Below are positions 1 through 64,000 of a stretch of DNA of 64,000 nucleotides, piece by piece. Source of the stretch: Flavobacterium limicola (lineage in GTDB: Bacteria; Bacteroidota; Bacteroidia; Flavobacteriales; Flavobacteriaceae); assembly GCF_003634755.1 (NCBI RefSeq), contig NZ_RBXA01000001.1, positions 1,426,001 through 1,490,000 of the forward strand. The letters run 5' to 3'. Numbering within the stretch: position 1 is the first letter of the stretch; each line of letters begins with the position of its first letter. A program made the translations under genes and the position numbers. The notes under the pieces are model-generated. The model worked only from the letters and a program-made list of their open reading frames with translations. It searched no databases and was not told the origin of the DNA.

Positions 1-149
1 TGACCACACAATATTGCGCGAGGACTTTCTGCTCCAGCGCCTTCTCCAAAATATCCCCAAAGTGCGAAAAACGAAACAAAAAATAATGCTACAGAATATA
101 AAATTTCTAATGCAACAATTTTTAGTAAAAGTAGATAGTTAATTTTCAA
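1..149 (-). CDS. Partial small membrane protein (sixth cassette)
   Basis: This is the 5' part of a gene that continues past the left edge of the window. Reading starts at a TTG at 147-149, after an AAAGAAAC stretch. An in-frame TAA lies upstream, and no ATG is available between them. The 49 visible residues are mostly hydrophobic, with Leu/Ile-rich stretches through about residue 32, consistent with a membrane segment, followed by a Gly-rich turn. The start lies about 40 bp inside the cassette edge, a spacing typical of compact cassettes. I do not recognise the family. Because the start is not ATG and the gene is truncated, it remains tentative. Confidence 0.45.
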   Translation of the reverse strand, partial: MKINYLLLLKIVALEILYSVALFFVSFFALWGYFGEGAGAESPRAILCG

Positions 150-182
150 GTTATGTTTCTTTAGATTCGTTTAAGTAGCATT

Positions 183-308
183 ACCGCTAACGTTATGCCA
201 CTTTGAGATGGCTGGAAGTTCGTAACCACTTAGTTTTCGGCTTAACGAAAACGTGATGCGAAACGGTAATTCCACTAAATTCCAGCTAGCTCAAAATGGC
301 TGTTGGGC
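183..308 (-). repeat. attC-like site A
   Basis: This palindromic site ends cassette 5. Read on the minus strand, the inverse core GCCCAAC (302-308) comes first and the core GTTAGCG (185-191) last. The two arms, GCCACTTTGAGATGGCTGGAA (197-217 plus strand, shortened here: GCCACTTTGAGATGGCTGG) and the facing strand GCCATTTTGAGCTAGCTGG, pair with a few mismatches. The central spacer contains its own hairpin, GTTTTCG (233-239) with CGAAAAC (245-251). The spacer type is shared with site B. Confidence 0.8.
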
Positions 309-3300
309 AATCCTGTTTTTAATTCAATATTAATTTCGATGATACTACTTTGGTACTTTCGAAGTTTACTTTTACGAAGTATATTCCTTTTCTGAAATTT
401 GATACATCAATTTTTATATCAGAGATATTAAAAACATTCTCATAGTAAATACGTTGACCTAAAGCATTATAAAATTCAATAGACTTAACTTTTTCAGAAA
501 TATTAGATTTAATATTCACATAATCAGTTGCTGGGTTTGGATATATTGATATTTCTTGCTCTAAATCAAAATCTGTAAGGCTCAATGTGCCCGTTGTATA
601 TTGATAAGTATCTGAATAAATTATATTCCCATTATTAGTGGCAACTAATCTGTAGTAATAAGTTTGTTTTGCCAACGGATTGTTGATTAAACCAGATATC
701 AAATTAGTATTATAACCATAAGCAAAATTTGGTGTTCCTGTTATTAATGAACCAAAACTGTTTGTAACTCCATACTCAAAATGAATGTTAGTTAAATATG
801 CACCTTGACAATTAATTAAGCCTTTTAATTTTAAAGAATTTGTTTGAGGTTCTTCTATTGTTCCATTAACTATTATAATATTTCTTGAAAAATTGAAAAC
901 TCTTTCCTCGCTATAAATTGCTTGTCCATTATGCATGGCTTTCAATCTGTAATAATAATTTAAATTGGCATCTAGGTTAGTAATTGTGGCACTTACATGG
1001 TTAGAGCTACTAGCGTTGATTTGCGAAGGATTGGTTGAAATATTGTTTTCATAATCGAGAGTACCATATTCAAATACGATGTCAGTTATATCTTTATTAT
1101 AGGATGTTAAATATGCTGATAATGTAACATTTGTTCCATTAATATTTGGACTGTTAATATTTATTTTATATTCTGGATAAGTTGTAAAGGACCGAATGTT
1201 ACCATAAATATCTTCCCCTTTGTGTGTGGCCTTTATTCTGTAGAAGTATTTTGTTTCTGGTTTTAAGTTAGTTAAACTTGCCTCAACAGTTGCTGTTGAA
1301 TTTCCTAATACAAGTGTTGGTGTTCCGCCTAAAGTACTATCAAGAACATCAGAACTCGTGCCATATTGAAACTCCACATTTGTAATGTCATACCCATTAG
1401 AAACTATATTGCCTGAAATTTGTGCAGTAGTTGATGAATAATTATAAGTAAAGTTTGTTGTTATTTCAAAATCGGGAAGTGTTGTGAAACTTAAAATTTG
1501 GCTGTAATATATATTTGAATTCTGTATTGCAGTTAATCTATAGTAATAGGTAGTATTTGATTCTAAGTTTATTAAATTTATTGAAATATTTGCAGATCCA
1601 TTTGAAGCAACTGTACCAGGTGTTGTAGCAATAATATTTTTGAAAGAGTGATCTAAACTGTACTCAAATTGAATGTTTGAAATAGCCTGGCCATTAGAAG
1701 TAGCATTACCAGTTAAGCTAGCACTTGAATTAGTAACGTTTTTAGCAGGATTAATACTTAAAACTATGGGTTGGTATTGCACATCACTTCTATAAATTTT
1801 ACCATTTGACCCTGCAGTATATATTTTATCATTAATAAGCTCAATAGAGTTAATAGCATATTGTTGAGTAAGATATTGCCAATTTAAGCCTCCGTTTTCT
1901 GTTTTATATAATTTTCCATCTTCGTCTGCAATATAACCTACATTTTTTGAATAAAACTTAACCTTTGTGTACCATTCGTAAGGAATTTCTAATTTTTTCC
2001 ATACAATACCTCCGTCAGTTGTTTTATAAATCAATCCTTGGTCACCGACAAAATATCCATTGTTCTCATCAATAAAATCAAAGGCATTGATTCCTTCGTC
2101 TACTTCAATACAAATGTTCCAAGTATTTCCACCGTCAATAGTTTTATACATACTACCATTTGAATATCCTATTCTATTGCCATATCCTACCAAATCATTA
2201 ACAAATTGTATTTCGCCATATAAAATAGATTTAACTTGTGTCCATGTGGAACCACCGTTTGTAGTTTTCATTACTTTTTTTTGATTGAAACCACCACTGA
2301 CATATCCTATATCATCATTTATAAAATTGATAGAAGACAAATCCTCGTTGATTATTTCATTTCCATTATTTAATTTGGTCCAACTTATGCCCCCATTTAT
2401 GGTTTTATAAACGGAGCCTGTAGTACCTGAAGTTCCTATAGTACCGCCAACTAAGGCATAGCCTAAATTTTCATTGATAAAATCAAATCTGCTAGTTTTC
2501 TCATTTTTAAGTGGAGGTCCAAGATTATTCCAAGTACTTCCTGAATCGATTGTTTTATAAAAATTATTTCCTTGTAAGGCATAACCTAAATCTTTATTGA
2601 TGAAATCAATTTGACTAAAGTCATTATACGTTATAGAATGCGGTGTCCAAGTATTTCCTCCATCTGTAGTTTTAATGATTCGACCGCGATCACCAGTAGC
2701 GTAGCCAATATTTTTGTTTTGAAAATATATACCGTACATAGAAGTTACAGCTACAAAGCCATTTTGAAAAAATATTTGATTCCATGTAGTTCCTCCATCA
2801 GTTGTTTTGTAGGTTGCACCATACTCTCCAGTAGCAAAACCATTATTCTCGTCTAAAAAATGAAAATCATAAATAGCTTGATTTGTTTCAGAAATTTCTA
2901 CCCAAGTTTCACCAGCATCGGTTGTTTTGTATAGGTCATTACGATCTCTTGTTGCGAAACCAATATTTTGATTTACAAAATAAACCGTAAAATAATCTGA
3001 AAGTGAAATATTATTGTTATCTATTGTTTTGTACCAATTTTGACCTCCATCAATGGTTTTTAGTATGATTCCATTATTACAAACTGCATGTCCAACTAAA
3101 GAACTGGTAAAAGCTGTTTTAACCACAGTGACATTAGGAATTGTAAAACTTTGCCAAGTATTTCCTCCATTATTAGATTTTACGATACTATTTGAAGTTG
3201 ATAGTATTATATTCTTATCATCTATTATATTAACAGTATTGCAATTACCGCTGAAACCAACAGAAATTTGATTCCATGATGCTCCGTTATCTACAGATTC

Positions 3301-3631
3301 TAGAACATATCCATTGTTACCGACAATATAACCTTTTGTATTGTAGAAACTCATATCATTTCCACTTGAGATATTTTGCTTTTTTGTCCAAGTATTACCA
3401 GCATCCAGTGTTTCTAATAACTCATTTGAAGTTATAATGTAACCAATATTATTTGTCACAAATTCAACACCTTTTCCAGTATTAGCTGTTGGTTTAGGAT
3501 TTAATAGTTCCCAATTTGTTTGCGAGTGAATTTTATTTATACATATAATAATATAGAACAGGATAAGTAGATTTTTTTTCATTTTCGATTTATTAATTAA
3601 TTCGTCTCCGTTTATTTAACATGTTGCCCAA
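191..3631 (-). mobile_element. Cassette 5 (3.4 kb, secreted T9SS protein)
   Basis: On the minus strand this cassette starts with TTGGGCAAC after the site B crossover and ends with the inverse core of site A, read TTGCCCAAC. The two match as exact complements over nine bases. It carries one gene, 319-3582. At 3441 bp it is several times larger than the other cassettes here and than typical integron cassettes. Confidence 0.75.
319..3582 (-). CDS. Secreted Ycf48-like/BNR repeat protein with T9SS sorting domain
   Basis: This 1087-residue protein is probably exported to the cell surface or medium. Residues 1-20 form a signal peptide. Residues from about 25 to 610 hold about a dozen repeats with the pattern YKTTDGGxTW and NNGYATG, typical of Ycf48-like/BNR beta-propeller blades. 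From about 620 to 990 there are four repeats of roughly 90 residues with FEYG, TYYYRL and FTT motifs, which look like fibronectin type III-like modules. The last 80 residues are a type IX secretion C-terminal domain, with IYPNPATDYVNI near its start and GIYFVKV near its end. Binding target and function are unknown; adhesion or a surface structural role is an inference. It is the only gene of its cassette, which is unusual for so large a protein. Confidence 0.85.
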   Translation of the reverse strand: MKKNLLILFYIIICINKIHSQTNWELLNPKPTANTGKGVEFVTNNIGYIITSNELLETLDAGNTWTKKQNISSGNDMSFYNTKGYIVGNNGYVLESVDNGASWNQISVGFSGNCNTVNIIDDKNIILSTSNSIVKSNNGGNTWQSFTIPNVTVVKTAFTSSLVGHAVCNNGIILKTIDGGQNWYKTIDNNNISLSDYFTVYFVNQNIGFATRDRNDLYKTTDAGETWVEISETNQAIYDFHFLDENNGFATGEYGATYKTTDGGTTWNQIFFQNGFVAVTSMYGIYFQNKNIGYATGDRGRIIKTTDGGNTWTPHSITYNDFSQIDFINKDLGYALQGNNFYKTIDSGSTWNNLGPPLKNEKTSRFDFINENLGYALVGGTIGTSGTTGSVYKTINGGISWTKLNNGNEIINEDLSSINFINDDIGYVSGGFNQKKVMKTTNGGSTWTQVKSILYGEIQFVNDLVGYGNRIGYSNGSMYKTIDGGNTWNICIEVDEGINAFDFIDENNGYFVGDQGLIYKTTDGGIVWKKLEIPYEWYTKVKFYSKNVGYIADEDGKLYKTENGGLNWQYLTQQYAINSIELINDKIYTAGSNGKIYRSDVQYQPIVLSINPAKNVTNSSASLTGNATSNGQAISNIQFEYSLDHSFKNIIATTPGTVASNGSANISINLINLESNTTYYYRLTAIQNSNIYYSQILSFTTLPDFEITTNFTYNYSSTTAQISGNIVSNGYDITNVEFQYGTSSDVLDSTLGGTPTLVLGNSTATVEASLTNLKPETKYFYRIKATHKGEDIYGNIRSFTTYPEYKININSPNINGTNVTLSAYLTSYNKDITDIVFEYGTLDYENNISTNPSQINASSSNHVSATITNLDANLNYYYRLKAMHNGQAIYSEERVFNFSRNIIIVNGTIEEPQTNSLKLKGLINCQGAYLTNIHFEYGVTNSFGSLITGTPNFAYGYNTNLISGLINNPLAKQTYYYRLVATNNGNIIYSDTYQYTTGTLSLTDFDLEQEISIYPNPATDYVNIKSNISEKVKSIEFYNALGQRIYYENVFNISDIKIDVSNFRKGIYFVKVNFESTKVVSSKLILN

Positions 3632-3754
3632 CGTTCCGCTGCCTGTGGCTGTTGTGGGAGTTCGTAACCGCTCAAGTTTCGGCTTTGCAGAAAGTTGATG
3701 CGAAACGGTAATTCCACTAAATCCCACAATAGATACAGACAGCTGTTATAAGGC
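3626..3754 (-). repeat. attC-like site B
   Basis: This site ends cassette 4. Read on the minus strand it runs from the inverse core in GCCTTATAAC (3745-3754) to the core GTTGGGC (3626-3632). The arms GCTGCCTGTGGCTGTTGTGG and the facing GCTGTCTGTATCTATTGTGG pair with mismatches. The spacer, with TTCGTAACCGCT and GCGAAACGGTAATTCCACT, is of the same subfamily as site A. Confidence 0.82.
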
Positions 3755-3819
3755 GGTTTTATTTTCGGTTTCGTGTTTCCACCGCTATTAAGCGAAACAC
3801 AAGTTTAAATTATTATGTT

Positions 3820-3927
3820 ATGAAATTTTTTAAATCGGATGAACAAGAAATTAGGTTTAATATTATTGTTACAATTATTGCTTTAGCAATATATATAATT
3901 CTTTCAACGCTAAGACAATCGCAATGA
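3820..3927 (+). CDS. Doubtful 35-residue membrane peptide
   Basis: ATG to TGA encodes 35 residues: a charged start (KFFKSDEQEIRF), one hydrophobic helix rich in Ile, Val, Ala and Leu, and a short polar tail. The composition is protein-like. However, the ORF is opposite in direction to every other cassette gene and overlaps the 3' end of the 3875-4279 gene by 53 bp. The same bases also fall in a 3' tail that is partly shared with cassette 3, where no equivalent ORF survives. It may be chance. Confidence 0.25.
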   Translation: MKFFKSDEQEIRFNIIVTIIALAIYIILSTLRQSQ

Positions 3928-4279
3928 AAAGTCCAATTCTCGCAAACTGTTTAGTTTTTGGAAATTCTTTGAGCATTTTTTGCGCTAGTTCTAAATCAAT
4001 TTTTGATTTTTCAAATTCTATACGTTCTTTTTCGGCAAAATATTTATGCTCTTCTATTATGTCCTTTAAGAATTTTTCTCCTTTGTCGGTTATAGAATAT
4101 ATAGAATCTCGATTATCGTCTTCAACAATCAAACTATTTCTTTCCAAGAAGTCAATGTTTTGTATAAAAACAATTCGGTCAAAATGCTCGTCAATTTTTG
4201 GATACAAATCTTGGTCTCTTAAATTAACTTTGTTTTGTTTGAAAAATATTAGATGGTTTTTTACTTCGATATTATTCAT
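3875..4279 (-). CDS. Hypothetical winged-helix-like protein with C-terminal membrane anchor
   Basis: This 134-residue protein is the gene of cassette 4. Residues about 25-75 look like a winged-helix fold: helices followed by LERNSLIVEDDNRDSIYSI and TDKGEKFLKDI, a common signature of small winged-helix proteins. Residues 75-110 are charged and probably helical. The last 22 residues (from about ARIGLFIAIVLALKELYIL) form one hydrophobic segment. The likely topology is a cytoplasmic domain tethered to the inner membrane by its tail. I do not recognise a named family. Cassette 3 carries a protein of the same layout but without obvious sequence similarity. Function unknown. Confidence 0.7.
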   Translation of the reverse strand: MNNIEVKNHLIFFKQNKVNLRDQDLYPKIDEHFDRIVFIQNIDFLERNSLIVEDDNRDSIYSITDKGEKFLKDIIEEHKYFAEKERIEFEKSKIDLELAQKMLKEFPKTKQFARIGLFIAIVLALKELYILLKQ

Positions 4280-4309
4280 AGTGTTTTCGGTATTTCGGTT
4301 CTCTAAACT

Positions 4310-4445
4310 GCCTTATAACGTTCCCGCGCTACACGCAGGCTGGGATTAAAGATGCGTATTCTTTCGGTTAAAAACAAATGTATCAAACACAAACTATTTT
4401 CAAATTAAGCCAATTGCCCAGCTTGCTTGTAGCGTGTGTTAGGGC
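4310..4445 (-). repeat. attC-like site C
   Basis: This site ends cassette 3. Read on the minus strand it begins with GCCCTAAC (4438-4445) and ends with GTTATAAGGC (4310-4319). The arms CGCGCTACACGCAGGCTGGG and the facing ACGCTACAAGCAAGCTGGG pair well. The spacer ending in ATTAAGCCAATTGCCCA is shared with sites D and E. Confidence 0.85.
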
Positions 4446-5035
4446 TTCGGTTTTATTTTTCGGTTTAGTTTCCGCACCGCTTTTAAGTCGGAAGCAATTT
4501 TAAATATTTTTGTTATGATTAATTATGTAAACCTTTTTTGTTCTATTGCTATCAAAGCAATTCCCAATAGCAACGGTATTAATATTTGCCACCAAAATTT
4601 TTCTACAAACGAAATAATAACGCTTTGTTGTTTCTCTTTTGCTTTTGGTTGGGTTGTCTGTTTAATTTCTGTTTTTAAAACACTTAATTCATCTGATTGA
4701 TTAAGTTGGCCAATTGTAGAATTATTAAAATTATTAGTTATGTTTCTATTGTCGGAATCTATTTTGTTTAAATATTCAATTCCTTTGAAGTTGATTTTCG
4801 CCCGTATAAAATCTACTTTCACACCAGTTCCATCACCAAATCGCAAGTCAATTCCGCTTCCGTATGATATTAATTTTTCTTTTTCCAGTTCAATTAATTT
4901 CTGTTTTAATTTTTTTGTGTTAGTTTCTAATCTAGAAACATCAACAGGTTCTCCGTTATTATTTTCTGATAAATATTTAAGTATTTTATATTCTAAAGTG
5001 TCTTTCATATTTCGGTTCTTTAAACTGAGCCCTAA
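4319..5035 (-). mobile_element. Cassette 3 (winged-helix/TM protein)
   Basis: The cassette starts on the minus strand with TTAGGGC and ends with GCCCTAA, an exact complement. It carries the gene 4523-5008. Its leader AGTTTAAAGAACCGAAATA and the tail between gene and site C resemble those of cassette 4. Confidence 0.78.
4523..5008 (-). CDS. Hypothetical winged-helix-like protein with C-terminal membrane anchor
   Basis: This 161-residue protein is the gene of cassette 3. Residues 1-50 (EYKILKYLSENNNG, then a Lys/Leu-rich helix ending LEKEKLISYG) look like a helix-turn-helix of winged-helix type. The domain continues to about residue 85 (KINFKGIEYLNKI). Residues 88-105 contain an Asn/Ser/Thr motif, NNFNNSTIGQLNQS, of a kind seen in several bacterial membrane-associated unknowns. 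A charged linker is followed by one transmembrane segment (WWQILIPLLLGIALIAI) and a short basic tail. I see no enzymatic motif. A membrane-tethered sensor or regulator is an inference from layout only. Confidence 0.7.
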   Translation of the reverse strand: MKDTLEYKILKYLSENNNGEPVDVSRLETNTKKLKQKLIELEKEKLISYGSGIDLRFGDGTGVKVDFIRAKINFKGIEYLNKIDSDNRNITNNFNNSTIGQLNQSDELSVLKTEIKQTTQPKAKEKQQSVIISFVEKFWWQILIPLLLGIALIAIEQKRFT

Positions 5036-5161
5036 CGTTCCCGCGCTACACGCGGTTTGGGACTAAATTAAGACTAATATTCGGATTTGCCAAAACTTCC
5101 AAATACAAACCAATTTCCCCATTAAACCTATTGCCCAAATCGCTTGTAGCGTGTGTTAAGC
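5029..5161 (-). repeat. attC-like site D
   Basis: This site ends cassette 2. The minus strand reads GCTTAAC (5155-5161) at the start and GTTAGGGC (5029-5036) at the end. The arms CGCTACACGCGGTTTGGG (plus strand, from 5043) and the facing CGCTACAAGCGATTTGGG differ at two positions. The spacer TAAATTAAGACTAATATTCG is close to that of site E. Confidence 0.87.
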
Positions 5162-5513
5162 GGGGGTTGTTTAGTCGGAATTACAATTAAACCGCAAATT
5201 TTTCACGCTTCTGTATTTCGGTTTGTTATTTTTAACTTTCACGTTTGTTTTTAGTTTTCTGTTATTTGGTTCCAATTTTCACGTTTCCTTTTTCCAAGTT
5301 TCTATTGTCAGATTCCAATTTTCACGCTTCTGTTTTCCGAGTTTCTGTTTTTCCACTCCAATTTTCACACTTCTGCTTTTCAGGTTTCAACTTTCCAGCT
5401 TCTGTTGGCGCTTCCGTTTTTCACGCTTCAGCTTTGTTAATTTCTTGCGGAAACAAATGCTTGTTTTCTAATGGATTTCTTCTGCGTAATTTCGGCTTTC
5501 AACTCCCGCTTAA
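5036..5513 (-). mobile_element. Cassette 2 (no recognisable gene)
   Basis: The 478 bp between the site E and site D crossovers start on the minus strand with TTAAGCGGG and end with CCCGCTTAA, an exact complement over nine bases. No minus-strand frame stays open for more than about 25 codons. The body is a degenerate tandem repeat, described separately. The start, AGTTGAAAGCCGAAATTA, is a variant of the leader of cassettes 3 and 4. Confidence 0.75.
5200..5450 (-). repeat. Degenerate ~24-30 bp tandem repeat filling cassette 2
   Basis: Read on the minus strand, units resembling CAGAAGCGTGAAAATTGGA recur about six times with varied spacing: CGTGAAAAACGG, TGTGAAAATTGG, CGTGAAAATTGG (twice), CGTGAAAGTT and CGTGAAAAATTT. 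The units put TGA stops in frame, so a protein on this strand is unlikely. Two + strand ORFs of 82 and 99 codons here are Phe/Ser-rich translations of the repeat. A structural RNA or a decayed repeat protein are both possible. Confidence 0.6.
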
Positions 5514-5642
5514 CGTTCTGGCACTACAGCGGGTTTGGGATTAAATTAAGACCATTATTCGGATTTGCCAAATCATTCCAAATGCAAAACCATTTTTCCA
5601 TTAAGCCAATTGCCCAAATCCGTTGTAGTGGCTGTTAGGTGC
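5505..5642 (-). repeat. attC-like site E
   Basis: This site ends cassette 1. The minus strand starts with GCACCTAAC (5634-5642), where ACCTAAC fits the integron inverse core RYYYAAC. It ends with GTTAAGCGGG (5505-5514), where GTTAAGC fits the core GTTRRRY. The arms GCACTACAGCGGGTTTGGG and the facing CCACTACAACGGATTTGGG pair with three mismatches. The spacer belongs to the site C/D subfamily. Confidence 0.88.
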
Positions 5643-6310
5643 TGGCGTTTTTATGCTGTTAAAATAATATCATACTTTTTTAATATTTCTACAGCTTCCG
5701 AAAAGGCGTTTAAACCTTCTTGATATGATGGGAATTTTGGTCGATGTCCTTTTACCATATTTACAAATTCTCTACCTTTTTGTATTTTGTCAACTTCATT
5801 TTTAGGAATTAACAAATCATTGCAAAGCAAATTAATTACATTTATTAATTCGATTTTTTGTTCAATTATGTATTTATTGTTTACACACATTCTCAAAACC
5901 ATTTCAAAATTCGCAACGTTTTCAAAATCTTCGTCTAATAAATCATAATCAGTTATATTACCATATTCTTGATAACATTTTGAGTAAAATTCTTTTAATG
6001 CAGGAGCAGATAAAAGTAAAAAAAGGAAATCTACATTTTTCATTTCCATTTGTTTCTCAGTAGGTATCAATTCGACTTCTCCTTCTTTAGCAACAATAAT
6101 ATTGTCTGGAATTCCAATATTTATTAAATTGATGAAGCAAACGTAATCACCGTGTCTTATAGCATTAAATTCCTCTTTGTATTTAGTTATTTCAGCTTTA
6201 GATTTAAGTACTTTTAGCATATAACCAACAACAAAATCATAGATTAGTTTTTCTTTAGCCATTTTTGATGTTTAATTTTGAACGTGATTTTGAGGTACGC
6301 TTGCACCTAA
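5514..6310 (-). mobile_element. Cassette 1 (attI-proximal)
   Basis: This is the cassette next to the recombinase, hence by integron logic the most recently gained. It starts on the minus strand with TTAGGTGC and ends with GCACCTAA, an exact complement over eight bases. It carries the gene 5651-6262, with about 48 bp between cassette edge and start codon. Confidence 0.78.
5651..6262 (-). CDS. Hypothetical 203-residue cassette protein
   Basis: I do not recognise this protein. It has no signal peptide or transmembrane segment and looks soluble and largely alpha-helical. It begins AKEKLIYDFVVGYM. The middle has a short Leu-rich stretch (VDFLFLLLSAPALKEF) and many acidic residues, with DYDLLDEDFENV around residues 104-116. 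The C-terminal third contains FVNMVKGHRPKFPSYQEGL and a final helix. No catalytic motif is apparent. As the first cassette it would be the one best expressed from any promoter in or near the attI region. An Imm-like or other accessory role cannot be judged from sequence. Confidence 0.7.
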   Translation of the reverse strand: MAKEKLIYDFVVGYMLKVLKSKAEITKYKEEFNAIRHGDYVCFINLINIGIPDNIIVAKEGEVELIPTEKQMEMKNVDFLFLLLSAPALKEFYSKCYQEYGNITDYDLLDEDFENVANFEMVLRMCVNNKYIIEQKIELINVINLLCNDLLIPKNEVDKIQKGREFVNMVKGHRPKFPSYQEGLNAFSEAVEILKKYDIILTA

Positions 6311-6380
6311 CTTGTATATATGTATGACAAAATCATACAAACCCATCCAGTTTTGGGTAGATATGTATGACAAATACCAT
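6303..6380 (-). other. attI-like recombination site
   Basis: Between the recombinase stop codon and the first cassette lies the core ACCTAAC (6305-6311; GTTAGGT on the minus strand). Beyond it, two 14-bp direct repeats ATATGTATGACAAA lie at 6318-6331 and 6361-6374. Each is the left part of a short inverted repeat (GTATGA/TCATAC and GTATG/CATAC). Between them is ACCCA/TGGGT (6341-6345, 6354-6358). Paired recombinase-binding repeats beside a single crossover core are how attI sites are built. There is no long palindrome like the cassette sites. A -7-like box TATATTTG on the minus strand (6395-6402) could be part of a cassette promoter, but no -33 partner is seen. Confidence 0.65.
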
Positions 6381-6413
6381 ACTTTATTTTAATTCAAATA
6401 TATAGATAATTCA

Positions 6414-7457
6414 TTACAAATCATCAAAAGGACTTTTAATTTGTTGAATACTTTTCGTACTTACATGGGTATAAATTTCGGTAGTCTTACTACTGTTATG
6501 GCCTAATAATTCCTGTATATATCGTAAATCAGTTCCGTTTTCTAGTAAATGTGTGGCATAACTGTGACGCAACCAGTGTAATGTTACGGGTTTTTTATTC
6601 CCCACTTTTTGAAGAGCTTGTTTTAAAACACTTTGTAAACTTTGTTCTGAATAGTGTTCTCCTACATTTTGCCCTTCAAAAAGCCAAGTTTTAGGTTTGC
6701 TTATTACATAATAATCTCGCAGCATTTCTAATATTTTTGGAGACAAAGGAACAATTCTATCTTTTTTACCTTTGCTTTGTCTGATTATTACAATACCTCT
6801 TTTTGAATCAATATCATTTGGTTTTAAATTTAAAAGCTCACCTCTACGCAAACCACAACTATAAATTAAGGACAGCATCGTTTTGTGTTTGATGTTGCTA
6901 TGCGCATTTAATATCAATTTTACTTCTTCTTTGCTTAATACATTGGGTAATAGTTTGGCTCGTTTGGGACGATGGATTTTATCAATATCGATTTTGGTGC
7001 CTATAATTGTTATAAAGAATAATTTAATGGAGTTGACCGTTTGATTCTGATACGAAGCCGAAAGCTTATTCTTTAAAATATACTCGTTATTATAAATAAT
7101 CACGTCCTCATTATTGATTTCTACAACGGATTTTTCTCGATAGAAAATCAGGAAAGATTTTAAGGCTTCGCTATAGGTACTAATGGTGCTTTCGCTATAT
7201 CGTTTAGAACGAAGCCATTGTTTGAATTTCTCTATTTGAATAATCCCCTCGGCGGAAGGAAGAGAATTTTTCAGGGGTTCTATCTTGAAACGTTCTCTAT
7301 TTTCGATTGTATCGGGCAGATGCCACACCGTTTTTTGCTGACTCCATCGTGCTCCTGCTACTTGCTTGATACGCGCAATCAAATCTTGATTTTTTTCAAA
7401 GTAAACAGCAATCCGGCTTTCGCCTTTGTGTTTTATGGGTTTTGCAGTCCAAGTCAT
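6414..7457 (-). CDS. Tyrosine recombinase of the cassette array
   Basis: This 347-residue integrase is the likely enzyme that moves the cassettes. Residues 1-60 are an extra N-terminal domain with IKQVAGARWSQQKTVWHLP (31-48), which resembles a HARP-type repeat. Residues 70-155 are the SAM-like core-binding domain (YSESTISTYSEALKSFL). Residues 170-347 are the catalytic domain, with Arg in CGLRRGEL (R204), Lys near 229-231, H294 and R297 in HWLRHSYATH, H320 in LLGHNS, and the nucleophile Y329 in IYTHV. It is XerC/D-like. Between the Lys and the HxxR box there is no IntI-type insertion of the KYPNA/WGWQYVFP kind. The gene points toward its attI, so attI is at its 3' end as in reverse-oriented integrons such as that of Treponema denticola. 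Confidence 0.9.
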   Translation of the reverse strand: MTWTAKPIKHKGESRIAVYFEKNQDLIARIKQVAGARWSQQKTVWHLPDTIENRERFKIEPLKNSLPSAEGIIQIEKFKQWLRSKRYSESTISTYSEALKSFLIFYREKSVVEINNEDVIIYNNEYILKNKLSASYQNQTVNSIKLFFITIIGTKIDIDKIHRPKRAKLLPNVLSKEEVKLILNAHSNIKHKTMLSLIYSCGLRRGELLNLKPNDIDSKRGIVIIRQSKGKKDRIVPLSPKILEMLRDYYVISKPKTWLFEGQNVGEHYSEQSLQSVLKQALQKVGNKKPVTLHWLRHSYATHLLENGTDLRYIQELLGHNSSKTTEIYTHVSTKSIQQIKSPFDDL

Positions 7458-7918
7458 ATCGTATTGATTTTGTGACTGAAAGATACTAATTTTTACAAAT
7501 ATGGTTTTATTTAACCAAAGGTTCTTATAGTACCAAAGCTTTTGCGTGAGGGATAAAAGCGGAAATCCTCCCGATTTTTCTTCGGGAGATTAAAGCGGTT
7601 AGCCCGACCCGCTTTTTTTTTAGCGGGTCACGCCCAAATTGCAAATTTTAGAATTAGTGGCAGTATTTGTGTAGCATTATTTTTTAAATAAAAAGGTAGT
7701 GGACTTTGCGAAAAACTTTGCGAACTTTGCGGTCCAATAATACTAGATGAAAGGAGTATAACAAGTTTGAAATAAACAACTGTAGCGCTATGCAAATTAC
7801 ATATTGCTTAAAAAAAATATATAAACTAGGTATGAAATTGCCATGACAACATTTGTCTCAAACACCGATTAAGATCTGGCGATATCATATTCCATTAAAA
7901 AACAAATATTATCTACAT
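7458..7918. other. Intergenic region with interspersed-type repeats
   Basis: This gap separates the recombinase from the next gene. It holds the hairpin-rich repeat at 7543-7637, a triplicated ACTTTGCG motif at 7703-7731, and otherwise AT-rich sequence. No ORF or RNA gene was recognised. Confidence 0.6.
7543..7637. repeat. Hairpin-rich interspersed repeat (REP-like)
   Basis: Two perfect hairpins sit in tandem: CTCCCGA/TCGGGAG (7568-7588) and GACCCGCT/AGCGGGTC (7606-7629) around a T run. Flanks read AAAGCGG, GTTAGCCCGACCCGC and CACGCCCAAATTGC. This layout recurs between genes in Flavobacterium genomes as far as I know. The second hairpin with its T run could also act as a terminator. Confidence 0.6.
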
Positions 7919-8359
7919 ATGAAAATAAATCCAAAAAACGGAATTGACAAGCTCATTTTCGGAATGAAACAAAATGATGTTACGGCGATTTACGGCAAAC
8001 CAGACCGCAATTACAAGGACGAGGATGATAATGTGATTTTTGCTTATAATAAGCTAAAAATGCGTTTGACGTTCTATGTAGAGGAAGATTTTAAATTGGG
8101 TTATATCGTTGCGTCTAGCCCGGAACTGGAAGTTTTTGGATATAAAATAATCAACAGAAAAATCAGTGACGTCAAAAAAGATTTAGCTGCTAAAGGAATT
8201 ACTAAATTTACTCAGGAAGAGTTTGATACGTTCGAAAACTATTTCAACGAGGAAAACTGGATGATTTTTCAAACAGAATTTGATGAAGTGGTGAAATTTG
8301 AGATTGGTGCCATTATCAACCAAAAAGATGAATTTGACTGGAAATTTGGAAAGAAATAA
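7919..8359 (+). CDS. Hypothetical protein, 146 residues
   Basis: I chose the ATG at 7919 because the upstream TTG at 7853 would add 22 residues that look unlike the rest. The protein has no signal peptide or membrane segment. It begins with KINPKNGIDKLIFGMKQNDV and YGKPDRNY, followed by alternating beta-type stretches (NVIFAYNKLKMRLTFYV, KLGYIVASSPELEVFGY) and a charged helical region. The order suggests a small alpha/beta protein of the kind found among immunity-like proteins, but I cannot name a family. It stands alone, convergent with the prolyl isomerase operon, and shares a bidirectional terminator with it. Confidence 0.65.
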   Translation: MKINPKNGIDKLIFGMKQNDVTAIYGKPDRNYKDEDDNVIFAYNKLKMRLTFYVEEDFKLGYIVASSPELEVFGYKIINRKISDVKKDLAAKGITKFTQEEFDTFENYFNEENWMIFQTEFDEVVKFEIGAIINQKDEFDWKFGKK

Positions 8360-8437
8360 TTGAAACGTCGATAATGCTCAAAAAAGCATAAAAGCCAATT
8401 TCTATTCCTGTAATCACAGAGAATGAATTATAAAAAT

Positions 8438-8470
8438 AAAACCCGACAGATTTTGAAGTCTGTCGGGTTT
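8438..8470. terminator. Bidirectional terminator
   Basis: A perfect 12-bp stem AACCCGACAGA/TCTGTCGGGTT with flanking A and T runs lies between the convergent genes 7919-8359 and 8492-9733. Confidence 0.85.
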
Positions 8471-8491
8471 ATTATTTGTGATTTTTTTAAT

Positions 8492-9733
8492 TTATTGTTT
8501 TGGAGCGGGTTGTTTTTCCAGCATTTCCAATTCGAAAATAAGCATTGTATTGGGTGGAATAACACCACCGGCGCCTCTTTCTCCATACGCTAGATTTGAT
8601 GGGATGAAAACTACTGCTTTGTCGCCAAAAGCCATATTTTCCAGTCCTTCAATAAATCCTGGAATCATACCGTCTTTTTTTCCTGCTTCAAAAGGGAAGG
8701 CTTGGTAGCCGTTTTGTGCGGCACGATTTGCGTCAAATTTGCCATAGGATTTATTCACGGCTTCATAACTGCTGTCAAATAGCGTTCCGTCCTCAAAATA
8801 ACCAGCATAATTAAAATAGAATGTCGTTCCGTTAGCGGGTTTTACTCCAGTTCCTTTTTCAATTATTTTGTACGCTAATCCAGACGGAGTAGTAGTCGCT
8901 GTGGCTTTAGTAGCGACTAAATAAGCTTTTTTTGCAGCTACTACAGGACCGTATTTTTCAGTGTACGCTCTTTTGGCTTCGGCTTCAATTGCTGCTTTTT
9001 TTGCTTTGTTTTCAGCGTTGATCCGGTCCTGTTTCTTTTGGTCTTCGGATTTATTGTTGAAATAATCAGCAAACACTTTTGGGGCGTCAAATTTCTGGGC
9101 TAAATCACCTTTTCTTACGATGGTAATTTTTGTGATTACATCGTTTTGCGCAATTGAGTTTACTATATTCATTCCTTCGGTAACGTGACCAAAAATGGTG
9201 TGTTTTCCGTCTAACCAAGGCGTTTCTTTATGCGTAATGAAAAACTGGCTTCCATTAGTAGTGGGTCCAGAATTTGCCATAGAAAGGATTCCAGGTTTGT
9301 CATGTTTTAAGTCGGTGAATTCATCCTTGAATGCATAACCAGGTCCACCAGAACCATTTCCGGAAGGATCTCCGCCTTGAATCATGAAGTCTTTGATGAC
9401 ACGGTGAAATTTTAAACCATCAAAGAACGGTTTTCCTTTTAGTTTGTCATCTGTGACAAAGGTGTTTTTCCCTTCGGCAAGTGCAATGAAGTTAGCCACT
9501 GTTACGGGTGCTTTTTGGTATGCTAATTCCAGTACAATATCTCCTTTGTTTGTGGCAATTGTTGCAAAAATCCCCTCGATTACCGTTGGAGTTTTTACCG
9601 CAGGCTTTGCTGGCGATTTTACAGTTGCTTTGACACTTGTTGCCGATTTTTTGGCAGGAACGGATTTCTTGACCGTTTGAGAATGTACGTTGACCATTCC
9701 CAGAAATAATAAAAACAGAATTTTAAATTTCAT
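8492..9733 (-). CDS. Cyclophilin-FKBP fusion prolyl isomerase, secreted
   Basis: This 413-residue protein combines two unrelated prolyl cis-trans isomerase folds. A signal peptide (residues 1-19) is followed by a Lys/Ala/Pro-rich spacer to about 50. The cyclophilin domain spans about 53-215, with [28 protein letters not shown] and [10 protein letters not shown] charged helix leads to a C-terminal FKBP domain, about 275-408, ending [20 protein letters not shown]. It probably folds exported proteins in the periplasm. It is the last gene of the DHH/gldI operon, 33 bp after a paralogue of the same layout. The latter is a lipoprotein and this one is not. Confidence 0.88.
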
Positions 9734-9766
9734 GTTGTACTAATTTAAAGGCTTATTTTTTTAATA

Positions 9767-10891
9767 TTATTGGGGCATTTTTTCTAATAACTCAATCTCA
9801 AAAATGATATTCGCATTGGGTGGTATTACTCCTCCAGCACCCGCTGCTCCATATCCTAAACGGGATGGAATGAAAATTACGGCTTTGTCACCAAAAGACA
9901 ATTGCTCCAGTCCTTCAATGAAACCAGGAATCATGCCATCTTTTTTACCTGCTTGGAAAGGGATGGGTTGGTACCCGTTTTGTGCAGCTCTGTTTTCATC
10001 GTATTTGCCAAAGGTTTTAGCTACATTTTCGACACTGGCATCAAATAATTCTCCGTCTTCCAGAAAACCGGCGTAATGAATGAAAATTTTGGTGCCTTTG
10101 GCAGGTTTTTTACCACCGCTTTTTTGGGTAATCACGTATTGTAATCCAGTAGGCGTTTTTGTCGCTTTGGTTTTCAAATCAGTAAAATAAGCTACTTTTT
10201 GTTCGCGAACTCCTTTGTATTTTTCGTTGTACACTTTTTTGTTTTCGGCATCAACAGCTGCTTTTTTCTTTTGATTTTCAGATTCCACAGCGAAATAGTC
10301 GTTGAATATTTTTACAGCATTGAATTTTTTAGCCGCTTCACCATTTCTGATGATGGTTACTTTAATGATGTAATCATTTTGTTCAATTTTGTTTACTACT
10401 TCCATTCCATTTTCGACTACATGACCAAAAATGGTGTGTTTTCCGTCTAACCAAGGTGTTGCAAGATGCGTGATGAAAAATTGACTGCTGTTCGTTGTAG
10501 GTCCGTTATTGGCCATAGCCAAAACACCGCCTTTATCAAATTTCAAATCAGAAAATTCATCTTTAAATTTATATCCGGTATCTCCAGAACCTGTTCCAAG
10601 CGGATCTCCGGTTTGTATCATAAATTCTTTGATAACTCTGTGGAATTTTAAGCCGTCAAAAAAGGGTTTGTTTTTAAGATTTTCATTGGTAACAAATTCA
10701 TTTTTTCCTTCGGCCAAGGCTACATAATTGGCCACCGTGATAGGTGCTTTTTCAAAATCTAATTGTACAATGATTTCGCCTTTATTGGTTTCAATTTTAG
10801 CATATAAACCATCAGGAAGATTGTTGTGTTCTTCTTTGCAAGAGTAAAATGAAGCAATTACCAGGAATACGAATAGAATCTTTTTTTTCAT
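9767..10891 (-). CDS. Cyclophilin-FKBP fusion prolyl isomerase, lipoprotein
   Basis: This 374-residue protein is a paralogue of the gene just downstream. The N-terminus ends in SFYSC, a lipobox, so it should be anchored to a membrane facing the periplasm. The cyclophilin domain is at about 28-190, with [20 protein letters not shown] and [11 protein letters not shown]. The FKBP domain is at about 245-373, with [20 protein letters not shown]. The two paralogues share even the linker motif [20 protein letters not shown], so they arose by duplication. It lies 12 bp after gldI, clearly in one transcript. Confidence 0.88.
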   Translation of the reverse strand: MKKKILFVFLVIASFYSCKEEHNNLPDGLYAKIETNKGEIIVQLDFEKAPITVANYVALAEGKNEFVTNENLKNKPFFDGLKFHRVIKEFMIQTGDPLGTGSGDTGYKFKDEFSDLKFDKGGVLAMANNGPTTNSSQFFITHLATPWLDGKHTIFGHVVENGMEVVNKIEQNDYIIKVTIIRNGEAAKKFNAVKIFNDYFAVESENQKKKAAVDAENKKVYNEKYKGVREQKVAYFTDLKTKATKTPTGLQYVITQKSGGKKPAKGTKIFIHYAGFLEDGELFDASVENVAKTFGKYDENRAAQNGYQPIPFQAGKKDGMIPGFIEGLEQLSFGDKAVIFIPSRLGYGAAGAGGVIPPNANIIFEIELLEKMPQ

Positions 10892-10903
10892 TTCTAAATT
10901 ATT

Positions 10904-11563
10904 TTATTGAGTTATAGTATCTATGGTCTTGTTTATGATTGGGGCTGTTTGTTTGATAGGTGTTGGAACTGTTGGTACGACTTTTAGTTTTACCTCGTTT
11001 TCTTTTTTATATGCTGCTTCGGATTTAAAATCACGTAATGTCACGGTGCAAAGTAGCGGTTGATTGGTTCCAATTCTTTTTTCGTCACCATGGTATCCAT
11101 ATCCCATGTGCGATGGGAAAAGAAAGTTTACTTTTTCATTTTTACGCATCAGCTTAATTCCGTCACGCAAGCCCATCATGATGTTTTGCTTGTCCACATA
11201 ATATATTTGCGGTCTTAACTCTAATTCAGAATAGATAATCGTACCTTTCAAGTCTTTGATTTCATAATCAAAAAAGGCAACGTCTCCTTTTTTTGGTGTA
11301 AGCGTATCAATTTCATTTCTTGTTTCATAGGAATACCAATATCCTTTTTTGGATGCTAAGTATTTCATATTAGGATTACTTTTTATTACATCCTGGATTT
11401 GGGTTTCCTCGTTAGCAACTAATTTTTTGTTGCGTGCCACAGATTTTTTCATGAAGCTTCCTGATGCTTGAGAAATAGGTCTCCTGGCTTCCTGAGGTTG
11501 TTTGCAACTTGAAAAGAGGACAAACATAAAAAATATAATTGCGATTATCTTGCTGTTTTTCAT
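10904..11563 (-). CDS. gldI: GldI-like gliding-associated FKBP-type isomerase lipoprotein
   Basis: This 219-residue lipoprotein has a lipobox ending in LFSSC at about residue 20 and a single FKBP-like domain at about 85-180 (KKGDVAFFDYEIKDL, KVNFLFPSHMGYGYHGD, LLCTVTLRDF). In Flavobacterium johnsoniae GldI is a lipoprotein of this family required for gliding and thought to help fold gliding or secretion proteins. The assignment rests on layout and on its place between a DHH phosphoesterase and prolyl isomerases. The last 40 residues are a Pro/Thr-rich tail. It starts 4 bp after the upstream gene. Confidence 0.75.
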   Translation of the reverse strand: MKNSKIIAIIFFMFVLFSSCKQPQEARRPISQASGSFMKKSVARNKKLVANEETQIQDVIKSNPNMKYLASKKGYWYSYETRNEIDTLTPKKGDVAFFDYEIKDLKGTIIYSELELRPQIYYVDKQNIMMGLRDGIKLMRKNEKVNFLFPSHMGYGYHGDEKRIGTNQPLLCTVTLRDFKSEAAYKKENEVKLKVVPTVPTPIKQTAPIINKTIDTITQ

Positions 11564-11567
11564 AGGA

Positions 11568-12572
11568 TTAGATGCTTAAATTGGTTACTAAATCTTCAAA
11601 TTTCCGAATCGTTTCTTCCATCGAAACTTCTGATTTTCCTCCGGCAGCATTGCGATGTCCGCCACCATTAAAATAATCTCTTGCAAATTGATTGACATCA
11701 AAATCGCCTTGAGAGCGGAATGAAATCTTGATGATTTTTTCTTCTTTATTTTCGATAAATATAGCGGTAAATACAATCCCTTTGATACTTAGTCCGTAAT
11801 TTACAATACCTTCCGTATCTCCTTTTACATAATCAAACGAGTTCAATTCCTCTTGAGTCAGTGTGGTATAGGCTGTTTTATGTTCCGTTATCACTTTCAT
11901 GTTTTGAAGTGCTCTTCCCAATATTTGTAATCGTCCAAAAGAACTGTTGTCAAATAACAAACTTGGAATTTCAGTATTTTCAACACCCAAATCAATTAAT
12001 TCAGCCACAATTCTATGTGTTGTTGCAGTTGTTTTTGGGAAACGAAACGAACCTGAATCCGTTAGAATTCCCGTATAAATGCAGGTTCCAATGGTTTTAT
12101 CAATGTCTGCTTTTTTTCCAAGATGCGATATGAAGTTATAAAGCATTTCGCATGTAGATCCAAACGAAGTATCTGAATAAGTTACCACAGCGTAATTATC
12201 CGGTTTTTGATGATGATCTATCATTACGAAAGGCGCGGTCAGTTTAGCTAAAACATGTTCCATTTCGCCGGTGCGATGCAACGCATTAAAGTCTAATGTG
12301 AAAATAAGTTCTGCTTCTTCAAGAATTTTTGTGCAGTTTTGTTTGTCTTTTTCGAATATTTTAATGGTTTCAGAACCCGGCATCCACGCCAGAAAATCCG
12401 GAAATTCATTTGGAGAAACCACAACAGGATGATGCTTGTTTTTTAATAAAAAATGGTATAAACCCAGTGTAGAACCCATGGCGTCTCCGTCAGGACCGCG
12501 GTGAGGGATTATGGCAATCTTTTTTGGAGTTGCTAATAACAACTGTATCGCTTGAATGTCTTGTATTTTCAT
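11568..12572 (-). CDS. DHH-family phosphoesterase (NrnA-like)
   Basis: This 334-residue cytoplasmic enzyme belongs to the DHH/DHHA1 family. Family members of this type degrade oligoribonucleotides (nanoRNA) and often also pAp. Motif I is HRGPDGDAMGS near residue 25. An Asp follows in TLDFNAL, and the DHH triad is in MIDHHQKPD at about 120. The C-terminal DHHA1 domain ends with GGGHRNAAGG at about 305-314, which binds the substrate. It heads the gldI operon. Its function there need not relate to gliding; NrnA-type activity is inferred from the family. Confidence 0.85.
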   Translation of the reverse strand: MKIQDIQAIQLLLATPKKIAIIPHRGPDGDAMGSTLGLYHFLLKNKHHPVVVSPNEFPDFLAWMPGSETIKIFEKDKQNCTKILEEAELIFTLDFNALHRTGEMEHVLAKLTAPFVMIDHHQKPDNYAVVTYSDTSFGSTCEMLYNFISHLGKKADIDKTIGTCIYTGILTDSGSFRFPKTTATTHRIVAELIDLGVENTEIPSLLFDNSSFGRLQILGRALQNMKVITEHKTAYTTLTQEELNSFDYVKGDTEGIVNYGLSIKGIVFTAIFIENKEEKIIKISFRSQGDFDVNQFARDYFNGGGHRNAAGGKSEVSMEETIRKFEDLVTNLSI

Positions 12573-12641
12573 AGTCTGCGAAATTACATTTTTTTAATGT
12601 AATGTTGAAATCATTTATAGAATTAACAAAGTTTTAGAAGG

Positions 12642-13898
12642 TTATAAAAAGTCGGTATTTTTTCTTTTCAATTTTTGATACAAATGGTATTTTGCCCCTT
12701 TTACAATTTGAGCATTATAAATTCCCACGGAGCCCGAAGAAAAGTAAGCTATTAGGCACGCAATTCCAATGAAAATGCCGCTTTCGATCCCGAAAAGTTC
12801 CATTCCCATAACCGTACAGGCAATAGGCGTATGGGTGGCTCCCGAAAAAACAGCTACAAATCCCATTCCTGCCAAAAGTGCTATTGGTAAGGGAACGATA
12901 AGTGATAAAGTACTTCCCAGAGTAGCACCAATGAAGAATAATGGCGTGACTTCACCCCCTTTGAATCCCGCTCCCAGCGTAAATCCTGTAAAAAGTATTT
13001 TCAATAGGAAATCATAAGAAGCATTTGGGTTTAAAAAAGCATTAACAATCATTGGGACTCCAAGACCAATGTATTTTGTGGTTCCAATAAAATAAACGGC
13101 CAGTGCTATGAAACATCCGCCTACGAAAGGGCGAAGTGGTGGAAATGAAATAGTTTTTGAAAATAAATATCCCCAAAAATGTGTGCTTCTGGAAAAAAGC
13201 ATGGCGGCTAGGCCAAATAAAATGCTCACGAGAATTACCCAAAATAGAGTCGTAAAGTTATTTTCTGGCAGAAATGGAATTGCATAATGGCTGTGATTTA
13301 CGTGCCAAATTTCCACTGTGAAATAAGCGATATATGCAACCAGAAAGGAAAGAAAAATGCTTTTGAAATTGATTTTACTAAAATAAACAACCTCTAAAGC
13401 AAATAATGCTCCGGCTAAAGGTGTTCCGAAAATAGAGGCAAATCCGGCGCTGATTCCTAAAATGAGTATTGTTTTTCTTTCGGAAGCGTCAAGTTGAAAT
13501 AGTTTTGTAAATTGGTCTGCAATGGCGCCACCCATTTGCACGGCGGTTCCTTCTCGACCGGCTGAGCCGCCAAAAAGATGAGTGATTAAGGTGCCAAAAA
13601 GCACCAAAGGAGCCATTTTTAACGGAATGATTTTTTGCGGATTTTCGTATTCTTCCAGCAATAAGTTATTCCCTTTTACCACCGATTTTCCCCAATAATG
13701 ATAGCCCAATCCTATAATCAAACCGCCTATTGGCAAAAGCCATATGATCCAACTGTTATTTTCTCTTATTTGGGTAACCCACTCTAAAGTTACAAGGAAA
13801 AAAGCAGATGCTGATCCGGAAAAAAAACCTATCAAAATACAAATAGAAATCCATTTGAGCAGCAGCGATGATATTTTTTTAGTTTTCTCTAAATTCAT
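12642..13898 (-). CDS. CLC-family anion transporter, probably of the fluoride-exporting clade
   Basis: This 418-residue inner-membrane protein has about ten hydrophobic segments. The usual GSGIP selectivity motif is replaced by KGNNLL (residues 75-80). The second motif, GREGP in chloride CLCs, is GREGT (114-118), with the gating Glu kept. A third motif is FKGGEVTPLFFIGA. Replacement of GSGIP together with GREGT or GREGV is a mark of CLC-F fluoride/proton antiporters. I therefore lean to fluoride export rather than chloride transport. No fluoride riboswitch was recognised upstream: only 34 bp separate it from the RidA gene in the same direction. Confidence 0.8.
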   Translation of the reverse strand: MNLEKTKKISSLLLKWISICILIGFFSGSASAFFLVTLEWVTQIRENNSWIIWLLPIGGLIIGLGYHYWGKSVVKGNNLLLEEYENPQKIIPLKMAPLVLFGTLITHLFGGSAGREGTAVQMGGAIADQFTKLFQLDASERKTILILGISAGFASIFGTPLAGALFALEVVYFSKINFKSIFLSFLVAYIAYFTVEIWHVNHSHYAIPFLPENNFTTLFWVILVSILFGLAAMLFSRSTHFWGYLFSKTISFPPLRPFVGGCFIALAVYFIGTTKYIGLGVPMIVNAFLNPNASYDFLLKILFTGFTLGAGFKGGEVTPLFFIGATLGSTLSLIVPLPIALLAGMGFVAVFSGATHTPIACTVMGMELFGIESGIFIGIACLIAYFSSGSVGIYNAQIVKGAKYHLYQKLKRKNTDFL

Positions 13899-13932
13899 TA
13901 GTAAAATGACAAATTGTTTTTTTGCAAAAGTA

Positions 13933-14343
13933 TTATAAACCTTCTTGAATTAATGGTTTTTCGGTGGCTATTGCGGTGAATTCAATTTCAACTAAATATT
14001 CAGGGGCAACCAGTTTGCTGATTTCATAAAAACCGGTAGTGGGTTTAATGTCCTTAAAAAATAGGGCATGAGCCGAAGCAACGTCTTCAAATGTCGAAAT
14101 ATCAGTAGTGAAAATTCGTGTTCGGATGACATCTTCCATACTCACTTTTAAGTCTTCGAGAACAACTTTTACGCGTTCTAAAATATTTACTGTTTGCGCA
14201 TACGCGTCATCAGCTTTTACTTTTTCACCATCAACTATCGCTACTGTGCCTGAAACTTCAATAGTATTTCCAATGCGTACCGCTCTGCAGTATCCCATTT
14301 TGTCTTCCCAAGGAGAACCGGTCAATATGTTTTCTCTTTTCAT
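13933..14343 (-). CDS. RidA-family protein
   Basis: This 136-residue protein belongs to the YjgF/YER057c/RidA family, whose founding members hydrolyse reactive enamine/imine intermediates made by PLP enzymes. Matching features are the N-terminal SPWEDKMGYCRAVRIG, VSGTVAIVDG, the helix with NILERVKVVLEDL, and the C-terminal VRTRIFTTDI and YLVEIEFTAIA. The Arg of VIRTRIF is in the position of the family's substrate Arg. It is soluble and probably a trimer. It is upstream of, and likely cotranscribed with, the CLC transporter. Its subfamily and actual substrate cannot be told. Confidence 0.82.
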   Translation of the reverse strand: MKRENILTGSPWEDKMGYCRAVRIGNTIEVSGTVAIVDGEKVKADDAYAQTVNILERVKVVLEDLKVSMEDVIRTRIFTTDISTFEDVASAHALFFKDIKPTTGFYEISKLVAPEYLVEIEFTAIATEKPLIQEGL

Positions 14344-14636
14344 TTTAGTAGTGTTTGTTTGTAGTTTTTAAATTTTATTAGTAATAAAAATGCGATTTTT
14401 GATATGGCATACTATTTGCAAGTTAGAAAAAAAAGTGAAATAAAAATACCGATTTTGGATAAAAAAAGTTCAATTTTTTGAAACGAATAGTAACAGTTTT
14501 ATTTTCTAAAATGTAATAAAATGCAGATTTGGGAGTTATAAATGAAAGTTAAATTACTGCTTGATTCTTGAATAAATACAATTGGTTTTTTATTTTTAAA
14601 ATTTTACAAGCACTGATAAACTAATTTTAGAAAGTT

Positions 14637-15305
14637 ATGAAAAGGATTTTATTTTTAATGATTACCATCAGCATGTCTTTGAGCGGATATGCCCAAAACG
14701 AATTTAGCTCGAAATTTAAAGCGATTCCACCTAAAAATAATGCCCCAAAAATAAAAAAAACAATTCCACCTAAAGCGGATATTCCACCTATTAATACCCC
14801 AAACGTATTTAAAAATCCGGAAATTTTTAACCCAAAACCAAGTCCGTCGCTTCCTAGTACGCCAGCAACTAATTTCTCCATGACTCCGAAAAATGAGTTT
14901 ATTAATCCCGGAGATGTTTATAAAGACAAATGGAATAAAAAAGAAGAAAATACAGATGGTGTTGTGTATAGAAAGAACCAAAATTTAGGTAATTTTCAAA
15001 CGGGATCAGTTACTGCTAAGGTAATGTATCGCGATGCAGCTTATGTTGATGGCGATAAGATTCGAGTATATTTAAATGATAAAGTAATTGAATATCAAGT
15101 GAACCTGGATAGTGACTTCAAGGGTTTTGAAATCGTGTTGGAAAAAGGCTTTAATAAGATAGATTTCGAAGCCTTAAATCAAGGAAGTTCGGGTCCTAAT
15201 ACTGCTGAATTTAAAGTGTATGATGATAAAGGTGGTTTGATATCAGCCAGTCAATGGAATCTTGGAACTGGATTCAAAGCCACTATTATTTTGGTAAAAG
15301 AATAA
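14637..15305 (+). CDS. Secreted hypothetical protein, 222 residues
   Basis: A signal peptide of about 19 residues (ending SGYAQ) is followed by a Pro/Lys/Asn-rich low-complexity region to about residue 85, with repeated IPPK and NPK motifs. A C-terminal beta-rich domain spans about 110-222 (VTAKVMYRDAAYVDGDKIRVY, FKGFEIVLEKGFNKIDFEAL). The second half looks like a small beta-sandwich. I do not recognise a named family. It is monocistronic, ending in a strong terminator shared with the convergent lipoprotein gene. Confidence 0.7.
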   Translation: MKRILFLMITISMSLSGYAQNEFSSKFKAIPPKNNAPKIKKTIPPKADIPPINTPNVFKNPEIFNPKPSPSLPSTPATNFSMTPKNEFINPGDVYKDKWNKKEENTDGVVYRKNQNLGNFQTGSVTAKVMYRDAAYVDGDKIRVYLNDKVIEYQVNLDSDFKGFEIVLEKGFNKIDFEALNQGSSGPNTAEFKVYDDKGGLISASQWNLGTGFKATIILVKE

Positions 15306-15327
15306 AAACATACTTTATGTAAATAAG

Positions 15328-15366
15328 AAAACCGTTGAACATTCATTATACTCAACGGTTTTTTTA
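15328..15366. terminator. Bidirectional terminator
   Basis: The hairpin AAACCGTTGA/TCAACGGTTT with a T run on each strand lies between the convergent genes 14637-15305 and 15385-15912. Confidence 0.85.
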
Positions 15367-15384
15367 TGATCAAGGACGTTTTGT

Positions 15385-15912
15385 CTAAAACGGATCTGCA
15401 GTAACTTGAAATTTCATATCCGATTTTACAGTAATGTCTTGGGTTAAGGATTCTTTAATAACTGCCTTAGCTCTTATTTTATAGGAAGGTGCCTTAATGT
15501 ATTTGTCTAATTTTTGAGAGATACAAATTAGATTGATCGTATTTGAAGTGGAATTAATATCGTCTAAATAAGCCAATTCAATTTCATCATTTGCATCTGT
15601 TGAAATGTATAAGTGTATTGATTTTAAAAAGCGGAATGTTTTATCAGTTGGATCAGTGATCGTTAATTTTAATGCTGTCAACTTTACATCTTTAACTAAA
15701 TCTGCTTTTGTATTGTTGTTTTCAAATTCTTTACTTGAATTCGTGGTTATTTCTGGTGTTACTACTTCAAATAGAGCGCCAACTGGGAAAGCACTGTCAA
15801 TTGTAAAAGAGGTTTCATTATCAATTGTAAATGTCAACAGATCATCAATTATATTGCATGAAAAAAATAGTAATCCTAAAATTGCTATAGTTATGTATTT
15901 TCTTGTTCTCAT
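15385..15912 (-). CDS. Hypothetical lipoprotein, 175 residues
   Basis: The N-terminus has a basic start, a hydrophobic stretch and a lipobox ending LLFFSC at about residue 19, so the mature protein should be membrane-anchored. The rest is mostly beta-strand in character (FTIDNETSFTIDSAFPVG, KDVKLTALKLTITDPTDKTF), ending in TVKSDMKFQVTADPF. I see no catalytic motif and do not recognise the family. It is transcribed alone; the divergent neighbour is guaA. Confidence 0.7.
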   Translation of the reverse strand: MRTRKYITIAILGLLFFSCNIIDDLLTFTIDNETSFTIDSAFPVGALFEVVTPEITTNSSKEFENNNTKADLVKDVKLTALKLTITDPTDKTFRFLKSIHLYISTDANDEIELAYLDDINSTSNTINLICISQKLDKYIKAPSYKIRAKAVIKESLTQDITVKSDMKFQVTADPF

Positions 15913-16194
15913 TTTTTATGGGTTTAAGTAGGATTGTACTATTTTTTTTGTCACAACGCCGTATGGATTGCAAAACTAACGTTTTATAGCCGTAAATAGT
16001 ATTTAAATGAAAAAGCATTTTCGTTTTATTACCAAGAAAATCAAAAATGACGCTATAATAATGGAGAACATTGTTGTTTTTTTATGAAGTAGACTTTATT
16101 TTTTATTGAAAAATTGGTTGGTTATAAAGCAAAAGTAGGATTTGGTCTTGAATAAAATTTAAATTAAATGTTTTTCAATTCAAAATATAAAAAG

Positions 16195-16202
16195 TATTTT
16201 TG
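16195..16202 (+). promoter_or_regulatory. -7 box of guaA
   Basis: TATTTTTG matches the Bacteroidetes consensus TAnnTTTG and lies just 3 bp before the ATG of guaA. No clear TTTG is found about 19 bp upstream. Confidence 0.5.
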
Positions 16203-16205
16203 CGC

Positions 16206-17735
16206 ATGCAACACAACGTACTTATTTTAGATTTCGGATCGCAATACACACAGCTTATTGCGCGTAGAGTTCGCGAATTAAATATATTCTGCGAAATCTT
16301 CCCTTACAATCATTTTCCGAGTGATTTATCAAGTTATAAAGCAGTAATTCTTGGTGGTAGTCCATTTTCTGTTCGTTCAGAAGATGCTCCCCATCCTGAT
16401 TTATCACAAATCAGAGGAAAATTGCCTTTGCTGGCAGTTTGTTACGGAGCACAATATTTAGCCCATTTTAGTGGTGGGGAAGTAGCAGCATCCAATACCA
16501 GAGAATACGGTAGAGCTAATTTGACTTTTATTAAAGAAAACGAAACTTTTTTTGAAGACGTTTCTGAAAACAGTCAGGTTTGGATGAGTCATAGTGATAG
16601 TGTTAAAGCTTTACCTACCAATGGCGTGAAATTAGCAAGTACACATGATGTAGAATTTGCCGCCTATAAAATTGAAGGCGAAACTACTTATGGTATTCAA
16701 TATCATCCAGAAGTTTTTCACTCTACAGATGGAAAGCAAATGCTGGAAAATTTTTTGGTAAAAATTGCTGAAGTACCTCAGACCTTTACTCCAAATGCTT
16801 TTGTAGCTGATATGGTTGCTGAGTTAAAAGAAAAATTACAAGACGATAAAGTTGTTCTTGGTCTTTCTGGTGGAGTTGATTCGACTGTAGCGGCAGTTTT
16901 ATTGAACCAAGCGATAGGAGAGAATCTGTATTGTATTTTTGTAAACAATGGATTGCTTCGTAAAAATGAATTCCAAAGTGTTTTAGATCAATACAAAGGA
17001 ATGGGTTTGAATGTGAAAGGTGTAGATGCCGGTGATCGATTTTTATCTGAATTAGCAGGTGTCAGTGACCCGGAAACCAAACGTAAGATTATTGGACGTG
17101 TATTTATCGAAGTTTTTGATGATGAATCACACCTTATAAAAGATGTAAAATGGTTGGCTCAAGGGACCATATATCCGGATGTAATTGAATCTGTTTCTGT
17201 CAAAGGACCATCAGCTACTATTAAATCGCACCATAATGTAGGAGGTCTGCCTGATTACATGAAATTAAAAATTGTAGAGCCCCTTCGTATGCTTTTCAAA
17301 GATGAGGTACGCAGAGTAGGAGCTTCATTGGGAATAGATCCTGAATTATTAGGACGACACCCTTTTCCTGGACCTGGATTGTCAATCCGTATTTTAGGAG
17401 ATATAACGCCGGAAAAAGTACGTATTTTGCAAGAGGTAGATGCTGTTTTTATTGATGGATTAAAATCTTGGGGATTATACGATAAAGTTTGGCAAGCCGG
17501 CGCTATTTTGCTTCCGGTAAATAGTGTAGGTGTGATGGGTGATGAACGTACTTATGAAAAAGTGATCGCGCTTCGTGCCGTAGAATCTACTGATGGTATG
17601 ACTGCTGACTGGGTACATTTGCCTTATGATTTCCTGATGAAAATTTCTAATGATATCATCAATAAAGTAAAAGGAGTGAACAGAGTAGTGTATGATATCA
17701 GTTCAAAACCACCTGCTACAATAGAATGGGAATAA
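16206..17735 (+). CDS. guaA: GMP synthase (glutamine-hydrolysing)
   Basis: This 509-residue enzyme converts XMP to GMP with ATP and glutamine, the last step of guanine nucleotide synthesis. The N-terminal class I amidotransferase has Cys79 in LLAVCYGAQ and His/Glu in GIQYHPEVF. The ATP pyrophosphatase domain has the PP-loop [10 protein letters not shown] at about 217-226. The C-terminal dimerisation domain contains [17 protein letters not shown] and ends with PPATIEWE. The start is the ATG at 16206; the upstream TTG in the same frame lies inside the -7 box. The -7 box is so close that the mRNA may be leaderless. Confidence 0.97.
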
Positions 17736-17796
17736 TATCGTTTTTTAACATTAAGTCATTACATTTGTGATGACTTAATTGTTTAAAATTATATTT

Positions 17797-19713
17797 ATGA
17801 AAGGATTTTTACGAATTTTGTTTTTAATAGTATTGTTTTCAAATGTCATTTTTGGACAAGAAAGTGTATTGCAACATACCGTTGTTAAAGGGGAAACAAT
17901 AACTCAAATTGCTTTAAAATACAAAACAACTCCTACAGCCATTTATACACTTAATCCGGAAACTCAATCCGGAATTCAAGAAAACCAAATTCTTAGTATA
18001 CCTGATGTTGTCTTACAACAAAGAAATAATCTCGTTCACATTGTAGGTCCTAAAGAAACACTTTACGGTTTAGCTACAAAATACAATGTAAAAGTTGAAG
18101 CACTTCAAGGAGTAAATGAAACAGCGCTCGTTAATGGCTTAAAAATAGGTCAGGAGTTAATCATTCCGCGATTTTATGAGCTTGAAAAAACAGTTTCTAA
18201 CCAGCAAGCCTTCACTGCTGATAATTCAAAAATCACTCATAAAGTAATGCCTAAAGAATCATTGTTTGGTATTGCAAGATTGTATAACGTTTCTGTTCAG
18301 GATTTAGACAAAGCTAATTCAGATGTTTTTAAAGTAGGATTGCAAGTAGGTCAAAATTTAGTTATACCAAACAAACGAAAAACATTAGACGGAAGAGCCC
18401 GAATTATTAATTCTGAAACTATTTTTCATGATGTTCAGTCTAAAGAAACTAAATACTCAATAGCCAAAAAATACGGAATTACAATTGATCAATTGGAATC
18501 ACAAAATCCTGAAATTGTAAACGGATTAATTCAAGGAAATAAATTGGCTATAAATGTTAAGCAGATAACTCCTTCAAACGAAAATGAAGAGTTGATGATT
18601 GCGTTAGCGGAGAAGCAAGTAGTAGTTGAGAAAACCAAAGCAAAAAATGTTCAATTAGAAGATTTAAAAGACAAGCTTACCGTTCAAAAAGAAATGAATC
18701 AAAAAGTTATTAAAGTTAATAATTTAAAAATTGACCTTAACGAGATCGATGATGCCAAAGAAGGTTCAGAGGAAAGGCTCAGGTTAGTCTTAGAAGCTAA
18801 TAAAAATATTCAGGACATATTGATTTCAAAATTAGATTCATTAGTATACACGATGAATGAAGATTTATCAGAATTAAAAAATACTGAGATTGAAAATCTA
18901 GAGAAATCAAAGAAATTGGAAGCTAAATCTTATGAAAGTATTTCGAGAACGAGCGAATTATCATTTCAATTGAAAAAAGATTTAGCCCAAAATAGAAAAG
19001 TATATTCGGGGTTGATGAATAAAGTGCAGCGCATAGCTGTTGAAAAAAATATTGAATACAAGAAGAAAGTAAGGGAAAATAGTAAAGCTGATTTAGTGGA
19101 GTCTGACACTGAAATTACTTCTCTTGATACTTATAAAAAAATGGAATCAGACCAAAAACGAAGAGATGAATTAAATGAAGTGCTTCTTAAGAAAATTGAT
19201 TCGTTAGGCGGAGAGAAAAAAATAGAATTAAAAAGGCATATTAGTATGGCTACTTTTTATAGCAGAGAGGCAAGAAATTTTGATGATAAATTAGCGTTGG
19301 TGCGCTTAAAAAGATACCAAAATAAAGCGCAGGAGTCTCAAAGCCAGAATCCAGTTCCTAAAGATTTAAACCAACTAAACATAGTGGAGATAAAAGAAGT
19401 AATAGAACACGATTCTTTAAGTGAGGTAAATAGATCTAAAATAGAAGTATTAGATAATCTTAAAGAAGTCCCAGCAGGGTATTATATTGTTTTAGGTGAT
19501 TTTATTGAAGCAGAAGACCGAGATAAATTTATAATGAAATTGATTGATGCCGGAGAATTGAATTCCAGTTTTTTCTTTAATGTAAATATTCTTTCGTATT
19601 ATGTTTTTACTGAATTTTTTACTACCGAAGAAGAAGCTCTTTATGAATACAAACAGAAAAAAAACAAAGAATTCTTTGAAAAAATGTTTGTTGTAAAGAT
19701 TGAACAGAATTAA
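17797..19713 (+). CDS. LysM-repeat protein with coiled coil, secreted
   Basis: This 638-residue protein starts at the ATG at 17797, which gives a clean signal peptide ending IFGQ; the TTG at 17779 only adds residues. Four LysM domains follow to about residue 260, each with a KGETITQIA- or KETLYGLA-like start and ending in IP or INV, so it should bind peptidoglycan. Residues about 265-500 are strongly charged and helical, probably a long coiled coil. The last 85 residues (AGYYIVLGDFIEAEDRDKF) resemble a SPOR-like domain, which binds denuded glycan. It is 61 bp from guaA and precedes a second LysM protein. A role in cell-wall organisation is inferred. Confidence 0.83.
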   Translation: MKGFLRILFLIVLFSNVIFGQESVLQHTVVKGETITQIALKYKTTPTAIYTLNPETQSGIQENQILSIPDVVLQQRNNLVHIVGPKETLYGLATKYNVKVEALQGVNETALVNGLKIGQELIIPRFYELEKTVSNQQAFTADNSKITHKVMPKESLFGIARLYNVSVQDLDKANSDVFKVGLQVGQNLVIPNKRKTLDGRARIINSETIFHDVQSKETKYSIAKKYGITIDQLESQNPEIVNGLIQGNKLAINVKQITPSNENEELMIALAEKQVVVEKTKAKNVQLEDLKDKLTVQKEMNQKVIKVNNLKIDLNEIDDAKEGSEERLRLVLEANKNIQDILISKLDSLVYTMNEDLSELKNTEIENLEKSKKLEAKSYESISRTSELSFQLKKDLAQNRKVYSGLMNKVQRIAVEKNIEYKKKVRENSKADLVESDTEITSLDTYKKMESDQKRRDELNEVLLKKIDSLGGEKKIELKRHISMATFYSREARNFDDKLALVRLKRYQNKAQESQSQNPVPKDLNQLNIVEIKEVIEHDSLSEVNRSKIEVLDNLKEVPAGYYIVLGDFIEAEDRDKFIMKLIDAGELNSSFFFNVNILSYYVFTEFFTTEEEALYEYKQKKNKEFFEKMFVVKIEQN

Positions 19714-19796
19714 TTTATTTAGGAAACAATTAACTACTCTTTTTAAAGTTCATTACTAATTTTACAAAAACTAAAAATTAATTTATTACACTAAGC

Positions 19797-21734
19797 ATGA
19801 AATATTTTTTAACATTCTTTGTTGTTCTTTTTTTTATTTCTTTTCCGGGTCACACTCAAAATAAAGTGATACAACATAATGTAACAAAAGGAGAAACTAT
19901 AAATCAAATTGCACAAAAATATAAAGTTACACCTTATGATATTTATCAATTAAATCCAGATGCACAAAGTGGTTTGAAACCCAATACAATCTTGCTAATT
20001 CCTCAAAATTCTGGAAAGCAAGTGGTAGTTCAAGCCAAAAAAAGTACTCCGTCTATAACCCATCAAGTAGCGCCAAAAGAAACCCTGTATGGTATTGAAA
20101 AAAAATATGGAATTTCTGATGAATTATTGAAAAAAGCCAATCCTTTTCTTGAAAAAGAAGGGCTGCAAATAGGGCAGACGTTAACTATTCCCTCTAATAA
20201 AGTTCAAAAGAATAGTCCTGTCACTTTAGAAAAAGTGGTCTATCATTATGTGCTTCCTAAAGAAACAAAGTATTCAATTGCCAAACAATATGGAATTACG
20301 ATTCAAGAATTAGAGCGTAAAAATCCTGAAGTTGTTTCTAATTTACCCGAAGGGTTTAAGTTGTTAGTTAAAGGTATAGCTCCCAAAGTAGATAAGACGG
20401 TAGTTTCAGAGCCTAAAAAAGAAATTGTAAATTCAAATCCTGTACCGACTACTTCCGCAATCAATTATTTGAATTATGTAGTGAAATCGAAAGAAACACT
20501 TTATAGTTTGTCAAAAATGTTTGGCATGAGTCAGGAAGAATTAATTATTCTGAATCCTGCATTGTCTGAGGGAGTTGTAGAAGGAATGAATTTGAAAGTT
20601 CCGTCAACAATTGCAATTTCTCCGGAAACTAAAAAAGAATACACGGAATTATCAAAAAGTATGGGCGTTACTTCCAGAAAAAAATTAACGCTTCTTTTGC
20701 CTTTTAATGTTTCAAAAATTGAAGGAGATACGGTTAACTCGATGGCAATGCGCTTGAAAAAAGATAAATTTCTGAACATGACTTTGGATTTTTACGCAGG
20801 AGCTTTGGTGGCCATTGATTCTGCCAGAACACTAGGGCTTAATATAGAGGTGAAGATATTAGATTCTCAGGAGACTAAAAATAGTTCCAATGTTGCTTCT
20901 CTTATAAATAGTCATAATTTAGAAAATTCGGATGCCATAATTGGACCTTTTTATCAAAGTAATGTAGAGAAAACAGCTGAATTATTAATTAACAATCAAG
21001 TTCCTGTAATTTCACCTTTGTCAAAAGATTCGGGTGTTTCATACGCTAATATTTTTCAATCCATTCCCGCTCCTGATGCAGTCAAAAACGCTATGTTCGA
21101 TTATATGCGTTCCAAAGGAGGGAATATTGTAGCGGTAGTTGATAAGAAAAAAGAATCAGTAATACAGTTCATTAAAGAAAATCATAAAGATGTAAAATTT
21201 TCATCACTTAGTGCAAATGGAAGCGTATCTGCCGAAAATTTAAAAAGTTTGTTTGTAAAAGATAAAATAAACTTTGTGGTGATGGAAACCGGAAATACGG
21301 GAATGATAAAGTCGACAATAGCCGCGATGTTGAGTTCTATGTCAATTTACAAAGTGCAGTTAGTTATTTTGGAACCAAACGAGACATTGGATACAGATGA
21401 AATTAATGTGTCTAATTTGGCTAAATTAAAACTTACATATCCTTCCATAACTCGTGAGAATGAATCTCCGGAGGCTTTGATTTTCGAAAAAGAATTTAAA
21501 AAGAAAAATAAGATATATCCAAGTGCCTTTGCAACACGCGGATTTGATATTACTTTTGATACAATGATGCGATTGTCACAAAATAAAAAATACCAAGAAA
21601 CGGTTGATTCTACTGCCACAGAACAAGTGGATAACAAGTTTGAGTTTTACAAAAAATCAGATGGAGGTTATAGTAATAGAGGAATATATATCTTATATTA
21701 TGACACGGATCTAACTATAAAAGAAGCAAACTAA
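19797..21734 (+). CDS. LysM-repeat protein with periplasmic-binding-protein-like domain
   Basis: This 645-residue protein has a signal peptide (ending GHTQ) and four LysM domains to about residue 280. One set of starts is KGETINQIAQKYKVTPYDIY and another KETKYSIAKQYGITIQEL, close to the LysM domains of the previous gene. From about 300 on there is a type I periplasmic-binding fold like the branched-chain amino-acid receptor family (LLPFNVS, NMTLDFYAGALVAIDSA, DAIIGPFYQSNVEKTA, VISPLSK). No transporter genes are adjacent, so this domain may sense or bind a wall fragment rather than feed an ABC importer; that is inference. The gene's stop overlaps the start of the next gene. Confidence 0.83.
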   Translation: MKYFLTFFVVLFFISFPGHTQNKVIQHNVTKGETINQIAQKYKVTPYDIYQLNPDAQSGLKPNTILLIPQNSGKQVVVQAKKSTPSITHQVAPKETLYGIEKKYGISDELLKKANPFLEKEGLQIGQTLTIPSNKVQKNSPVTLEKVVYHYVLPKETKYSIAKQYGITIQELERKNPEVVSNLPEGFKLLVKGIAPKVDKTVVSEPKKEIVNSNPVPTTSAINYLNYVVKSKETLYSLSKMFGMSQEELIILNPALSEGVVEGMNLKVPSTIAISPETKKEYTELSKSMGVTSRKKLTLLLPFNVSKIEGDTVNSMAMRLKKDKFLNMTLDFYAGALVAIDSARTLGLNIEVKILDSQETKNSSNVASLINSHNLENSDAIIGPFYQSNVEKTAELLINNQVPVISPLSKDSGVSYANIFQSIPAPDAVKNAMFDYMRSKGGNIVAVVDKKKESVIQFIKENHKDVKFSSLSANGSVSAENLKSLFVKDKINFVVMETGNTGMIKSTIAAMLSSMSIYKVQLVILEPNETLDTDEINVSNLAKLKLTYPSITRENESPEALIFEKEFKKKNKIYPSAFATRGFDITFDTMMRLSQNKKYQETVDSTATEQVDNKFEFYKKSDGGYSNRGIYILYYDTDLTIKEAN

Positions 21735-22135
21735 TGACATCAAAAGTAACCTATTTAGGTGATTTAAGAACCTCTTCAACGCATTTGCAGTCAGGGACGG
21801 TAATCCTTTCCGACGCACCTTTAGATAATAACGGGAAAGGAGAGGCTTTTTCTCCAACCGATACTGTAGCAAATGCTTTGGCAAGTTGTATGATGACTAT
21901 TATGGGAATAAAAGCAGGTGAAATGAATGTTGATTTGACAGGTTCTACCGCCGAAGTAATTAAAATTATGAATGCAGAACCAAGACGCATTGGAGCAATA
22001 GAAATTTATTTTGATATGGTAGGAACAGCAGATCAAAAGAATAAAACTATTCTGGAAAGATCCGCCATGACCTGTCCTGTTTTCTTAAGTTTGCATCCTG
22101 AAATCGAGAAACGAATCACTTTTGATTGGAAATAA
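21734..22135 (+). CDS. OsmC-family protein
   Basis: This 133-residue protein belongs to the OsmC/Ohr superfamily, whose studied members reduce organic hydroperoxides through two cysteines. It has SPTDTVANALASCMMTIMG, the usual first Cys helix, and MTCPVFLSLHPEI with the second Cys. The layout fits a YhfA/OsmC-like small protein. The ATG overlaps the stop of the LysM/binding-protein gene (TAATG), indicating translational coupling. Its specific substrate is unknown. Confidence 0.88.
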   Translation: MTSKVTYLGDLRTSSTHLQSGTVILSDAPLDNNGKGEAFSPTDTVANALASCMMTIMGIKAGEMNVDLTGSTAEVIKIMNAEPRRIGAIEIYFDMVGTADQKNKTILERSAMTCPVFLSLHPEIEKRITFDWK

Positions 22136-22213
22136 AATAGATTCGAGAAGCTTGAGGCAAGAAATAAGAGGTATTACTACTTTTTATTTCTTGCTTCTTT
22201 TTTATTAAAAAAA

Positions 22214-22444
22214 ATGGATCAAAATCAAAAACAACTCATTAAGCTGGCCCACACTAAAATGCCGTTTGGTAAATATGAGGGATGGTTTCTTATCGATATT
22301 CCGGAATATTATATTGTTTGGTATAGCAATAAAGGTTTTCCAAAAGGAGAACTAGGGGAGCAATTGCAACTTATTTATGAGTTAAAACTCAACGGTCTTG
22401 AAGAATTAATTCGAAATATAAAGAAACGATACCCAAAACCATAA
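22214..22444 (+). CDS. DUF3820 family protein
   Basis: This 76-residue protein has the DUF3820 signature: MPFGKYEGWFLIDIPEYYI, then WYSNKGFPKGELGEQLQ. The family is widespread in bacteria and is sometimes labelled a quorum-sensing-regulated virulence factor, a label I would not carry over. The similar segment in DNA polymerase III/exonuclease-associated proteins suggests a nucleic acid context. It lies in the gap between the OsmC-like gene and pyrG, about 80 bp from the former. Confidence 0.8.
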   Translation: MDQNQKQLIKLAHTKMPFGKYEGWFLIDIPEYYIVWYSNKGFPKGELGEQLQLIYELKLNGLEELIRNIKKRYPKP

Positions 22445-22508
22445 TTCAGATTAGTAGGCTTTGCAAATATTCGGGTAATAGAAAAAATATTTTCTGATAA
22501 TCAGGTAA

Positions 22509-24200
<1,692 letters not shown>

Positions 24201-24265
24201 TTGTTGTTTTTTGAAACAAATCATTAAACTTCATACTAATAGATTAAACTTTTTTAAATATAATA

Positions 24266-26170
24266 ATGGAACAAAAAAAATTTGACCTCAATTCGATTAT
24301 CGGTTTTGCATTAATTTTTGGTATTTTGATTTTTATCATGTATCAAAATCAACCAGACCCGAAAGTGGTTGCTGCTGAAAAAGCACAAAAAGAGTTGTTG
24401 ATTAAAGAAGCTAAAGTCAAAGCGTTAGAAGCAAAAACTGTAGCAAAAGCTACTGTTGCGGTTGCTTCAACCGGAGATTCAACTCAATTGGCGCAATTGC
24501 AAAAAACGTTGGGGAATTTTGCGTATTCTGCGACACTTCCTTCTGCGAAAGCGGGCGTTACCACTATCGAAAACGATTTGGTGAAGCTGACAATCGCCAA
24601 TAAAGGAGGTTATATTGTTGAAGCGACTTTGAAGCAATTCGAGAAGTTCAAGAAAGGTTCCGGACAATTAGTTCAATTGGTAAAAGACAACAATGCTAAT
24701 TTAAATGTGCAATTGCTGACTAGTGATAACCGTACTTTGAATTCGAAAGACTTGTATTTTGAACCTACTTTAACGAAAGTTGGAGCGGATCAGATATTGT
24801 CTATGAAATTGAAAGCAGGAGCCAATGAATTCTTGGAGTACAAATACATTTTGAAACCAAACGATTATATGATTGGTTTTGATATTCGTTCTCAAGGGTT
24901 GAATAAAGTATTAAATACGGCAAAACCATTGGATTTAGAATGGAATTTGAAAACCTACAGAAATGAAAAAAGTGTTTCTTATGAAGACAGGTATACACTT
25001 CTTTATTTTGAGTATGGAGATGAAAAATTTGATTATGTAGGCGATGGAAAAGATAAAGAAGAGATTCCTGAAAATGTTAAATACATAGCTTTTAAACAAC
25101 ACTTTTTTTCAACTATATTATTAACAAATACTCCTTTTGCTAAATCATCTTTAAAATCTACTAAATTGGTTTTAGATGAAAAAGTAGATACAATTTTTAC
25201 AAAACAATTTAAGGCAAATATTCCTTTGGCGTTTACCAATGGTGAATTAGACCACAAAATGAGTTGGTATTTTGGTCCAACGGATTACAAAACATTAAAG
25301 GATTATGATAAAAATTTAGACCAGATTATTCCTTTAGGTTGGGGAATTTTCGGATGGATTAACAAGTTTATTTTTATCCCGTTATTCGGATTTTTAAGTT
25401 CTTACATTGCTTACGGAATTGCGATTATCATTTTTACGATTCTGATAAAAATCGCAATGTCGCCTATCACTTTTAAATCGTTCTTGTCACAAGCGAAGAT
25501 GAAAGTATTGCGTCCTGAAATAACAGAATTGGGGGAAAAATTTAAGAAAGATCCAATGAAAAAGCAACAGGAAACCATGAAGTTGTACAACAAAGCGGGC
25601 GTGAATCCAATGGCAGGTTGTATTCCGGCTTTGATTCAATTGCCATTTATGTATGCTTCGTTTCAGTTTTTCCCATCGGCATTTGAGTTGAGACAAAAAA
25701 GTTTCCTTTGGGCAGATGATTTATCTTCTTTTGACGAAATTATCCGTTTGCCTTTTTATATTCCTTTTTACGGAAATCACATCAGTTTGTTTCCAGTTTT
25801 GGCTTCGATTGCTATTTTCTTTTATATGAAAATGACTTCTGGTGATCAACAAATGGCTGCTCCACAACAAGAAGGTATGCCAGATATGGCCAAGATGATG
25901 AAAATCATGATTTATGTTTCACCAATCATGATGTTGTTTTTCTTTAACAGTTATGGTGCGGGATTGAGTTTGTATAACTTTATTTCGAATCTAATTACCA
26001 TTGGAATTATGATTGTCATCAAACGATACTTTATTGATAGTGATAAGATTCATGCTCAAATTCAAGAGAACAAATTGAAAGAGCCGAAGAAACAAGGTAA
26101 ATTCCAGAAAAAGCTGCAAGAAGTTATGGAACAAGCCGAAGCTCAAAAAGCACAACAAAAGAAAAAATAA
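24266..26170 (+). CDS. yidC: Membrane protein insertase YidC
   Basis: This 634-residue inner-membrane insertase folds and inserts membrane proteins, alone or with SecYEG. An N-terminal transmembrane segment (residues 7-23) is followed by a periplasmic domain to about 350. The conserved core from about 355 to 600 has five segments, with IKIAMSPITFKSFLSQAKMK in the cytoplasmic loop and GCIPALIQLPFMYASFQFF. The C-terminal tail is Lys/Gln-rich (KKQGKFQKKLQEVMEQAEAQ), as in many Bacteroidota. The gene ends in a strong terminator. Confidence 0.96.
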   Translation: MEQKKFDLNSIIGFALIFGILIFIMYQNQPDPKVVAAEKAQKELLIKEAKVKALEAKTVAKATVAVASTGDSTQLAQLQKTLGNFAYSATLPSAKAGVTTIENDLVKLTIANKGGYIVEATLKQFEKFKKGSGQLVQLVKDNNANLNVQLLTSDNRTLNSKDLYFEPTLTKVGADQILSMKLKAGANEFLEYKYILKPNDYMIGFDIRSQGLNKVLNTAKPLDLEWNLKTYRNEKSVSYEDRYTLLYFEYGDEKFDYVGDGKDKEEIPENVKYIAFKQHFFSTILLTNTPFAKSSLKSTKLVLDEKVDTIFTKQFKANIPLAFTNGELDHKMSWYFGPTDYKTLKDYDKNLDQIIPLGWGIFGWINKFIFIPLFGFLSSYIAYGIAIIIFTILIKIAMSPITFKSFLSQAKMKVLRPEITELGEKFKKDPMKKQQETMKLYNKAGVNPMAGCIPALIQLPFMYASFQFFPSAFELRQKSFLWADDLSSFDEIIRLPFYIPFYGNHISLFPVLASIAIFFYMKMTSGDQQMAAPQQEGMPDMAKMMKIMIYVSPIMMLFFFNSYGAGLSLYNFISNLITIGIMIVIKRYFIDSDKIHAQIQENKLKEPKKQGKFQKKLQEVMEQAEAQKAQQKKK

Positions 26171-26179
26171 TTCATAAAA

Positions 26180-26209
26180 AAAGCTCTCAATTTTGAGAGC
26201 TTTTTTTTT
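26180..26209. terminator. Bidirectional terminator
   Basis: AAAGCTCTCAA/TTGAGAGCTTT followed by a T run, between yidC and the convergent fasciclin gene. Confidence 0.9.
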
Positions 26210-26219
26210 GTTCAAAAAA

Positions 26220-27185
26220 TTACAGAATCGGCAATAATACTTTATCAATGGCATGAATTACTCCATTGGAACATTGGACATCAACAATAATAATATTTGA
26301 AATTCTGTTGTTCGCATCTTTAATTTTTGCGCCACCAGTAAGTTGGATTGTAAAGGTTTGAGCTGGTGTCAAAATTGGAGTTACAATTTGTCCTTCGGTT
26401 AGACTTGCTGCTAAAACATTAGCTGGACTTACCACATGGTATTGTAATACTTTAGTCAAGTTTGCTGCTGAAACGCCTGCAATTCCTCCAGGAGCAAGTT
26501 CGGCATCTAATGAAGTAAAGGCAGCATTTGTTGGAGCAAAAACAGTAAACGGACCTGTTGCGGATAATGCAGTTATAAAATTAGGTTGGCCCGATCGATT
26601 TAGTACACTAACTAAAGTGCTAAAATTAGCATTTGCCGCAGCATGAGTTACAATGGTTGGCAAATCAATAACTTTATCAACGATGTGTATTACTCCATTA
26701 GAAGCCATGATGTCAGGAGTGGTGACTGTTGCAATTCCATTCAGTTTTACTCCTGCTGATGTATTGACATACATGCTCAAGGTATTCGTTGTGGAGGCGG
26801 TACCCTTTGCTAAAGTCTTGATGTAACCTGTAGTCAAATCAGTTGATTTTACAGCACCAGTTACGACATGATTTAACAAAATTTGAGTTAACGCTTCTTT
26901 AGGTACATCGTTTATTGTTGCATAAGGAGTTGTGGCAAGAAAAGCTGCAAAAGCTTCATTTGTTGGAGCAAAAACAGTGAACGGTCCAGCTCCTTTCAAA
27001 GTGGTTGCTAATTCGGCTTTGGTAAGTGCTTGAACTAATATACTTAAATTGGCAGTTGCAACTGCTTTTCCTGTAATTGTGTTGTCTACAACCACAACTG
27101 TATTGTCGTCATCGTTGCACGATACTGTCATGAATGCAAACAATGCAATCACGGCTAAATTTCTAATTTTAGATACATTTTTCAT
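26220..27185 (-). CDS. Lipoprotein with two fasciclin (FAS1) domains
   Basis: This 321-residue protein has a lipobox ending FMTVSC at about residue 23. Two FAS1 domains follow, about 45-180 and 185-320. Each has the paired FAS1 motifs: GPFTVFAPTNEAFAAF with NGVIHIVDKVI in the first, and GPFTVFAPTNAAFTSL with NGVIHAIDKVL in the second. FAS1 domains act in adhesion between cells or to matrix. Anchoring on the outer surface is possible but not shown. It is transcribed alone behind a long AT-rich upstream region. Confidence 0.92.
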   Translation of the reverse strand: MKNVSKIRNLAVIALFAFMTVSCNDDDNTVVVVDNTITGKAVATANLSILVQALTKAELATTLKGAGPFTVFAPTNEAFAAFLATTPYATINDVPKEALTQILLNHVVTGAVKSTDLTTGYIKTLAKGTASTTNTLSMYVNTSAGVKLNGIATVTTPDIMASNGVIHIVDKVIDLPTIVTHAAANANFSTLVSVLNRSGQPNFITALSATGPFTVFAPTNAAFTSLDAELAPGGIAGVSAANLTKVLQYHVVSPANVLAASLTEGQIVTPILTPAQTFTIQLTGGAKIKDANNRISNIIIVDVQCSNGVIHAIDKVLLPIL

Positions 27186-27651
27186 AGTGTTTGTTGTTTA
27201 TTTGTTTCCTCTAAATTAGTAAATTGATTTCTATATTTGTTTAGTTTTTATTTAAAAATAATAAACAATATGAAAATTTATTATTTTTTTTAAAGTTGTT
27301 TAATTTTTATTTTAACATTATAAAATGTAATTAAACAACTGTTATTCAGTATTATATGGTTTTTTAGATTGTTCTAATACATTATTCATGAAAAAAAAAT
27401 AACAGAATGCTTAAACATTTTATAAAATGATTTATTTCAAACATTTGTTGAGATATTTATCTGAATAACACTAAGGGAAATGGTTGGATTTTAAATTCGA
27501 AATTTTCTATATATTTTGCGTTGACTTAGAAGAATAGTGTATTTTATTTGCGAAATAATAGAGTGAGCACCAACTCTAATAAATTCGTATTTTTGGTAAA
27601 ATAAAAAAGAAGATTCTCAGTTTTAAATAGTGGACTAAATACAAAGTAGTA
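27186..27651. other. AT-rich intergenic region between divergent genes
   Basis: This 466-bp gap holds the 5' regions of the fasciclin gene (minus) and the MORN-like gene (plus). A -7 box TATTTTTG lies at 27588-27595, fitting the + gene. I see no ORF, RNA gene or repeat in the rest. Confidence 0.5.
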
Positions 27652-28365
27652 ATGAAAAAATATCAGATTAGTTTTTTTGCCTTTTTGATTTTTGCGCTTT
27701 TCAGCCAAAATATTCTATCGCAAACCGATTTTAATAAATTAGATGCGAAAGGAAAAAAGCACGGACTATGGAAAGGGTTTTACGAAGAGTCAAAACGACC
27801 TAGATATGAAGGTACTTTTGAGCACGGAAAAGAAATAGGAATTTTTAATTTTTTTGATGATACCAAAGCTAAATCTATAATTGCCACAAGGGAATTTAAT
27901 ACAAAAGACAATTCGGCTTACACCATTTTTTATGATCAGAATAAAAATAAAGTCAGTGAGGGTAAAGTGGTCAATAAAGTATTTGAAGGACAATGGAAAT
28001 ATTACCATCTAGCTTCTAAAAACATCATGACAACGGAATACTATAGTAAAGGTAAGTTGGAAGGTTTGCGTACCGTTTTTTATCCAAGTGGTAAAATTGC
28101 AGAAGAAATTAGTTATAAAAATAATTTTAAAAATGGTTTTTATAAAAAATATACGGAGAATGGAATCGTACTTGAAGAGTCTATTTTCAAGAATGATCAA
28201 TATAGCGGTTTGGCAATCTTTAGAGATTCTAATGGGAACACCGTTTCTAAAGGGCAATTTGTAAATGGAAAGAAAGCTGGAATTTGGCAGTTTTTTGAGA
28301 AAGGAAAACTAGTAAAAGAAATGAATATGAGCTTTCCGGAAAATGCAACAAAATCTAAATTGTAA
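27652..28365 (+). CDS. MORN/YwqK-like repeat protein, secreted
   Basis: This 237-residue protein has a signal peptide ending LSQ and then about six repeats of the MORN-like type: KKHGLWKGFYEE, YEGTFEHGKEIGIFNFF, KLEGLRTVFYPSGKIAEEI, KNGFYKKYTENG, KGQFVNGKKAGIWQFFEKG. Such proteins are often labelled YwqK-family antitoxin. Nothing nearby supports a toxin partner, and the signal peptide argues for an envelope location. Function unknown; binding to the cell wall or a partner protein is an inference from the repeat type. Confidence 0.8.
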   Translation: MKKYQISFFAFLIFALFSQNILSQTDFNKLDAKGKKHGLWKGFYEESKRPRYEGTFEHGKEIGIFNFFDDTKAKSIIATREFNTKDNSAYTIFYDQNKNKVSEGKVVNKVFEGQWKYYHLASKNIMTTEYYSKGKLEGLRTVFYPSGKIAEEISYKNNFKNGFYKKYTENGIVLEESIFKNDQYSGLAIFRDSNGNTVSKGQFVNGKKAGIWQFFEKGKLVKEMNMSFPENATKSKL

Positions 28366-28519
28366 TTTTTTAAAGATTAATTGTTTGAGATGAAATAATT
28401 TTCGGTAAAATTAGTTATGATTTAATAATAGATTTATTTTTATTCAAATTCTTAATGGATAAATTCAACAATACTAATAATTCAATTTTTTACTTGTTAA
28501 TTAATTGCTAATGATTATT

Positions 28520-28547
28520 TTGGTATTGTGTAAAAGGTTTATTTTTG
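28520..28547 (+). promoter_or_regulatory. Promoter of the L,D-transpeptidase-like gene
   Basis: TTG at 28520-28522 and TATTTTTG at 28540-28547 are separated by 17 bp, close to the usual spacing for this phylum. The leader to the ATG is about 120 nt and has a 4-codon ORF (ATG at 28570) of unknown relevance. Confidence 0.55.
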
Positions 28548-28673
28548 CGAAATTTAATTTATAAATTATAATGAAAACGTACTAGCTTTGTTTGAGTATA
28601 GTATTGCATTGAGTTCATAAAAGAGTCTGTAGCCCGTAAATATTTTAGATAAATAAAACGTAATATCGATAAA

Positions 28674-29294
28674 ATGAAAAAACTTTTTTTTGTTTTAATG
28701 TCAATTATAATGTTGATGTTTAGCATCAAAATTTTGTCAAAAAGCACTAATCACAGTTCCATAATTTCTGTGTTTAATAATGCTACAGAAGAAAAACTTT
28801 TTAACCGAGCAAAAAATATTAAGAAATTCATTGTCAATAATTCTAAGTATAATAATGAAGTCGCTTTCATTATTGATATGAAGATTATGTCCGGAAAAAA
28901 TAGATTTTTTGTATATGATTTAAAAAACAATAAAATCATCGATCAAGGTTTGGTGGCACATGGTATTGGCTCACAAACACAAACTGAAGGAGAACTAATC
29001 TTTAGTAATGAACCTAATTCCCTTTCAACCTCATTAGGCAAGTATAGTGTAGGATCCAGCTATACTGGGCAATTTGGCAAATCATACAAATTATTTGGGT
29101 TGGAGGAAACAAATAATAAAGCTTTTGCGAGAAATATTGTTCTTCATAAATATTCTAAAGTGCCTTTTGGCGAACAAGAGAATCCAATTTGTAAAAGTTT
29201 TGGCTGTCCAATGATAAATGTGGAATTTTATAAAAGAATTGAAAAGTTAATTGATAATTCAAAAACAAATATCATTTTAGATATTTTCTATTGA
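28674..29294 (+). CDS. YkuD_2-type murein L,D-transpeptidase-like protein
   Basis: This 206-residue protein has an N-terminal signal or anchor segment (LFFVLMSIIMLMFSIKIL). The domain from about 50 to 200 matches the L,D-transpeptidase-like family often named murein L,D-transpeptidase catalytic domain. Visible motifs are FFVYDLKNNKI, VAHGIGSQ, LGKYSVGSSY, IVLHKYSKVPF and CKSFGCPMINVEF, where the Cys of SFGCPMI is the expected catalytic residue and the preceding HKY supplies His. It probably acts on peptidoglycan in the periplasm. It is monocistronic, with its own promoter and a strong terminator. Confidence 0.82.
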   Translation: MKKLFFVLMSIIMLMFSIKILSKSTNHSSIISVFNNATEEKLFNRAKNIKKFIVNNSKYNNEVAFIIDMKIMSGKNRFFVYDLKNNKIIDQGLVAHGIGSQTQTEGELIFSNEPNSLSTSLGKYSVGSSYTGQFGKSYKLFGLEETNNKAFARNIVLHKYSKVPFGEQENPICKSFGCPMINVEFYKRIEKLIDNSKTNIILDIFY

Positions 29295-29322
29295 TAACAC
29301 AAAAAGTTAAAATTTGCAGTAT

Positions 29323-29360
29323 AAAAAACCTCATTCCAGAAATTCTGAATGAGGTTTTTT
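29323..29360. terminator. Terminator after the L,D-transpeptidase gene
   Basis: AACCTCATTC (29327-29336) pairs with GAATGAGGTT (29347-29356), followed by a T run and preceded by an A run, so it may work in both directions. Confidence 0.88.
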
Positions 29361-29375
29361 GCTTAGCGTTTTATT

Positions 29376-29520
29376 TTAAAGCAACGATTTTGCGACCGAA
29401 TGAAACCTTTTGTCAATCCAATTATTTACAGAAGTTGCTTCAATAATATTTTTGACACTTTCTAAAATGGATCATTCAGCAATAGTAGCAGCACTTTTTT
29501 CAAATTATTCCGTTGACTTT
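29376..29520 (-). pseudogene. Possible decayed ORF fragment
   Basis: One minus-strand frame reads KSAATIAE, stop, SILESVKNIIEATSVNN and then WIDKRFHSVAKSLL before a final stop, with another stop upstream. The composition between stops is protein-like, so this may be the C-terminal remnant of a lost gene. I cannot name the family. It lies in a 467-bp gap between the L,D-transpeptidase terminator and the mnmA promoter that otherwise shows nothing. Confidence 0.3.
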
Positions 29521-29724
29521 TAAGAGAAGAATGTAATTAAAAAAAGCAAAATAGGCTAGTCTTTATTTCTTTCTGATTCAAATGAATTAGCATCTGATTC
29601 AAATTTTGACTTCATATTGAATGCATTTTTGATCTGTAAAAATACGGATTTGCGGTTGTGGAAATGTAACAAAATTGGATAACAATTAACTTTATAGATA
29701 ACAAATACTCTTGCAAATCTTTTG

Positions 29725-29732
29725 TAACTTTG
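29725..29732 (+). promoter_or_regulatory. -7 box of mnmA
   Basis: TAACTTTG matches TAnnTTTG and lies 30 bp upstream of the mnmA ATG. Confidence 0.6.
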
Positions 29733-29761
29733 GACCCTTATAAAATTATAATTTTTTGAAG

Positions 29762-30949
29762 ATGAAGCGTGTTGTTGTAGGACTTTCCGGAGGTGTAGAT
29801 TCAAGTGTTGCAGCTTATTTGTTGCAAGAACAAGGATATGAAGTAATAGGTCTTTTTATGAAGAATTGGCATGACGATTCAGTTACTATTTCTAATGAAT
29901 GCCCGTGGCTGGAAGACAGTAATGATGCATTGCTTGTTGCCGAAAAATTAGGAATTCCATTTCAAACCGTTGATTTAAGCGAGGAATACCAAGAGAAAAT
30001 CGTGGACTATATGTTCAGTGAATATGAAAAAGGGAGAACTCCAAACCCCGATGTACTTTGTAACCGTGAAATAAAATTTGACGTTTTCATGAAAATTGCT
30101 TTGAGTTTGGGTGCTGATTTTGTGGCTACAGGACATTATTGCCAGAAAACGGAAATCGAAAAGAATGGAGAAACGATTTATCAATTAATAGCCGGTGCAG
30201 ATACTAATAAAGATCAGTCGTATTTTCTATGTCAATTATCACAAGAGCAATTGGCTAAATCTTTATTTCCTATCGGAGAATTAACAAAACCTGAGGTTCG
30301 TGAAATAGCCGCTAAAATGGATTTGATTACTGCCGAAAAGAAAGATTCGCAAGGTTTATGTTTTATTGGAAAAGTACGTTTGCCGGAATTTTTACAACAA
30401 AAATTGCAGCCCAAAGATGGGATTATTATCCAAATAGATAAAAATGATCCTGTTTACAGTTCTGAAATACAAGAAGGAATAAGTGTTGAGGATGGTTTAA
30501 AATCAGAGGCAAGAAAAATTCCGTATACGCCACAAATGGGGAAAGTAGTAGGGAAGCATCAAGGGGCCCATTATTTTACTATTGGACAACGAAAAGGATT
30601 AAATGTAGGAGGAACAACGGATCCATTATTTATTATAGCCACAAATGTGGAAACGAATACGATATATACCGGATTATCTAGTCAGCATCCCGGATTATTT
30701 AAGAAAGCATTGCGTATTGAAAAAGATGAAGTACATTGGATTCGCAAAGATTTGGCTTTGGCCGATGGAGAAACTATGGATGTTATGGCAAGAATACGCT
30801 ACAGACAACCTTTGCAAAGTGCGACTTTACATCAATTCGAAAATGAAATGTACGTGGCTTTTGATGAACCACAATCTGCCATAACTGAAGGGCAATTTGC
30901 TGCTTGGTATGTAGGAGAAGAATTAGTTGGTTCGGGTGTAATTTCTTAA
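29762..30949 (+). CDS. mnmA: tRNA-specific 2-thiouridylase MnmA
   Basis: This 395-residue enzyme thiolates U34 of tRNA-Lys, -Glu and -Gln. The PP-loop is [18 protein letters not shown] (from residue 4). The two catalytic cysteines are C100 in [13 protein letters not shown] and C200 in [12 protein letters not shown]. The DQSYFL motif and the [10 protein letters not shown] motif of the central domain are present, and the C-terminal beta-barrel ends [16 protein letters not shown] ([17 protein letters not shown]). I chose the ATG at 29762; the TTG at 29756 only adds two codons. Confidence 0.96.
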
Positions 30950-31075
30950 TTTAGTACTTTGTTTTAATTTCAATAAACGTTTTCTTTGCCTTAAGTAGGA
31001 GTGTTATAGAAATTTGCAAACTTGTTTCAAACTATTGGAATTTAGCATATTTATGGCTTAACAAATAAAGTTACT

Positions 31076-32689
31076 ATGAGAAAATTTTACTTATTTCTTT
31101 TTCTAATCATTGCTACTGCAGGTTTTTCACAACAGGATGCTTGGGTATATTTTAATGCAAAGCCCAATTCTCAATTTTTTTCTGATTCACCATTAGAAAT
31201 GCTCTCTCAAAGAGCATTGGACAGAAGAGCCAATCAAAATATAGCCCTAGATTATAAAGATATTCCAGTAGAAGCAACTTATATAAGTCAAATAAAAGCA
31301 GCTGCAGGAATTACCGTCATGGCAAAATCCAAATGGCTCAACGCAATTCATGTTCGAGGGGAACAAGCGGCTATAAATTCGTTAGCATTATTTTCTTTTG
31401 TCACTAAAGTTGATTTTGCGGACAAATCATTGAATCAATTGGGAAAAATCGCAAAATCCACGAAGGTAAAAAAAGGAAATAAAACCAAAAAAACTAAAAT
31501 TGAATATGCCTATGGTTCCTCTTCAAATCAAATTGAAATGCTTAATGGACAACTGCTGCACCAACAAAATTATACAGGTTCCGGAAAAATAATTGCCGTA
31601 ATGGATGGTGGTTTCCCTGGAGTCAATACAATACAGCCGTTTCAAAGACTAAGAGATAATAACCAAATTTTAGGAGGATACAATTACGTAATGAGAGATG
31701 CTGAATTTTATACAGGTTCTTCACATGGAACATCTGTACTTTCCACTATTGGAGGATACAAAGAAAATTCGTTAGTAGGAACGGCGCCTGATGCCTCTTA
31801 TTATTTATTTATAACAGAAGATGATACCTCTGAGAATCCTCTGGAAGAATCCCTTTGGGTCGAAGCTGCAGAAAAAGCAGATAGTTTAGGGGTAGATATT
31901 ATAAATACGTCTTTGGGTTATTTTGATTTTGATAATGAGGCTTACAATCATACCTACAGTGAAATGAATGGAACAACAGCATTTATGTCTCGCGGTGCCG
32001 AAATTGCATTTAGCCGAGGAATGATTTTAGTGACTTCAGCTGGTAATTCAGGAAATTCATCAGATCCACATATTGCTGTTCCTGCGGATGCTGTTTCGGT
32101 GCTTTCTGTTGGTGCAGTAACTGCTTCTGAAATAATAACTTCATTCAGTTCAACAGGACCATCTTTTGACGGAAGGATAAAGCCGGATGTTATGGCACAA
32201 GGGCAAGCCGCTGTTGTTTCAGATGCTGCAGGGAATATTGTAACGGCAAACGGAACTTCTTTTTCAGGTCCAATCATGGCGGGAATGGTAGCTTGTTTAT
32301 GGCAGGCGTTTCCACAAAAAACAAATCAGGAAATCAGAGCATTAATAGTACAATCATCCGATAAATTTTCGGTACCAAATAATCAATATGGATATGGAAT
32401 CCCAGATTTTGGATTGGCGGTGAGCAATGGATTAGCTTCAACATCTTTTTCGAAAGATGATTTTATAATTTATCCCAATCCGGCAAATGATTTTGTTTCG
32501 GTTTCTTTACCGGCAAAATTTGAAATAGGAACCGTTTTTATTTATACCATTTTGGGGCAAAAAATCTTTGAACAAAAAATCACCTCTCAATCATCAATTA
32601 TTTCATTGAAATCTCTTGAAAAAGGAATGTATCTTTATAAAATGGAATCTATTGGTTTCTCTAAAACGGGAAAAATAGTAAAACAATAA
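31076..32689 (+). CDS. Secreted S8 (subtilisin-like) peptidase with T9SS sorting domain
   Basis: This 537-residue protein has a signal peptide ending GFSQ. After an N-terminal prodomain-like part (about 20-155) comes the S8 domain: Asp in IIAVMDGGFPG (about 176), His in SSHGTSVLS (about 217), the oxyanion Asn in VTSAGNSGN, and Ser in NGTSFSGPIMAGM (about 392). The last 75 residues are a type IX secretion C-terminal domain (IIYPNPANDFVSV, GMYLYKMES). It should be secreted across the outer membrane and work outside the cell, probably in nutrient acquisition. It is followed 16 bp later by an unrelated oxidoreductase gene. Confidence 0.93.
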   Translation: MRKFYLFLFLIIATAGFSQQDAWVYFNAKPNSQFFSDSPLEMLSQRALDRRANQNIALDYKDIPVEATYISQIKAAAGITVMAKSKWLNAIHVRGEQAAINSLALFSFVTKVDFADKSLNQLGKIAKSTKVKKGNKTKKTKIEYAYGSSSNQIEMLNGQLLHQQNYTGSGKIIAVMDGGFPGVNTIQPFQRLRDNNQILGGYNYVMRDAEFYTGSSHGTSVLSTIGGYKENSLVGTAPDASYYLFITEDDTSENPLEESLWVEAAEKADSLGVDIINTSLGYFDFDNEAYNHTYSEMNGTTAFMSRGAEIAFSRGMILVTSAGNSGNSSDPHIAVPADAVSVLSVGAVTASEIITSFSSTGPSFDGRIKPDVMAQGQAAVVSDAAGNIVTANGTSFSGPIMAGMVACLWQAFPQKTNQEIRALIVQSSDKFSVPNNQYGYGIPDFGLAVSNGLASTSFSKDDFIIYPNPANDFVSVSLPAKFEIGTVFIYTILGQKIFEQKITSQSSIISLKSLEKGMYLYKMESIGFSKTGKIVKQ

Positions 32690-32704
32690 TAGCATTAATA
32701 CCAC

Positions 32705-33649
32705 ATGAATAAAATCACAACACTTTTTAAAATTAAATATCCAATTATTCAAGGAGGAATGATTTGGAACAGTGGATATAAATTAGCAAGTGCCGTCAGT
32801 AATGCTGGGGGTTTGGGATTGATTGGCGCTGGTTCCATGTATCCTGAGGTGTTACGCGAACATATTCAGAAATGTAAAAAAGCCACTTCAAAACCTTTTG
32901 GGGTTAATGTTCCAATGTTGTATCCCAACATCGAAGAAATCATGAAAATCATTGTTGAAGAAGGCGTAAAAATCGTTTTTACTTCGGCTGGAAATCCTAA
33001 AACATGGACTTCATATTTAAAAGAAAATGGTATTACAGTTGTGCATGTAGTCAGCAGTTCAATATTTGCTTTAAAAGCTCAGGAAGCCGGCGTTGATGCT
33101 ATTGTTGCCGAAGGTTTTGAAGCTGGCGGACATAACGGAAGAGAAGAAACTACCACTCTTACGCTTATTCCCATAGTGAAAGAAAAAATAAAGATTCCCT
33201 TAATTGCTGCGGGAGGTATTGCCACTGGTCGCGGTATGTTAGCCGTTATGATTCTTGGTGCAGATGGAGTTCAGGTTGGAAGTAGATTTGCAGCATCTTT
33301 GGAATCATCAGCTCATGAAAATTTCAAGGAAACTATCATAAATACTAAGGAAGGTGATACACAATTGACTCTGAAAGAACTCGCTCCAGTGCGCTTAATT
33401 AAAAATAAATTTTATCAAGATGTTCAGGATTTATATGAAAAATGTCCTACAAAGGAAGATTTGGTTATTTTATTAGGAAGAGCAAGAGCAAAAAAAGGCA
33501 TGTTCGAAGGCGATTTAGTGGAAGGAGAATTAGAAATAGGGCAAATAGCAGGGATTATTCACGAAATAAAGCCAGCGGGAGAAATCATTAAGGAGATGAT
33601 AATCGATTTTCAAACTGCTAGGAAAGAAGTACTAAATTTTGATTTTTAA
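32705..33649 (+). CDS. Nitronate monooxygenase-like FMN enzyme
   Basis: This 314-residue TIM-barrel flavoenzyme belongs to the 2-nitropropane dioxygenase/nitronate monooxygenase family. Visible features are KYPIIQGGMIWNSG at the start, SNAGGLGLIGAGSM, KPFGVNVPM, and the FMN-binding AEGFEAGGHNGRE, PLIAAGGIATGRG and GADGVQVGSRFAAS. Some family members are enoyl-ACP reductases of the FabK type, which this sequence does not exclude. It is soluble. The gap to the next gene is only 3 bp. Confidence 0.88.
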   Translation: MNKITTLFKIKYPIIQGGMIWNSGYKLASAVSNAGGLGLIGAGSMYPEVLREHIQKCKKATSKPFGVNVPMLYPNIEEIMKIIVEEGVKIVFTSAGNPKTWTSYLKENGITVVHVVSSSIFALKAQEAGVDAIVAEGFEAGGHNGREETTTLTLIPIVKEKIKIPLIAAGGIATGRGMLAVMILGADGVQVGSRFAASLESSAHENFKETIINTKEGDTQLTLKELAPVRLIKNKFYQDVQDLYEKCPTKEDLVILLGRARAKKGMFEGDLVEGELEIGQIAGIIHEIKPAGEIIKEMIIDFQTARKEVLNFDF

Positions 33650-33652
33650 ACA

Positions 33653-34063
33653 ATGAATAAAACAAAAATATATATAGTCTTGTTTTTTTTGGCACTAGGA
33701 CTGCAACATTCTTATGGACAAAATTATAAGTTTAAAACCACGGGCTTTAGTGTTTTAGAAAAAAATGAAAAGGGAAAGTGGGGAAATTGGTCTGATTTGA
33801 ATTTGGTTAATATATTAGTTACTCTTGATACTAATAAAAATAGAATTGTAGTTTATTCAAAAATTATCCAACTATTTGAAATTGTTGATTATCAGGCAAC
33901 TGAAGAAAATGATACTGATATTGTATATTCTTTTTCTTGTAAAGATAATGAAGGAGTCAATTGTACGCTTTCAATCATTACCAGAAAAAAACAAGATAAC
34001 AGGAAACAATTATACATCAATTATGACAATAGGATTGTTGTTTATAATATTTTCAACATGTAA
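33653..34063 (+). CDS. Hypothetical exported protein, 136 residues
   Basis: A signal peptide ends near LQHSYGQ at about residue 22. The mature part is beta-rich: FKTTGFSVLEKNEKGKWG, LVNILVTLDTNKNRIVVYSK, and a final repeat-like RKQLYINYDNRIVVYNIFN. It lies 3 bp after the nitronate monooxygenase-like gene, so it is probably cotranscribed. No family or catalytic motif was recognised. Confidence 0.65.
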   Translation: MNKTKIYIVLFFLALGLQHSYGQNYKFKTTGFSVLEKNEKGKWGNWSDLNLVNILVTLDTNKNRIVVYSKIIQLFEIVDYQATEENDTDIVYSFSCKDNEGVNCTLSIITRKKQDNRKQLYINYDNRIVVYNIFNM

Positions 34064-34096
34064 ATAAGGTTAGATTATCGTTTTTGATTTTGTTCA

Positions 34097-34537
34097 TCAA
34101 AGTATTTCGATATCTTTAATGAAATCATCATACTCTGAATAAAATGTTTCCAAAGCATTCATTTTTTCGTTGTAAAAATCAAATATTTCATCCCAATAGT
34201 TTTTATTACTGACCCCAACGTCTAATTTTTCAACCCAAATTCGACTGATTGTTTTACCACTCTCCAGCGTGTGTTCCTTCTCGAAAATCAAGTCTTTGAT
34301 AAATTCTTCTTCGAGAATGTTTTTTAAAGCTTCGAGTTTTTCAAAATAAGCAATTCTTTTTTCATCGCTTCGATGCTCAATATCTATTAGAACTTGAGCT
34401 TTTTTATTGTCTACGTAAAATTTAAAAGAGAAATCCTTGATTTTAGTGTCATACAAAACCCATTTACGCGGATATTTTTCTGCAAATGCAATCCAAAATT
34501 CTCGCTTTAATCTTTGTGTTTCTTCTTTGCTGTACAT
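34097..34537 (-). CDS. DUF4268-like protein
   Basis: This 146-residue protein looks like the DUF4268 domain, which also occurs as the C-terminal part of some restriction-related proteins. Visible are SKEETQRLKREFWIAFAEKY near the start, FKFYVDNKKAQVLIDIEH, EEEFIKDLIFEKEHTLE and RIWVEKLDVGV, ending in a charged helix. Here it stands alone as a short cytoplasmic protein without a nuclease domain. The function is unknown. It is convergent with the exported protein at 33653-34063. Confidence 0.7.
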   Translation of the reverse strand: MYSKEETQRLKREFWIAFAEKYPRKWVLYDTKIKDFSFKFYVDNKKAQVLIDIEHRSDEKRIAYFEKLEALKNILEEEFIKDLIFEKEHTLESGKTISRIWVEKLDVGVSNKNYWDEIFDFYNEKMNALETFYSEYDDFIKDIEIL

Positions 34538-34630
34538 TTGAAATGACTTTTGGTACTAGAAAATTTGTGCAACTGTATTTTCTAAACTATATTTATATTA
34601 AATTTCAGTGTGCAAAAATAGACTTTGATT

Positions 34631-35272
34631 ATGGATTTTCAAGAATTTTTACGGTTTGTTCCTAAATTAATCGATGCTAGGCTTCCTGCATTTGATGCGC
34701 ATATTAAAATGGCACCTTTAGAGCGACTGGAAAGCTTGAGAAATAATGATTTTGGCGATAAAAAACCTAGAATAGCTGCTGTTATGATGCTTTTTTATCC
34801 TAAAAATGATAGAACGCACTTGGTATTGATTGTTCGGAACTCTTATAAAGGAGTTCATTCGGCTCAGATTGCATTTCCAGGAGGTAAATATGAATTAGAG
34901 GATGAAAATTTTGCTGAAACGGCACTTCGAGAAACGCATGAAGAGGTAGGAATTCATCCTGATAAAATTGAAATCCTTAAACCATTTACAGAATTATATA
35001 TTCCACCAAGTAACTTTATGGTGCATCCTTTTTTGGGTATCAGTAAGGAAGAACTTGTGTTTTTACCCCAGCCTTCTGAAGTGGCTGGTATTATTGAATT
35101 GCCATTGTCTACTTTCTTGAGCGATGCGATTGTGGTAGATACAAATTTGTCAACTTCTTATGCTGACAGCATCAGTATTCCAGCTTTCAAAATTGAGGAA
35201 CATATTGTTTGGGGCGCTACAGCAATGATGTTGAGTGAATTAAAAGAAGTTTTAAAAGAAGTTTTAAGCTGA
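34631..35272 (+). CDS. Nudix hydrolase, CoA pyrophosphatase-like
   Basis: This 213-residue protein has a complete Nudix box: GGKYELEDENFAETALRE followed by THEEVGI, fitting GX5EX7REUXEEXGU. An upstream HLVLIVRNSYKGVHSAQIAF segment fits the NUDT7/CoA-diphosphatase type. Members of this group cleave CoA to 3',5'-ADP and phosphopantetheine; the substrate here is inferred. I chose the ATG at 34631; the TTG at 34625 would add two codons. Confidence 0.88.
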   Translation: MDFQEFLRFVPKLIDARLPAFDAHIKMAPLERLESLRNNDFGDKKPRIAAVMMLFYPKNDRTHLVLIVRNSYKGVHSAQIAFPGGKYELEDENFAETALRETHEEVGIHPDKIEILKPFTELYIPPSNFMVHPFLGISKEELVFLPQPSEVAGIIELPLSTFLSDAIVVDTNLSTSYADSISIPAFKIEEHIVWGATAMMLSELKEVLKEVLS

Positions 35273-35411
35273 GATATTTCTTTTTTTAATGACTTTAGTG
35301 TGTATTTAATTTACAATAATTTCCAAATGGATTCTATTTAATTCAGCAATCAACTTCAAATATAAATTTCGTAAGTTTGTAATCCAAATTCACAAAAAAA
35401 TACACAATTTT

Positions 35412-36221
35412 ATGGGATTGTTGAAGAGAAATCCTTTCGGACACATATTATTTATAAAAAAATGGCTAATCCGAATCTTCGGAGCCATGACGCATAGACG
35501 GTATAGAGGATTTAATGAATTACAAATTGAAGGTTCAGAAATTATCAGAAATTTACCGGATACTAATGTACTTTTTATTTCCAATCACCAAACCTATTTT
35601 GCGGATGTAGTAGCCATGTTTCATGTTTTTAATGCAAGTTTGAGTGGTCGCGATGATACTATCAAGAATGTTTGCTATTTGTGGCAACCTAAAATGAATA
35701 TCTATTATGTAGCTGCTAAAGAAACCATGCAGGCGGGATTATTACCAAGAATTATGGCGTATGCTGGAGCAATTTCTGTAGAGCGTACCTGGCGTGCTAA
35801 AGGAGTTGATGTTCAGCAGAAAAAAGATATTAACCCGGATGATACTGAAAATATAAAAATAGCTTTAAATGACGGTTGGGTAATCACTTTTCCACAAGGG
35901 ACAACAAAATCGTTTAAACCGGTTCGTAAAGGAACAGCACATATTATCAAACAGCACAGACCTATTGTAGTACCTATTGTTATAGATGGTTTTCGTCGCT
36001 CGTTTGATAAAAAAGGATTACGCATGAAGAAGAAAGGAATCCTGCAATCTTTTATCATCAAAGAACCGTTGGACATTGATTACGATAATGATACCATAGA
36101 AGAAATTGTAGAAAAAGTGGAGTATGCAATTGAGCAACATCCTTCATTCCTAAAAGTTATTCCATCTGAAATTATAAAGGAGCAAGAAGAATTGAACCGA
36201 TTAAGAAAATGGGAATATTAA
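35412..36221 (+). CDS. 1-acyl-glycerol-3-phosphate acyltransferase-like protein
   Basis: This 269-residue protein has the PlsC acyltransferase motifs: NHQTYFAD (HX4D) near residue 60, then VERTWRAKG, and TFPQGTTKSFKPVRKGT corresponding to the substrate-binding FPEGTR motif. The first 30 residues are basic and may lie on the membrane face. The likely role is acyl transfer in phospholipid or another lipid pathway. The bulky insertion NVCYLWQPKMNIYYVAAKE suggests it is not the housekeeping PlsC, so the acceptor is uncertain. Confidence 0.85.
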   Translation: MGLLKRNPFGHILFIKKWLIRIFGAMTHRRYRGFNELQIEGSEIIRNLPDTNVLFISNHQTYFADVVAMFHVFNASLSGRDDTIKNVCYLWQPKMNIYYVAAKETMQAGLLPRIMAYAGAISVERTWRAKGVDVQQKKDINPDDTENIKIALNDGWVITFPQGTTKSFKPVRKGTAHIIKQHRPIVVPIVIDGFRRSFDKKGLRMKKKGILQSFIIKEPLDIDYDNDTIEEIVEKVEYAIEQHPSFLKVIPSEIIKEQEELNRLRKWEY

Positions 36222-36247
36222 AAAAAGAGGCAATTGCCTCTTTTTTT
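36222..36247. terminator. Bidirectional terminator
   Basis: GAGGCAATTGCCTC (36227-36240) is a perfect palindrome flanked by A and T runs, between the acyltransferase gene and the convergent membrane gene. Confidence 0.85.
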
Positions 36248-36878
36248 ATAAATCTATTTTCTTTAATTCTTTATAATTAGCATACAATCTTCGAAGTAGT
36301 ATACCATATAAAACTCTGTAAAAAAGCCATAGCAAACCGAATAATGCAATGCTAAAAATACTTAAGATGGCTATTGTTATTGCCATCACTTTGCTATTGC
36401 CATTAATTTGATTTTTCAAAGCATCCATTTCAGGATTATAAGCAAAAGCAATGATAAAACCAATAATCAAACCAAAAACAAGCATCGCTAAGTTATACCA
36501 AACATAATATTGAACCGTTTTACGAGTTTTGAGTATATCTTGCATCAATTGCTTGGTTGAAGCAGTGGTCGAAATCCGAATATAATTTTTGTAAAACAAA
36601 TAAATAAAAATCAATATCACTGCGTAATTAAAATAATTCAATACTTTAAAATAGGCAATTAGTTCTACATGCTTTATTTTCTTCAAATATTCATCTGAGT
36701 CATAGTAAGCGCTAACACAAGTCCATAACAATACCTCCAAAATGCTTATAATCAAAATCCACTTCACTATCGAAGATGATTTTTTATGAATCATTTTATA
36801 AATCTCGATTTTCGACACCTGCTCAAAAGAATTATCACTCTTTTGCCAGTCTTTTTTTAATAAATCCAACTCTTTCAT
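36246..36878 (-). CDS. Membrane protein coupled to the sigma-factor gene
   Basis: This 210-residue protein has a short cytoplasmic N-terminus (KELDLLKKDWQKSDNSFEQ) and about four transmembrane segments: WILIISILEVLLWTCVS, YFNYAVILIFIYLFY, NLAMLVFGLIIGFIIAF and MAITIAILSIFSIALFGLL. Its ATG overlaps the stop of the sigma factor gene by 4 bp, so the two are translationally coupled. The pair suggests an anti-sigma or sensor role, with the N-terminal soluble stretch as a possible sigma-binding region. No zinc or classical anti-sigma motif is seen. Confidence 0.75.
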   Translation of the reverse strand: MKELDLLKKDWQKSDNSFEQVSKIEIYKMIHKKSSSIVKWILIISILEVLLWTCVSAYYDSDEYLKKIKHVELIAYFKVLNYFNYAVILIFIYLFYKNYIRISTTASTKQLMQDILKTRKTVQYYVWYNLAMLVFGLIIGFIIAFAYNPEMDALKNQINGNSKVMAITIAILSIFSIALFGLLWLFYRVLYGILLRRLYANYKELKKIDL

Positions 36879-37378
36879 ACGCCTAATGGATTTAATATTT
36901 TTTTTAATTTCCCTTTGATTCTATTCATTTTCACCCTTGCATTTACTTCACTAATTCCTAAAGTTTCTGATATTTCCTGATAATCCTTATCTTCCAGATA
37001 CATAAATATCAACGCCTTTTCAATATCATTCAACTGGTAAACCGCTTTGTACATTAATTTTAATTGTTCTTCTTCTTCATAGTCATATTCCACATCATTC
37101 AGAAAATGTTGTCGCCCTTCAAATTCGATAGTATTTATGGATCGTTTTGTTTTTCGGTACAAAGTAATCGCCGTATTCAGCGCGACTCGATAGGCCCAGG
37201 TAGAAAATTTGCTGTCACCCCTGAATTTTGGAAAAGCCTTCCACAACTGTATCGTGATTTCCTGGAATAAATCCTTATGTGCATCATCGCCATTAGTATA
37301 CAACCTACAAATTTTGTGGATTATATTCTGATTTTCCTGCAACTGCGTTACAAAAGAATGTTCTAGATTATCACTCAT
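36875..37378 (-). CDS. ECF-type RNA polymerase sigma factor
   Basis: This 167-residue sigma factor has region 2 (NIIHKICRLYTNGDDAHKDLFQEI, then KFSTWAYRVALNTAI) and region 4 (LNDIEKALIFMYLEDKDYQEI, SETLGISEVNARVKMNRIK). The short linker and length fit the ECF group. Its targets are unknown. It is transcribed away from a repeat-containing intergenic region and overlaps the start of its downstream membrane partner, its likely regulator. Confidence 0.92.
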   Translation of the reverse strand: MSDNLEHSFVTQLQENQNIIHKICRLYTNGDDAHKDLFQEITIQLWKAFPKFRGDSKFSTWAYRVALNTAITLYRKTKRSINTIEFEGRQHFLNDVEYDYEEEEQLKLMYKAVYQLNDIEKALIFMYLEDKDYQEISETLGISEVNARVKMNRIKGKLKKILNPLGV

Positions 37379-37446
37379 ATATACGTTAGTAAGTCAATAC
37401 TGGTTTTTGTTACAAATTATGGGAATAAAATAATACTTCTCAAATT

Positions 37447-37605
37447 TATCATTACGAGGTACGAAGCAATTAGGAGCACAACACTAATCATTTCATAACT
37501 AATACTCGTCCCGCTGTACATTACAATCTTTATTTTCTGAAAAATCAAAAAAACAAAGGATTTCCATTACCATCGGGGCTAATTTACACCTTTATTTTTC
37601 AGAAG
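37447..37605. repeat. Interspersed-type repeat in intergenic DNA
   Basis: The stretch holds ATTACGAGGTACGAAGCAATT, CTCGTCCCGCTGTACATTA, an A/T-rich middle with AAACAAAGGATTTCC, and ATTACCATCGGGGCTAA. Sequences of this layout (ending in CATCGGGGCTAA) are dispersed through Flavobacterium genomes as far as I recall. No ORF is present in the 330-bp gap; the rest is the upstream region of the NDH-2 gene. Confidence 0.45.
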
Positions 37606-37669
37606 ATCATTTCCAAAGAAAACAAAAATTTCGATACTATTTGATGAAATGCAACAATAGAAAACTTTG

Positions 37670-37677
37670 TATCTTTG
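37670..37677 (+). promoter_or_regulatory. -7 box of the NDH-2-like gene
   Basis: TATCTTTG matches TAnnTTTG, 32 bp upstream of the ATG at 37709. Confidence 0.55.
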
Positions 37678-37708
37678 GTTTTTAACAACTTTGAACTTTT
37701 TTACAAAC

Positions 37709-39013
37709 ATGAACATCCCAAATTCAACTTTACCCAGAATAGTCATTATAGGTGGTGGTTTTGCCGGAATTGCATTAGCTAAAAAACTAAAAAATAAAAA
37801 AGTTCAGGTTGTCCTTTTGGATAAACATAATTATCACACTTTCCAACCTTTATTATATCAAGTAGCTACAGGCGGTCTCGAAGCCGGTTCTATAGCGTAC
37901 CCAATCCGAAAAGTGATCCAAGAATACGATGACGTTTATTTTAGACTCACCAATGTCCAGGAAATAGATAGTAAAAATCAAAAGATAATCACTGAAATAG
38001 GCGAATTAAAGTATGATTATTTAGTCATTGCCACGGGTTCCAAAACCAATTATTTTGGCAACAAAGAAATCGAGCGGAACAGTATGGCCATGAAAACTAT
38101 ACCGCAATCACTGAATATAAGAAGTTTGATTCTCGAAAATTTTGAGCAAGCCGTTTTGACTACCGATGTAGCCGAACAGAATAGTCTTATCAATTTTGTA
38201 CTCGTAGGTGGCGGACCAACAGGAGTAGAGCTTTCCGGAGCTTTGGCCGAAATGAAAAAAGCCATTCTGCAAAAAGATTATCCCGATCTTGATATTGCCA
38301 AAATGGAAATCAATCTGATTCAAAGTGGGGACAGGATTCTTAATACTATGAGTGAGAAATCCTCTCAAGCTGCCGAGAAGTTTTTAACCAGTTTGGGTGT
38401 GAAAATCTGGAAAAACGTTCGTGTCACTAATTATGATGGACGAACTATAACCACAAATTCCGATTTGACATTTGAAACCGCCACCGTAATCTGGACAGCA
38501 GGCGTTCAGGGTGCTCTTATTGCGGGATTGGATGGAAAATCCTTGGTAGAAAAAGTAGAACGCATACGTGTCAATGAATTCAATCAAGTAGTGGGCTATG
38601 AAAACATTTTTGCAGTAGGCGATATTGCTTCTATGGAATCCGAAACCTATCCGCAAGGACATCCCATGATGGCGCAACCCGCCATGCAGCAAGGGGAATT
38701 ATTGGGTGAAAATTTAATAAAATTAATTGAAAACAAACCCATGGAAGCTTTCGAATACAGCGACAAAGGTTCTATGGCAACTATAGGAAGAAATAAAGCC
38801 GTTGTCGATTTGCCAAATTACCATTTCAGTGGTGTTTTTGCTTGGTTTGTCTGGATGTTTGTACACTTATTTTCCCTTATTGGATTCAAAAATAAAGCTG
38901 TCGTATTCCTGAATTGGGTCTACAATTATATTCGTTTTGATCGGGAAGGAAGATTGATTATTAGACCCTACAAAAAGAAAAGTTTTACCACTTTTACAAG
39001 TGATGAAGTATAG
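37709..39013 (+). CDS. Type II NADH dehydrogenase-like FAD oxidoreductase
   Basis: This 434-residue flavoprotein has an FAD-binding GGGFAGIALAKK near the start, QVATGGLEAGSIAYP, a second Rossmann motif VLVGGGPTGVELSGAL for NADH, and FAVGDIASME before the C-terminus. The hydrophobic C-terminal stretch AWFVWMFVHLFSLIGF is typical of NDH-2 and would attach it to the membrane. It should pass electrons from NADH to menaquinone without pumping protons. I chose the ATG at 37709; an in-frame TTG at 37667 would overlap the promoter box. Confidence 0.92.
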   Translation: MNIPNSTLPRIVIIGGGFAGIALAKKLKNKKVQVVLLDKHNYHTFQPLLYQVATGGLEAGSIAYPIRKVIQEYDDVYFRLTNVQEIDSKNQKIITEIGELKYDYLVIATGSKTNYFGNKEIERNSMAMKTIPQSLNIRSLILENFEQAVLTTDVAEQNSLINFVLVGGGPTGVELSGALAEMKKAILQKDYPDLDIAKMEINLIQSGDRILNTMSEKSSQAAEKFLTSLGVKIWKNVRVTNYDGRTITTNSDLTFETATVIWTAGVQGALIAGLDGKSLVEKVERIRVNEFNQVVGYENIFAVGDIASMESETYPQGHPMMAQPAMQQGELLGENLIKLIENKPMEAFEYSDKGSMATIGRNKAVVDLPNYHFSGVFAWFVWMFVHLFSLIGFKNKAVVFLNWVYNYIRFDREGRLIIRPYKKKSFTTFTSDEV

Positions 39014-39081
39014 AAAATGATGCGTTATGAATTATAAGTTTTAAGGTCTTGTTCATAACTCATAACTCCATAACTAATCAT

Positions 39082-40143
39082 TTATAACTCTTTTTCTTTA
39101 TAATAATTCACCATCAAATTCACAAATTTGCTGTATCCTTCTATGCCGTCTTTTTGCTGGTTTACTTTCAGAAATTGATCGTAAAAAGCATGAAAACCTT
39201 TGTCGATAATCGTATCGTATTGCTTCCAGAAATGCTCACTTTCTTTATAATTTTTCAAAATGCCGGGATGAACAGTTTTTAATAATTGTTTGTAAATCGT
39301 TTCATTTCGGGCTTGCCAATTGCCTAAACAATAGCGTAAAGCCATGCTGTAACCTGAATATCGAATGTATAAATCATCATTTTTTACAGAAGCTAAAAAT
39401 CCAATAAAGTTGCATTCGCTTTCACTTGCATAACCCATCTGATGTGCTATTTCATGAGTGGTAGTCATTGGAAAACTATACATTGGGCCCAAATAATTTA
39501 CCTGCGCTTCATTGGTAAACGGATTGAGATAACCTCCAAAACCCATATAGGTCAAAGGCAAACTAATCAGTGATTTCTTGGTACTTAGCTTGGAATAGGA
39601 GAAATAAGGATGTTCAACAGATAAGTTTTTGTATCCATTCAAACTCATTTCAAAAACCTGCTCTTGCGAGTAGGGGAATACGACTTTCAAGCTGTCGTTT
39701 TTTGTAAGTTGGTAATGAACAGCATTGCTTTTAGCAATTATTTTTTTTGTGAAAGCCAACAAATCAACATCCGAATAGTCTTTTTGAATTTCCATTTTTT
39801 CAAAAAGCGGTTCGCGGTAATAATTCAATGCCCAAAGAACATGAAACAAAAAGTAAAAAATTGAAACAAAACTCAAGATGCTCAAAACAGTGTCTTTCCA
39901 TTCGGATTTCCAGGTTTTTCGTTTGTTCCAAATCCATTTTAAAATAAATAAAATAAGAATAAAATAAAGGCAGTCACCTACAGAAAAAGGAATTCTGCCC
40001 AAAATAGTTCTTGAAAATAGCGAAAGTATCGGATAAAAACCATTGCTGTACCAATCTTCTATCTGTTCCGGGTAAAAGGGAATTATTTGCAAAAGCAGAA
40101 TTTGGATTAATAGGAAGCAGGAAAGGAAATATTTTGTTTTCAA
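39082..40143 (-). CDS. DUF3810 family membrane protein with HExxH motif
   Basis: This 353-residue protein has three N-terminal hydrophobic segments (YFLSCFLLIQILLLQIIPF, VGDCLYFILILFILKWIW, TVLSILSFVSIFYFLFHVL) and a long extracytoplasmic part. That part contains HEIAHQMGYASESECNFIG, an HExxH zinc-metalloprotease motif with a downstream Glu. FPMTTT precedes it. The family is common in Bacteroidota and named DUF3810. A peptidase role is inferred from the motif. It is divergent from pepD. Confidence 0.85.
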   Translation of the reverse strand: MKTKYFLSCFLLIQILLLQIIPFYPEQIEDWYSNGFYPILSLFSRTILGRIPFSVGDCLYFILILFILKWIWNKRKTWKSEWKDTVLSILSFVSIFYFLFHVLWALNYYREPLFEKMEIQKDYSDVDLLAFTKKIIAKSNAVHYQLTKNDSLKVVFPYSQEQVFEMSLNGYKNLSVEHPYFSYSKLSTKKSLISLPLTYMGFGGYLNPFTNEAQVNYLGPMYSFPMTTTHEIAHQMGYASESECNFIGFLASVKNDDLYIRYSGYSMALRYCLGNWQARNETIYKQLLKTVHPGILKNYKESEHFWKQYDTIIDKGFHAFYDQFLKVNQQKDGIEGYSKFVNLMVNYYKEKEL

Positions 40144-40210
40144 TGTTTGAATTTTGGAAATGTAAATATAATTACAATATCAATTACTATCATACCGAAT
40201 TTAAACTTTG

Positions 40211-40218
40211 TAACTTTG
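40211..40218 (+). promoter_or_regulatory. -7 box of pepD
   Basis: TAACTTTG matches TAnnTTTG, 35 bp before the pepD ATG. Confidence 0.55.
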
Positions 40219-40252
40219 GGACTTGTAAATGTTAAACCTCAAACAAAAATAA

Positions 40253-41716
40253 ATGAGTCAGGAAATAAGAAATCTGGAACCAAAAGTACTTTGGAATAAG
40301 TTTGCCGATTTGAATGCCGTGCCTCGTCCTTCTAAAAAAGAAGAGCGTGTGATTGCGTTCATGAAAAACTTTGGCGAAAGCCTTGGATTAGAGACTTTCG
40401 AAGATGAAATTCGCAACGTAATTATCCGCAAACCGGCAACTGCTGGAATGGAAAACAGAAAAGCAATCGTGCTTCAAGGACATTTGGATATGGTGCATCA
40501 AAAAAATTCGGATACCGTTTTTGATTTTGATACACAAGGAATCGATATGTATGTTGATGGGGATTGGGTTCGTGCTCGAGGAACCACTCTTGGTGCTGAT
40601 AACGGTCTAGGAGTTGCGGCTATCATGGCAATTTTAGAAAGTACGGATATTCCGCATCCTGCTATTGAAGCTTTGTTTACCATTGACGAAGAAACAGGAA
40701 TGACAGGGGCGTTAAACTTAAAAGGAGGCATTCTGCAAGGTCAAATTCTTTTGAATATGGATACCGAAGAAGATGATGAAATCGACATTGGTTGTGCAGG
40801 GGGAATTGATGTAACGGCTACTGCTGAATACGATGAAGAAGAAACTCCGGAAGGATCTGTTGGATATACGATTACCGTAAAAGGATTGAAAGGTGGGCAT
40901 TCTGGAATGGATATTCACAAAGGATTAGGAAATGCCAATAAAATCATGAACCGATTATTGTTTGATGGTTTTGATAATTTTGGTTTGCAAATTTCTGAAA
41001 TTAAAGGAGGAAGTTTACGTAATGCGATTCCTCGTGAAAGTCAGGCAAAAGTAATTATTGCCGAAGTGTACGATGAAGCTTTTGTTTTTGACATGCAGCA
41101 AATTGTAAATGAAATCAAAACAGAGTTTAAAACAACGGAACCAAATTTAGAAGTTGTTTTTGAGAAAATGGAGGCAACTCCTGCTAAAGTAATGCCTACA
41201 ATTGCTCAGTTTTATTTTGTAAGATCGATGTATGCGGCACACAACGGAGTGTACAGAATGAGTGCTGATTTTGATGATTTAGTAGAAACATCAAATAACA
41301 TTGCCAAAGTAATTGTTGGAGACGGACAACTTTCAGTACAATGTTTAACGCGTTCTTCTGTTGAAACATCTAAATTTGATTTGGCTAATGCGTTGCGTTC
41401 CGCTTTTGAATTAATGGGTTGTGAAGTAGAATTTTCAGGTTCATATCCTGGTTGGACACCAAATTCTGAATCTGAAATTTTGGATGTTTTAGTTCCAATT
41501 TACGAAAAACAAAACGGTGAAAAACCAAAAGTAGTGGCGTGTCACGCCGGATTAGAATGTGGAATTCTGGGAACTAATTATCCGGATATGGATATGATTT
41601 CTTTTGGACCTACGATTCACGGTGCGCATTCCCCTGATGAAAGAGCTAGTATTTCTTCTTCTCAGAAATTTTGGAAATTTGTATTGGAAATTTTAGCGAA
41701 TATTCCAGTGAAATAG
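40253..41716 (+). CDS. pepD: Aminoacyl-histidine dipeptidase (M20 family)
   Basis: This 487-residue cytosolic metallopeptidase belongs to the PepD group of M20, which cleaves Xaa-His dipeptides such as carnosine. Metal-binding regions are GHLDMVHQKN (His, Asp), GTTLGADNGLGVAA (Asp), ALFTIDEETGMTGA (Glu-Glu) and LLNMDTEEDDE. The C-terminal CHAGLECGILG and GAHSPDERASI supply Glu and His. The dimerisation domain lies between about 210 and 390. Confidence 0.95.
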   Translation: MSQEIRNLEPKVLWNKFADLNAVPRPSKKEERVIAFMKNFGESLGLETFEDEIRNVIIRKPATAGMENRKAIVLQGHLDMVHQKNSDTVFDFDTQGIDMYVDGDWVRARGTTLGADNGLGVAAIMAILESTDIPHPAIEALFTIDEETGMTGALNLKGGILQGQILLNMDTEEDDEIDIGCAGGIDVTATAEYDEEETPEGSVGYTITVKGLKGGHSGMDIHKGLGNANKIMNRLLFDGFDNFGLQISEIKGGSLRNAIPRESQAKVIIAEVYDEAFVFDMQQIVNEIKTEFKTTEPNLEVVFEKMEATPAKVMPTIAQFYFVRSMYAAHNGVYRMSADFDDLVETSNNIAKVIVGDGQLSVQCLTRSSVETSKFDLANALRSAFELMGCEVEFSGSYPGWTPNSESEILDVLVPIYEKQNGEKPKVVACHAGLECGILGTNYPDMDMISFGPTIHGAHSPDERASISSSQKFWKFVLEILANIPVK

Positions 41717-41733
41717 TATTCAGTTATTGAAAA

Positions 41734-41808
41734 AGTGGTCAGTGTTCAGTTGTTTAGGAGTCAGTATTTATAACTGAACACTTCTTTTTAAACTTAACAC
41801 TGACCACT
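41734..41808. repeat. Palindromic intergenic repeat
   Basis: The left arm AGTGGTCAGTGTTCAGTT is answered by AACTGAACACT (41772-41782) and ACTGACCACT (41799-41808), separated by short AT-rich spacers. The whole can fold into a branched hairpin. It lies between pepD and a small convergent gene, and may serve as a terminator. GTCAGTG-type palindromes are common between Flavobacterium genes. Confidence 0.65.
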
Positions 41809-41813
41809 AATTT

Positions 41814-41924
41814 TTAGTCTCTTTTAGGAGCGTTCTTCTTGTCTCTCTTTTCTTCTTTCTTTTCTTTAGCCGTCTTCAAAGGCTCTTTTTTAGCAGTTTT
41901 TTTTGCGTCTTGACTTTTTGCCAT
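41814..41924 (-). CDS. Small lysine-rich protein, 36 residues
   Basis: ATG at 41924 to TAA encodes 36 residues starting AKSQDAKKTAKKEPLK and ending EKRDKKNAPKRD. About 42 per cent of residues are Lys and there are no hydrophobic clusters. Very small Lys-rich proteins of this kind recur across Flavobacteriia, and the frame ends exactly next to a repeat. It may bind nucleic acid or be a chance frame of A-rich DNA; I favour a real gene because of the ordered Lys/Glu pattern and the clean ATG. Confidence 0.5.
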   Translation of the reverse strand: MAKSQDAKKTAKKEPLKTAKEKKEEKRDKKNAPKRD

Positions 41925-42000
41925 GATATAGATATTTAGGTTATGTTTTTAATTCTTGATTCAGGTAAATGTATATAATATTTTTGATTTGTTTTAAATA

Positions 42001-42339
42001 TTATTTTAAAAAATCCCCATCGATGATTAATAATTCGACGCCATTAGCGGCTATAGACCGATGCGAACTTTCATTGTCTGAGACGATATAAGTCATTCCT
42101 TTAGAAAGTAGAACTTGTTCTCCAGATTCTAATTCACTAATAAGATTTCCTTCAAGACAATGAACAATATGTCCTTTTTGACACCAGTGATCTGCCAGAT
42201 AATCTTTGGAATACCTTACTTTACGAATTCTAAGTCCGCCTAATTGTATTGTTTGCCAATGTGCAATTCCTGTTGTTCCTATATGTTTAGTTTTTTCTAT
42301 TGAATCCCAATCAATAGTTTGGAAAGGTATATTGGACAT
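42001..42339 (-). CDS. DHCW-motif cupin-fold protein
   Basis: This 112-residue protein is a small single-domain cupin. It has the conserved YLADHWCQKGHIVHCLEG, where DHW-C gives the family its name, then LISELESGEQVLLSKGMTY and VELLIIDGDFL at the end. Cupins of this type usually bind a metal through His residues in the first motif. The substrate or role is unknown. It is transcribed alone. Confidence 0.85.
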   Translation of the reverse strand: MSNIPFQTIDWDSIEKTKHIGTTGIAHWQTIQLGGLRIRKVRYSKDYLADHWCQKGHIVHCLEGNLISELESGEQVLLSKGMTYIVSDNESSHRSIAANGVELLIIDGDFLK

Positions 42340-42478
42340 AGTTTCTATTTTTTTGAAGATTTAAATTTTGACTAGAACTTTAATATATTGACTTTAAAAT
42401 AAAATTCCCCAATTTCTTTTAGAATTGAGGAATGATTTAATTTGTAAAAGCTTGTTTACTAAGATTTAATTATATGTT

Positions 42479-43246
42479 TTATTTTTTCTTTAAAACTTTA
42501 TATTCTTCATAACAGCCACTGATGGCATCCATAATTTGTAAGTCGTTAGCTGTTTTTATAAATGATTCCGAGTAGTTGCAACGCTGTAAAATTTCAGGGA
42601 TTTCATTTTTATCAATACCTAAAAGTACGGCTATAGTTTCTCTGTCAAATTTTGATTCCAGAAGATTACGCACCGTATCATCTTTCTTCATTTCTTTGAG
42701 TTTTTTGAGCTCTTTTGGATTGTTACCAAAGAAATTATACAACATATCGGCTGGATTAAAGATAGAACCAAGAACTTTTCCAAACGCATTTGGAGAATAT
42801 TCTCCAGCTTCATATCCTTGAGTCAATCCGGAAATACTATAACGATAGTTTTCTCTTACAGGAATGATTTTAGTGTCAACTTCTAGATATCCGGTCAGAT
42901 TAAAAGGGCGGATGATCACTTCTTCTAGCGCAATGGCTTTTTCAGTAAGTTGTATTTTGGTACTTTTATTTTTGATCCAGTCATTAGTTACTCTAACACG
43001 AAGTGATTGAAATCCCAGACTGGTGATGTGAAGTGTGTCGTTAACTTGAACATCGATCTCAAAAAATCCTCTAGCATCAGTAGTTGCACCTCTTACTTTG
43101 TTGATGTTAATAATATTTACACTGGATAAGGGTTGTCTGGTAGTGTTGCTGATGATGATACCATCAACTTTTTGGGAAGGTTCTTTAACTTGCGCAAACG
43201 CTGTTGCGGATACTACTAAAAAAAAGAAAACTACAAAATATTTCAT
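42479..43246 (-). CDS. Exported protein with carboxypeptidase-like regulatory domain
   Basis: This 255-residue protein has a signal peptide ending TAFAQ, followed at about 28-105 by a carboxypeptidase-D regulatory-like domain (VDGIIISNTTRQPLSSVNIIN, GATTDARGFFEIDV, LHITSLGFQSLRVRV), the beta-sandwich that also precedes TonB-dependent receptors. The C-terminal half is helical, with KEMKKDDTVRNLLESKFDRET. There is no barrel. It is probably periplasmic or surface exposed; function unknown. Confidence 0.82.
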   Translation of the reverse strand: MKYFVVFFFLVVSATAFAQVKEPSQKVDGIIISNTTRQPLSSVNIININKVRGATTDARGFFEIDVQVNDTLHITSLGFQSLRVRVTNDWIKNKSTKIQLTEKAIALEEVIIRPFNLTGYLEVDTKIIPVRENYRYSISGLTQGYEAGEYSPNAFGKVLGSIFNPADMLYNFFGNNPKELKKLKEMKKDDTVRNLLESKFDRETIAVLLGIDKNEIPEILQRCNYSESFIKTANDLQIMDAISGCYEEYKVLKKK

Positions 43247-43332
43247 AAACTGATTTAAGACTTTAAAAGTAATAAAACAGGATTAAATATTTTGTAGTTC
43301 CAGTATAATTATAAGAAAATTAACAATACTTG

Positions 43333-45258
43333 TTAGTCTCTTCTCGGTCTTCTTGGTCTTGGTGAATCACCAAAGCTTTCAGAACGTCTTGGTGCTCTAT
43401 CAGATGAACCTTCAGTTCTAGGTCTGTCAGATGAAAAACCACCTTCTCTTCTTGGAGCATCACTTCTTCCGCCAAATCCACCTTCTCTAGGAGCTGAACT
43501 TCTGTCGCTTCTAAATCCGCCTGAACCTTCTCTTCTCGGAGCAAAACTTCCTTCTCTTCTTGGAGCTGAACTTCTTCCGCCACCAAAACTTCCGCCAGAA
43601 CTTCTTCCGTTATGATCACGTCTTCCGCCACCATCATTTTTAGAAATTTCAACATTGATTCTACGTCCTTCTAATTGTACGTTATTCAATATTTCCATTA
43701 CTTTATCAGTATGTTCCGGATCTGTGTTAAAGAAAGAGAAACCTTCTTTTACATCTACTTTGAAAACATCATCACGACCTAAGTCTAATGTTTCTTTCAA
43801 GTAATCCTTCAATGACATCCAATCAAAGTTATCTCTAGAACCTATGTTGACAAAGTATCTTGTTGCACCACCATTGTTATTTTCTCTTGGAGCACCATCT
43901 CTGTCATCGCGCTCACGTCTTTCAGAACCAGAAGCTTGATTAGAAATATCTCTGTTTTTCTTATAGTAATTGATAAAACGATTAAATTCAACCGATACCA
44001 TTTTCTTGATTAATTCCTCTTTTGATAAATCTTCAAGAACGCTGTTAATTGCAGGAAGGTAAGTGTCAATTTCGTGATCAACTTCCGTGTCTTTAATTTT
44101 AGTAGCTAAGTGTAACAATTGGATTTCGCAGATTTCAATTCCAGAAGGGATTGTTTTCTCTTCGAATTTTTGTTTTATGATTCTTTCGATCGAAGAAATC
44201 TTACGCAATTCACTTTTAGTAACAATTACAATAGAAGTACCTAATTTTCCAGCACGACCAGTACGACCTGAACGGTGATTGTACGTTTCGATTTCGTCAG
44301 GTAATTGATAATTTACTACGTGAGTAATATTGTCAACGTCAATTCCACGTGCAGCTACGTCAGTTGCTACAAGCATTTGGATTTGTCTTCCTCTAAAAGA
44401 TTTCATTACACCATCACGTTGCGCTTGAGATAAATCTCCGTGCAATGCAGCAGCGCTATATCCATCTTCAACCAGTTTTTCAGCAACAGCTTGCGTATCT
44501 CTTTTGGTACGACAAAAAACTACTGAGAAAATGTCTGGATTAGAATCGGCTAAACGTTTCAAAGCTTCATAACGGTCACGAGCATTAACAAGGTAAAATT
44601 CGTGTGAAACTGTAGCAGAACCTGAGTTTTTAGCTCCAACTGTAATTTCAATTGGATCTTTCATGAATTGTTTTCCAATACGTGCTACTTCAGCAGGCAT
44701 TGTTGCAGAGAATAACCACGTGTTTTTTTCGTCTGGCGTAGTCGAAAGGATGTTTACGATATCTTCGTAGAAACCCATGTTCAACATTTCGTCAGCTTCG
44801 TCAAGAATACAATAGTTGATTTGAGAGATGTTTACCAATCCTCTATTGATCATGTCTTGCATTCTTCCTGGAGTTGCCACAATAATTTGCGCGCCTCTCT
44901 TTATGTCTCTCGCTTGTTCTGTAATGCTAGCTCCACCGTAAACTGCTACCACATTAATACCTTTTTCGTATTTAGAGTAGTTTTTAATTTCGTTGGTAAT
45001 CTGCAAACAAAGTTCGCGTGTTGGAGATAAAATTAATGCTTGTGTATTTCTGTTGTTGGCATCAATTTTCTGAATAACTGGAAAACCAAAAGCTGCCGTT
45101 TTCCCTGTCCCTGTCTGAGCCAACGCAACCATATCTGTGTCTTTTTCCAATAATAGGGGAATCGCTTTCTCCTGTACTTCGGTCGGATTTTCAAATCCTA
45201 GATCTAAAATCGCCTTCAGTAACGATTCACTCAATCCTAATTGTTCAAATTTATTCAT
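43333..45258 (-). CDS. DEAD-box RNA helicase (DeaD/CsdA-like)
   Basis: This 641-residue helicase has all core motifs: FEQLGL with Q motif PTEVQEKAIP, AQTGTGKTAA (I), PTRELCLQ (Ia), DEADEML (II), FSATMP (III), DVAARGIDV (V) and HRSGRTGRAG (VI). A DbpA/CsdA-type RNA-binding domain lies at about 475-550 (RYFVNIGSRDNFDWMSLKDYL, NVQLEGRRINVEIS). The last 85 residues are Arg/Gly/Ser-rich (about 15 copies of RREG- or GGF-like units), a likely disordered RNA-binding tail. It probably unwinds RNA in ribosome assembly or mRNA decay, especially in the cold. I chose the internal ATG at 45258 because the first 8 residues of the longer form are unlike the family. Confidence 0.93.
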   Translation of the reverse strand: MNKFEQLGLSESLLKAILDLGFENPTEVQEKAIPLLLEKDTDMVALAQTGTGKTAAFGFPVIQKIDANNRNTQALILSPTRELCLQITNEIKNYSKYEKGINVVAVYGGASITEQARDIKRGAQIIVATPGRMQDMINRGLVNISQINYCILDEADEMLNMGFYEDIVNILSTTPDEKNTWLFSATMPAEVARIGKQFMKDPIEITVGAKNSGSATVSHEFYLVNARDRYEALKRLADSNPDIFSVVFCRTKRDTQAVAEKLVEDGYSAAALHGDLSQAQRDGVMKSFRGRQIQMLVATDVAARGIDVDNITHVVNYQLPDEIETYNHRSGRTGRAGKLGTSIVIVTKSELRKISSIERIIKQKFEEKTIPSGIEICEIQLLHLATKIKDTEVDHEIDTYLPAINSVLEDLSKEELIKKMVSVEFNRFINYYKKNRDISNQASGSERRERDDRDGAPRENNNGGATRYFVNIGSRDNFDWMSLKDYLKETLDLGRDDVFKVDVKEGFSFFNTDPEHTDKVMEILNNVQLEGRRINVEISKNDGGGRRDHNGRSSGGSFGGGRSSAPRREGSFAPRREGSGGFRSDRSSAPREGGFGGRSDAPRREGGFSSDRPRTEGSSDRAPRRSESFGDSPRPRRPRRD

Positions 45259-45460
45259 ATGTATTTTTAAAATAGGGTGCAAAATTACTGTTTATAATTC
45301 ATATAAACTAATGCTATTTTAAGATTTAATGATTTATTATAATTTGATTATCAGAAAGTTATATTTTTATTTGCAAATTTGAGGTTTCGATTTGGACAAT
45401 TGAGTGTGAAATTAGGACTTGAAATTTAATATTTTGTTGTAAAAATGTTGTATTCAATAG

Positions 45461-46039
45461 TTATTTAGTCTCTTTCAAGAAAGTGATCAATTGTTGTGTC
45501 GCTTTTCCTCTGTGACTGATTTTATTTTTTATATCTAATGATAATTGGGCGAATGTTTCAGGAAATCCTTCTGGCTGAAAAATAGGATCATAGCCAAAAC
45601 CTTGATTTCCAATTTTTTCTAAAGTAATCTCACCTTTTGCAATTCCTGTAAAAAGGTGTTGTTTTCCGTTTAAATTTAGTGCAATCACCGTTTTAAATTG
45701 TGCTTTTCTATTATTTTTATCTAATAAGGCCACTAATAATTTATTCATATTATCATCTGCATTGCGTTGTTCGCCAGCATAGCGAGCGGAGAAAACACCC
45801 GGTTCGCCATTCAAAGTGTCCACTTCTAGTCCTGTATCATCAGCAAAGCAATCATATCCAAATTTTTCAGTAACATAATTTGCTTTTTGGATTGCATTGC
45901 CTTCAATAGTATCAGCTGTTTCTGGAATATCTTCAAAACAACCAATACTCTCTAAACTCACAATGGTTATAGTTTCAGGAAGCATGCTTTGTAATTCCTG
46001 GATTTTATTTTTATTATTAGAAGCGAAAACGAGTTGCAT
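45461..46039 (-). CDS. rdgB: RdgB/HAM1 non-canonical purine NTP pyrophosphatase
   Basis: This 192-residue enzyme hydrolyses dITP, ITP and XTP to monophosphates and so keeps them out of DNA and RNA. Motifs are FASNNKNKIQELQSM near the start, DCFADDTGLEVDTLNGEPG and FSARYAGE in the middle, and GFGYDPIFQPEG and SHRGKATQQL near the end. I chose the ATG at 46039, which gives the family N-terminus QLVFAS; the upstream ATG at 46060 adds seven residues. Confidence 0.93.
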   Translation of the reverse strand: MQLVFASNNKNKIQELQSMLPETITIVSLESIGCFEDIPETADTIEGNAIQKANYVTEKFGYDCFADDTGLEVDTLNGEPGVFSARYAGEQRNADDNMNKLLVALLDKNNRKAQFKTVIALNLNGKQHLFTGIAKGEITLEKIGNQGFGYDPIFQPEGFPETFAQLSLDIKNKISHRGKATQQLITFLKETK

Positions 46040-46257
46040 TTTTTTAGTTTTAATTTTCAAATATACATTTTCTATATCTTAAGGGCTCTTATGTAAACGT
46101 TTTTTATTTATCAAATTTTAAATTTGAATTGTTCGCATTAAAAATACACTTCATAAAAACAGGTGTATCTTAAAATGCTGAAAACCAAATTGCTAAATAA
46201 AGGTTAAACTAATGGTTTGCAGTGGTTTATGTATGTTTTATATCTATCTTTGAGTAT

Positions 46258-46393
46258 AGTTTTGATTGATCACTTGAATAATTCGCCAGTGTATGGTGAT
46301 AATATTCAGATAGTCAATTGTACTGAACGGTAGAGTTGATAATGATAAATCGAAATTAACAATTGGAGGTCTTTAACAAGACCTCCTTTTTTT
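46258..46393 (+). ncRNA. Predicted small RNA, unit 1
   Basis: The unit begins just after TATCTTTG (46245-46252), a perfect -7 box; a TTTG lies 25 bp further upstream, longer than ideal. It contains the conserved block GAGTTGATAATGATAAATC (46333-46351), 81 bp after the -7 box. It ends with GGAGGTCTT (46365-46373)/AAGACCTCC (46378-46386) and seven T. The start is an estimate. It has no ORF with protein-like content. Confidence 0.65.
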
Positions 46394-46560
46394 ATGTCAA
46401 TATCGTATAATTACTCTTATGATCGATCCATAGTAACTGACCAGAATGAGTTGATATATTGATTGTGATTCTTTTAATGTTTAAAATAAGCAGGTTGATA
46501 ATTAGTTAAAGTGTTTATTTTAAGTTTGTTATAGATGTAAATAGTCTTATCTTTGAATAT

Positions 46561-46694
46561 GATTTTGCTTTGTTCTTGAATATAGCCATCTGCAAAGAGT
46601 AGCGTATTTGATAGTTAGTTGTATCGAAAGATTCAAGCTGATAATAACAAACCAAAGTCTAAACTGGAGGTCTATAAAAAGACCTCCTTTTTTT
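46561..46694 (+). ncRNA. Predicted small RNA, unit 2
   Basis: Its promoter is the best in the window: TTTG at 46525-46528, exactly 19 bp, then TATCTTTG at 46548-46555. The block AAGCTGATAATAACAAACC (46635-46653) lies 80 bp after the -7 box, and the terminator GGAGGTC (46666-46672)/GACCTCC (46681-46687) with seven T follows 13 bp later. The start after the box, AATATGATTTTGCTTTG, matches units 1 and 3 at many positions. Confidence 0.7.
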
Positions 46695-46901
46695 ATGCTT
46701 GTATACTAAAATCTTATATTTGGTTAGAATAGCTTTCTAATTCAATTTTCAGAAAATAGAGCTACTTGAATTCAGATGTATCAACTTCTTCTGAAAGTAA
46801 TATTATATCACCATTTATAACCTACAAATGAATATGTTAATTTATTTATAAATACCTGATTATCAATATATTTGACTGGTTAAAATTGTATCTTTGATTG
46901 T

Positions 46902-47039
46902 GGTTTTGATTAATTACTTGAGAATGTTAATTTCATAATGAGATTAATAACTCATAATTGACCATATCAGTAACGGTATGAGTTAGTATTGGTAAATCAG
47001 AATTACATTAGGAGATCCTTTAAAAAGACCTCCTTTTTT
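46902..47039 (+). ncRNA. Predicted small RNA, unit 3
   Basis: TATCTTTG (46889-46896) is followed by ATTGTGGTTTTGATTAATTA, close to unit 1. The block GAGTTAGTATTGGTAAATC (46980-46998) lies 84 bp downstream of the box. The terminator GGAGATC (47011-47017)/GACCTCC (47027-47033) has one mismatch and six T. It ends 8 bp before the stop codon of the convergent gene 47047-48555. Confidence 0.65.
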
Positions 47040-47046
47040 GTTAATG

Positions 47047-48555
47047 TTAGTGTTTTCTAACACTTTTTAAATTATCAGGAAAATACAAATCTGATAAATG
47101 AGCAAATTCATCACCTCGCATAAATATATTAATATCAACTTCAGCAAAATTATTTTTACCTGCTGCTGCAAGAAGTTCGTTAGCCGAGTGTAAAGTGTTT
47201 TTATGAAAATGATAAACGCGTTCTGCTTTATCAGTTACAACTAATCCTTTCATCAGCATTTTGTCTTGTGTAGCAACTCCTGTAGGACATGTGTTATTAT
47301 GACATCGCAACGCTTGAATACAACCTAAAGAAAACATAAATCCACGTGCGCTATTGCAAATGTCAGCACCAAGTGCAACTGCTCTTAGAATGTAATAGCC
47401 AGATATAATTTTGCCACTGCAAATGATTCGGATTTTGTCTCTAATCCCAAAACGAACTAACGTTTTATTAACAAAAATAAGCGCTGGCTCAAATGGCATT
47501 CCTACACCATCGGCAAATTCTAACGGGGCAGCGCCTGTTCCTCCCTCGGCACCATCAACGGTGATGAAATCAGGGAAGCAGTTTTGAGCAATCATTTCCT
47601 GGCAAATCATTTCAAATTCTCGGGTATCTCCAATGCATAATTTAAAACCAATTGGTTTTCCATTAGACAACTCACGTAATTTTGCTATGAAATCTATTAA
47701 ACCTTTAATGTCTTGAAAAGCCGAATGGCTTGGTGGCGAAAGTATTGTTGTATGTGGTAAAACACCTCTTATTTTAGCAATTTGAATCGTATTTTTTGCT
47801 GCAGGAAGAACACCTCCATGACCTGGTTTTGCGCCCTGTGATAATTTGATTTCTATCATTTTTACTTCTGGTAAATTTGCTTTTTCAGTAAATCTTCCTC
47901 CATCAAAACCACCTCTGTCATCGCGGCAACCAAAATATCCAGTTCCTATTTGCCAGCATATATCGCCTCCTTTTTGATGGAATTGGGTTAATCCTCCTTC
48001 TCCGGTATTGTGATAGAATTTTCCTTGCTGTGCTCCTTTGTTGAGTGCCACGATAGCATTTTCGCTCAAGGAACCAAAACTCATTGCAGAAATATTTAGT
48101 AATGAAGCTGAGTATGGTTGCGTGCAGTCAGATCCACCAATTAAAATGCGAGGAAGCTCTTCATTGACTATTGCGGGAAAAATAGAATGTTTGATTCCTT
48201 CATAATGGGGCTGGTTTAAATTTAGTTGTGTTCCAAAAGGAGTACTGGAGTCAATGTTTTTAGCTCTTTGGTACACAAGTGAGCGCTCGTTTCTTGAAAA
48301 AGGTTTTCCATCTGTGGAACGTTCTATAAAATATTGTTGAATCTCGGGTGCTATCATTTCAAATAAATATCTAAAATAACCCAGAACTGGAAAATTTCTC
48401 AAAATAGCATGTTTGTGTTGCGAAGCATTTGCAAAACCCACTATTAATAATACAATCAATATGACCATAAATAGCAATCCAATATTGAAATAGTAATAAA
48501 TTACTGCGTTAATAATAAGTGCGGATATTCCTAAAACGAAAAATTTTTGTCTCAT
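47047..48555 (-). CDS. FMN-binding glutamate synthase-like protein
   Basis: This 502-residue protein is the stand-alone GltB-like (ferredoxin/FMN) domain found in many bacteria outside the main glutamate synthase operon. Two hydrophobic segments lie at the N-terminus (FFVLGISALIINAVIYYYF and LLFMVILIVLLIVGFAN). The FMN-domain motifs are ISAMSFGSLSENAIVALN, GLTQFHQKGGDICWQIG, KLSQGAKPGHGGVLPAAK, VDGAEGGTGAAPLEF and GADICNSARGFMFSLGCIQ, with the iron-sulphur Cys region near CHNNTCPTGVA. It may work with ferredoxin or a linked donor; the exact reaction is unproved. It is convergent with small RNA unit 3. Confidence 0.88.
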   Translation of the reverse strand: MRQKFFVLGISALIINAVIYYYFNIGLLFMVILIVLLIVGFANASQHKHAILRNFPVLGYFRYLFEMIAPEIQQYFIERSTDGKPFSRNERSLVYQRAKNIDSSTPFGTQLNLNQPHYEGIKHSIFPAIVNEELPRILIGGSDCTQPYSASLLNISAMSFGSLSENAIVALNKGAQQGKFYHNTGEGGLTQFHQKGGDICWQIGTGYFGCRDDRGGFDGGRFTEKANLPEVKMIEIKLSQGAKPGHGGVLPAAKNTIQIAKIRGVLPHTTILSPPSHSAFQDIKGLIDFIAKLRELSNGKPIGFKLCIGDTREFEMICQEMIAQNCFPDFITVDGAEGGTGAAPLEFADGVGMPFEPALIFVNKTLVRFGIRDKIRIICSGKIISGYYILRAVALGADICNSARGFMFSLGCIQALRCHNNTCPTGVATQDKMLMKGLVVTDKAERVYHFHKNTLHSANELLAAAGKNNFAEVDINIFMRGDEFAHLSDLYFPDNLKSVRKH

Positions 48556-48728
48556 TGTAAAGTTGTTTTAGCCCCTAAAATACTAAGAATATTAATATTA
48601 TATGATTTTAGTGCTATTATTTGAAAGGAATTGTTTTGTTTCACAAAAACATATAAAATTGTGGCGTGATTGAAAACTAAAATATTCTACCTAACGTATA
48701 TATGTTGCTTAATCACAATTTATTAAAC

Positions 48729-51110
48729 ATGAGTCAAAAAAACTACAAACAGATTTGTGCTATTTTGAAATTATTATTTTTCATCTTGTTCTTTTCAAAC
48801 ACTTATTCGCAATATGTCTTTAGCAGTGATACAATTCCTAAAGAAATTTCTTTGCATAATCACGCCACAATTGCAGATGTTGGGCAAAGAAATTTGGATA
48901 TAAACTATGTTATTGCCAATTATAAAAATCTGAATCCCATAAAACTTATTACTGAAAATGATGATTTAGGTTTTACTCAAAATCATTTTTGGTCAAAAAC
49001 AGAAATAAAGAATCTAACCAATTCAAAATTAAATTATTATCTGGAAACCGCTCGGCCTATAACGGATTTAGTAGAATTATTTATTGTAGATGTGGCCTCA
49101 GGAAAAATAACTACCAAGATTAGTGGAGATAATATGGCGTATTCCGAACGTAGTTTTGATAATCGCAAGACTATTTTTAAAATCGAGATAGCCCCAAAAT
49201 CCAATTTGCAATTATTCTTGCATCTCAAGAGTGACGGTGAAGTAATAAAAATGCCATTAAAATTATATTCGTCGGAAAGTTTTATAAAATCAGTTTCACA
49301 AGAGCAATTAATTTTTGGGATTTTTTACGGAATTTTAGCAATAGTATCCATCATTTATTTCTTCTTTTATTTTGCTTTACGAGAAAAAACATTCCTGTAT
49401 TATAGTTTGTATGTAATTTTTATCGGCTTAATGCAATTTTCTTTAGATGGCTATTTCTATGAGTTTGTAACGCCCCAAGGTGGCTGGTTTTCTTTACGGG
49501 CTGTATTGTTTTTTGCTATGATTGCCGGTTTTTTACTAGGAAAATACAGCGAAGTTTTCTTGAATATAAAAAGATATAATAGGACTATTTACATTCTTTT
49601 TAATGTCGTTTATATGTTAGCTTTTGTATTAATAATTTTCATCCTTTTCGTTCCGTCAGCTTTACCCATAAGTTATCCCTTGGCAAATGTATTAGGGTTG
49701 TTGATTCTGATTCTAATTATTACCTCGGTTATTTATTTGTATTATAAAAAAAAGAAAGTTGATTCGTTTTTTACTGTGGGTATCTTCTTTTTAATCATGG
49801 GTTTTGGAATATTTATTCTCAATAATTTTGGTCAAATCCCCAATTCATTTTTAACGGAAAATAGTTCGAAATTAGGGACTGGATTTGAGGTTGTTTTTCT
49901 TTCACTTTCGATGGCGAATTTGATTCGGAATTTAAAAAACGAGAAAAACGAACTCAATCGACTGGCTTTGATTCGCTCGGAGGAAATGAATGATTTGAAA
50001 TCCTATTTCTTGTCGAATATCAGTCATGAATTGCGAACGCCACTGAACGCTATTATGAATTTAATTGATTCTATTTCTAATGAAGTTCAGGATGATAAAA
50101 TTAGAAAAAATTGCCAAATTATAAAGTACTCTTCTCATAGTTTATTAAGCTCTGTGAATGATATCTTAGACTTTTCTAAAATCGAGAAAGGAGAATTAAG
50201 ACTCGAAAAGAACCAATTTGATCCTGTGCAGGTTCTGGAGAATTTAAAGAATAATGCTATCAATAGAGCCGAAGATAAAGGATTAGCATTTCAGTTTTCT
50301 AAGTCAGGTACTTTTCCTGATTTAGTAATCGGGGATGTTAATCGATTGGTTCAGGTTGTGAATAATGTATTGAATAATGCCATTAAATTCACTTCGACAG
50401 GATTTGTAAAGTTTAATATTGATAGTGAACTTAAACCTAACAATAAAGCCAGTTTAATTTTGACTGTTTCAGATTCTGGTGTTGGTATTCCAAAAGATAA
50501 AATGGAAAGTATTTTTGACTCTTTTTCTCAAAATAATATTGATAATAAGCGAAAATTCGGTGGACTTGGTTTAGGACTTTATATCGTGAAGACTTTGGTC
50601 GATATGCAAAACGGAACTATTGAAATGGACAGTAAAATCAACGAAGGGACGACTTGCGTTATTATAATTGATTTTGCAGTTTCAGCAGAACAGAAAAAGG
50701 TTGAGGCTCCTTCTAAAGTTGTCGTTTACGATTTGGGAGGGAAATCCATTTTAGTAGTCGAAGACAATCCCATCAACCAAATGGTGATAAAAATGATTAC
50801 AAAGAAATGGCTGAATACAAAAGTGGTTTATGCCAATGATGGTCAGGAAGCATTGGAAGCTATGAAAATAAATCAGTTTGATATCGTATTAATGGACTTG
50901 CAAATGCCAATCATGGATGGTTATGAAACAACAATTGCTATCAGAAATGGTGAAGCTGGAGTGTACAGCAGTAATATTCCCATTATTGCGGTTACCGCCG
51001 ATGTTATGGAAACTACAAAAGAGCGTGTTAAGCAAATAGGAATGAATGATTATTTGTCTAAACCAATAAAGAGAGAAACTCTATATGAGGCGGTTAAGAA
51101 ATTTGTTTAA
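48729..51110 (+). CDS. Hybrid sensor histidine kinase with 7TMR-DISM input
   Basis: This about 794-residue protein has a signal peptide ending TYSQ, an extracytoplasmic 7TMR-DISM sensing domain (about 30-190), and seven transmembrane segments (about 195-400). The histidine kinase follows: H near residue 432 in NISHELRTPLNAI, then NVLNNAIKF (N), DSGVGIPKD (G1) and FGGLGLGLY (G2). The C-terminal receiver domain has the acceptor Asp near 722 in VLMDLQMPIMDG and Lys in YLSKPIKR. It should sense an external ligand and pass phosphate within itself. No separate response regulator is next to it. I chose the second ATG (48729); the first is at 48702. Confidence 0.9.
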   Translation: MSQKNYKQICAILKLLFFILFFSNTYSQYVFSSDTIPKEISLHNHATIADVGQRNLDINYVIANYKNLNPIKLITENDDLGFTQNHFWSKTEIKNLTNSKLNYYLETARPITDLVELFIVDVASGKITTKISGDNMAYSERSFDNRKTIFKIEIAPKSNLQLFLHLKSDGEVIKMPLKLYSSESFIKSVSQEQLIFGIFYGILAIVSIIYFFFYFALREKTFLYYSLYVIFIGLMQFSLDGYFYEFVTPQGGWFSLRAVLFFAMIAGFLLGKYSEVFLNIKRYNRTIYILFNVVYMLAFVLIIFILFVPSALPISYPLANVLGLLILILIITSVIYLYYKKKKVDSFFTVGIFFLIMGFGIFILNNFGQIPNSFLTENSSKLGTGFEVVFLSLSMANLIRNLKNEKNELNRLALIRSEEMNDLKSYFLSNISHELRTPLNAIMNLIDSISNEVQDDKIRKNCQIIKYSSHSLLSSVNDILDFSKIEKGELRLEKNQFDPVQVLENLKNNAINRAEDKGLAFQFSKSGTFPDLVIGDVNRLVQVVNNVLNNAIKFTSTGFVKFNIDSELKPNNKASLILTVSDSGVGIPKDKMESIFDSFSQNNIDNKRKFGGLGLGLYIVKTLVDMQNGTIEMDSKINEGTTCVIIIDFAVSAEQKKVEAPSKVVVYDLGGKSILVVEDNPINQMVIKMITKKWLNTKVVYANDGQEALEAMKINQFDIVLMDLQMPIMDGYETTIAIRNGEAGVYSSNIPIIAVTADVMETTKERVKQIGMNDYLSKPIKRETLYEAVKKFV

Positions 51111-51892
51111 CTAAAACGCAATCGTACATAAACGTGTTTGATTCCTTTTTTATCGGAATCTCTTTCGTCGATTTCTAAAATATCAGTTAATGATTTTAGC
51201 ATTGGTGTTAATTTAGAAAAGCCATAATTTCTTGGATCGAATTCCGGTTTTCTCTTTACGATTAGGTTTCCTACATCTCCAAGAAATGCCCAGCCATCAT
51301 CATCACATATGTCTTCTATGGAAGTTTCAATAAGTTCTATTGTATCTGAATCTATTTTGTTTAATGATTTTTCAACGGGTTTCTCAATAGGTTTTCCAAC
51401 AGGTTTTTTAGTGTCTGAAGTACGCTTTTTTGCTTTTTTCTTAATTGCGCCATCTAAAACTTCGATATAAATGAAACGGTCGCAAGCTACAATGAATGAG
51501 TTTGGTGTTTTTTGCTCCCCAATTCCAATAACTTTCATTCCGGATTCTCTTAGTCTAATTGCTAAACGTGTAAAATCAGAATCACTGGAAACGATACAAA
51601 ATCCATCTACTTTATCAGAATACAATAAATCCATAGCATCAATAATCATCGCGGAATCCGAAGAGTTTTTCCCAACCGTATAACTGTATTGTTGAATAGG
51701 AGTAATGGCGTGTTCCAGCAAAACACTTTTCCAGCCGCCAGCATTTGGTTTAGTCCAATCGGCGTAAATCCGTTTGGTGGTGGGTGTACCAAATTTAGCA
51801 ATTTCTTCCATCATTCCTTTGACATTGCTGTATGGAACATTGTCAGCATCAATGAGAACGGCCAATTTTAATTCTATAGTATCTTGTGACAT
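51107..51892 (-). CDS. NYN (PIN-like) domain protein with OST-HTH/LOTUS domain
   Basis: This 261-residue protein has a LabA-type NYN nuclease-like domain at about 8-145: LKLAVLIDADNVPYSNVKGM with the acidic pair, YADWTKPNAGGW, NSSDSAMIIDAMDLLYSD, CIVSSDSDFTRLAIRLRE. A Lys-rich linker leads to an OST-HTH/LOTUS domain at about 185-260 (DTIELIETSIEDICDDDGWAF, FDPRNYGFSKLTPMLKSL). Such pairs are thought to bind or cut RNA. The gene overlaps the histidine kinase by 4 bp at its 3' end. Confidence 0.88.
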   Translation of the reverse strand: MSQDTIELKLAVLIDADNVPYSNVKGMMEEIAKFGTPTTKRIYADWTKPNAGGWKSVLLEHAITPIQQYSYTVGKNSSDSAMIIDAMDLLYSDKVDGFCIVSSDSDFTRLAIRLRESGMKVIGIGEQKTPNSFIVACDRFIYIEVLDGAIKKKAKKRTSDTKKPVGKPIEKPVEKSLNKIDSDTIELIETSIEDICDDDGWAFLGDVGNLIVKRKPEFDPRNYGFSKLTPMLKSLTDILEIDERDSDKKGIKHVYVRLRFS

Positions 51893-51954
51893 TTTGTAAT
51901 GTTGTTAATTTTCGTACTTGAAAGGTACAGATTATTCTTTTGAATTGTATTTTT

Positions 51955-52515
51955 TTATTTTTTGGATGCCAAATCTTTAATGGAAACTTCATTGATACGA
52001 ACATCTTTCAGCACCGCTTCTCCATTTTTTACAGATACTAAAGCGTATGTTTCGTTTTTCTTTTTGATAGAGAATTCCTGATAGATTTTCTCGGCTTTTT
52101 GCGCAATATCTTCATTCAGATAATACCGATTGAAAGGAAAGTCAATTATTATTTTGGAGTTTGGATATCCTAAACTAATTTTCGTTTTAATATACGATTC
52201 GTTATTTTTTGGTCTAATTTTAGAAATAGAACGGACTTTGGCAAACCCATTTTTGTCAGTAGTGAGTGTTGCAAAAACCGTTTCACCGCTACGCCATTTA
52301 TGATTGTTTTGCACCGTGATTTCTCTTTCTTTAAAAAATAAAGTGATGTATTTCCCTCTAAACGGATCGTAAGGGTCAATGGGAGCCGTCTGGAATTTGA
52401 ATTCGGTTCCAGTTTTCATGATATCTTCCTGATCGAATATCATTTGCAATGGAACGTAAAATTGAACGATAACAACCAATATGAAAATTAGGAGTGTGAT
52501 TTTCTTATTTTTCAT
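51955..52515 (-). CDS. GDYXXLXY-family membrane protein
   Basis: This 186-residue protein has one N-terminal transmembrane segment (ITLLIFILVVIVQFYVPLQM) and an extracytoplasmic domain with DPYDPFRGKYITLFF, the position of the family motif. The remaining part is beta-rich with Lys-rich turns (DFPFNRYYLNEDIAQKAEKIY). It lies downstream of and overlaps the DUF2157 gene by 11 bp, the usual pairing in Bacteroidota. The two probably form one membrane complex of unknown function. Confidence 0.82.
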   Translation of the reverse strand: MKNKKITLLIFILVVIVQFYVPLQMIFDQEDIMKTGTEFKFQTAPIDPYDPFRGKYITLFFKEREITVQNNHKWRSGETVFATLTTDKNGFAKVRSISKIRPKNNESYIKTKISLGYPNSKIIIDFPFNRYYLNEDIAQKAEKIYQEFSIKKKNETYALVSVKNGEAVLKDVRINEVSIKDLASKK

Positions 52516-53788
52516 TTCTATTTCTTTTTTTAAGGATGAAATAATTAGCTAAGAAGAATCCTAAACCAATCATTATAAATAGAATCCCTCGAATGACAAA
52601 ACTTAAATCCGTATCGAAAAAACGACACGTAATAAGAATAGTAATAAGGAGTAATCCAAAATTCAATATTCCCAGATGATTTAATTTAATGCCTCGTTTG
52701 ACCTCGAAGATGCCAATGAATAATACGATTGCATTGGCCACTATTGAAAACTCATAGCCGCTAATAAGAGGAAATATATTCATCAAGAATACAAGTTCTA
52801 AAAGAGGAATTTCCTTAAAATTTGTGGGGCTATTTCTTTTGTAAAAGAAAAAAGCAGCGATTAATGTAAGTAGAAAGGCAGTTATGAATTCTATCGAAAG
52901 CAATGTTTCTGAAATTGAATCCGTTTTGTAAAAAGATTTATCCCAAAACCATTTAAAACTGTACAGGAGCAACAGATAAAGTATTCCTAGTTTTCCAACG
53001 ATGAGAAAGCTGTTATTCTTTAATTTCTGCTGGTCAAAGAATGACGTTTTTCCAATGAAATAAAAAATCGTGAACAAACTCATGTAACTCAAATGCAGTA
53101 AATGACCATTTTTATGGGCGATAGTACCGAGGCAAATTACAATTGATACAGCAATAAACCAGTTGTGAAACAGTGTAAAATTGCTTTGAGCTTTGGTTTT
53201 TAGCAGTATATAATAATGCGGAGCGATTCCTAAAAGCAGTAACCAATACAAAAAAGAATGAGTGCTTGGATAGGTAAAGTAATTAGCATTACAGCCATAA
53301 TACGTAATTCCTGCAATATATAAGAGTGAAACGATAGAGGATTGAAGCAGATAAACCAGTGGTAAACTCAATAGCATCCAAGAAATAATAAAGGAATTAA
53401 TATCTCCCGGAATATTATAAACCTGAGCGACTAATGAAATACTTGCGCCAATGGCAAAGAATAAAAAAACGGACGAAGTTTCTTTCCAAGCAGTGCTTTC
53501 AGATTTTTTTAAAATAGAATAACCACATAATAACTGACCTATAAGAAGCGGAAGGAACGACAGGATTATTTTAGTTAATCGGGAAAGATTGTCCCAATTG
53601 TGAGCGAAAATAAGAATAATTCCAAGTCCAACAAGTATAGCTCCCAAAATTCCAAAAATAGAAGAGAGTCTGTTATGATTTTCTTCCTTTTTTTGGTGGA
53701 AATATTCACGTATTTTTTCGGCGGTTTCTGTAGTCACTACGTTCGCTAGGAGTAGTTCTTCCAGTTCATTTGTTATTTTGTCAGACAT
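52505..53788 (-). CDS. DUF2157 multi-pass membrane protein
   Basis: This 427-residue protein has an N-terminal cytoplasmic helix (ELEELLLANVVTTETAEKI) followed by about ten transmembrane segments, starting LSSIFGILGAILVGLGIIL and containing LLYIAGITYYG, WLLLLGIAPHYYIL and MIGLGFFLANYFILK. DUF2157 defines the first part. The role is unknown. Overlap with the following gene indicates cotranslation. Confidence 0.87.
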   Translation of the reverse strand: MSDKITNELEELLLANVVTTETAEKIREYFHQKKEENHNRLSSIFGILGAILVGLGIILIFAHNWDNLSRLTKIILSFLPLLIGQLLCGYSILKKSESTAWKETSSVFLFFAIGASISLVAQVYNIPGDINSFIISWMLLSLPLVYLLQSSIVSLLYIAGITYYGCNANYFTYPSTHSFLYWLLLLGIAPHYYILLKTKAQSNFTLFHNWFIAVSIVICLGTIAHKNGHLLHLSYMSLFTIFYFIGKTSFFDQQKLKNNSFLIVGKLGILYLLLLYSFKWFWDKSFYKTDSISETLLSIEFITAFLLTLIAAFFFYKRNSPTNFKEIPLLELVFLMNIFPLISGYEFSIVANAIVLFIGIFEVKRGIKLNHLGILNFGLLLITILITCRFFDTDLSFVIRGILFIMIGLGFFLANYFILKKRNRNEK

Positions 53789-54075
53789 AAACTATGTTTC
53801 TATGAATCAAATATACAATGTTTATCATTGAAAACGACTCGAAGCTTCCGCTTTAGTACAATCCTTTTTAAGTTCGATTAGTTGATTTTGTATTGTCATG
53901 TAAAGAAATCACGCACTATTTCATAGTCTCACAAATCATATATTATACAGCAGAATTTAGTTCTAATGAGACAATAACATAAACCCTGAAAAATAAATTT
54001 GCTTTCAAGTCCATTATAAAATTTAAATAATTATTTTTGCAACTTCTTAAAATTAAAATTATTACTTGATATATT

Positions 54076-55338
54076 ATGGTAAAAGATTTATTCGAAAGGA
54101 TTCAAAACAATAAAGGACCGTTAGGAAAATGGGCTTCGCAAGCTGAAGGTTATTTCGTTTTTCCTAAATTGGAAGGTGAGTTGGGTCCAAGAATGCAGTT
54201 TGGTGGAAAAGATATTTTGAATTGGAGTTTGAATGACTATTTAGGTCTTGCTAATCACCCGGAAGTGCGTAAAGCAGATACGGAAGCAGCAGCACAATAC
54301 GGTGCAGCTTACCCAATGGGAGCGCGTATGATGAGCGGTCACACTAAATATCATGAGCAATTAGAGAATGAATTGGCAGCTTTTGTAATGAAAGAGTCGG
54401 CGTATTTATTGAATTTTGGATACCAAGGAATTATGTCAACAATTGACGCTTTGGTCACTAAAAATGATGTAATTGTATATGATGTAGATGCGCATGCTTG
54501 TATTATTGACGGAGTTCGTCTGCACATGGGAAAACGTTTTACATACCGTCATAATGATCTTGCCAGTATGGAAAAAAACTTGGAACGCGCTACAAAATTA
54601 GCTGAAGTAACTGGAGGAGGAATTCTTTTTATTACAGAAGGTGTTTTTGGAATGCGTGGACAACAAGGAAAATTGAAGGAAATTGTTGCCATGAAGGAAA
54701 AATTTAATTTCCGTTTATTGGTTGATGATGCACATGGTTTTGGAACACTAGGAAAAACGGGTGCCGGAGCAGGTGAGGAGCAAGGTTGTCAAGACGGGAT
54801 TGATGTTTATTTCTCTACTTTTGCTAAATCTATGGCTAATATTGGTGCATTTATAGCGGCTGATAAAGACATTATAGATTATTTGAAATACAATTTACGT
54901 TCTCAAATGTTTGCAAAAGCATTGCCAATGATTCAAACAATTGGATCTTTGAAACGATTAGAATTGTTGCGTAATCACCCAGAATTAAAAGATAAATTAT
55001 GGGAAAATGTAAATGCGTTGCAAAACGGATTGAGAGAGCGTAATTTCAATATTGGAGATACAAATACATGCGTAACTCCAGTTTACCTTGAAGGAAGTGT
55101 ACCAGAAGCAATGATTATGGTAAATGATTTAAGAGAAAACTACGGTATTTTCTTATCGATTGTAATTTATCCTGTAATTCCAAAAGGAATTATCTTGTTG
55201 AGAATGATTCCTACAACGTCTCATACTTTATCAGATGTTGATGAAACATTAACTGCTTTTGAAGCCATTCGTGAGAAACTTGAAAATGGAACGTACAAAG
55301 AAATCGCAAGCAGAACTACGGTTGATTTGGACGCTTAA
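54076..55338 (+). CDS. PLP-dependent alpha-oxoamine synthase (serine palmitoyltransferase-like)
   Basis: This 420-residue fold-type I PLP enzyme resembles serine palmitoyltransferase and 2-amino-3-ketobutyrate CoA ligase. The N-terminal NYL motif is NWSLNDYLGLANHP, followed by YPMGARMMSGHTKYHEQLE, the Asp-binding VDDAHGFGTLGKTGAG, and the Schiff-base Lys at about K251 in FSTFAKSMANIGAF. In Bacteroidota such enzymes make 3-ketosphinganine for sphingolipids or the sulfonolipid precursor from cysteate. Which applies here is not decidable from sequence. It is monocistronic. Confidence 0.85.
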   Translation: MVKDLFERIQNNKGPLGKWASQAEGYFVFPKLEGELGPRMQFGGKDILNWSLNDYLGLANHPEVRKADTEAAAQYGAAYPMGARMMSGHTKYHEQLENELAAFVMKESAYLLNFGYQGIMSTIDALVTKNDVIVYDVDAHACIIDGVRLHMGKRFTYRHNDLASMEKNLERATKLAEVTGGGILFITEGVFGMRGQQGKLKEIVAMKEKFNFRLLVDDAHGFGTLGKTGAGAGEEQGCQDGIDVYFSTFAKSMANIGAFIAADKDIIDYLKYNLRSQMFAKALPMIQTIGSLKRLELLRNHPELKDKLWENVNALQNGLRERNFNIGDTNTCVTPVYLEGSVPEAMIMVNDLRENYGIFLSIVIYPVIPKGIILLRMIPTTSHTLSDVDETLTAFEAIREKLENGTYKEIASRTTVDLDA

Positions 55339-55358
55339 AATCATGTTCTAAAATTATA

Positions 55359-55394
55359 AAAACCATCTGTTGTATTAAAAACAGATGGTTTTTT
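55359..55394 (+). terminator. Terminator of the oxoamine synthase gene
   Basis: AAAACCATCTGTT pairs with AACAGATGGTTTT, followed by T residues. Confidence 0.85.
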
Positions 55395-55574
55395 AGTTTT
55401 TACATCTTTTTCAATTAATAAAATGAATCATATTTTATATTGTTTAATTTGTTATTTTGTGTATCATTTTCAGAAAATTTTTATAAAATATTTTTAAATA
55501 TACTTGCTTAAGTGTTTTTTTTTTAAAATATTTACTTATTAATAATAAATAACTTACTTAAAAACTTAAAACAA

Positions 55575-55856
55575 ATGAAAAAATTAATTTTTAGTGCTAT
55601 TGCAGTTGTGGCGTTTTCTTTATCAACTTTTGCAAATGAATCTAAAGTTTAAATTGCAGAAGATCATGTTGAAACAAAAACTGCATTAATTGATCGTTCT
55701 GGCTCTTATACCTATGTTGATTCCTGTGGTGACGAATATAGTATTAGTTGGACTTGTACTGGTGTTTGTAGTACTACAAGTGTTATAGAAGCACTTCAAG
55801 CATGGGAGGAAGAAAATACTTGTGGAGCAGGTGGTACTACAAGCAACTGGCAGTAG
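55575..55856 (+). pseudogene. Secreted Cys-containing peptide gene with an in-frame stop
   Basis: ATG to TAG spans 94 codons but codon 26 is TAA (55650-55652). The first part is a signal peptide (KKLIFSAIAVVAFSLSTFA), and the rest after the stop is RSGSYTYVDSCGDEYSISW, CTGVCSTTSV and EENTCGAGGTTS, with four to five Cys. Signal peptides of this KKLIFSAIAVVAF type precede small secreted proteins in many flavobacteria, as far as I know. The reading frame after the stop stays open and protein-like for 67 codons, so the stop looks recent. It lies just upstream of a GLPGLI gene. Confidence 0.65.
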
Positions 55857-55926
55857 TAGGTAAATGAAATTTAGTAGTTGCTAAATTCAAGTTTATAAAA
55901 TTCAATTTAATATTACTTTTAAACAG

Positions 55927-55960
55927 AAGGCTGTAATACAATTCAAGACAGCCTTTATAA
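55927..55960 (+). terminator. Possible attenuator or terminator before the GLPGLI gene
   Basis: AAGGCTGT (55927-55934) pairs with ACAGCCTT (55948-55955), followed by TATAATTTT. It would reduce, not abolish, read-through to the GLPGLI gene, 15 bp downstream. The T run is weak. Confidence 0.5.
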
Positions 55961-55970
55961 TTTTATTTTT

Positions 55971-56723
55971 ATGAAATATTTTTTCATTTTTTTATTTTCA
56001 AATCTTATTTTTTCTCAGAAAGCGGATGGTTATATTGATTATCAATACATTCATAAAGTAGATCTAGTTGATAAAGCTAAAATTAGAAAAGCACAATTTA
56101 GAATTTTTTTTACGCCAAGCAAAACTTTCGCTTATGATCTTAACAAGTATAATAGAAGTCTTGAAATTGCGAAGCAATTGGGTGATCAAAATCCTGAATT
56201 TAAAAATGAAAAAAATCAAATTAAACCCAATGATTTTATAATTATAGATTTACAAAAACAAATTTATAACTCATTTGAGTATAAAAATAGTAGCTATTTA
56301 GTAAAAGATACTGTACTACAAGATTGGACTATTTTAGAAGATAAAAAACTAGTTTTAAACTATAGTTGTCAAAAAGCAATCACTACTTTTAGAGGTAGAG
56401 ATTATGAAGCTTGGTTTACTTCTGATATACCTGTACCATTTGGGCCATGGAAATTTAATGGTTTACCTGGAGCCATTTTGTCTGTTGTTGATAAAACGGG
56501 AGATGTAGAATTTAGTGCTATAAAAATCAATACTGCACAAGTTGACAATATAATTGAAGAACCATTATATTATGAAGAGGTTACCAAAGAAAAATTAGCT
56601 GAAATTAATGATAACTATACGAGTCAAATTAATACTAATTTTATGGTGACCAAAAATGGAGAACAATATGCACCAGTTCCAAAAATTAAAAAGAAAATAA
56701 ATAATCCAATTGAATTACAATAA
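55971..56723 (+). CDS. GLPGLI family protein
   Basis: This 250-residue protein has a signal peptide (IFLFSNLIFSQ) and the family motif as GLPGAI, in PWKFNGLPGAILSVVDKTG at about 160-180. The preceding YEAWFTSDIPVPFGP is also typical. GLPGLI proteins are known only from Bacteroidota and often precede TonB-type receptor genes; their function is unknown. Here a disrupted secreted-peptide gene is upstream and a disrupted barrel gene downstream. The three may form one transport or peptide-processing module. Confidence 0.87.
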   Translation: MKYFFIFLFSNLIFSQKADGYIDYQYIHKVDLVDKAKIRKAQFRIFFTPSKTFAYDLNKYNRSLEIAKQLGDQNPEFKNEKNQIKPNDFIIIDLQKQIYNSFEYKNSSYLVKDTVLQDWTILEDKKLVLNYSCQKAITTFRGRDYEAWFTSDIPVPFGPWKFNGLPGAILSVVDKTGDVEFSAIKINTAQVDNIIEEPLYYEEVTKEKLAEINDNYTSQINTNFMVTKNGEQYAPVPKIKKKINNPIELQ

Positions 56724-56733
56724 TCAGTTGATA

Positions 56734-59360
56734 ATGAAATTGTTTTATAGTTTATTCTTTATCTTTTTTTCATTTTTTTTTTTAGTTTAACTTTCGCACA
56801 AAATGTTACGATAACTGGTAAAGTTAGTTACTTAGACATTCCAGCGAACGATGTTTTTTTATACATTGTTCAAAAAGATAATAGCACTATAAAAAAGTTT
56901 ACAAAAACTAATGAAAAAGGTGTTTTTAGTTTTGAAATTCAAAAAAAATTTTTTACAAATCATGAAATTCTTGTAAAAAGCTTACGTTACGAAACTATTA
57001 CTTTTCCACTACTTCAGACTCAACTTTTTTATGAATTTAAACTTTCTGAAAAAGTAAGGGTGTTAGATGAAGTTATTATAAAAAGAGATTTACTTGTTCG
57101 CAAACAGGGTGATTCTATTAAATATAAACTTAAAGATTTTACAAATCTTAACGATCGAAAATTAGAAGATGCTTTAAGAAATATACCCGGATTAGAAATT
57201 GATGGCAATGGAACCATTAAATACCAAGGTATGTCATTGTCTAATTTTTATATTGAGGGTGATGATATTTTGTCTAAAAATTATAAAATTGCAACGCAAA
57301 ATTTTAACACTGAGGTTATTGATGAAATACAAATACTCGAAAATAACCAACCTATTAAATTATTGCAAGGGAGAGTAATTCCAAAAAATGCAGCACTTAA
57401 CTTAACATTAAAAGAGGAATATAAAAATATTTGGATTCATAATTTAGATGTAGGATTAGGTGTTCCAAATCTTTACAAAATGAATTATTTCAATACACTT
57501 ATTTCCAAAAAAATAAAAGTTATCAACGTATTGAAATTTAATAATGTAGGCCAAGATCTTAGTACTATGTTTGCAAATACCGACTTTAGTGATGTTTTTA
57601 ATAAGTTTGATCTGAATTTTAGAGAAAATATACTCTCCGTATCCAATACCTCATTACCTCCGTTGAGTAAAAATAGATTTGAAAACAGAGTATTCGCAGC
57701 TAGTACAAATACATCATATAAATTGAATACTAATGTGGATTTTAAAACTAATACTATTTTTTATAATGATTACAACCCATATAAAGTAAACAGTGCTACA
57801 ACTTTTAATAATGTTGATACAGCAATTGGTTACATTGAAAATAATAGTTTTTCAAAAAAAGGCAATTACTTTATTCAAAATAGTATTCTTAGAAAAAATA
57901 CAAATACTATTTATTGGACTAACGATTTTAAAGCAGAATTTTACAAGGAAAAAAGTTATTCTGAACTAAAAAATTCAAATAGTACTCAGGATCTTAATAA
58001 TCATTTGATTCAGTTTATAAATAAATTTAATGCGATAAAAACAATAGTAAATACACTATTTAATTTTAATTCGTATTTATATGTTGGTAGTCTTAAGGAC
58101 GAATTAATTATTAGGAAAGGGATTTTTCCTAATTTATTAAACGATAACAAAGACTATTTTTCGACAAATCAACTCATTAATAATAGGATTTTCTTTTTTA
58201 AGAATTTAGCAAATTTTAGTTACACTAAAAATTTATGGAAATTCCAATCAGAACTTGCAAATATATTTTCAAATAGAGACATTAATACAGACTTGTCACT
58301 AACACAAAACAGTGGTGATGTAACAATATTGCCAGAATATTTAAACCAGAACAATACAATATTTAATAAAACATCTGTTTTGGCAAGAATAATTTTGAAA
58401 AAAGAACAGCTAAAATGGGAATCTTCTTTTGTGCCAACTTATTATACTTTTATTTCGCTAACGAACAAAAATGTATTTTCGAAAGTATTTCAAACCGAAG
58501 TTGAACAAAAATTTGGTAGAGAAAACTTGTTCAATATTGAATATTCATTTAACAATGTTCCAACAAATGTTCTTGATAATTATGAAAATTATTATTTACA
58601 AAATTTTAGAAGTTTTTACAGAAATCAATTAGATTATTTTCAAACAAATAGTCATAAAATAGCTTCAAGACTTGTTTTGCAGCGCACATCAAAACTCCTT
58701 TTTATCAATTTAGATCTTGAGAAAACTTTTAACCAAGCAAATTTTATAGGATCTAATAGTTTTTCTTCTGCATCAAATAGATTTGAATATATTTTATTTG
58801 AAAATTATAACGAAAAAACTAAAGACGTTCTTGGAATATCAAAGTATTTTTTTACCTTAAAATCAAATTTTAAAATAAATGTGAAATACAATTTAGTTGT
58901 TCAAAATCAACTTAATAACGATGTTTTAATTCCTTTTGAAAACGAAATTCAAGAAATCCGATTTAATTTTAATCCTAAATTTTTTAAAACAATTGGTTTT
59001 ACTTCTGAATATTCTTTTCAAAAGAACACAAATAAAAATAAAATCACTGGGTTTAAAAACCAAGTGATTTTTCATTATAGTAAAAATAACTTTGATGTTA
59101 ATTTTACAGAAAACTGTTCGCTTAGACTTTCAAACGAGTTTATACAGTTTAGAAATCTTAGCAAGAATGCAAACCATTATTTAGACGCCTTCTTAAGTTA
59201 TAAAAATCCAAAATCTAAATTTTCATACGAATTAAAGTGGTCTAATATCTTAAATAGAGACAGATATATTATTCAAAATAATACAGAATTTATTTCAAGC
59301 GAGATAGCTTTTTTTATCAGGCCTCAAAATTTATTGTTAACGATGTATTATAAGTTTTAA
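56734..59360 (+). pseudogene. Outer-membrane barrel protein with carboxypeptidase-like domain, frameshifted
   Basis: From the ATG at 56734 the frame gives a signal peptide start (KLFYSLFFIFFS) and stops after 18 codons in an 11-T run (56773-56783). With one more T it would read straight into SLTFAQNVTITGKVSYLD and on without stop to 59360, about 875 residues. The first 100 residues after the signal peptide form a carboxypeptidase-like regulatory domain, followed by a plug-like region (LDEVIIKRDLL, DALRNIPGLEIDGNG, LSNFYIEGDDIL) and a long beta-barrel ending LLTMYYKF. It belongs to the TonB-dependent receptor-like group. Translation from the internal GTG at 57060 would lack the signal peptide. 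The lesion may be phase variation, decay or a sequencing error. Confidence 0.75.
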
Positions 59361-59434
59361 ATAGAAACTCTAACTAGTGTGGTTTTTAACTAATACATAA
59401 TCATCTGTTTAAAGAATTTCTTGAATCATATTTT

Positions 59435-60553
59435 TTATAATTCTTTTTTAAAAGTGCACCTGCGTTTATGAACTATAGGATTAAAATGTTTCCATAAATT
59501 ATGAATGGCCAGATTGTCAGCTAATTCAGGGGTTCGGAAGCAATTAATAATTCCTTTTTCTTTAAAAGTTTCGTAATATTCTTTAAAGATGATTGCTGTA
59601 ACTGCTTTATTTTGGTACTCAGGGAGAACACCAATTAGATAGAAAAGTACATCTTTGCTTTGTTTTTTTGCTCTAAGCAAATGCAGAAATCCAAACGGAA
59701 ATAATTTTCCTTTTGATTTTTGTAACGCTTCTGAAAAGGAAGGCATTACAATGCTAAAAGCAACAATGTTATGGTCTTTATCTTCTACAAACTTTATGAA
59801 TTCAGGATTGATGAAACTGATGTATTTTTTCTTGAAATATTCTTTTTGCGTGTCTGAAATAGCTACAAAAGAGGATAAAGAAGCATAAGACTCGTTGAAT
59901 AAATCAAACATTTTGTCCACATGAGGCATTACTTCTTTAGTAGTTTTGAAATTAAGTGGACTCAATTGATATCTTCGTTTTACCAAATCATTTGCCTTTT
60001 CAAAAAATTCAGGCTTTACGTTTGCAAAAGGAAATTTACTTTCTATATATTCTTTCTCTTTCACATAACCTAATTGCTCAAAGTGAGTGGCGTAATATGG
60101 ATTATTATACCAAGTAATCATGGTTCCCATTTCGTCAAAACCTTCGGTCAGAACACCTACTTTATCTAGATTTGAAAAGCCCATTGGACCTTCAACATAT
60201 TCTAAATTGTTTTTTCGACCTAGTTCATATACTTTTTCTAAAAGTGCTTTGGTAACTTCAATGTCGTCAATAACATCAAACCAGCCAAAACGGACTTTCA
60301 TCTTTTTTTGGTCATTCACTTCGCTCCAATTGATGATTGCAGCGATTCTACCGACTATTTCAGTGTTTTTTTTTGCAACGTAAAAATATGCTTCTGCAGT
60401 CTCAAAAGCAGGATTTTTAGTTTTGTCAAATCCTTCGAGTTCTTCGGCAATTAATGGCGGAACCCAATTTTTATTGTTTTTGTATAAAGAAAAAGGAAAT
60501 TTGATAAAATCAGTTAGTTCACTTTTTGTTTTGGCTTCTTTTATAGTAATCAT
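59435..60553 (-). CDS. GNAT-like acyltransferase family protein
   Basis: This 372-residue protein is a member of a Bacteroidota group often mislabelled GTP cyclohydrolase. It begins ITIKEAKTKSELTDFIKFPF, with a first GNAT-like half around AYFYVAKKNTEIVGRIAAI and GFSNLDKVGVLTEGFDEMG, and a second with NIVAFSIVMPSFSEAL and VLFYLIGVLPEYQNKAVTAI, an acetyl-CoA-binding-type loop. It is soluble. The substrate is unknown. Confidence 0.78.
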   Translation of the reverse strand: MITIKEAKTKSELTDFIKFPFSLYKNNKNWVPPLIAEELEGFDKTKNPAFETAEAYFYVAKKNTEIVGRIAAIINWSEVNDQKKMKVRFGWFDVIDDIEVTKALLEKVYELGRKNNLEYVEGPMGFSNLDKVGVLTEGFDEMGTMITWYNNPYYATHFEQLGYVKEKEYIESKFPFANVKPEFFEKANDLVKRRYQLSPLNFKTTKEVMPHVDKMFDLFNESYASLSSFVAISDTQKEYFKKKYISFINPEFIKFVEDKDHNIVAFSIVMPSFSEALQKSKGKLFPFGFLHLLRAKKQSKDVLFYLIGVLPEYQNKAVTAIIFKEYYETFKEKGIINCFRTPELADNLAIHNLWKHFNPIVHKRRCTFKKEL

Positions 60554-60574
60554 TGTGTTTTTTAAATTCTATGT

Positions 60575-61510
60575 TTATCCCTTTTTTACCTTTTTTGCTT
60601 TTTTCATCGCTTTACTTTTTGAATCTCCCTTGTCTATATTCATTCTCACTTCTTTATAATTACCGTCATATCGCCAAGAAAAACCTATTCCACCATAAAG
60701 AATAGAGGGAGTGTCTTTGAAATTTGTACTTACGGAAGCATCAAGTTGCATGTTTTTGTTTAATAAATAGGCAGCTCCACCTCTTAGAATTGAATCGCTA
60801 TAAAAATCACTTTTAAATCCCTGATTTTCTATAAATCCAGACCATTTGTCATTAAAACCTCTTGTTAAAGTCAATACATAGCCATAACTTGGAAAATCAG
60901 TTCCAATATAATCGGCAATGATATTGGTCACAAAAACCCATTTTCCGTCGCCCAAATGATTTTGAGTAATCAACATGATTTTTGGAGAAATCTGACCTTC
61001 TGTTGAGAAATAATATGGATTGTCTGAAAAGGTAAGATTAGCACCCGCAAATACGGAGACAACAGGGATTAATTGACGCCATCTGAAACCGTGATTGGCT
61101 TTCCAGCTATAAAGATTTATTTTTTTTTCGTAGTTTTTGAAGGGGTCATATAATAAATACTTTGCTCCTAAAACAGTTTGTTTTAATGCACCTTTTTTAG
61201 TTATCATAAGAGGAGCGGTGACTTCTTCATTTTGATATTGTAAGTCAGCAATTAATTCTAGTTTTTCACTAAATAATCCCCATCTTACCATAAAGTCAGC
61301 TCCAAATCCATTGGAATCATAATTCAATAAATCATGCTTTTGTTTTATACCATAAATTCCAGTTTCAACTTGTATGACAGATTTTCCTACTGAAAAAGCT
61401 GACATTGTTTCTCCCGGTCTATTTGAATTGATTACATCTGTATGCTGACCATAATGAACACTTGGTATTGCGAAAATGAGCACAATAAGTAAGGTTTTGA
61501 ATTTGAACAT
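60575..61510 (-). CDS. Outer-membrane transporter-like protein (phenol MetA-pathway family type)
   Basis: This 311-residue protein has a signal peptide ending SVHYGQ and starts its mature part with NSNRPGETMSAFSVGKSVIQ, as in the family often labelled MetA-pathway of phenol degradation, putative transporter. The rest is alternating short beta-strands, with LRGGAAYLLNKNMQLDASVS and GIGFSWRYDGNYKEVRMN near the end, typical of a small beta-barrel, and a basic C-terminal tail. The label phenol is not supported by the neighbours. I chose the ATG at 61510; the upstream frame from 61549 adds 13 residues ahead of the signal peptide. Confidence 0.8.
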   Translation of the reverse strand: MFKFKTLLIVLIFAIPSVHYGQHTDVINSNRPGETMSAFSVGKSVIQVETGIYGIKQKHDLLNYDSNGFGADFMVRWGLFSEKLELIADLQYQNEEVTAPLMITKKGALKQTVLGAKYLLYDPFKNYEKKINLYSWKANHGFRWRQLIPVVSVFAGANLTFSDNPYYFSTEGQISPKIMLITQNHLGDGKWVFVTNIIADYIGTDFPSYGYVLTLTRGFNDKWSGFIENQGFKSDFYSDSILRGGAAYLLNKNMQLDASVSTNFKDTPSILYGGIGFSWRYDGNYKEVRMNIDKGDSKSKAMKKAKKVKKG

Positions 61511-61634
61511 AGTATTTATTTGAGTTAAAAAAGTAATAACGCTTTTCAAATGTACTATATTTTATTATTTATTTAAGAATGATATTTTAATTTTGAACGT
61601 TGGATTTATTATTTTTGAAAAAAATTACATATTT

Positions 61635-61916
61635 ATGCAAACAGCTTCTTTTACTGGTTTTATAAAAGCAATATTCTATATGATTGCTTTCTACTATATT
61701 TTCAGATTTTTGGCAAAATTATTTTTGCCTTTACTGGTTAAAAAAGTAGTCGAAAAAGCGGGGCAAAATTTTCAGCAACAGCAGCAATATCAGCAACAAA
61801 CTACTTGGAAGAAAACCCAGTCTCAGGATGAAATAATTTATAATACAGAGAATACTAAAAATCCGCGCGAAACCAAAAAAGTGGGGGATTATGTTGATTA
61901 CGAAGAAATAGATTAA
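61635..61916 (+). CDS. DUF4834 family protein
   Basis: This 93-residue protein has an N-terminal transmembrane segment (FIKAIFYMIAFYYIFRFLAK), a Gln-rich stretch (FQQQQQYQQQTTW) and an acidic end (VGDYVDYEEID). It belongs to the DUF4834 family of short Bacteroidota membrane proteins. I chose the ATG at 61635; an in-frame TTG at 61593 adds 14 residues. It precedes the YfhO gene, 48 bp downstream. Confidence 0.85.
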   Translation: MQTASFTGFIKAIFYMIAFYYIFRFLAKLFLPLLVKKVVEKAGQNFQQQQQYQQQTTWKKTQSQDEIIYNTENTKNPRETKKVGDYVDYEEID

Positions 61917-61964
61917 ATTTGTCGTTATTAACAAGCTTTTTACTCTAATCCAAACTTTTTTAAA

Positions 61965-64000
61965 TTGAAAATAATAAATAGGTTCTATCCACACGCCCTT
62001 GCCATACTTGGTTTTGTTGTAATTTCTCTCCTTTATTTTTATCCCGTGTTGCAAGGAAAACAAATTTTCCAGTCTGATATCGTGCAGTACACCGGAATGG
62101 CCAAAGAACAAAATGACTTTAGAGCCACGGATGATATCGAACCGTATTGGACTAATTCAGCCTTTGGTGGAATGCCAACGTATCAATTGGGAGCAAAATA
62201 CCCACACGATTATATTGGAGCTTTAGATGATGCGTTGCGATTTTTACCGCGCCCAGCAGATTACTTATTTTTGTATTTTCTTGGGTTTTATGGCTTGATG
62301 CTCGTTTTAAAAGTGGATCCTTTGAAAGCCTTTTTTGGTGCATTAGCCTTTGGTTTATCTACCTATTTGATTATTATTCTTGGAGTTGGTCATAATGCCA
62401 AAGCGCATGCAATTGCGTATATGCCGCTCGTTATTGCCGGATTTATTCTGGTGTTTCAAAAAAAATATATTCTGGGAGGTTTGATTACGCTTTTTGCGAC
62501 AGCACTAGAAATCAATGCGAATCACTTCCAAATGACGTATTACTTATTGATTTTCCTATTGATTCTTTCCGCTTATTTTATCTATCAGCAAGTTAAAGAT
62601 AAAGAATATAAATCCTTGTTGAATTCGTTTGGAATATTAGCAGCAGCAGGAGTTTTAGCTATTGGTGCCAATGCTACAAATCTATTAGCAACATCTGAAT
62701 ATGCTGATTTTAGTATTCGTGGGAAAAGCGAATTGACATTTAATCCAAACGGTTCAAAAAACGAGACTACTTCTTCAATGTCTAAGGACTATATCACGGA
62801 GTACAGTTATGGAGTGATGGAAAGTTTTAATCTTATTGCACCCCGACTTTTTGGTGGTTCAAATAATGAGGCTGTTGGCAAAGACAGTAATATGTATGAA
62901 TTCATGATAGGTCAGGGAGTTCCAGAAGATCAGGCAACTGATTTTGTTTCGGGAATGCCAACGTATTGGGGAGATCAACCTATTGTGGCCGCTCCTGCAT
63001 ATATTGGAATCGTAGTATTCTTTTTGGCAATTTTGGCTTTATTTATCGATAAACGCAAAATTAAATATGTATTTCTATCCGGTTCAATAGTTGCGTTAGT
63101 TCTTTCGTGGGGTAAAAACTTCCCTATTTTGACCGACTTTTTTATTGATTATGTTCCAATGTATGATAAATTCAGAGCGGTATCATCCATCCAAGTTGTG
63201 TTGGAATTGTGTTTCCCCGTTTTGGCTATTATGGGATTGCAGTCTTTCTTCAAATTGGACAAAAAACTGCAATGGAAAGCATTGTATGAAACGACAATTT
63301 TAGGTTTAGGAATTATTTTGATTTTATTTTTAAGCAAAAGTATGTTCAGCTTTTCAGGAGGAAACGATGCTTATTTTCAAGAAAGTTACGGTCCTGAATT
63401 TGTAAGCGCTCTTAAGCTGGATCGAATGAGTTTGTATAGCGCTGATTTATTGCGTTCAGGCTTTTTTATCGTGTTGACAGCCGGCGTTTTATGGTTGTTC
63501 ATTAAAGATAGATTTGCTCAAAATACTGCCATTATAATTGTAGGTTTATTGATGGTTTCCGATTTATTTTTTGTGGATAAAAAATATGTTTCCGGGAAAG
63601 ATTTTGTAAGCGGAAGTCAAGTTGAAGTGCCTTTTCAAGAGTCGCCTTCGGATACTGAGATTCTAAAAGACACCGCTAATTACCGCGTTTTTGAAGTAGG
63701 CGATATCATGGGGGCAAGAGCTTCTTATTTTCATAAATCTATTGGTGGTTACAGTGCCGTAAGACCTAGAAGAATGCAGCAATTGATTGATTATCAGATT
63801 TCCAAAAATAATATAGAAGTGCTTAATATGCTTAATGTTAAGTATGTTATCCAAAAAGACAAAGAAGGAAAAGAATTCCCAGTATCAAATCCGGATGTTA
63901 ATGGAAATGCATGGTTTGTGAGCCAAGTAAAATTGGTCAATTCTGCTGATGAAGAAATGAAAGCGTTGGATAGTTTGGATTCTAAAAATGTGGCGGTTGT
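61965..64000 (+). CDS. YfhO family membrane protein, partial
   Basis: An open frame runs from TTG at 61965 past the right edge, 678 codons in view. It starts KIINRFYPHALAILGFVVISL and carries at least ten hydrophobic segments, the family's YfhO pattern: QSDIVQYTGMAKEQ, NSAFGGMPTYQLG, LIIILGVGHNAKAHAIAYMP, GQGVPEDQATDFVSGMPTYWG. YfhO proteins are integral membrane proteins thought to act as sugar transferases in envelope polymers. The start is TTG because the first ATG comes more than 40 codons later, inside the conserved region. The C-terminus is not in the window. Confidence 0.88.
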   Translation, partial: MKIINRFYPHALAILGFVVISLLYFYPVLQGKQIFQSDIVQYTGMAKEQNDFRATDDIEPYWTNSAFGGMPTYQLGAKYPHDYIGALDDALRFLPRPADYLFLYFLGFYGLMLVLKVDPLKAFFGALAFGLSTYLIIILGVGHNAKAHAIAYMPLVIAGFILVFQKKYILGGLITLFATALEINANHFQMTYYLLIFLLILSAYFIYQQVKDKEYKSLLNSFGILAAAGVLAIGANATNLLATSEYADFSIRGKSELTFNPNGSKNETTSSMSKDYITEYSYGVMESFNLIAPRLFGGSNNEAVGKDSNMYEFMIGQGVPEDQATDFVSGMPTYWGDQPIVAAPAYIGIVVFFLAILALFIDKRKIKYVFLSGSIVALVLSWGKNFPILTDFFIDYVPMYDKFRAVSSIQVVLELCFPVLAIMGLQSFFKLDKKLQWKALYETTILGLGIILILFLSKSMFSFSGGNDAYFQESYGPEFVSALKLDRMSLYSADLLRSGFFIVLTAGVLWLFIKDRFAQNTAIIIVGLLMVSDLFFVDKKYVSGKDFVSGSQVEVPFQESPSDTEILKDTANYRVFEVGDIMGARASYFHKSIGGYSAVRPRRMQQLIDYQISKNNIEVLNMLNVKYVIQKDKEGKEFPVSNPDVNGNAWFVSQVKLVNSADEEMKALDSLDSKNVAV

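Follow-up and report, generated by a model that had tools for sequence, protein, structure and literature searches.

Can gene cassettes be gathered into an integron by a recombinase other than the canonical IntI? The question is raised by the window analysed here, a stretch of 64,000 nucleotides from Flavobacterium limicola in which a first-pass annotation had read six cassette junctions in a single orientation. These junctions were confirmed as an attI plus five complete sites, all on the minus strand of the chromosome. The array begins with a gene for a tyrosine recombinase of 347 aa without the IntI insertion (6414-7457), followed by the attI (6308-6371) and then by five complete attC-like hairpins. 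The attI contains three copies of a 7-nt box (direct at 6365-6371 and 6322-6328, inverted at 6332-6338) and a crossover core, G6311|TT. Cassette 1 (5514-6310, 797 bp) has a single ORF (5651-6262, 203 aa) for which a Pfam search found no match; its palindromic site 1 is at 5502-5646, coordinates that run from R'' to R' plus flanks of 10-12 nt and take in the start of the next cassette. The other four sites are palindromic as well. Cassette 2 (5036-5513, 478 bp; site 2 at 5024-5167) has no clear gene and holds degenerate 43-bp repeats, cassette 3 (4319-5035, 717 bp; site 3 at 4307-4450) carries an ORF of 161 aa (4523-5008) and cassette 4 (3632-4318, 687 bp; site 4 at 3620-3757) one of 134 aa (3875-4279) with a weak winged-helix match below the cut-off. 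Cassette 5 (191-3631, 3441 bp; site 5 at 179-314) codes for a protein of 1087 aa (319-3582) with PSII_BNR repeats and a T9SS sorting tail. The first part of cassette 6 (697 bp in all, 9494-10190 of locus L006) occupies positions 1-190 and crosses the window start. Beyond position 1 the array continues for another ~5 kb, to ~1421000 of the contig, with ~11 cassettes in total.

The first description, in which cassettes are arranged by the site logic of integrons next to a recombinase other than canonical IntI, is supported. In each of the six cassettes of this home array, the 8 nt that follow the G are an exact reverse complement of the cassette's own R''. Counting a match at 6 or more of 7 nt, the cassette start and the R'' box of the same cassette's attC were reverse complements in 89 of 102 neighbouring pairs from 81 loci, compared with 14 of 153 same-site pairs and 29 of 658 other pairs taken as controls. 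The complementarity was also found in 28 of 36 cases at 14 loci from other genomes of the class, a test that took 50 of 54 site matches. Such complementary ends are the signature of integrated circular cassettes. In the 81 loci, 194 of 196 site-model matches lie on the recombinase strand, behind the 3' end of the recombinase gene. A simple site finder gave 129 plus-strand and 22 minus-strand matches in 86 loci, and 10 in a control in which one strand of each locus was shuffled once. Plus means the strand of the recombinase gene, other than in L001 and L006, which contribute 10 of the 22 minus-strand matches, two of them counted twice. In 77 of 89 cassettes the longest ORF shares its strand with the recombinase gene. 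One cassette is duplicated at 99.6% identity with exact ends, and another is common to two species at 96%.

As in integrons, the attC is a conserved imperfect palindrome with free sequence. With 42 of the 49 diverse sites taken into the site alignment (A2), the hairpin columns were paired in 90.5% of 924 cells, compared with 62.9% after shuffling and at most 41.1% in slid controls. Double changes numbered 234 (73 when shuffled), and just nine changes in the arms were one-sided, eight of them at one T-G position. The sites have a fixed 1x5 internal loop and a conserved A.C mismatch (116 of 131 sites, the ones among 139 that passed a length filter), and in 106 of the 131 the more stable fold is that of the bottom-strand arms. 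The R boxes consist of about 10 variable nt. Core boxes of the IntI type, RYYYAAC and GTTRRRY, occur in 8 and 9 of the 131 sites, AAC and GTT themselves being present by design, since the site finder demands them.

The recombinase is made up of an N-terminal 'GARWS..WHLPD' module (residues 1-60), a core-binding domain and a catalytic domain. Residues R204, K229, H294, R297, H320 and Y329, to which we assign catalytic roles on the assumption that they act as elsewhere in the family, are invariant in the recombinase alignment (A3). The protein passes the curated cut-off of NCBIfam NF040815 (XerA, 221.5 bits vs. 220) and fails that of TIGR02249 (IntI, 209.8 bits vs. 265), and its best structural match by VIA-align is XerA. 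The XerC/D-like label first given to the enzyme calls for correction, its scores being nearer to XerA and IntI than to XerC/D. Alignment and model agree that the additional domain of IntI (an insertion of ~40 residues near patch III with the helix I2, considered essential in known integrons) is absent, and the spacing between KGxxDR and HxLRHS is 58–60 residues in all 109 relatives measured (of 118 scanned loci) and 100 in all 25 IntI measured (of 27). The N-terminal module showed a weak relation to DUF5710, which 5 of 18 members matched at E 5 or better (best 2e-4), that of the window recombinase itself scoring far below the cut-off; matches to solved structures were short and doubtful, the best (3.8e-4 over 19 residues) being to a-iTHR-201. 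The module was also considered as the reader of the attI boxes and discarded, with a correlation of at most 0.12 and no signal. Two more Xer-like genes (L002 and L003) are present in the same genome.

The attI lies beside the recombinase, as it does in integrons, at a distance of 102-108 bp behind it in 65 of 81 loci. Its box correlates at 0.41–0.63 with recombinase residues 266, 270, 272, 275 and 276, and for residue 276 the partial correlation was 0.63 against a permutation maximum of 0.31 (55 loci, out of 74 rows). In the 64 loci that remained when 8 of 72 rows with stops or an odd motif were left out, L276 paired with the box TTCG in 17 of 17 cases, with TTCG nowhere else, and Q276 with AGCG in 11 of 11, with one AGCG elsewhere. 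Thus the attI boxes track residues 272 and 276 of the catalytic domain, which makes it likely that attI is read by this enzyme as double-stranded sequence. The attC arms do not follow these residues or the box, so that attC is more likely read by shape; a search for the attI box in the arms gave nothing above chance (score 4.42 vs. 4.46 permuted, 126 sites).

Homologues of the recombinase with adjacent palindromes, which the first-pass annotation had proposed to look for, do exist in related genomes: sites were found at 14 of 20 recombinases of the class, picked for long contigs and spread of identity, and in 48 of 60 sampled Flavobacteriaceae genomes, one per genus. Among relatives the flank is kept and the cassettes are different, synteny breaking at the recombinase end or at the attI. 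Identical gene order in sister strains, which had been named as evidence against a cassette system, was not what F. petrolei offered. There, the 9.46 kb that lead up to the recombinase stop are 93.3% identical, but the first cassette is unrelated and the site that closes it is interrupted by an IS; the contig ends 125 bp further on. The array is, as in integrons, of one orientation and variable in cassette content. The other objection, that the palindromes might be dispersed independently of the recombinase family, was tested as well. Of the 30 sites in this genome 20 are outside the main array, but 17 of these share the strand of one of 19 further attI copies and lie no more than 5 kb downstream of it (two listings compared by hand), and in the 81 loci the strand counts are those given above. 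Against a link, 9 of 17 tested genomes of the genus have sites without a recombinase of the family (E 1e-35). Searched for recombinase remnants, the 500 nt before the stray attI copies were indistinguishable from shuffles except for one repetitive match, and tblastn found none at E 0.01; the last 60 nt gave a signal in 3 of 6 copies in a first test and in 8 of 19 at ≤2 of 500 shuffles.

When these arrays are compared with IntI integrons, such as those of class 1 and the chromosomal integrons of Vibrio and Treponema, both have cassettes formed by a gene and a palindromic site, complementary cassette ends and a crossover at G|TT. Common to them are also one-way arrays with the attI beside the recombinase, clusters without recombinase, and the combination of a sequence-free attC with a cognate attI. 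In contrast to IntI, the recombinase found here lacks the insertion of ~40 residues that bears I2 and has the extra N-terminal module, while the sites have variable R boxes instead of RYYYAAC/GTTRRRY and the fixed 1x5 loop and A.C mismatch. The recombinase gene mostly reads towards the array, as in Treponema, and is divergent in L119 and L179. Rules that require the extra domain of IntI would presumably call these arrays CALIN (clusters of attC lacking IntI) or miss them; unlike CALIN, they have a recombinase and an attI.

We are largely confident that the window holds a gene-cassette array (attI, five attC-like hairpins and cassettes) whose neighbouring I2-less recombinase, a sister of IntI, likely uses recombination between a folded attC and a double-stranded attI to capture and excise circular cassettes. 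The case is built from sequence comparison: cassette boundaries at G|TT, end complementarity, covarying hairpins, a near-fixed attI distance, different cassettes in relatives, and duplication and sharing with exact boundaries. The neighbouring recombinase would do the cutting, and one attC strand, probably the bottom one, would fold into the hairpin, as covariation and fold energies suggest. The A.C mismatch and the 1x5 loop may mark the strand, a role played in IntI systems by I2 and by extrahelical bases. New cassettes would enter at the attI, and those nearest 6310 would be the newest, as the first-pass annotation had proposed.

The same system and enzyme could instead recombine attC as double-stranded DNA, the palindrome being no more than two recombinase sites in inverted orientation, an arrangement familiar from Xer and Cre. 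The absence of I2, credited with single-strand recombination in PMC7790495, and XerA as the best structural match would fit this reading, but we find it distinctly unlikely because a sequence reader would conserve the arms. Instead, a single array with a single enzyme holds different arms (8 different 9-mers in L017), the arms change in pairs with the few one-sided exceptions described, and the same arm is found alongside five attI box classes. It is very improbable that the arrays are IntI integron relics (CALIN) with the recombinase as a bystander, e.g., a dimer resolvase or phage integrase. Arrays without recombinase do exist, and true IntI exceeds the cut-off in 84 of 296 genomes of the phylum, but none of the 85 genomes with a match in that search belongs to this genus, family or order, and one belongs to the class. 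Moreover, 184 of 186 site-model matches outside the home array are behind the recombinase and on its strand, the attI boxes follow its residues, and R1 found nothing at 30 IntI loci. It is hardly credible that the palindromes serve as transcription terminators, RNA genes or repeats of the REP/MITE type and that the array is an accident. The sites are indeed palindromic and repeated, some with IS-derived MITEs inside, but junction complementarity between neighbours would have no reason, one-sided changes to G.T are almost absent save at one position, unlike in an RNA helix, and an Rfam search gave no match in the array and none that is attC-like, the lone hit being a Flavo-1 RNA below its cut-off.

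Concerning origin, the choice left at first between a divergent integron and a convergent system now leans to the former. In a tree that includes 16 of the 20 loci L164-L183, with insert columns left out, the recombinase family and IntI form one clade (support 99/92) with XerA, XerC and XerD outside, and the family is the sister of IntI and not inside its clade, each being on one side of a branch. An independent origin from a XerA-type enzyme, compatible with the same mechanism, is unlikely. The lack of I2, the different core consensus, the other loop geometry and a tree with just five outgroup rows, some with long branches, speak for it; against it are the common clade and the same G|TT crossover and attI position. 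XerA acts in chromosome dimer resolution at dif. The family described here passes its curated cut-off and has the same two-domain core but is found beside cassette arrays and, in the tree, falls closer to IntI. We regard it as rather probable that Bacteroidia own a second integron branch, sister to IntI, that recombines folded attC without I2, in which case recombination of hairpin cassettes would be older than I2 or would have been reached along a different route. The branch would then also have a readable code in which residues 266-276 of the protein correspond to the attI box, telling which recombinase serves which attI.

Integron surveys look for the extra domain of IntI, and the paper on IntegronFinder 2.0 reports hardly any integrons in Bacteroidetes (PMC9024848), a phylum listed as having them in two other sources (PMC8618304, PMC9668308). 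In the genomes searched here, true IntI does occur in other classes of the phylum. A comparable platform is present in most sampled Flavobacteriaceae genera and widely in the class, which offers a plausible vehicle for a large stock of mobile genes. The recurrence of the layout across many Bacteroidota likely reflects gene swapping through this second, IntI-less branch. An I2-less sister family beside hairpin arrays also makes the role of I2 in single-strand recombination directly testable; passages of the IntI1 evolution study in eLife state that direct proof of I2 having caused it was not available and that intermediates were lacking (PMC7790495). The attI code may also help in designing recombinases that are specific for a chosen attI.

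An IS with a DDE_Tnp_1_6/DUF772 transposase, which we take to be IS1182-like, is inserted precisely at the AACG|TT core, as are its MITEs. The sequence CGTCAGGCTGTGAAAAAA at array ends was considered as the right half of attI and turned out to be the terminus of an IS/MITE lying within AACG|CGTT. Known elements that target attC are IS1111-attC and the group IIC-attC introns, with which the IS found here has the insertion at attC in common, being of a different type.

The home array of Flavobacterium limicola begins with a tyrosine recombinase of 347 aa (6414-7457, minus strand). It is followed by an attI, with its crossover G at 6311 on the same minus strand, that separates the recombinase from the attC-like sites. 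The window holds five complete sites, all on the minus strand and one at the end of each cassette. DNA of the same genome (locus L006) shows that the array continues ca. 5 kb beyond window position 1, to about 1421000 of contig C1, and comprises about eleven cassettes in total, with one truncated attC-like site near 8215 of L006 and a final site, near 5018 of L006, broken by an IS end. Cassette 2 has no clear gene and carries, at 5194-5445, degenerate repeats of ca. 43 bp (TTTTCACGCTTCTG), and an erythromycin-esterase-like domain (PF05139, E 3.4e-14) was found in a cassette gene at 5153-6271 of L006.

The way in which cassettes are joined points to their mode of integration. An integrated circular cassette is expected to start with a half-site that pairs with the R'' (outer) box of its own attC, and the start of each of the six cassettes touching the window paired exactly with its own R'' over the eight bases past the G. 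Over the main recombinase set (L006-L086) we compared the seven bases following GTT with the R'' of the next site, counting as a match at least six positions. Neighboring pairs matched in 89 of 102 cases, and the controls in 14/153 (same site) and 29/658 (other pairs within the locus); in 14 additional loci of the class the corresponding values were 28/36, 2/50 and 3/146. Site-specific recombination of circular cassettes is the only explanation we know for this complementarity.

The comparison with relatives shows where the variable part starts. F. petrolei is the closest named relative among the fetched loci (recombinase 97%, and 93.3% over 9.46 kb); homology with it reaches the recombinase stop, and with F. 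xueshanense (L008) it extends as far as the attI core. The cassettes are unrelated to those of both species, save for short stretches near the sites. The first cassette of F. petrolei is closed by a site with an IS end identical in kind to that of the last site in the home array; 125 bp of contig remain after it. In F. saccharophilum two cassettes of 1088 bp agree at 99.6% over their full length, and another of ca. 410 bp recurs (96%) at a different array position in Flavobacterium sp. LC2016-12. A plasmid of Chryseobacterium sp. SNU WT5 carries such a system (recombinase 70%, six sites); a group II intron and an IS110 transposase lie among its cassettes (L132, 16001-31389).

The sites share a common layout, derived by stacking 131 of 139 sites (110-126 bp long) on AAC and GTT. 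Outermost is the R box (ca. 10 bp for a cassette paired with itself, then a C opposite a near-invariant A). Inward of the R box, AAC/GTT is followed by an internal loop that sets one base (A) against five (RRAAC), a stem of ca. 13 bp that is weak in the middle, an A.C mismatch (116/131 sites), and finally six pairs and a loop of ca. 70 nt. Over 42 diverse sites, 90.5% of the cells were paired (shuffles 62.9%) and double changes numbered 234 (shuffles 73). Controls slid by 1-3 columns paired at no more than 41.1%, although the structure was derived from the tested sites, which favors the unslid register over the slides. Only nine one-sided changes were found, eight of them at a single T-G position, the pattern expected for a DNA rather than an RNA helix. 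The bottom strand folds more stably, in 106/131 cases for the arms alone and 91/131 for whole sites. The classical integron boxes are not conserved (GTTRRRY in 9/131 sites, RYYYAAC in 8/131).

These sites are tied to the recombinase. A covariance model of the site (R1) found 196 sites in 53 of the 81 recombinase loci, of which 194, by hand count, lie on the recombinase strand beyond its 3' end; one exception was upstream and the other was a true site read in reverse. Among the 28 loci without a match, 23 have less than 2 kb behind the gene and five (L027, L044, L064, L074, L083) have more. On the 3' side of the gene 59/80 loci have a contig end within 10 kb, compared with 15/80 on the 5' side, a bias that repetitive or variable arrays would produce. 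At 30 loci of IntI, the canonical integron integrase (110 kb), R1 gave zero matches. The recombinase is divergent from the array at two loci (L119, L179). The position of the catalytic Tyr329 is His in L064, where the 10 kb downstream of the gene gave zero attC matches, and a stop in L020. Longer relatives of the enzyme (552-580 aa), with additional copies of the N-terminal module (about three by eye), are also found beside attC-like sites (L124, 3268-5010; L125, 6691-8349).

The attI core, TATA-N3-6-GTT, follows the recombinase at 102-108 bp in 65/81 loci and at 30-260 bp in 74/81. Upstream of the core a 7-nt box occurs three times, in the order direct, inverted, direct; it varies among loci and is consistent inside each (94.6% and 89.2% paired versus 62.7% and 60.5% when shuffled, 37 loci). 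Across 64 loci the box followed residue 276 of the recombinase: Leu with TTCG in 17/17, TTCG occurring with no other residue; Gln with AGCG in 11/11, with one further AGCG elsewhere; Asn with TGGC in 8/11; and Ser with TCA in 15/22. Loci with Ser276 divide further by residue 272: Gln272 is paired with TCATA in 5/6, Lys272 with TCAGA in 7/14 (the remainder a few letters off) and Tyr/His272 with TCAC in 2/2. The exception among the Gln272/Ser276 rows is F. petrolei (L007, 11045-11149), with own-type residues in a recombinase 97% identical to that of the window and boxes GTAGCGC, of the AGCG class; it is a natural enzyme-site mismatch. With overall identity removed, the correlation at residue 276 was 0.63, versus a maximum of 0.31 in 200 label permutations; for the N-terminal module the correlation with the box was at most 0.12. 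The Leu/TTCG pair shows eight concordant switches on the best tree, of which well-supported branches carry just two independent pairs. The code position resembles helix J of Cre. The attC arms did not follow the attI box (score 4.42 versus 4.46 permuted, 343/500 permutations equal or higher), and a single arm, CACGCTACA, was found with five box classes. Since box class tracks the recombinase, attI is cognate to its enzyme and likely read by sequence, and the lack of a box match in the arms indicates that attC is common property, likely read by shape. The same division holds in integrons with IntI.

The system is widespread. Sites were detected (E 1e-5) in 48 of 60 Flavobacteriaceae genomes, one per genus, and the recombinase (E 1e-60) in 151/345 genomes of the class (Bacteroidia in GTDB), with sites at 14 of 20 inspected loci. 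True IntI exceeded the cut-off in 84/296 genomes of the phylum, none of the 84 from the home genus, family or order. PMC9024848 credits Bacteroidetes earlier with In0 only and later with one complete integron, in Salinibacter ruber, and gives the extra domain as the mark distinguishing IntI; its extra helix, I2, is covered in PMC7790495, and PMC8618304 lists the phylum as having integrons, with PMC2426708 as a further source. No description of such arrays was found in the titles or abstract starts listed by searches of open-licence papers.

Sites without a family recombinase (E 1e-35) were found in 9 of 17 same-genus genomes tested. The home genome itself has 30 attC-like sites, ten of them in the main array, and 20 attI copies (E <0.004, reverse readings excluded) for one close recombinase. 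Within 5 kb downstream of some attI copy lie 17 of the 20 stray sites. The 19 stray attI, at 19 places (L191-L208), have no intact adjoining recombinase and belong to several box classes; in eight, a trace of the 3' end of the recombinase persists at the correct place, and the GTT core is gone from at least five. Of 18 loci fetched around these copies, 11 contain a site (E 1e-8 or better). Integrons that arrived repeatedly and then lost their recombinase are the simplest explanation, and some stray attI are possibly still served in trans. Genes with TIR-type domains (by eye), possibly defence genes, lie beside stray sites (L190, 1505-3621).

The attC cores also harbor transposable elements: an IS of ca. 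1.72 kb with a 529-aa transposase (PF13751/PF05598), and MITEs of 465 and 113 bp. The IS may target the folded attC. In the home genome we found nine IS-end matches, two with one mismatch (control 0). At four loci where both ends are present, the elements sit exactly at the attC crossover between AACG and CGTT (L019, 13012-14736; L127 (rc), 11253; L041, 19375; L190 (rc), 7029).
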